DNA of 22,119 nucleotides, taken from a virus. Below are positions 1 to 22,119 of the stretch, piece by piece; the stretch's first letter is position 1; the number at the start of each line of letters is the position of its first letter. A program made the translations under genes and the position numbers. The notes beneath the pieces were generated by a model that worked only from the letters and a program-made list of their open reading frames with translations, did not search any database and was not told the origin of the DNA. The stretch lies in IMG/VR virus record IMGVR_UViG_3300020471_001013, positions 1 to 22,119 of that record; one strand, written 5' to 3'.

Positions 1-216
1 ATAGGTCCGGCTCATTTCGTCCCGTATCGAATCCAACAGCCAGCGATCCGCTTGAGCTGTCGTGGTGATGACAACTTTTTTGTCAGCATATTTGAGATTG
101 GCTTCTTTGATCCGCTCCCAGGCTTCATCGTTTTTGTACCAGGGAAAAAGATCCCCGTTAAACCAATTCATGATGTACTCATAAGTGGTTCGTTCATGTG
201 GTGTTAAGTTAATCAT
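1..216 (-). CDS. Hypothetical protein, partial (C-terminus beyond left edge)
   Basis: The minus-strand reading frame starts at ATG 216-214 and stays open through 72 codons to the window edge. An AAAGGA-type ribosome-binding site lies just upstream of the ATG, so the start is well placed. The visible N-terminus begins MINLTPHERTTYEYIMNWF and is rich in aromatic and charged residues, with no signal peptide or membrane segment. I do not recognise the family and assign no function. It is the last visible gene of a leftward cluster of small genes; a hairpin at 234-260 separates it from the gene before it. Being followed by more leftward sequence, it may belong to an early or accessory operon transcribed away from the structural genes. 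Confidence 0.75.
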   Translation of the reverse strand, partial: MINLTPHERTTYEYIMNWFNGDLFPWYKNDEAWERIKEANLKYADKKVVITTTAQADRWLLDSIRDEMSRTY

Positions 217-233
217 ATTTCCTTTTTAGTTTT

Positions 234-260
234 CACCTGGACGGGATCGCCGCCCAGGTG
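234..260 (-). other. Intergenic hairpin in the leftward operon
   Basis: CACCTGG (234-240) pairs with CCAGGTG (254-260). Inside, after a single A/C mismatch, CGG (242-244) pairs with CCG (250-252), leaving a 5-nt loop. The 10-bp stem fills the gap between two minus-strand genes. In the minus direction it is followed by A-rich sequence, not a T-run, so it is not a standard intrinsic terminator. It may be an RNA-processing or stability element. Confidence 0.45.
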
Positions 261-267
261 GTTAGTT

Positions 268-513
268 TTAGCCTTCGCATTCTGTGTAAAAGGTCGCATT
301 TCTCAAAGCATCCTGGATGGATGAATCAAGCTGATCTTCTACAACAAAAATATTTGTTTTTTCTTCGAGCTTTTGTTCTATCAGCTCATCGAGGTTTTCA
401 GAGATTTCCGGCGGTCCTGCAATATCCAGAATTTCATTTCTGATTTCAGGATCCTTCAACAGCTCCAGTAAAAGCTCTTTTCCTGTTTTGGATAGTTCGA
501 AAGAAAGTTTCAT
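268..513 (-). CDS. Hypothetical acidic protein, 81 aa
   Basis: The frame is open further upstream, but the start is best placed at ATG 513-511. It follows the stop of the upstream gene by one base (TGAAATG), with a G-rich run (GGGGGTG) before it that can serve as a ribosome-binding site. The longer 119-codon version would overlap the neighbour heavily. The protein (MKLSFELSKTGKELLLELL...) is acidic, Leu/Glu rich and probably mostly helical; an LDELIEQKLEE stretch looks amphipathic. It has no signal peptide, membrane segment or Cys motif. I do not recognise the family. The TGAAATG junction suggests translational coupling to the 93-aa gene upstream. Confidence 0.7.
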   Translation of the reverse strand: MKLSFELSKTGKELLLELLKDPEIRNEILDIAGPPEISENLDELIEQKLEEKTNIFVVEDQLDSSIQDALRNATFYTECEG

Positions 514-514
514 T

Positions 515-796
515 TCACACCCCCAGGTCATAATGAATCTCAACGTCCACAAGCTCACCTTTCCCCTTTGGGAGCCTTGCGGATTTGAATAGATGACCAT
601 CGATGTAAAAGTGGTAGGTCCTGTCACCGTTTGGGTGTTCCCGATGGGTGACTTCGTGCTTGAGGAAGTGGTGAGAGTTTTTTGAGCTGGTCCCTACCCT
701 GACTTCGCAAGCACTATGTTTTTTGACTCCATAGGACTTATTGCCGTTAGCATAAGCACACGAATTGATGATGTTCCATATTGGATATTGTCTCAT
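515..796 (-). CDS. Hypothetical His-rich protein, 93 aa
   Basis: ATG 796-794 is preceded by AAAGGA with good spacing. The product (MRQYPIWNIINSCAYANGNK...) holds many His, Ser, Asn and Tyr residues, two Cys (residues 13 and 30 approx.) and a central HREHPNGDRTYHFYIDGHLF segment that reads like alternating beta strands. It has no signal peptide or membrane helix. I do not recognise it. It lies between the 30-aa membrane peptide gene upstream and the 81-aa acidic gene downstream, in one leftward operon with gaps of about 10 and 1 nt. Confidence 0.7.
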   Translation of the reverse strand: MRQYPIWNIINSCAYANGNKSYGVKKHSACEVRVGTSSKNSHHFLKHEVTHREHPNGDRTYHFYIDGHLFKSARLPKGKGELVDVEIHYDLGV

Positions 797-806
797 TTTG
801 ATTCCT

Positions 807-899
807 TTAAATTACGATTGTTAATGTTAAAAAATAGAGCATGAGAAACATTGAGATGATGCCTCCCAGCTCCAGCCCTAAAACGATCCATTTTTTCAT
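807..899 (-). CDS. Small single-pass membrane peptide, 30 aa
   Basis: ATG 899-897 to TAA 809-807 encodes a peptide beginning MKKWIVLGLELGG, followed by a hydrophobic run to the C-terminus. Two lysines then one long hydrophobic segment predict a single transmembrane helix with a short positive N-terminus inside. A TAGGA ribosome-binding site sits about 7 nt upstream of the ATG, and the stop lies 10 nt before the next gene, so the spacing fits the operon. The peptide is too short for most gene callers. Its role is unknown; small membrane peptides of phages often modulate host membranes or lysis, but nothing here shows that. Confidence 0.6.
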   Translation of the reverse strand: MKKWIVLGLELGGIISMFLMLYFLTLTIVI

Positions 900-935
900 A
901 GCAATTCCTATTTGCAGATCGCAAGAATCAACAGA

Positions 936-958
936 GCGGATCAAAAAAAAGGATCCGC
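936..958. repeat. Inverted repeat with an A8 loop
   Basis: GCGGATC (936-942) and GATCCGC (952-958) are perfect inverted repeats around a loop of eight A and one G. It lies in the 68-nt gap between two leftward genes. On the minus strand the loop is T8, so the T-run is inside the hairpin, not after it, which is not the normal terminator arrangement. Confidence 0.5.
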
Positions 959-967
959 CCTGGTTGA

Positions 968-1153
968 TCAAACGCTTTCGATGATTGGGTTGAGGGTTTC
1001 CGCCAGCCGGACGGCGTGACGGGTTCGGTAATGTTTCCAGTTGTCCCGATCCGACTTGGAGCGATCCACCTGGGCTAACGTGTTGAACCTGGAAATTATT
1101 ATTCCGATCTGTTCCTTCCTGGTTAAAGTCCAGAAAAATTCTTCTCCGCTCAT
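968..1153 (-). CDS. Hypothetical charged protein, 61 aa
   Basis: ATG 1153-1151 has a very strong ribosome-binding site (GAGGAGG) 5 nt upstream. The ATG overlaps the stop of the gene before it (ATGA), so the two are translationally coupled. The product (MSGEEFFWTLTRKEQIGIII...) is basic in its second half, RSKSDRDNWKHYRTRHAVR, and probably alpha-helical; it could bind nucleic acid, but no named motif is visible. I do not recognise the family. It ends just before the A8-loop inverted repeat at 936-958. Confidence 0.7.
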   Translation of the reverse strand: MSGEEFFWTLTRKEQIGIIISRFNTLAQVDRSKSDRDNWKHYRTRHAVRLAETLNPIIESV

Positions 1154-1278
1154 AGATCCTCCTCTTCTGGATCGGGTAGTGCGTCCTTTGCTTGCTGGTT
1201 CATGTTTTCCATGTGGCTTGCCAGCTCTTTTTCTTTTTCGTCCCTTTCTGCTTTCAATTCATCTTCAAAATTTTCCAT
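1150..1278 (-). CDS. Hypothetical coiled-coil-like acidic peptide, 42 aa
   Basis: ATG 1278-1276 to TGA 1152-1150, with an AAAGGA ribosome-binding site before the ATG. The peptide (MENFEDELKAERDEKEKELA...) is dominated by Glu, Lys and Asp and reads as one charged helix. It is the first gene of the leftward operon, about 50 nt downstream of the predicted promoter at 1333-1361. Its TGA overlaps the ATG of the 61-aa gene. The two good ribosome-binding sites and the overlap make it a credible small gene. Function is unknown. Confidence 0.6.
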   Translation of the reverse strand: MENFEDELKAERDEKEKELASHMENMNQQAKDALPDPEEEDL

Positions 1279-1332
1279 AATTCCTTTCAAGATTAGGATT
1301 GATTAAATAGCATAAACATATATGCATCTATC

Positions 1333-1361
1333 AACATAATCGACAATCTGTCGATATTCAA
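1333..1361 (-). promoter_or_regulatory. Leftward sigma70-like promoter with dyad operator in the spacer
   Basis: Read on the minus strand, TTGAAT (-35, 1361-1356) and TATGTT (-10, 1338-1333) are exactly 17 bp apart. The whole 17-bp spacer is a perfect dyad: on the plus strand ATCGACA (1339-1345), ATC, TGTCGAT (1349-1355). Each hexamer matches consensus at 4 of 6 positions. A two-fold operator filling the spacer is the classic position for a repressor. It also lies 19 nt before the small terminase start, so it could act on both directions. No repressor gene is visible here. Confidence 0.5.
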
Positions 1362-1374
1362 TAAAAAAAAGATA

Positions 1375-1854
1375 ATGAGTAAAGAATTGATAACAGGCGG
1401 TCAATTAACTGATATGCAGTCTGCTTTTGTCCATTCCCTGGTCTTCGATGGGAAGGGGCCAACAGAGTCCGCCAGGATCGCCGGATTTAAACATCCGAAA
1501 CAAGCCTCATATCTATTGACTAGAAACCCCAAAATAATACGGGTGATTCGGCAAGAGAGACAAAAGCTTTACCAGGCGGATCTCGCCCCGCTTGCCATCG
1601 GCACGCTTCGATCCGTTATGCTCGATCCTGATGCACCAGCCTCCGCCAGGGTGTCGGCCAGCCGTACAGCGTTGGAGCTGGCAGGGGATCTTAATAAGGA
1701 CAAGGGCGGTGAGCTGGCTGGGCGATCCCTGGCGGAGCTGTCACCGGATGAGCTGGCCTCGATGATAGATCGATGGGAGGAGGAGCGGTCCAGCCTTGCA
1801 AAGGATGTTACGCCCCAGGGCCAGCCGTCAGCCGTTGAAACTGCTGGGGCTTGA
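1375..1854 (+). CDS. terS: Terminase small subunit
   Basis: This 159-aa protein is expected to recognise phage DNA and recruit the large subunit for packaging. The N-terminal pattern, LTDMQSAFVHSLV then GPTESARIAGF, HPKQASYLL and NPKIIRVIR, matches the helix-turn-helix DNA-binding region of phage small terminase subunits (roughly residues 11-65). A helical oligomerisation region and an acidic C-terminus follow (LAELSPDELASMIDRWEEE, residues 120-140 approx.). Length is normal for the family. ATG 1375 has only an A-rich leader and no clear ribosome-binding site; M14 is a possible alternative. It heads the rightward genes, 9.6 kb from the large subunit, with the fibre and lysis genes between them. 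Confidence 0.85.
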   Translation: MSKELITGGQLTDMQSAFVHSLVFDGKGPTESARIAGFKHPKQASYLLTRNPKIIRVIRQERQKLYQADLAPLAIGTLRSVMLDPDAPASARVSASRTALELAGDLNKDKGGELAGRSLAELSPDELASMIDRWEEERSSLAKDVTPQGQPSAVETAGA

Positions 1855-2017
1855 TGGTTCGTGAGGGACTATTCGACGATCTTGAGGGGGAGAAATAAGG
1901 TTTCTGTTCATTTTCTTTGACGCACCCCGCCCCCCGGCATACCCAGCGAAGCTGGCTTCATTGTTTAACGCCTGTCAGCACAAATTTTTGGTATTTTCGG
2001 ATCTGGCGTGTTTGCTG

Positions 2018-2046
2018 TTGATCGTTGTCATACGCAGAAATATACT
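2018..2046 (+). promoter_or_regulatory. Sigma70-type promoter for the fibre operon
   Basis: TTGATC (2018-2023) and TATACT (2041-2046) are 17 bp apart. They match the consensus hexamers at 4 of 6 and 5 of 6 positions. Transcription would start near 2053 and run into the 36-aa gene and the fibre. Confidence 0.5.
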
Positions 2047-2064
2047 AAATGCAGAGAGTAAAAA

Positions 2065-2102
2065 GCCGTAAGTTCTTTCCCTCTTTCCTTCTGGCTTACG
2101 GC
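2065..2102 (+). other. Hairpin in the fibre-operon leader
   Basis: GCCGTAAG (2065-2072) pairs perfectly with CTTACGGC (2095-2102) around a 22-nt pyrimidine-rich loop. It would sit near the 5' end of the transcript from the promoter at 2018-2046. No T-run follows, so it looks more like a 5' stabilising or processing structure than a terminator. Confidence 0.45.
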
Positions 2103-2145
2103 ATCTCTCCACGCCTTTTCCGCCCACAAAAAGGAGAATGCTGAT

Positions 2146-2256
2146 ATGCCTGGATACCACACCTCGCCCACCCAGAAACGCAGAAAAAAGCGAAAAAAGA
2201 AGCGGAATTCACGTTTAGTCCGTGCAATGGGGTACAAAACCGGAAACACATATTGA
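2146..2256 (+). CDS. Small, highly basic protein, 36 aa
   Basis: ATG 2146 is preceded by AAGGAG with 9-10 nt spacing; the stop TGA is 3 nt before the fibre start. The peptide begins MPGYHTSPTQKR, then has a block of Lys/Arg (residues 11-20), and ends MGYKTGNTY. Short Lys-rich peptides with an MPGY-type start occur near structural genes of aquatic T7-like phages, from memory of the family. Nucleic-acid or capsid binding is a reasonable inference. A second ATG at 2139 opens a 26-codon frame lacking this pattern, so I prefer 2146. Translation is probably coupled to the fibre gene, which has no ribosome-binding site of its own. Confidence 0.55.
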   Translation: MPGYHTSPTQKRRKKRKKKRNSRLVRAMGYKTGNTY

Positions 2257-2259
2257 CCT

Positions 2260-5200
2260 ATGGCCCAGCCACCTACCTACACACGCCAATACAATTTCAA
2301 CGATTATTCGACCAGTAATCCGTCCACGCCCCACCTGGGTTCAAAGATTGACCTGGAGTTGGATACGGCAAAGACCACGCTGGACGCATTAAAGAGTAAT
2401 TTAGGGGTTATCCAGCGTGATGACGGGAAGCTCCGCAATCTGTCAGTCCATACAGAGGCGTTATCAAATGCTGTATTGACGCTGATCAAGGCAACCGAAA
2501 ACGGTTATGGCGTAAAAGGGTCCTGGGCCGCAAGCACGGCTTATGCGGTAGGTGATTTAGTAGAGTCTTCCCAAGCGACCTATTTATGTTTTGAGGCTCA
2601 CACCTCCGGCCTCACCTTTGGGGCAAACAGCTCCAAGTTCATCCTGTTAGCAAATGCGGCCATCCAGACCACGGCAAGTGCTGTAGACACGTTAAGCGGG
2701 GATGGAACGACAACGACTTTCACCTTAACAAACAATTCTCCGTCTGGAGTGACGGATGTATTGGTATTCGTGAATGGGAGTTTACGGACCCCGACTACGG
2801 ATTACACGATTCCGAGCAATACCCAGATCACGTTTCAAACGGCTCCGTCAAATGCGACCAACAATGTCATTGTCTGGGGAACGTCAACGGTGGTTGAAGC
2901 GGCAAAAGCGGCGGCACAATCGGCCCGTGACACGGCTGAAACGCACCGTGATGACGCAAATGAGCATAAAATAACGGCAAATAGTTGGGCAAATCATGTT
3001 GAAGGCACAGTTATCGACATTGATTCAACAATAGACAGCAACGAATATTCCGCCAAGGCTTATGCAATTGCAGAATCTACACCCACCACGATTTATGTAA
3101 CGGTTCCAAATGGGAAATTTGCTTTTAATGGTAAAACGATTCTTACGGGTTCTGAATCTCTTTATAACGTCATTAAAGGATCAACTTACACGTTTGATGT
3201 AAGCGACACCACAAATAATGGGCATCAGCTGGAATTCAGCACATCCGCTGAAGATGCCACTCCGGATTATACCGTTACACGAAATGGGACACCTGGTCAA
3301 TCTGGTGCGACAGTAAGTTTTGCGGTTCCTGCAAATGTAGCCAATACGATTTATTTTTATTGTTCTACTTCAGGGCATACGGGCATGGGTGCAACCCTTT
3401 CAGCAATTGCCGAAAGTTATGCTCCATCCGTAAGATCGGCAAAGGAATGGGCCTCCAAGACAGATGGAGAAGTCATTAATTTGGGAGCTGGTATTGGCTC
3501 CGAGTACAGTTCAAAGATGTATGCCCAGGAGACAAGCGGGGATCATTCGCATGGTGGATCCTCGAGGGGTTGGGCGCAGACGGCAAAGAACACGCAAGTC
3601 CCTGGTGCGTCATCCACCGACCGATCCGCGAAGCATTATAGTGAGGTAGCGGCGGATCACAAAACGGATGCCGAGTCAGCAAAGACGGCGGCAGAAACGG
3701 CATTGGATTCGTTTGATGACCGTTATTTAGGGTCCAAGACGGTATCTTCTCATCCGGCCCTGGACAATGATGGGAACAGTCTTTTAACGGGTGCATTGTA
3801 TTGGAACACGGGATCCGGAGGCATCACTCAAGGGATGTATGTTTACAATGGATCCAGCTGGGATACATTGCGGACTTCGGTAGGCGGGGATACGGTCACC
3901 AGCTCCAGCGGGAATAACCTGAACCTGGTCACCCCATCCAACTCAAACAATGTTATCATCAACTCAGGTTCCAACTCAATCCAACTTCCTAACGTAAGAG
4001 CGTCCCAGGACAACTATGTTCTTGCGATGACTGACAAGACTACTGGTGAAACCGCATGGCAAGTCACGTCAACCGCACCAACGGTCTTAGGGGTCACTTC
4101 GGGGCAGTTAAATACTGCTGAAACATTAGCAACCCGAACGGGAACGACAACTTCAGGAAGCACCACAATATCTGCAATTTCTACTACTAATTTAGTTGGT
4201 GGTGAATATGTATATGGTGATGGAATTCCTGCAAATACTACTATCTCTTCAATTAGTCAGGCTTCAACTTCAACCAATAGTGATGGTTCAATAGTCATCT
4301 CCAATTCTGCAACCGCAAGTGCTTCTGGAGTAACTTTAAGCATCACAAGCCCAGGTGAGCCAAAAGGTGGAACCTTAGTCATTGCAGGATCAGATTTTGG
4401 GACAAACATTAGTAGTATTACTGTTGTAAGAATTTGTGCATCGGATGGTACTTCGCAGGTTAATGCAACGACATTATCAAATTTAAGCGACACCAGCATC
4501 ACTGCAACATGGAATGGAACAGAGTCAGGATACTCTACGTTTTCAGGGGTATATTATGTTGAAATAGTGAAATCTGGACTAACCTCCAATCGTTTTAATT
4601 CAACCAAAAGTTTTAGTAATGATCCTACAATTTCATCCGTAACAGGAACAGGGGAAGAAGGTGATAATGTCACAGTAACCGCATCAAATCTTGGAAGCTA
4701 TGGAGGTTCAGTCGCAGGAGGAGGTCAGGACAGTAACACAAAACTACTCTTAAATTTCGACAGAACTGGTGGAACGGACATAGAGGATTCGTCCAACACT
4801 GGTGGCGAGGGGCATAAGGTAATTGCAAACGGAAATGCAGTCATCAAAGCCAGCCCTTTTGGGGATGGTAAGTCAGCGATGTTCTTTGATGGGACAAATA
4901 ACTATTTAAGTATCCCAGCCAGTTCAGATTTAGCTCTTGGAACAGGGGATTTTACTATTGAAGCATGGGTATATAGCACTGATTGGAGTCATGCTTCATA
5001 TATTAACCTTTTTGATTTTCGGAATGGTGATCAAGACACAGATGCCTTTTGGTTAGGTTTTGAGGGAACCGAATATTTTTCAACTGATGGTCGGTTATAT
5101 ATGTATCATAACGGCGTAAGACACTTAGATTCTGACAATGCTGTATTTCCCACTAATGAATGGCATCATTTAGCAGTAACAAGGGTTGGGGCTACAATTA

Positions 5201-8184
5201 CAGCGTATGTGGATGGGGTGGCAACTGGCACAACTTACAATATAGGGTCAACAACTGATTTAAGTGGTCAAAATCCTGTTTATATTGGTAGATACTTTAG
5301 TAGTAATCAATATCATTTTAAAGGATATCTAGACGAAATCCGCATCGTCAAAGGCACTGCCGTTTACACCTCAAATTTTACAGTGCCAACCAGCCGATTA
5401 ACAGCAATTACGAATACCAAATTGCTGATTCACAGTGATCAGAATGTCGATAGCTCAGATTTCAATCATCCATCAACACAACATGATGGTGCTATCCCTG
5501 CTCTAGTGGGGAGTCAAAGTGCTTGGAAGTTTGATGGGGCTTCTGACCGCATAACATTTCCTCAATACTCAAATGCCTTTAATTTAGGAAATGGAGCATT
5601 CACAGTAGAGGCATATATCAACTTTATTAATCTTCCTACTACATCTGGTAGTGCGAGGTTTCATCCTATTTATAGAATTGGAGGGGTCGGCGGAAACAAT
5701 CTTAATTTAGTCGACCTTATGAATAATAGTGGAACTTACCAACTCCGATACCATGATAATGTTACGGGATCTGTTTCGGTAGATTGGAGTACCCCATCTA
5801 CTGGCACTTGGTATCATTTTGCAGTGACTAGAAATGGGGCTGAAGTTAAATTTTACATTGATGGTTCACAAGTAGGAAGCACACAGACAATTAATGCTTC
5901 CACGCCTATTGATGCAGAAGCAGGACCATTACAGATTGGTGGTGACTCATACGATAGTCGCTGGTTTGACGGATACATTCAGAATTTTAGATTAACATCA
6001 ATGTTAGTCTACACTGGTAATTTCACGAAACCAACTCAGTCAATTAATTTAACTAAAACTTGGTCAGCTAGTAGCCCAGCAGGATATACCGTAAGCGAAA
6101 TTACTTCAGGTGTAGTAGTGGCAAACACTACATCATCCAATGTTAAACTTTTAGTACATGGAGATGGAGCAAAGTTTACCGATAGTTCCTCTGGAACAAC
6201 CCACACCATAACCGCAACAGGCGCATATCACAGCCAAGGCCACGGAGGAATCGCCCCTGCTATGGCATGGCCTTCAAGCCTGAAGAAGACTGGATCGGCA
6301 GGGGTTTATTTTGATGGGAGTGATGATGCTTTATCAATTACAAATTTGTCATCAATTAGTGGTGATTTTACAGTAGATTTTTGGATTTGGCCTGACAAAA
6401 GTGATGATAGTGAAACAATTTCAATATTTTATGATGGTCGTGATTCAAGCAACTCTAACGGCTTTGCCTTATCTTTTGTTAAATCAACAGGCAGATTAAA
6501 ATTTTATAATGCTTCAGGATCTGCTTCATATATTATTGATGAGCCAACTGATCGTTATCTTAGTTTTTACCAATGGAATCATGTTGCGTTTGTCAGAAGT
6601 TCAAACACCTTACAGTTATATGTAGATGGGCAAGTCTCTTCTACTACTGCATCATTTAGTGCAAATTTTACTTCTACAACTGGTATGTTAGGTAGATTTA
6701 GAGGTGCTAGTTCGCATGAGTTTAAAGGGTATATTGATTCTTTCAGAATTATAAATTCCGCAGAATACACCTCAAATTTTACCCCACCCACCAAAATCTA
6801 CGGAGCTATGTTTCCTACAAACCCATCCGTAGGAACTATTACAATTACGGGTGCTACAACTGATTCAACTGATATTGCTTTTACTGAAATAAATAGCAGT
6901 TTGCCCAACGGACTAACGCTGAACGACCAGGGTGCAGGAGATCAAACTGCAACGATCACAGGAACACTTACAGACGTTGTTGGTTCTGACACTACGACTT
7001 CAAACATCCGCATACAAGCAAAGGCGAATAATGATGCAAACAGGATTACAGAAGTAAACGAAAGTAGTGGTGTAGGTGCTGTAAGTATTACGAAGAAATC
7101 TGGTGGAAAACCTATTCTGTTTAATGCACGAAGATTTGCAGCTACTGGTACAGTCAGAACTATAAATGGATTTGGATTCCAACCTGATTTAATTTGGATA
7201 AAGGCACGGGACAGAGCGACAAATCACTACATTCAGGATTCTCTTAGAGGGGCGCAAAATTTATTAATCACAAACGACGTTAATGCGGAGTTTGTAAATG
7301 ACCGAATAGATGGGTTTGTGCCAGACGGAGTAAAAATTACAAATGACGATGAATTTAACAAAGGGACTGGAGATCACAGTGCAATAGCTTGGGGTTGGAA
7401 GGCTGGCGGTTCACCTAGTGCTAATGGGAAGAAGATAGTCGATGGTGTTGAGTCTTCAATAACTTCAGGTGCTTCTGCTGACTATTACAATTTAACTAAT
7501 GTTAAACAATCGATAAATACATTAGGTGATTTTTCAATAACGCAATACACAGGTTCTAGTAGTGACGGTTGGTTTAAACATGGGCTATCTGGTAAGCCAG
7601 ATTGGATTATAGTAAAAAGACTAGGCCAAGCTAATTCGTGGCCTGTCTGGCACAGTGGTTTTGGTGGATCTGGAGGGACAGGTGAGTGGATACTATTAGA
7701 CTCAAACCAACAAAAAGGCTATTGGAATGAGGGTTCAAATGGAACCGCTTGGAATATGTTTGGGACTATCGATAATACTAAAATAAATGTGATGACTAGT
7801 AGTTCTGTTAATTCAGCTTACGCACACATCTGCTACGCCTGGAAAGCGGTGTCAGGCGTATCAGCGTTTGGGAGTTACACAGGTACAGGAACTGGTGGTT
7901 TTGAATCAAATGGGAATGGTGGTGTAAATGATATGGGGTTTAAGCCCAGATGGTTAATGGTCAAACGGATTACATCTGGAGATAGTTGGACAATCTTGGA
8001 TTCATTTAGAGAATCAACTACAGAAAAAACAACAGCTTTATTTGCAAACACTTCTAATACCGATACTTCATCAAGCACATACGGAATTACATTTACAACA
8101 ACAGGGTTTACAATGGACTCAGGATCAACAAGTGGACATATAAATGCAGATGGGCAAACGTACATCTACCATGCCTTTGCATGA
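2260..8184 (+). CDS. Giant modular tail fibre / adhesin, 1974 aa
   Basis: The N-terminus (MAQPPTYTRQYNFNDY...) matches virion-attachment ends of podovirus fibres. Domains by approximate residue: 86-125 a W/Y-G-D/H small fold resembling a carbohydrate-binding module; 139-211 a beta domain (LSGDGTTTTFTL, VFVNG) common in phage fibres; 213-270 and 390-490 Ala-rich stalks; 276-388 a cupredoxin-like domain with H322, C368, H373 and M376 as possible copper ligands; 699-815 a TIG/Ig-like region; three LamG-like modules at 828-1047, 1054-1270 and 1295-1517, each with a FDG, a FT(V/I)-(E/D), and a GY(L/I) signature; 1525-1617 an Ig-like region; 1638-1974 three repeats with PDLIWIK, PDWIIVKR and PRWLMVKR, resembling DUF7483 (family name from memory). 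The role is host binding. From about 4.1 kb on, the gene is AT-richer than its neighbours and GGATCC is missing, suggesting acquisition of this part. Confidence 0.9.
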   Translation: MAQPPTYTRQYNFNDYSTSNPSTPHLGSKIDLELDTAKTTLDALKSNLGVIQRDDGKLRNLSVHTEALSNAVLTLIKATENGYGVKGSWAASTAYAVGDLVESSQATYLCFEAHTSGLTFGANSSKFILLANAAIQTTASAVDTLSGDGTTTTFTLTNNSPSGVTDVLVFVNGSLRTPTTDYTIPSNTQITFQTAPSNATNNVIVWGTSTVVEAAKAAAQSARDTAETHRDDANEHKITANSWANHVEGTVIDIDSTIDSNEYSAKAYAIAESTPTTIYVTVPNGKFAFNGKTILTGSESLYNVIKGSTYTFDVSDTTNNGHQLEFSTSAEDATPDYTVTRNGTPGQSGATVSFAVPANVANTIYFYCSTSGHTGMGATLSAIAESYAPSVRSAKEWASKTDGEVINLGAGIGSEYSSKMYAQETSGDHSHGGSSRGWAQTAKNTQVPGASSTDRSAKHYSEVAADHKTDAESAKTAAETALDSFDDRYLGSKTVSSHPALDNDGNSLLTGALYWNTGSGGITQGMYVYNGSSWDTLRTSVGGDTVTSSSGNNLNLVTPSNSNNVIINSGSNSIQLPNVRASQDNYVLAMTDKTTGETAWQVTSTAPTVLGVTSGQLNTAETLATRTGTTTSGSTTISAISTTNLVGGEYVYGDGIPANTTISSISQASTSTNSDGSIVISNSATASASGVTLSITSPGEPKGGTLVIAGSDFGTNISSITVVRICASDGTSQVNATTLSNLSDTSITATWNGTESGYSTFSGVYYVEIVKSGLTSNRFNSTKSFSNDPTISSVTGTGEEGDNVTVTASNLGSYGGSVAGGGQDSNTKLLLNFDRTGGTDIEDSSNTGGEGHKVIANGNAVIKASPFGDGKSAMFFDGTNNYLSIPASSDLALGTGDFTIEAWVYSTDWSHASYINLFDFRNGDQDTDAFWLGFEGTEYFSTDGRLYMYHNGVRHLDSDNAVFPTNEWHHLAVTRVGATITAYVDGVATGTTYNIGSTTDLSGQNPVYIGRYFSSNQYHFKGYLDEIRIVKGTAVYTSNFTVPTSRLTAITNTKLLIHSDQNVDSSDFNHPSTQHDGAIPALVGSQSAWKFDGASDRITFPQYSNAFNLGNGAFTVEAYINFINLPTTSGSARFHPIYRIGGVGGNNLNLVDLMNNSGTYQLRYHDNVTGSVSVDWSTPSTGTWYHFAVTRNGAEVKFYIDGSQVGSTQTINASTPIDAEAGPLQIGGDSYDSRWFDGYIQNFRLTSMLVYTGNFTKPTQSINLTKTWSASSPAGYTVSEITSGVVVANTTSSNVKLLVHGDGAKFTDSSSGTTHTITATGAYHSQGHGGIAPAMAWPSSLKKTGSAGVYFDGSDDALSITNLSSISGDFTVDFWIWPDKSDDSETISIFYDGRDSSNSNGFALSFVKSTGRLKFYNASGSASYIIDEPTDRYLSFYQWNHVAFVRSSNTLQLYVDGQVSSTTASFSANFTSTTGMLGRFRGASSHEFKGYIDSFRIINSAEYTSNFTPPTKIYGAMFPTNPSVGTITITGATTDSTDIAFTEINSSLPNGLTLNDQGAGDQTATITGTLTDVVGSDTTTSNIRIQAKANNDANRITEVNESSGVGAVSITKKSGGKPILFNARRFAATGTVRTINGFGFQPDLIWIKARDRATNHYIQDSLRGAQNLLITNDVNAEFVNDRIDGFVPDGVKITNDDEFNKGTGDHSAIAWGWKAGGSPSANGKKIVDGVESSITSGASADYYNLTNVKQSINTLGDFSITQYTGSSSDGWFKHGLSGKPDWIIVKRLGQANSWPVWHSGFGGSGGTGEWILLDSNQQKGYWNEGSNGTAWNMFGTIDNTKINVMTSSSVNSAYAHICYAWKAVSGVSAFGSYTGTGTGGFESNGNGGVNDMGFKPRWLMVKRITSGDSWTILDSFRESTTEKTTALFANTSNTDTSSSTYGITFTTTGFTMDSGSTSGHINADGQTYIYHAFA

Positions 8185-8185
8185 A

Positions 8186-9514
8186 ATGACTTCTGAAATC
8201 AGCGTAAACCAGGACATCAGCATCACGCCTGATTTCATCACGCAAGATCAGGTCAAGTTCCTTGAGAACTTTTGCAGAAATATTAAGGAATGGGATCGAT
8301 GCGAGGGGATCTGGGATGACCGTGGTGTGTCAGCAATGACCGACAAGGTTCCGCTGACGATCCAGCTGGCGGTGCATACGTTGTTTCGAAAGATCGAGTA
8401 CAAGATCAAGGAATTTTACAATCTGGATGAGATATATGTGGACACAATCGGTTTCACCAGGTGGAGGCCAGGAGACAAGCAAAGTCCTCATGCAGATGGC
8501 GAAGAGGTGGATGGATCCGCACACCGGAATTACCCGTGGCGTAAATTCGGGTGCATATTGTACTTGAATGATGATTATGAAGGCGGGGAGCTGTATTTAC
8601 CTCAATATGGGATCCAGATGAGGCCGAAACCTGGGACCTTGGCGTTTTTCCCTGGCAATGCGAAGTATCTGCATGGGGTGAAACCTGTCCAGGAGGGGCC
8701 GATCCGCTACAACATTGCGTCATTTTGGACAGACAAAAAGGAAAAAAGATACCGGAAATTTTATGACTACAAGAGTGAAAAACCAGAGGTTCCAGCGGGT
8801 CATATTGCTGTTTTGACGGAGCATCCGGACCATCACAAGACGTTGCCGGACATCCTTCACAGCTTCAAAGGGAATGTGAAGCGGGATTGGTTCGTAAAAC
8901 ACGCTTATCATTGCTTGCCGTTGGTTATTGGGAACCAATATGGGATTGGGATCCGGAGCATGAGCGAATTTAGAGCCACCTGGAACGGCGGACCCAAACA
9001 AAATGATGTCGTTGTGGAGTTTGAGGACAAGATGCATGAGCATCAAAAGATTGAAGCTCATTTTGGGATGGGTACGGTGACGATCCAGAACCGATTCAAC
9101 TTCATGACCCCTCCTGGAGTCAATTTAATGACAATTAACCCTCCCAATCATTGGATTGACGGTGTTCAGCACATGACGGGAGTGATAGAAACAGACAATT
9201 TACGGCGTGATTTCACGTTTAATCTAAAATTAACCCGTCCTGGACACACGGTTCATGTCAAAAAGGGTGAATTTATCGGGTGTGTGATCCCGATCCCCCG
9301 ATATTTCGTGGACAGCTTCGAATGGAAGGTAGCAGAGGAGCTGTTCCGCACGGAAGATGTGTGGAAGGGGCGTAAAGCCAAGTCAGATTTTGGGTTAGAA
9401 CGAAGGTTTGAGGACCCAGATAAGCCGAATCGCAATGGATTGCGTTATCGGAAAGGTGTGGACATTTATGGAAATGAATTTCCGGACCACCAGGTAAGCA
9501 TGAAGCGAAAATAG
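8186..9514 (+). CDS. 2-oxoglutarate/Fe(II) oxygenase fused to a DUF6065-like domain
   Basis: Residues 10-180 form a prolyl-4-hydroxylase-like oxygenase. The iron ligands H102-x-D104 (in SPHADGEE) and H163 (YLHGV), and R174 for 2-oxoglutarate, are all present, so it should be active. Residues about 190-385 match DUF6065 in pattern (YHCLPLVIGNQYG, ATWNGG, HFGMGTVT, TGVIETDNLRRDFTFNLKLTRP); that family has no known function. A charged tail follows. The substrate is unknown: virion, host protein or envelope modification are possible. Start: ATG 8186 follows the fibre stop by one base (TGAAATG, as at 511-517). In-frame ATGs at 8144 and 8171 would overlap the fibre; none has a clear ribosome-binding site. 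The place next to the fibre suggests late expression. Confidence 0.85.
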   Translation: MTSEISVNQDISITPDFITQDQVKFLENFCRNIKEWDRCEGIWDDRGVSAMTDKVPLTIQLAVHTLFRKIEYKIKEFYNLDEIYVDTIGFTRWRPGDKQSPHADGEEVDGSAHRNYPWRKFGCILYLNDDYEGGELYLPQYGIQMRPKPGTLAFFPGNAKYLHGVKPVQEGPIRYNIASFWTDKKEKRYRKFYDYKSEKPEVPAGHIAVLTEHPDHHKTLPDILHSFKGNVKRDWFVKHAYHCLPLVIGNQYGIGIRSMSEFRATWNGGPKQNDVVVEFEDKMHEHQKIEAHFGMGTVTIQNRFNFMTPPGVNLMTINPPNHWIDGVQHMTGVIETDNLRRDFTFNLKLTRPGHTVHVKKGEFIGCVIPIPRYFVDSFEWKVAEELFRTEDVWKGRKAKSDFGLERRFEDPDKPNRNGLRYRKGVDIYGNEFPDHQVSMKRK

Positions 9515-9546
9515 TAACAACCAGGGTATGGCTTATCAGGGTTTTA

Positions 9547-10014
9547 TTGTTGATACTTGCGGCAATCAGTTTGCCGTTCAACTCAATGGCGGTAAGGGAT
9601 CTGGTATCCCATACCGATTTAGAGTGTTTGAGTTTGAACCTCTATTTTGAGGCCAGGAATGAAAGCAGATTATCCCATGTTGCCATCAACCAGGTGGTTT
9701 TTAATCGAGTGGCCAGCCCACGATTCCCAGATTCCATCTGCGGAGTCATTAAGCAGGGCGTTTACATTGGAGATCACCCTGTTCGTAACTTTTGCCAGTT
9801 TTCTTGGTATTGCGATGGTAGGCATGACAATCCTGTGGATAAACTGGCTTTTTCTAAGGTTCGGGAGCTGTCCAGGTGGATGTTGATCGCAAGGAATTTC
9901 ACACCCCAGCTGGTGGACAATGCAATGTGGTATCACGCCGATTATGTTCGGCCCCGTTGGAGCCATGTAAGGAAGAGAGTTTTACAAGTTGACAGCCATA
10001 TATTTTACAAATGA
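9547..10014 (+). CDS. SleB-type cell-wall hydrolase
   Basis: The 155-aa product matches the SleB / Hydrolase_2 family: CLSLNLYFEARNES (residues about 27-40), AINQVVFNRV, FPDSICGV, then QFSWYCDG and a WYHADYV-type C-terminal segment. These enzymes cut the glycan strands of peptidoglycan; the Glu in FEARNES is the likely catalytic residue. No ATG precedes the domain: TTG 9547, with AGGG 5 nt upstream, is the best start, and ATG 9586 would leave no export signal. With TTG 9547 a short hydrophobic N-terminus (LLILAAISLPF) ends in SMA, like a signal peptide. Its stop overlaps the next start (ATGA). It is the first gene of the lysis block, after a 32-nt gap. Confidence 0.8.
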   Translation: MLILAAISLPFNSMAVRDLVSHTDLECLSLNLYFEARNESRLSHVAINQVVFNRVASPRFPDSICGVIKQGVYIGDHPVRNFCQFSWYCDGRHDNPVDKLAFSKVRELSRWMLIARNFTPQLVDNAMWYHADYVRPRWSHVRKRVLQVDSHIFYK

Positions 10015-10328
10015 ATCCAGCTGATCATGTTTACAGATATGGCACACCCCATCCGGAACTTATGGAAGTAAACACGATTTTAGAGGTATTGAACCAGGTA
10101 GGGATCCCTGTTGCGATCTCCGTCATTTTGATGTGGTTTATCAAGTATCAATTTGATGAGTCCAGGACAGAGAGAGAAGAAGCAAGAGAAGATCGAAGTG
10201 AGAATGAACGCCAGGTGATTGAGCTTCAGCGTGAATTTAACAAGCAAATTGTTGATTCGATCAGCAAATTGACAAATGTAATAGAAAATAACACAAGAGT
10301 CGTTGAGCGATTTGACGGGAAAAATTAA
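10011..10328 (+). CDS. Holin-like single-pass membrane protein with coiled coil
   Basis: The 105-aa protein has one transmembrane segment at about residues 25-46 (ILEVLNQVGIPVAISVILMWF), then a long, highly charged helix (residues 50-90) ending in ENNTRVVERF. This plan, one N-terminal helix with GIP, followed by a coiled coil ending in a NNT motif, resembles BhlA/UviB or YvrJ-like holins. It probably forms membrane lesions that release or activate the muralytic enzymes. The start overlaps the stop of the SleB-type gene (ATGA), so the two are coupled. It could be either the holin or a regulator of the 115-aa two-helix protein downstream. Confidence 0.65.
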   Translation: MNPADHVYRYGTPHPELMEVNTILEVLNQVGIPVAISVILMWFIKYQFDESRTEREEAREDRSENERQVIELQREFNKQIVDSISKLTNVIENNTRVVERFDGKN

Positions 10329-10414
10329 TGGATAAAGAAATACCATTTTGCCCAGAATGCCATTCATATCCATGCTCATGCGATGACAACATAATTGAGG
10401 AAGAGGATGGCTAA
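10328..10414 (+). CDS. Cys-rich mini-protein, 28 aa
   Basis: ATG 10328 overlaps the TAA of the gene before it (TAATG), and the frame runs to TAA 10414, overlapping the next gene by 8 nt. The peptide begins MDKEIPFCPECHSYPCSC and ends in an acidic tail (IIEEEDG). Four Cys and one His in 11 residues (CPEC-H-...-CSC) look like a small zinc-binding knuckle. The fit of both ends to the neighbours supports a real gene, although it is very short. The function is unknown; its place inside the lysis block allows, but does not show, a lysis-timing role. Confidence 0.5.
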   Translation: MDKEIPFCPECHSYPCSCDDNIIEEEDG

Positions 10415-10754
10415 AGAAAAAACAACGGTAACAGAAAAGACAATAGATCCGCCGAAGCCCAGAACGGATCCGGCGATGAAACTAAAGTTTTTGATGTTCT
10501 GGTCCAGGCTGATAATAACGGTGCTGGCAATGGGTTTATTCGGCTATCTGGCGAGTGCCATGCTAACCATGCAAGAAGAGATGACCAGCAGTTCGAAGGA
10601 CGTTCTCCTGCTTATGCTTGGAAGTTTTTTGCCTATCGTTCTAGCGATTTCAAAATTCTGGCTGGATCCTGACGATGCTCATGCTGGCAATAACAACAGC
10701 CCTCAGAAGGAAGAGGAACCTAAACCAGAAACCAAGCCCAAAGAAGAAGAGTGA
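10407..10754 (+). CDS. Two-helix membrane protein, probable class II-type holin
   Basis: The start at ATG 10407 is preceded directly by GAGGAAGAGG; an upstream TTG (10395) is less likely. The 115-aa product has a charged N-terminal region (residues 1-25), two transmembrane segments (about 34-54 LIITVLAMGLFGYLASAMLTM and 66-87 VLLLMLGSFLPIVLAISKFW), and a hydrophilic Pro/Glu/Lys-rich tail. Two helices with a short loop and a charged tail fit a class II holin. It overlaps the 28-aa gene by 8 nt and the next gene by 4 nt (GTGA). The 105-aa membrane protein upstream is a competing holin candidate; one may be an antiholin. Confidence 0.65.
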   Translation: MAKEKTTVTEKTIDPPKPRTDPAMKLKFLMFWSRLIITVLAMGLFGYLASAMLTMQEEMTSSSKDVLLLMLGSFLPIVLAISKFWLDPDDAHAGNNNSPQKEEEPKPETKPKEEE

Positions 10755-11020
10755 TAAAGAAACTGTTTGAATCATTTGGTATTTGGGCATCAATTAAATT
10801 CGGAAAGGAACGTGACATGATCCCTCCCTTTGTGATGAGTTATGCGGCCAATTTTTTGTTGGATTTGGTCAAGGACCCTTTGCAAAATTTGGCCAAGGAG
10901 CATATTGATAAGGCATTGGGTAATGCCCCAAAAGAGCTGAAAGATGCATTGGATAAGGCGGTGGACGAAGATGGTTCGCACGGCCACAAATCCCTCATGG
11001 AGATGTTGGATAAAAAATGA
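10751..11020 (+). CDS. Hypothetical helical protein, 89 aa
   Basis: The frame opens at GTG 10751, overlapping the stop of the holin-like gene (GTGA). An internal ATG at 10817 has a better ribosome-binding site (AAAGGAA, 6-nt spacer) and would give 67 aa starting MIPPFVMSYAANFLLDLV. The protein is amphipathic and helical, with repeated Lys/Asp/Leu heptad-like patterns and a His-containing C-terminus (DGSHGHKSLMEML). I do not recognise it. Its stop overlaps the endolysin ATG (ATGA), so it is co-translated with the lysis genes and may be an accessory lysis or minor virion protein. Confidence 0.6.
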   Translation: MIKKLFESFGIWASIKFGKERDMIPPFVMSYAANFLLDLVKDPLQNLAKEHIDKALGNAPKELKDALDKAVDEDGSHGHKSLMEMLDKK

Positions 11021-11517
11021 AACTAAGCCCCAATTTCAGCCTAAAGGAGATGTGTTATTCCACAACAGCAATCAGGAATGACATAGATAACTTGCCGAAT
11101 CAGGAACAGCTGGTTTGTTTAACCAGTTTAGCATGGCAAGTATTACAACCGATTCGGGAGGAAATGGGGCGTATTGATGTGAATTCTGGTCTAAGATCCG
11201 AAAAATTGAACCAATTGGTGAACGGATCCAGGACCAGCGACCATTGTAAGGGCAAAGCGGCGGATATAGAGGCAAATGATATTGAGATCAGCAACCTTCA
11301 GCTGGCCGAATGGATTTCTAAGAATTTGACGTTTAAACAATGCATTTTGGAACACTACCACCCCGATAAGATCGGTTGGGATGGCAAGCCTGAAGGCAAT
11401 CACAGCGGGTGGGTCCATGTCAGCTTCGATCCTGGTGGTGACAATCAATGCCAATTACTGACGGCAAAACGTGTAAACGGGAAGACTAAGTATCTGGAGG
11501 GATTTGTCATCGACTAA
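11017..11517 (+). CDS. Peptidase M15 endolysin (D-Ala-D-Ala carboxypeptidase-like)
   Basis: The 166-aa product matches the Peptidase_M15_3 / M15A family. The zinc-site residues are H76 and D83 (SDHCKGKAADIE) and H134 (WVHVSF), all present; the family pattern SGLRS...NG.SRTSDH precedes them. These enzymes cut the peptide stems of peptidoglycan. It lacks a signal peptide or membrane anchor, so it needs a holin for access. ATG 11017 overlaps the previous stop. The C-terminus overlaps the large terminase start by 14 nt. Together with the SleB-type enzyme, the phage can attack both glycan strand and peptide cross-link. Confidence 0.88.
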   Translation: MKLSPNFSLKEMCYSTTAIRNDIDNLPNQEQLVCLTSLAWQVLQPIREEMGRIDVNSGLRSEKLNQLVNGSRTSDHCKGKAADIEANDIEISNLQLAEWISKNLTFKQCILEHYHPDKIGWDGKPEGNHSGWVHVSFDPGGDNQCQLLTAKRVNGKTKYLEGFVID

Positions 11518-13084
11518 AGAAAAACAGCTGTCTGATCTGGATCGTCAGATTGAGGCGGCCAAACGTCAGAAACGGGCCATTGAGTGTAGGACCGAATTTT
11601 TGAAGTTTATCAAATTCACGATGCCTTCTCCGGAGGATCCTGACAACCTAGATTTATCGATATTTGAAGATGCGAAACATCATAGAGCTATTGCAAAGGT
11701 GCTTGAAAAAGTTGAAAAAGGCCATATCCCCCGCCTGATCGTGACGTTACCTCCCAGGCATGGGAAATCAGAGATGATAAGCCGTAGGTTTATCCCCTGG
11801 TTAATGGGTAAAGACGGTTACAGATCCGTCATTTTTGCCAGTTATAATGAGGATTTTGCCCAGGATTTTGGAGCAGATTGCAGAACAATCATGGAATCTC
11901 CGCAATACAAACAGGTCTTTCCAGGCTTCACATTCCGCAAAGGCGGAGCTTCGAAGTCAAGGGTCCAGGCTGGGCCTGGAGGAATGGCGGTTTTTGTAGG
12001 TAGAGGCGGAAGCATAACAGGGAGAGGAGGTGATTTCGTTATCATTGATGATCCGATCAAGGATGCAATGGAAGCCCAAAGTCCAACATTGCGTGAAAAC
12101 CTTTGGACCTGGTTCACCCAGGTTTTAATGACAAGGTTGATGACATCCCAGGCCAGCATTGTGATTGTCCAGACCAGGTGGCATGAGGATGACATTGTAG
12201 GAAGGTTGACGGATCCAATGAATCCGCATTTCACCGAATCAGAAGCAGAAAAATGGAAGGTGATCAATTTGCCAGCCATTGCAGAAGAGGAGGATCCGCT
12301 GAAGCGTAAGCCTGGGGAGCTGTTATGGCCGGAGCGTTTCGATCATGAGTTTATGGAAGCCCAGCAACGTCTGGATCCACGGGGTTTCTCGGCTCTTTAT
12401 CAGCAACAGCCGTCACCAGAGGATGGAGACTTATTCCGGCGTGATAATATTCAATACTATGAGAAACGTGATTTGCCGGAGGACCTTCGGATTTATGCGG
12501 CTTCCGATCATGCGGTTGGAGTAGACAAGACCCGCAATGATGCAACGTGCTTATTGATTGTAGGCGTGAGCCAGGATGATGATGTTTATTTATTGGATGT
12601 TTGGTGGGAAAAGAGGCCAGCGGATAAGGTGGTAAAGGCGATGCTGGAGATGATTAAGAAGTGGAAGCCTGTTATTTGGTGGGCCGAAAAGGGGCATATC
12701 ACAAAGGCAATTGGGCCTTTTTTGCGGAAGCGGATGCATGAAACCAGGACTCATTGCTTAATTGAGGAAGTGACCCCCACCGCAAACAAGGTACAGCGAT
12801 CCCAGAGCATAGTGGGCCGAATGGCCATGAACCGTGTTTTCTTTCCAAAGACCAGTTTTTGGACGGCAAAGGCGGTTGATGAGCTGATGAAGTTCCCGAA
12901 TTCCCGCCATGACGATTTTGTAGATGCATTGAGTTATATCGGTTTGGGGTTAGGAAGATTGACAGCACCAGGGCGTATGGTTGCCAAATCAGACATCCCG
13001 AAAGAAGGAACAATGGGTTGGGTAAAATGGTGGACAAAGCAAAGTGACTTATCAGCTCAATATCAACTAACAGGCGGGTTCTAA
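11504..13084 (+). CDS. terL: Terminase large subunit
   Basis: The 526-aa ATPase/nuclease powers DNA packaging. Walker A is PPRHGKS (residues 83-89), Walker B is VIIDDP (179-184), and the C-terminal nuclease has D335 (AASDHAVGVDKT) and the HDDFVDAL segment (469-476). The order matches the Terminase_6-type large subunits of T7-like and related phages. The best start is TTG 11504, which has GGAGGG only 2 nt upstream, an unusually short gap; the gene overlaps the endolysin by 14 nt. The stop overlaps the portal ATG (TAATG). Confidence 0.93.
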   Translation: MSSTKEKQLSDLDRQIEAAKRQKRAIECRTEFLKFIKFTMPSPEDPDNLDLSIFEDAKHHRAIAKVLEKVEKGHIPRLIVTLPPRHGKSEMISRRFIPWLMGKDGYRSVIFASYNEDFAQDFGADCRTIMESPQYKQVFPGFTFRKGGASKSRVQAGPGGMAVFVGRGGSITGRGGDFVIIDDPIKDAMEAQSPTLRENLWTWFTQVLMTRLMTSQASIVIVQTRWHEDDIVGRLTDPMNPHFTESEAEKWKVINLPAIAEEEDPLKRKPGELLWPERFDHEFMEAQQRLDPRGFSALYQQQPSPEDGDLFRRDNIQYYEKRDLPEDLRIYAASDHAVGVDKTRNDATCLLIVGVSQDDDVYLLDVWWEKRPADKVVKAMLEMIKKWKPVIWWAEKGHITKAIGPFLRKRMHETRTHCLIEEVTPTANKVQRSQSIVGRMAMNRVFFPKTSFWTAKAVDELMKFPNSRHDDFVDALSYIGLGLGRLTAPGRMVAKSDIPKEGTMGWVKWWTKQSDLSAQYQLTGGF

Positions 13085-15168
13085 TGGCAGAAATGATCGA
13101 TTCGATGGTGATGGTTGTAGAGGACCAGGAGAAGCCCGAACCTACGTTAAGACGGAAGAACCTGGTCAGCACGATCCAGGCACGGGTGGATTCTGCAAAA
13201 GCCTATCATGAGAAGGCATTTGAGCAGATGAAGAAGGACATGGATGCGGTGTTTAATGGCTTTGCAACCAAGGATTACAGCCATGATTTTTATGTAGCAA
13301 ACATATTACAACGGCACGTTCAGCAACGAACCGCCGCTTTATACGCTAAAAACCCTTTGGCATTATCCAGGAGGCGTAATCGGATGGATTATGCTGTTTG
13401 GGATGAGCAAGAAGATACTTTAAAGATGGCGTATGCGGCGGTTAAAGCAATGGGTCAATCCGGTGTGCCAGCTCCAGAACAAGCCCAGATGATCGTTCAG
13501 GATTATGAGCGTGTCCAGAGCCATAGGCGGATGCTGGATAAGGTAGCAACGACCTTGGAGAAGTTGTTTGAATATTATATGTCGGAACAGGAGCCTTCGT
13601 TTAAGAGCCAGATGAAACAGCTGGTACGGAGGTGTATCACAACTGGAGTCGGTTATGTAAAAGTAGGATTCCAGCGTGATGTGGATCGACAGCCGGAGGT
13701 GGCGGCACGGATCGCAGACATCCAGGCCCAGCTGGATCACCTTCGGCGAATCGCTCTTCAGGCAAAGAAGGGTGACATTGATAAGGATGATCCAGAGATG
13801 GAAGAGCTGATGCTGTCATTAAAGACATTGGAGAATGAGCCAATGGTGACAGTAAGAGAAGGATTGCTTTTCGATTTCCCAGATTCAGACAGTATCATTG
13901 TGGATCCGATGTGTAGACAGCTCCGAGGTTTTGTAGGTGCAAAGTGGGTTGCTCATGAAATGTATATGACTCCAGATGATGTGATGGAGATTTATGGTGT
14001 GGACCTGGAAGAGGATTACACCAGCTATGATGTTAAGGGGAAGCGTAGTGATTTCCGAGATCCATTCCGGCGTGGATATTCCGCCCAGGTTTACGATGGG
14101 CATAATTCAGAAGATGCAAAAGAGGGATTGGTTTGTGTCCATGAGGTGTATGATCGGCAAGCCGGATTGCAGTATTGCATTGCAGACGGATACAAGGATT
14201 TTTTAATGGAGCCGGAAGCTCCCCAGGTTCATGTAGAATCATTCTGGCCAATCTATGCACTCGTTTTTAATGAAATTGAGCATAAAGACCGGCTTTTCCC
14301 ACCTTCTGATGTCCGGCTTCTCATTCCGATGCAACATGAGTACAACCGAGCAAGGCAGGGACTTCGTGAACATCGAAGAGCAAATCGGCCCAAATATGCG
14401 GCTCCAGCGGGTATGTTGGAGGAAGAAGATAAGGCAAAACTGCAATCGCATCCTGCAAATGCAATGATCGAATTGCAAGCATTGGCGGCGGGTCAGAAGG
14501 TCAATGATGTGATCCAGCCTATACAGCAAATCGGGATCGATCCGAATCTTTATGAAACCAAGACCATATTTGATGACATTCAGCTCGTAGCCGGACAGCA
14601 AGAAGCAACCTACGGCCAGGTTTCCAAGGCTACAGCTACCGAGACAAGCATTGCAGAATCGAGCCGGACAAGTGCTTTGGGAGCGCAAGTTGATGAGCTG
14701 GATTCGTTCATGAGTGATGTATGCAAAGCGGCAGGACAGATCATGCTTGCAGAACTTTCTGAAGAAGAAGCAAAGCGGATCGTGGGTCCTGGAGCGGCAT
14801 GGCCTGATTTAAGCCGTACCCAGATTATGGAAGAGATATTTCTGGAGATCGAAGCGGGTAGCACCGGAAAGCCCAACAAGGCGGCTGAATTAAGGAACAT
14901 CGAAAGGATAGTCCCATTTTTGTTGCAGATCCCAGGCATTTCACCGCAATTCCTGGCAAAGGAATTGTTGAAGCGTCTGGATGACAAGATGGATTTGACC
15001 CAGGCTTTGACGGAAAAGATCCCGTCAATTGTCAGCATGAACCAGACTCCCATGTTGGGGGCTGGGGATGCAGAAGCACCACAACAACAAGGGCCAGCGG
15101 GACGTAATAACGCTCCAAGGCCCAGGCGTGTGATTGGTGGTGGATCTCCGATGGGAGGTCCAGAGTGA
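13084..15168 (+). CDS. Portal (head-tail connector) protein
   Basis: The 694-aa product sits immediately after the large terminase, has the size of T7-like portal proteins and contains a long central helical/beta region with typical portal features: an N-terminal helix-rich clip (TIQARVDSAKAYHEKAFEQM), the RHVQQRTAALYAKNP segment, and a C-terminal barrel rich in Gln and Ala. It forms the dodecameric ring through which DNA enters. The gene starts in a TAATG overlap with terL. Its last bases lie inside a probable terminator stem (15141-15175). The C-terminal tail is Gln/Pro/Gly rich (QQQGPAGRNNAPRPRR), probably flexible. Confidence 0.88.
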   Translation: MAEMIDSMVMVVEDQEKPEPTLRRKNLVSTIQARVDSAKAYHEKAFEQMKKDMDAVFNGFATKDYSHDFYVANILQRHVQQRTAALYAKNPLALSRRRNRMDYAVWDEQEDTLKMAYAAVKAMGQSGVPAPEQAQMIVQDYERVQSHRRMLDKVATTLEKLFEYYMSEQEPSFKSQMKQLVRRCITTGVGYVKVGFQRDVDRQPEVAARIADIQAQLDHLRRIALQAKKGDIDKDDPEMEELMLSLKTLENEPMVTVREGLLFDFPDSDSIIVDPMCRQLRGFVGAKWVAHEMYMTPDDVMEIYGVDLEEDYTSYDVKGKRSDFRDPFRRGYSAQVYDGHNSEDAKEGLVCVHEVYDRQAGLQYCIADGYKDFLMEPEAPQVHVESFWPIYALVFNEIEHKDRLFPPSDVRLLIPMQHEYNRARQGLREHRRANRPKYAAPAGMLEEEDKAKLQSHPANAMIELQALAAGQKVNDVIQPIQQIGIDPNLYETKTIFDDIQLVAGQQEATYGQVSKATATETSIAESSRTSALGAQVDELDSFMSDVCKAAGQIMLAELSEEEAKRIVGPGAAWPDLSRTQIMEEIFLEIEAGSTGKPNKAAELRNIERIVPFLLQIPGISPQFLAKELLKRLDDKMDLTQALTEKIPSIVSMNQTPMLGAGDAEAPQQQGPAGRNNAPRPRRVIGGGSPMGGPE

Positions 15169-15175
15169 TTTTTTT
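15141..15175 (+). terminator. Probable intrinsic terminator after the portal gene
   Basis: TGGATCTCC (15141-15149) pairs with GGAGGTCCA (15154-15162), including one G-T wobble, around a 4-nt loop. A run of seven T (15169-15175) starts 6 nt later. The stem lies inside the last portal codons; the gap before the T-run is longer than ideal, so termination may be partial. Confidence 0.45.
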
Positions 15176-15188
15176 AAATTCTTGGATG

Positions 15189-15217
15189 TTGAAAGATACA
15201 TTCTACACATATAATAT
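15189..15217 (+). promoter_or_regulatory. Promoter-like sequence before the scaffold gene
   Basis: TTGAAA (15189-15194) is followed by TATAAT (15210-15215) at a 15-bp distance, or by TAATAT (15212-15217) at 17 bp. The 67-nt gap is AT-rich and sits between a probable terminator and the scaffold gene, 19-21 nt before its ATG. This would allow separate, higher expression of scaffold and capsid. Confidence 0.4.
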
Positions 15218-15235
15218 AACCAACAAAGGACGGTA

Positions 15236-16231
15236 ATGACTGAATTAGAAGCAGTCTTGGATACGGAATCGTCCCCCGAATCCAATACAGACGTAGATCC
15301 CCCAAGTGAGGACACCGCACAATCGTCAAGTGCTGATACAGACGAAGCTGAATCTACGGAATCGCTTCTGGATGTTGTTCAAAATGCTTATGACGCAACC
15401 CAGAGCGAGGACCAAGAGGAAGCAGTATCGGAATCGTCAACCGATGAGGATGGTTCTAAGGATCAGCCTGAAGTAGAGGCTTCAGAGGTTCAGGTAGAAA
15501 TACCAGAAGATGATGAAACCAAATACAAGGGTGAACCTTTCAGCAAACATCCCAGGTTCCGTGAGCTGATTGCGGAAAAGAACCGTTATCGGGAAGGTGC
15601 AGATCAGTTTGATCGCATCAAGAGTTTTATGCGAGACAATGGCTTGAGTGCTGAAGATACCGTTGAGGGCTTCAAAGTGATGGCCATGATGAAGAATGAC
15701 CCAGCCGAGGCATTCAAAGTCTTGCGTGAAAAACTTAATCAAGTTGGCGAAGTTGCGGGGTATAAGCTACCTCAAGACATCAAACAAAAGATTGATGACG
15801 GCTATTTAGACGAGGCTTCTGGACGGGAGCTGAGTCGAGCAAGAGCGGATCTGGCCCGTGAAAAAACCCTTCGGGAAACACGGGAACAGCAGATCCAGAC
15901 GCAAGCTCACAACGCCACCGTTGAACAGATTGAAGAATCTGTCACGGATTGGGAAGACAGCATGAAAGAGTCGGATCCTGATTGGGACCTCAAAGCAGAT
16001 GAATTGGATGACCGTGTAAGGGTTTTAGTAGCAGAACGGGGTCAGCCCAGTACAGAAGGAGATGCTTTGTCCCTGGTTAGGGAGGCTTACGATAGCGTTA
16101 ATGAAAGATACAGGAAAAAGACACCAGCAAAACGACCTATACGCACGGCTACTGGCGGTAAACTGGGCGGATCTCTCGCACCAGAGCCAGGGTCTTTGCA
16201 GGAAGCAATGGAGCTGGCTTTAGAGCGGTAA
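15236..16231 (+). CDS. Scaffolding protein
   Basis: The 331-aa product is placed between portal and capsid genes, as gp9 is in T7. Residues 1-100 are extremely acidic and Ser/Asp/Glu rich; residues 110-290 are charged and helical, with predicted coiled coil around RARADLAREKTLRETREQQIQ. The C-terminus is basic (KKTPAKRPIRTATGGK), typical for the capsid-binding end of scaffolds. There are no enzymatic motifs. It guides capsid assembly and leaves the mature head. ATG 15236 has AAAGGA about 7 nt upstream. Sequence identity to any named scaffold is not claimed; the call rests on position and composition. Confidence 0.85.
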   Translation: MTELEAVLDTESSPESNTDVDPPSEDTAQSSSADTDEAESTESLLDVVQNAYDATQSEDQEEAVSESSTDEDGSKDQPEVEASEVQVEIPEDDETKYKGEPFSKHPRFRELIAEKNRYREGADQFDRIKSFMRDNGLSAEDTVEGFKVMAMMKNDPAEAFKVLREKLNQVGEVAGYKLPQDIKQKIDDGYLDEASGRELSRARADLAREKTLRETREQQIQTQAHNATVEQIEESVTDWEDSMKESDPDWDLKADELDDRVRVLVAERGQPSTEGDALSLVREAYDSVNERYRKKTPAKRPIRTATGGKLGGSLAPEPGSLQEAMELALER

Positions 16232-16234
16232 GAG

Positions 16235-16258
16235 AACGTCCCTCATAAATAGGACGTT
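16235..16258 (+). promoter_or_regulatory. Hairpin covering the capsid ribosome-binding site
   Basis: AACGTCC (16235-16241) pairs with GGACGTT (16252-16258) around a 10-nt loop; the pairing can be extended by a G-T and an A-T pair. The right arm holds the only ribosome-binding-site-like sequence (AGGA) and ends 2 nt before the capsid ATG at 16261. The stem could limit capsid translation or couple it to ribosomes finishing the scaffold gene, whose stop ends at 16231. Confidence 0.5.
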
Positions 16259-16260
16259 TT

Positions 16261-17313
16261 ATGGCTTTTTCTAGTGGTGAACTTACCAATATCGCAAATG
16301 CGGCATTGGATTATTACATTGATAAGGGAACGGTTTATAGCCAAACCCTAGCAGACAAGCCCCTTCTTAATATGATGGACAAGAAGGCGGCAACTTTCCC
16401 CGGCGGGAAAGAAAACGTATCGCTTGCAGTCAAAGGTGTATATAGCACCACGGTTGCTGGCTACACTCACAACGACACCGTTTCGTATGTCAATCCGGCT
16501 AACATCCAGCGGGTAAATTACCCCTGGCGTGAACACCATTCTGGTATTTCCGTGACGTTGACCGAATTGAAAAAAGACGGCATAAGTGTCGTAGATTCTC
16601 TGGATTCTAAATCTACTTCTAATCACTCCGGAAGAGAAATGACCGCTTTGGCAAATCTCTTAGAGGACAAATTGGAAGACATGATGGAGGGATATGCCAG
16701 AGGGATGAATACGATCCTTTATGATGACGGATCCACCGATGCAAATGCATTTGATGGAATCCAGGCATTCATTAAGGATAATCCAGCGGCATCCGGATCA
16801 ACAGTAGGAGGCTTGAGTACGGTAACAAACACCTGGTGGGCGAACCGTGCCAACGTAGCCATTAATACTGGATCCACGGACCTGGTGGAATTCATTCACA
16901 CCGAGATACGTCAGCTTCGAAGGTTCGGAGGCAAGCCCGATATTGCGGTTTGCGGATCCGCATTCCTGGATAAGCTGGTATCAATCCTCCACGCAAAAGG
17001 CAATTACACGCAAACAGGTTGGAACAGTTCTGGATCCACCGACATTGCGTTTGCCGACATCAAATATCAGGGGATCCCTTTTGTCTATGATCCAGCAATG
17101 GATGATCTGACAATTTCAGGGAAAGACCCCGATAAGCGATGCTACATCATCGATACTTCAAAACTCAAAATGCACTATATGCAAGGTGAGAAGATGAAGC
17201 GTCATTCACCAGCGAGAGCGGCCACCAGTTACGTCATGTATAGAGCCATGACAACTACTTGTGTGCTTTGTGCTTCGCAATTAAATTGCCACGGGGTTTA
17301 CGAAATCCAGTAG
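16261..17313 (+). CDS. Major capsid protein (HK97 fold expected)
   Basis: The 350-aa product follows the scaffold gene and carries the features of T7-like/HK97-fold capsid proteins: an N-terminal helix (ELTNIANAALDYYIDKG), an extended-loop region (KENVSLAVKGVYSTTVAGYT, residues about 50-75), a spine-helix area (EMTALANLLEDKLEDMMEGYARGMN), and a conserved core ending in YVMYRAMTTTCVLCASQLNCHGV. Around 420 copies would form a T=7 head if it is typical. The RBS lies in a hairpin (16235-16258). The ATG is 29 nt after the scaffold stop. No protease domain or delta-region is visible, so no cleavage is expected. A stable hairpin follows at 17322-17341. Confidence 0.88.
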   Translation: MAFSSGELTNIANAALDYYIDKGTVYSQTLADKPLLNMMDKKAATFPGGKENVSLAVKGVYSTTVAGYTHNDTVSYVNPANIQRVNYPWREHHSGISVTLTELKKDGISVVDSLDSKSTSNHSGREMTALANLLEDKLEDMMEGYARGMNTILYDDGSTDANAFDGIQAFIKDNPAASGSTVGGLSTVTNTWWANRANVAINTGSTDLVEFIHTEIRQLRRFGGKPDIAVCGSAFLDKLVSILHAKGNYTQTGWNSSGSTDIAFADIKYQGIPFVYDPAMDDLTISGKDPDKRCYIIDTSKLKMHYMQGEKMKRHSPARAATSYVMYRAMTTTCVLCASQLNCHGVYEIQ

Positions 17314-17321
17314 GCATTAAC

Positions 17322-17341
17322 GGCGGGGTTTCGGCCCCGCT
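17322..17341 (+). terminator. GC-rich UUCG-loop hairpin after the capsid gene
   Basis: GCGGGGT (17323-17329) pairs with GCCCCGC (17334-17340), one G-T wobble, closed by a TTCG tetraloop, and a G-T pair can be added at the base. It starts 9 nt after the capsid stop. No T-run follows, so it is either a weak terminator that lowers downstream transcription or a 3' stabiliser of capsid mRNA. Confidence 0.5.
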
Positions 17342-17356
17342 CTAATAGGACACGTT

Positions 17357-17737
17357 ATGGAATCTTATTCTTGTAATTTAGCATTAAGCGGGAACATAGG
17401 AATGATTGTTCGTAAAGAAGGTCTTTCCGTTGCCCAATTGATTGTTCTTCGTCATATCCACGGCGATTCTTCAGTCATTGATATTGAAGAAAACGGGAAA
17501 ATGGATGCTTCAGGCTCAGATCGGCAAAGGCTTGTTGATATTTATGGGGAACAAAAAGTCGCAGAAGTTTTTGGGCCTTATGGTGATCTCCCTACCAAAA
17601 TAGAAGAATCAAAAATTCCAGAATCTTATTTTGCAAAGCCTGTCAATAAAGGCGGAAGGCCCAAAAAGAAGGCTCCAGCTAAAAAGGCTCCAGCAAAAAC
17701 TGAAGTAAAAGAAGAACCCGCATCAGCTGAAGAATAA
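17357..17737 (+). CDS. Conserved structural-region protein with Lys/Ala/Pro tail, 126 aa
   Basis: Residues 1-85 form a compact domain (NLALSGNIGMIVRKEGLSVAQLIVLRHIHGDSSV). From about residue 97 the sequence turns into a basic Lys/Ala/Pro repeat (KKKAPAKKAPAKT) and then an acidic end (EVKEEPASAEE), like a histone-H1-type tail. Proteins with an SVAQLIVLRHIHG-like segment lie between capsid and gp11-like genes in aquatic podoviruses, from memory; the function is unknown. A head-completion or DNA-contacting virion role is inferred only from position and composition. ATG 17357 has AGGA 6 nt upstream in a motif shared with the capsid leader. The stop overlaps the next start (TAATG). Confidence 0.7.
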   Translation: MESYSCNLALSGNIGMIVRKEGLSVAQLIVLRHIHGDSSVIDIEENGKMDASGSDRQRLVDIYGEQKVAEVFGPYGDLPTKIEESKIPESYFAKPVNKGGRPKKKAPAKKAPAKTEVKEEPASAEE

Positions 17738-18465
17738 TGGCCAGAGGAACTACGCTAGGCGAATTGATCGATGATTTAAGGGCCGAAGTAGGGCATTCCG
17801 TCCAGGCTTCTCTTGGGAAGGCAATGCGGGATGTTCTGATTGTAGTCCTTCAAAGAACCCAGCGTAGGCTTTGGAATGATTACAGCTGGCCATTTTTGCG
17901 TGTCAAAAGAGACATCAGTATGGCCACCGGACAGCGTTACTATAGTTTACCTGCGGACGTTACCTTTGAGCGGATCGAGCGGGTTGAATTTAAGTGGGGT
18001 GATCGATGGGAGGCAATGGATTATGGGATTGGGACCGAAGAGCTGAATCAATGGGATTCAGATCGTGACATCCGGAGCTGGCCCATCTACCGATATGATG
18101 CTTATGACAACTCAGGCACAACCCAGCTGGAGGTCTGGCCAGTTCCCAGCACTAATGCTGATGCTTCAACTGGGTCTGGTAATGTTCGCATTCACGGTAT
18201 CCGTAATCTGGGTAATTTTATTTCTAGTAGCGATAAAGCGGAGCTTGACGATCAGCTTCTTGTCCTTTATGCGGCAAGTGAAATCCTGGCTCGTCAGAAA
18301 CAGCCGGATGCTCAAGCAAAACTAAGTCAGGCCAATGCTCATTATATGAGACTGAAGGCCAGGTCATCTAAGACAGATACGTTCATTCTGGGAGGCAATG
18401 AGGTTCCAGGACGTTACATACCAAAGGGTCCTCCAGTTGTGGCAATAACTACAAGCAGTAGCTAA
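17737..18465 (+). CDS. gp11-like head-tail adaptor (tail tube A)
   Basis: The 242-aa protein matches T7 gp11 in position and size (T7 gp11 is 196 aa) and in its features: N-terminal helix (LGELIDDLRAEVGHS), RTQRRLWNDYSWPF, then YYSLPADVTFERIERV and a C-terminal helical region with QLLVLYAASEILARQ. It forms the ring between portal and nozzle. The C-terminus is Gly/Pro rich and ends in VVAITTSSS. It overlaps the previous and next genes by one base (TAATG). No odd residues were seen. Confidence 0.85.
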   Translation: MARGTTLGELIDDLRAEVGHSVQASLGKAMRDVLIVVLQRTQRRLWNDYSWPFLRVKRDISMATGQRYYSLPADVTFERIERVEFKWGDRWEAMDYGIGTEELNQWDSDRDIRSWPIYRYDAYDNSGTTQLEVWPVPSTNADASTGSGNVRIHGIRNLGNFISSSDKAELDDQLLVLYAASEILARQKQPDAQAKLSQANAHYMRLKARSSKTDTFILGGNEVPGRYIPKGPPVVAITTSSS

Positions 18466-20897
18466 TGCCTTACATTCTTGTTGAAGATTTTAAAGCAGGA
18501 TTAGACACCAGGCGGACGAATGTTACGTCTGTTCCTGGTTCATTGGCTACGCTTACAAACGCCCATCTCACCAGGGGCGGTGAGATAGAAAAAAGGAAGG
18601 CATTTGTGCAATTGGTGACGTTACCAACCGATTCAGACGGCAATCCTGCAACCGTAGGATTGGCGGCGGGTGGTGGACAAATCTATGTTTTTGGATCGCT
18701 TCCTTCATCAGTCGTTAATTTCCCAACAGGAACGCCATCGAATGTCAACTATGTCCAGCTTCGACATCCAGAATGCGAAGCCAGTTTTAGAGTTTCATCG
18801 GATACTGGTGGTGGAACCGTGACAAGAGTTGTTGTCGATTCCGTAGACATATTAAATGCAAATGACGGATCTGGAATTGTTTCAAGCGGGGGAACCCAGG
18901 CATTAACCGCTGAAGCAATTGCAGAACAAATTAACACTTATCTGTCTTACACCTCTGGAGGTAATCCTGAATATGTAGCCACCAGCGATGGCGATAAAGT
19001 GATTGTCCGTGGAGCCATTGCGGAAGGAACAACCATTTCTGTCACAACTACGACAGGGATAAACATTGGGAGCATAGATGATTTTAAGTCTATTGCCATA
19101 ACAGAGCTTTTAGGATCCGAGTTTTTTGATGGGTTTGTGTATACGGCGGCTAGGTTTGCAGATGGCAAAATCCATCATTATTGGGAAGGCCAAAACAACC
19201 CCAGCGTCACACCACCAAATCGGATCGCAGATTGGTTTGATGGACGGGCAAGAGCCAAGTTTCGAATAACAGGCGGGACAGCTGGCGGAACGGCGGCAAC
19301 CGGAACAATCACAATTACAGCTGGGACAGACAACCCAGGTGATAACGTCCGTGTCATTCGTGTGAACGGAGTCCAGGTTAATGATTCAGCGGTTGCTCAT
19401 ACGGGTGATAACACGACCACGGCAACAGCTGTCAAAAATGCGATCAACGCAACTACTTCAGTCCCTAATTATACAGCAACCTCTTCGGGAGCGGTGGTCA
19501 CCATTACGGCGAGTGCAGTAGGAACCTTATATAACGGGTATGTGATCGAGGTAGAGAACGATGGTGCAGTAACAACATCCCAGGCGAATCTGTCAGGCGG
19601 GGTATCAAACAGCATTTCAAATATTACTGTGGATGGTGAACAGATAATTGAAAATGAAGTTCCCTGGTCAACGTCAAACACCTACACCGCCACCCTGGTT
19701 GCCAAGGCAATCAATGAATATGCTTCGGCCCCAGAGTATGAAGCCAGCACGGATGGATCGATTGTCAATATTATAAGCAAGGAAGGTGGAATTGCTTACA
19801 ACAGTAAAGCCGTTGTTATTACAAAAGCCGGAGATGTGACGTTTGATCAGTATGGGCTGACTACATTAGACGGCGGAGCTGACGCATCAACCTTGGCAGG
19901 ATATTCACCAGGTGGTTACGTTTTGACCGTTAAATCAAAGATGCATTCGGTATCTGACAGCCTTTGGCATTTTTCGGCAATTGATAAGCCTTATGAATGG
20001 AATGCTACGGCATCCCCAGATTTTGCGGGATTTGTTAATCTATCCAACAATGCCCGTGGATCCGAGGATTTAAAGGCCATTGCCAACTATTATTCAAACC
20101 TGGCTATTTTTGCAGAACAGGCGGTTCAGATTTGGTTTGTGGACCCTAACCCTGCAAATCTTCAGCAGATCCAAGTCCTTCATAATACTGGGACCATTGC
20201 GGCAAACAGCGTGGTGGAATTCGGAGATTCAGATGTTTTCTATCTTGATTCATCTGGGATCCGATCTCTGAAAGCCAGGGACAGCTCCAACGCCGCTTTT
20301 GTTGAGGACATCGGAAATCCTATTGACTCATTAATCCAAGAAGAAATTCAAACGAACCTGGATGCATCCAGAAAAGCAGTAGGGATTTTATCGCCAAAAG
20401 ACGGGCGTTATCTTCTGGCAATCGGGACAAAAGTTTATGTCTTTTCGTACTATCCCAGCTCAAAAATAAGTGCATGGTCCGTTTATGAACCTGGTTTCAC
20501 GATCCAGCATTGGGCGTATGACGGTGACCAGATGCTTTGCCGAGGAGATGACAACAAACTTTATAGCCTGGGCGGAGCCAACAATACCACTTATGACAAT
20601 TCCACGGTAACGGTTCAGCTTCCATTCCTGGATGGAGGGAAGCCAGCAACCAGCAAAGATTTTTATGGATTGGATGCGGTTGTGGAAAATGATTGGGATG
20701 TTTATGTATCCACGGATCCGACAGACATATCAAGCAATGAACAGATCGGGACTATTGACAGAACGACATACGGATTAGGGCGGGTGACAATGACAGGATA
20801 CTCCACCCACCTGGCGGTAAAGATGGTCTGTTCGAAGTCTGGATCCGCCAAGATCGGGAACCTCGCTGTCCATTATGAACAGGCGGAAGCTGGATGA
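18465..20897 (+). CDS. gp12-like tail nozzle (tail tube B) with three inserted beta-repeats
   Basis: The 810-aa protein starts PYILVEDFKAGLDTRR, followed by LTNAHLTRGGEIEKRKAF, the usual start of the gp12-like nozzle. The later region has LWHFSAIDKPYEWNAT, LAIFAEQAVQIWFVDP and VFYLDSSGIRSL, typical of the propeller-like nozzle body. Between them, three similar modules (residues about 118-202, 279-375, 384-465) follow one pattern: I/V-x-V-(N/D)-G/S-(V/E)-x-I, a TATAxAIAxAIN-type helix, PxYxAxS, then VxIxA and GxxYN. They make the protein about the same size as T7 gp12 but domain order differs. The role is the DNA exit channel and fibre support. ATG 18465 overlaps gp11 (TAATG) and its end overlaps the next gene (ATGA). 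Confidence 0.87.
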   Translation: MPYILVEDFKAGLDTRRTNVTSVPGSLATLTNAHLTRGGEIEKRKAFVQLVTLPTDSDGNPATVGLAAGGGQIYVFGSLPSSVVNFPTGTPSNVNYVQLRHPECEASFRVSSDTGGGTVTRVVVDSVDILNANDGSGIVSSGGTQALTAEAIAEQINTYLSYTSGGNPEYVATSDGDKVIVRGAIAEGTTISVTTTTGINIGSIDDFKSIAITELLGSEFFDGFVYTAARFADGKIHHYWEGQNNPSVTPPNRIADWFDGRARAKFRITGGTAGGTAATGTITITAGTDNPGDNVRVIRVNGVQVNDSAVAHTGDNTTTATAVKNAINATTSVPNYTATSSGAVVTITASAVGTLYNGYVIEVENDGAVTTSQANLSGGVSNSISNITVDGEQIIENEVPWSTSNTYTATLVAKAINEYASAPEYEASTDGSIVNIISKEGGIAYNSKAVVITKAGDVTFDQYGLTTLDGGADASTLAGYSPGGYVLTVKSKMHSVSDSLWHFSAIDKPYEWNATASPDFAGFVNLSNNARGSEDLKAIANYYSNLAIFAEQAVQIWFVDPNPANLQQIQVLHNTGTIAANSVVEFGDSDVFYLDSSGIRSLKARDSSNAAFVEDIGNPIDSLIQEEIQTNLDASRKAVGILSPKDGRYLLAIGTKVYVFSYYPSSKISAWSVYEPGFTIQHWAYDGDQMLCRGDDNKLYSLGGANNTTYDNSTVTVQLPFLDGGKPATSKDFYGLDAVVENDWDVYVSTDPTDISSNEQIGTIDRTTYGLGRVTMTGYSTHLAVKMVCSKSGSAKIGNLAVHYEQAEAG

Positions 20898-21277
20898 GTG
20901 AGAAGCTGATTAAGAACCAGATACGACTTGAGCCAATAGTTGGAGATGAAATGTGGGAAGCTGTCCATAAGGCGGCACAAGAAAACGATGAAGGGGTCAT
21001 GGATCCAACTCATGCAGTTATCAGGGATGGCGAAATCATTGGTGCAATTTCGATCAATGTTTCTTGTGCCAGCTGGTGGATGCATACCAAAAAAACAGGA
21101 TACCGAGATTCGTACACGGTTTTGCAAATTTTAGACAGCTTGATGCTGGATCGACAGATATTCAGATATGTTTTGCCATGTGAAGAGTCTAGCCCGTATC
21201 ACGGGATTATGGAGCGTAACGGCTTCAAGAAAATTCTTGGAAACTGGACATTATTTGTCCGAAATCTAATGAGGTAA
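20894..21277 (+). CDS. GNAT-like small virion-region protein, 127 aa
   Basis: The protein resembles a reduced GNAT acetyltransferase fold: HAVIRDGEIIGAISINV matches strands 2-4, and SPYHGIMERNGFKKILGNWTLF matches the C-terminal helix and strand. The usual acetyl-CoA loop (R/Q-x-x-G-x-G/A) is not visible; HTKKTGYRDSYT takes that place. Active acetyl transfer is therefore doubtful. It lies where T7 has gp13, and its start overlaps the nozzle stop (ATGA), so an internal-virion or assembly role is plausible. The fold call is inference from pattern only. Confidence 0.6.
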   Translation: MSEKLIKNQIRLEPIVGDEMWEAVHKAAQENDEGVMDPTHAVIRDGEIIGAISINVSCASWWMHTKKTGYRDSYTVLQILDSLMLDRQIFRYVLPCEESSPYHGIMERNGFKKILGNWTLFVRNLMR

Positions 21278-21279
21278 TT

Positions 21280-21876
21280 ATGTGTTTTGGAGGCGGTGGA
21301 GATTCAGGCGGTGATGATTGGCGGGAAGCGGAAGAAGCTCGTCAAAGAAGAATCAAACAAGGCGAAGAAAATATTGACAAAGTATTTGCCAAATTTGATG
21401 ACGATTTCTACGACACAAGACGGCAAGCCTTGATCGACTATGAAACGCCACAAATTGAAGAGCAATATAAGGATGCATTAGGTCAATTAGCGGCGGCTCT
21501 GGCAAGAAGCGGATTAGGCGAAAGCTCCATAGGTGCAGATCGAAGGGCGAAGGGTCAAAGAGATTATGACTTTCAGCAACAAGAGATGTTGAGCCGAGCC
21601 GACAAGTCAGCTGGTGATGCAGAAAAAGCGATATTAGCGGCAAGAGAAAATCTTTCTACCAACAATATTGCGTTAGCCGATCCATCCAGGGCCAGCAATG
21701 CGGCAATTGCATCAGCCGAATCTTTAACCAAATTGCCAAAATATGAACCATTGTTGGATCTGTTTGCGGATCTGACTGAAGGCTTGGCTACACAAGCCGA
21801 CCTGGAGCGAAGAAGGCAGAATCGTTATCAAAGTGGTCTTTTTAATACTTCCCCAAGTGCTAGAACAATAAGCTGA
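21280..21876 (+). CDS. Internal-virion-type protein (gp14-like position), 198 aa
   Basis: The protein begins MCFGGGGDSGGDD, a Cys/Gly-rich start seen in internal-core proteins of aquatic podoviruses, then a long helical region (DDDFYDTRRQALIDYETPQIEEQYKDALGQLAAALARSGL, written with breaks at residues about 41-80) and a Gln/Ala/Glu-rich helical middle. No membrane segment is visible. Position after nozzle and GNAT-like genes fits gp14 of T7, a component ejected with the DNA that helps form the trans-envelope channel; the assignment is by position and composition. GAGG lies 5 nt before ATG 21280, and the preceding stop is 2 nt away. Confidence 0.7.
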   Translation: MCFGGGGDSGGDDWREAEEARQRRIKQGEENIDKVFAKFDDDFYDTRRQALIDYETPQIEEQYKDALGQLAAALARSGLGESSIGADRRAKGQRDYDFQQQEMLSRADKSAGDAEKAILAARENLSTNNIALADPSRASNAAIASAESLTKLPKYEPLLDLFADLTEGLATQADLERRRQNRYQSGLFNTSPSARTIS

Positions 21877-21877
21877 C

Positions 21878-22119
21878 ATGGAACGGATTGAGGTACTGGA
21901 GAATCTAAGGCTGGTCCCGTTTTTCGCCCAGACGGGAACCATTTGTTTGTGTAGTGGTAGTAGCGATCCGCCCCCGCCACCACCTCCGCCACCTCCGCCC
22001 CCTTTTAATCCTTCTGGACCTTATAAAGGAGCGGATCCGCCCCCTCCGCCACCACCTCCACCACCACCTCCACCACCACCTCCGCCACCGCCTCCTCCGC
22101 CACCGCCTCCTCCGCCTCC
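21878..22119 (+). CDS. Polyproline protein, partial (C-terminus beyond right edge)
   Basis: ATG 21878 lies one base after the previous stop; no ribosome-binding site is seen, so coupling is likely. An alternative start is TTG 21947 (MCSGSSD...), which would match the short Cys/Gly-type N-termini of neighbouring virion genes. Residues 31-42 are 12 consecutive prolines (21968-22003); after the spacer FNPSGPYKGAD a second run starts at residue 54 (22037) and continues for at least 28 residues to the window edge. Codons are mixed CCA/CCG/CCT, so it is not a simple trinucleotide repeat. Both runs follow a GATCCGCCCCC start. The protein probably belongs to the internal-virion group; a rigid polyproline-II rod is expected. 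Confidence 0.65.
   Translation, partial: MERIEVLENLRLVPFFAQTGTICLCSGSSDPPPPPPPPPPPPFNPSGPYKGADPPPPPPPPPPPPPPPPPPPPPPPPPPP
21968..22119 (+). repeat. Two CCN (polyproline) tracts
   Basis: The tracts are 12 CCN codons (21968-22003) and at least 28 CCN codons (22037 to the edge), separated by 33 nt. They begin alike (GATCCGCCCCC), which suggests duplication. Third bases vary between A, G, T and C, so selection on protein rather than recent slippage is suggested, though units such as CCACCACCT recur in the second tract. Confidence 0.8.

Follow-up and report, generated by a model that had tools for sequence, protein, structure and literature searches.

The window, a stretch of viral DNA analysed here at its full length of 22,119 nucleotides, contains a gene in which a 2-oxoglutarate (2OG)-Fe(II) oxygenase and a DUF6065 domain share one reading frame. 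Aquatic phages commonly carry 2OG oxygenases as accessory genes whose role is unexplained. The use that viruses make of prolyl 4-hydroxylase "remains cryptic" (PMC9301287), and no paper mentioning DUF6065 was found in the open-access literature. What does the enzyme hydroxylate, and what does the attached domain contribute? With a confidence slightly above even, we favour the reading that the gene encodes a prolyl hydroxylase acting on the phage's own proline-rich virion-associated proteins, as judged from sequence and gene neighbourhood.

The fused gene and its genome context

The window is a 22-kb virus record classed as linear, and it is perhaps a genome fragment for that reason. Its gene order is podovirus-like, with small terminase, fibre, fused gene, cell-wall hydrolase, large terminase, portal-like, scaffold-like, capsid and tail-like genes followed by a polyproline protein; the portal, scaffold and tail names are our assumption, assigned by position. 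The features discussed are collected in Table 1.

Table 1. Positions of the fused gene, its domains and the neighbouring features in the window
Feature	Position	Strand	Details
Fused 2OG-Fe(II) oxygenase-DUF6065 gene	8186..9514	+	442 aa, one open frame
Prolyl-hydroxylase-like 2OG-Fe(II) domain	8186..8740	+	Residues 1-185; Pfam, alignment, PDB profile
Fe/2OG residues of the oxygenase	8489, 8495, 8672, 8705		H102, D104, H163, R174, respectively
Complete DUF6065 domain, predicted dUTPase-like beta-clip fold	8795..9511	+	Residues 204-442; Pfam, alignments, model, fold matches
Fibre gene upstream of the fused gene	2260..8184	+	LamG and DUF7483 domains; context
Polyproline protein, incomplete at the end of the contig	21878..22119	+	P12 and P27+ runs; candidate substrate

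A first-pass annotation had described an oxygenase-DUF6065 fusion with intact H-x-D...H...R residues and a start coupled to the fibre gene, and its coordinates, frame and both domains proved correct. Searches of Pfam with hmmscan matched 2OG-FeII_Oxy_3 (PF13640) to residues 90-180 (E 5.7e-12; 46.9 bits, cut-off 27) and DUF6065 (PF19541) to residues 228-439 (E 8.1e-41; 140.5 bits, cut-off 26.6), the latter match spanning profile positions 15-233 of 236. The four Fe/2OG residues were invariant in an alignment of nine diverse homologues. With a match over the curated cut-off and both the Fe triad and the basic 2OG residue intact, the product is assigned to the 2OG-Fe(II) oxygenase superfamily, and the C-terminal half of the protein is likewise assigned to the DUF6065 family. 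The frame is open from 8144 and holds in-frame ATG codons at 8144, 8150, 8171 and 8186, among which the true start is not certain. One base separates the fibre stop codon (TGA, 8182-8184) from the ATG at 8186, and no clear Shine-Dalgarno sequence precedes that ATG. This arrangement fits coupled translation, and the two genes are probably coupled as the first-pass annotation had it.

Even the N-terminal part of free-standing DUF6065 proteins is retained in the DUF6065 half, where 'VPAGHIAVLTEHPD...SFKGN' is colinear with 'VPENKIVTIPEN...SFKGN' in the alignment, so that two complete proteins are joined. L002, the viral relative that was identified first, encodes the oxygenase and DUF6065 in two genes, 42% and 59% identical to the respective halves of the window protein. 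No second fused frame was found among the loci gathered, which comprised 183 oxygenase and 132 DUF6065 frames. A search of the phage genome collection gave no match to DUF6065, and the full 442-residue protein was matched weakly there, via its oxygenase part.

The oxygenase is most closely related to prolyl hydroxylases

A profile built from the nine oxygenase sequences was searched against the Protein Data Bank. It matched prolyl 3-hydroxylase P3H1 (1.8e-10), a bacterial prolyl 4-hydroxylase (P4H; 4.9e-10) and the Chlorella virus P4H (3.1e-6). PiuC, a PKHD-type hydroxylase, ranked behind them, and all matches were prolyl or PKHD-type hydroxylases. The best single-sequence PDB match of the window protein was the Chlorella virus P4H. 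The closest sequence kinship of the oxygenase is thus judged to be with the known prolyl hydroxylases (P4H/P3H). A lysine at the position that binds the 2OG C5-carboxylate is typical of P4H. The window enzyme and its homologues have the invariant Arg174 there, and the aligned segment of P3H1 also has an arginine. Since this is closer to P3H1 than to a typical P4H, the enzyme is not claimed to be a P4H proper, and 3- or 4-hydroxylation are both possible.

DUF6065 has a predicted dUTPase-like fold

A DUF6065 model made from 51 sequences reached a pLDDT of 93.1 and replaced an earlier, poor one made from 11 sequences (pLDDT 61.7). The fold matches of the model (Foldseek, VIA) were dUTPases, among them 3lqw (Z 11.0, 4.8 A over 127 residues) and 5y5p (Z 10.5, 2.7 A over 119 residues). 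According to the model, the DUF6065 subunit has the trimeric-dUTPase (beta-clip) fold, an assignment made from lists filled by dUTPases and with other beta-clip families outside what those lists can resolve. No PDB sequence relative of DUF6065 was found. In an alignment with E. coli dut the segment GVIETDN...VKKGEFIGCVIPIPR lines up with dUTPase motifs 3 and 4; the profile support for this is marginal. Compared with the trimeric dUTPases (PF00692), DUF6065 therefore shares the fold, with Z up to 11.0, and a recognisable motif 3/4 region, but the catalytic Asp is replaced by Glu, the active-site Tyr by Asn and the motif-2 Arg-Ser by Pro-Asn. In most of the 51 sequences E-T-D-N and P-P-N replace the Asp/Tyr of IDSDY and the R-S of motif 2, and because these catalytic motifs are lost DUF6065 is not classed as a dUTPase.

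The conserved residues C243, P245, N321, E335, D337 and R372 suggest that a pocket has been kept. The most likely role of DUF6065 is to bind the substrate or to serve as a scaffold for the hydroxylase; selection of the substrate, as first proposed for this gene, is a possible role. dUTPases are trimers, and it may be conjectured that a three-fold DUF6065 scaffold with three hydroxylase domains would be well matched to trimeric tail proteins. The domain is used differently on two cellular contigs (L234 and L235), where DUF6065 is fused to tetratricopeptide repeats and no 2OG gene lies beside it. The small genes upstream of cyanobacterial DUF6065 genes had no Pfam match.

Proline-rich proteins recur beside the oxygenase

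A scan with the DUF6065 profile yielded 18 viral loci, most of which have the order fibre, polyproline protein, 2OG oxygenase, an occasional glycosyltransferase (GT) and DUF6065. The protein directly upstream of the oxygenase in most of these loci follows a long fibre and consists of small globular domains separated by stretches of 7-32 prolines. Because the loci had been found through the window's own DUF6065 they are not an unbiased sample, and the scan was repeated with the oxygenase profile, giving 75 dereplicated oxygenases, viral and cellular, with several per contig in some arrays. A neighbour was counted as proline-rich if an open reading frame no more than 3 kb from the oxygenase had at least 10 prolines in 20 residues. 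Such a frame accompanied 28 of the 75 oxygenases and 21 of the 49 paired with DUF6065, so that a polyproline or extensin-like neighbour is missing within 3 kb for over half of the paired enzymes. The repeats in the new lineages are of the types PPPPPRF, PPPPPSF, PPFF and PPVT, with proline runs of up to 53. Mapped on the oxygenase tree, the proline-rich-neighbour label changes at least 15 times, suggesting that the linkage was gained or lost repeatedly.

Two comparisons bear on the background frequency. Among 72 terminase relatives representing the window's phage group, 0 of 512 genes had a run of eight or more prolines within 2.5 kb, and no 2OG or DUF6065 gene was found in the loci of these relatives. 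In a set of 80 loci selected through the S74 fibre domain, only three contigs were proline-rich (L326, L380 and L320), all with a neighbouring 2OG gene; for L320 this gene is on L245, the next stretch of its contig. The reverse relation did not hold: PF13640 had no match in 24 viral records with other polyproline frames in which the proline frame was the larger, so polyproline does not predict the enzyme. A (CCN)12 pattern scan of viral contigs recovered mostly glycine-rich genes on the opposite strand. On L241, the contig with the closest kin of the window oxygenase, 15 kb of sequence contain no seven CCN codons in a row.

In the window itself the polyproline protein mentioned by the first-pass annotation does exist, running from 21878 to the contig end with proline runs of 12 and at least 27. 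It lies about 12 kb from the fused gene, in a slot that is held by a different gene in relatives; ten genes read in that slot in the window's phage group had no proline run. The contig ends inside the polyproline repeat, and several relatives also break in or near polyproline genes. In the window, the low-complexity CCN sequence probably broke the assembly. By these sequence comparisons, a proline-rich protein is encoded together with the hydroxylase both in the window, as a truncated candidate substrate, and in relatives.

The pair is also found in other settings. Gammaproteobacterial, comamonad and planctomycete metagenome-assembled genomes (MAGs) have 2OG-DUF6065 pairs with neither phage genes nor a proline-rich neighbour. 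Conservation of the pair away from virion genes, which the first-pass annotation had named as evidence against its reading, was thus found in part, and the use of the pair is not confined to virion modification; the substrates of the bacterial pairs may differ from those of the phage ones. A contig binned as a Pseudomonas MAG (L214) has polyproline protein, 2OG and DUF6065 genes in phage order and may be viral DNA that was placed in a bacterial bin.

Phage proteins resembling beads on a polyproline string (L011:5436-6542, L020:5530-6654 and L002:7019-7789) have a short N-terminal domain (MALPxSGPI...DEFYG) followed by globular domains of about 60-80 residues split by runs of 11-32 prolines. 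Most polyproline proteins had no PHROG match. In L016-L019, a different phage context, the pair lies near rubrerythrin-like and DNA ligase genes and lacks a polyproline protein; in L018 a collagen-like GPP protein is upstream of it. L264, L277, L286 and L316 have 2OG oxygenase genes in tandem, up to eight or nine different ones in an array that also includes one or two DUF6065 genes.

Genes of hydroxyproline glycosyltransferase families adjoin the pair

Genes of PF11397, which we take to be the family of the Skp1-type enzyme that adds GlcNAc to the hydroxyproline of Skp1, adjoin the 2OG-DUF6065 pair in five loci (L263, L267, L268, L270 and L294; E 1e-29 to 1e-39). Of 44 contigs that carry this type of oxygenase, 7 had the family, against 0 of 50 control contigs. 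A search for PF11397 in the window record, an incomplete genome, gave no match, and the PF11397-like GT had no PDB sequence relative. In the Skp1 pathway of Dictyostelium and Toxoplasma, the prolyl 4-hydroxylase PhyA is followed by the hydroxyproline GlcNAc-transferase Gnt1 (PMC3515798).

A hydroxyproline O-arabinosyltransferase (HPAT) domain is fused to DUF6065 in two genes of one planctomycete (L223:4155-5840 and L232:4957-6729); one match exceeds the cut-off (E 2.5e-7) and the other falls slightly short of it (E 3.7e-5). A 2OG gene lies immediately upstream of one of the two copies. In a sample of 392 genomes from the planctomycete phylum, the one with this fusion was the single HPAT carrier. 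In L241 a GT gene overlaps the oxygenase start; a direct scan gave it a weak HPAT match (E 0.006), and its similarity to the planctomycete HPAT domain is marginal. A scan for further relatives of this GT returned it alone, and a six-frame search of 46 viral records found no HPAT over the cut-off. Wider operons of other phages include GT7-type transferases, an epimerase and a methyltransferase, as in L011. Radical SAM-like proteins were recognised by eye in two glycan clusters with the pair (L002:15857-17317 and L241:2203-3420). No other single argument for proline hydroxylation, the predicted chemistry, is as strong as the presence of two unrelated hydroxyproline GT families beside one and the same pair.

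Proposed function and alternative substrates

We propose that, with O2, Fe(II) and 2-oxoglutarate, the 2OG-Fe(II) domain adds hydroxyl groups to prolines within proline-rich stretches of the phage's own virion-associated proteins. In the window phage the candidate substrate would be the polyproline protein starting at 21878. DUF6065, probably trimeric and with its dUTPase active site lost, would bind this substrate or scaffold the hydroxylase. Since GTs of hydroxyproline-acting families often adjoin separate 2OG and DUF6065 genes in relatives, the new hydroxyl would probably often serve as the handle for an O-linked sugar added by those neighbouring enzymes. For the window phage we infer the substrate, the chemistry, the role of DUF6065 and any glycosylation from comparison with these relatives.

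Could the target lie elsewhere? Some bacterial prolyl hydroxylases act on EF-Tu, and the enzyme might hydroxylate a host protein or another host component during infection, its closeness to fibre and proline-rich genes merely marking a variable genomic region. The cellular pairs described above are consistent with this, as is the presence of 2OG oxygenases near phage fibres anyway (18 of the 80 fibre loci). We nevertheless consider a host target unlikely, as proline-rich neighbours with repeats of various types turn up again and again in distinct lineages and are all but missing around genes of the window's phage group. The neighbouring fibre would be another target, modified for collagen-like stabilisation or receptor tuning; its gene adjoins the enzyme gene and is probably coupled to it, a collagen-like protein is encoded upstream in L018, and the L011 fibre matched collagen weakly. 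This appears improbable, because the window fibre matches LamG and DUF7483 and no collagen model, and the recurrent neighbour in relatives is a proline-rich protein and not one fibre type.

Two further readings place the product outside proteins, and we give both very little credence. In the one, the oxygenase would be TET/JBP-like and, together with a nucleotide-binding partner of dUTPase fold, would hypermodify nucleotides or DNA bases, which would then be glycosylated. The fold of DUF6065 and the nearby GTs are compatible with this, and the window protein matches Tet_JBP (PF12851) below the cut-off (22.0 bits, cut-off 34.9). The PDB profile matches to prolyl and PKHD-type hydroxylases, the replaced dUTPase motifs and the fact that the nameable neighbouring GTs belong to hydroxyproline protein families argue against it. 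In the other, a small molecule or sugar would be hydroxylated within a glycan operon, DUF6065 binding a nucleotide sugar. The epimerase, methyltransferase and GT7-type genes of L011 favour such a role, but the oxygenase is akin to protein prolyl hydroxylases and the proline-rich linkage would be left unexplained. The first-pass annotation had listed modification of the fibre, for instance by proline or lysine hydroxylation, of the polyproline protein or of a host surface component; proline hydroxylation and the polyproline protein have gained strong comparative support, whereas the fibre, lysine and the host surface component have gained none.

Prolyl hydroxylation of proline-rich virion proteins could be part of a wider scheme, which we advance tentatively and hold to be possible at somewhat less than even confidence. 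Tailed phages would encode hydroxyproline-glycoprotein pathways in which a prolyl hydroxylase, a Skp1/Gnt1- or HPAT-type GT and DUF6065 decorate the polyproline linkers of tail or virion proteins. The receptor-binding apparatus would thereby gain an extensin-like glycoprotein, and the window phage would have fused the hydroxylase and DUF6065 of such a pathway. One large family of phage 2OG oxygenases would now have a concrete substrate class and partner set, and if this is true, hydroxyproline glycosylation is also a phage system, and DUF6065 gains a structural frame and a likely role.

Comparison with known systems

Hydroxyproline glycosylation is known from plants and protists, and no phage hydroxyproline system was found in the open-access literature. 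The P4H of Chlorella virus PBCV-1 (PDB 5c5t; PMC7019647) is, like the window enzyme, a small virus-encoded prolyl hydroxylase, but its virus infects a eukaryote and it lacks DUF6065. The 2OG-Fe(II) oxygenases of cyanophages resemble the window's in being common in marine phages with an unexplained role; DNA repair or 2OG metabolism was proposed for them, and in the excerpt of that source they are not tied to proline-rich proteins, hydroxyproline GTs or DUF6065 (PMC3037559).

The Skp1 pathway is paralleled in several relatives of the window gene, where a prolyl-hydroxylase-like 2OG enzyme is encoded with a PF11397 GT. The putative system described here differs in being phage-encoded, in being tied to proline-rich virion-associated proteins instead of Skp1 and in the additional DUF6065, and the window lacks PF11397. 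The plant extensin/arabinogalactan pathway, which combines P4H and HPAT, differs in its arabinosyltransferase, as the viruses examined had the one weak HPAT match in L241 and none over the cut-off. It is resembled in the PPPPSF-like repeat proteins, the P4H-like oxygenase and the planctomycete HPAT-DUF6065 fusion. Phages may thus make hydroxyproline glycoproteins as plants and slime moulds do.
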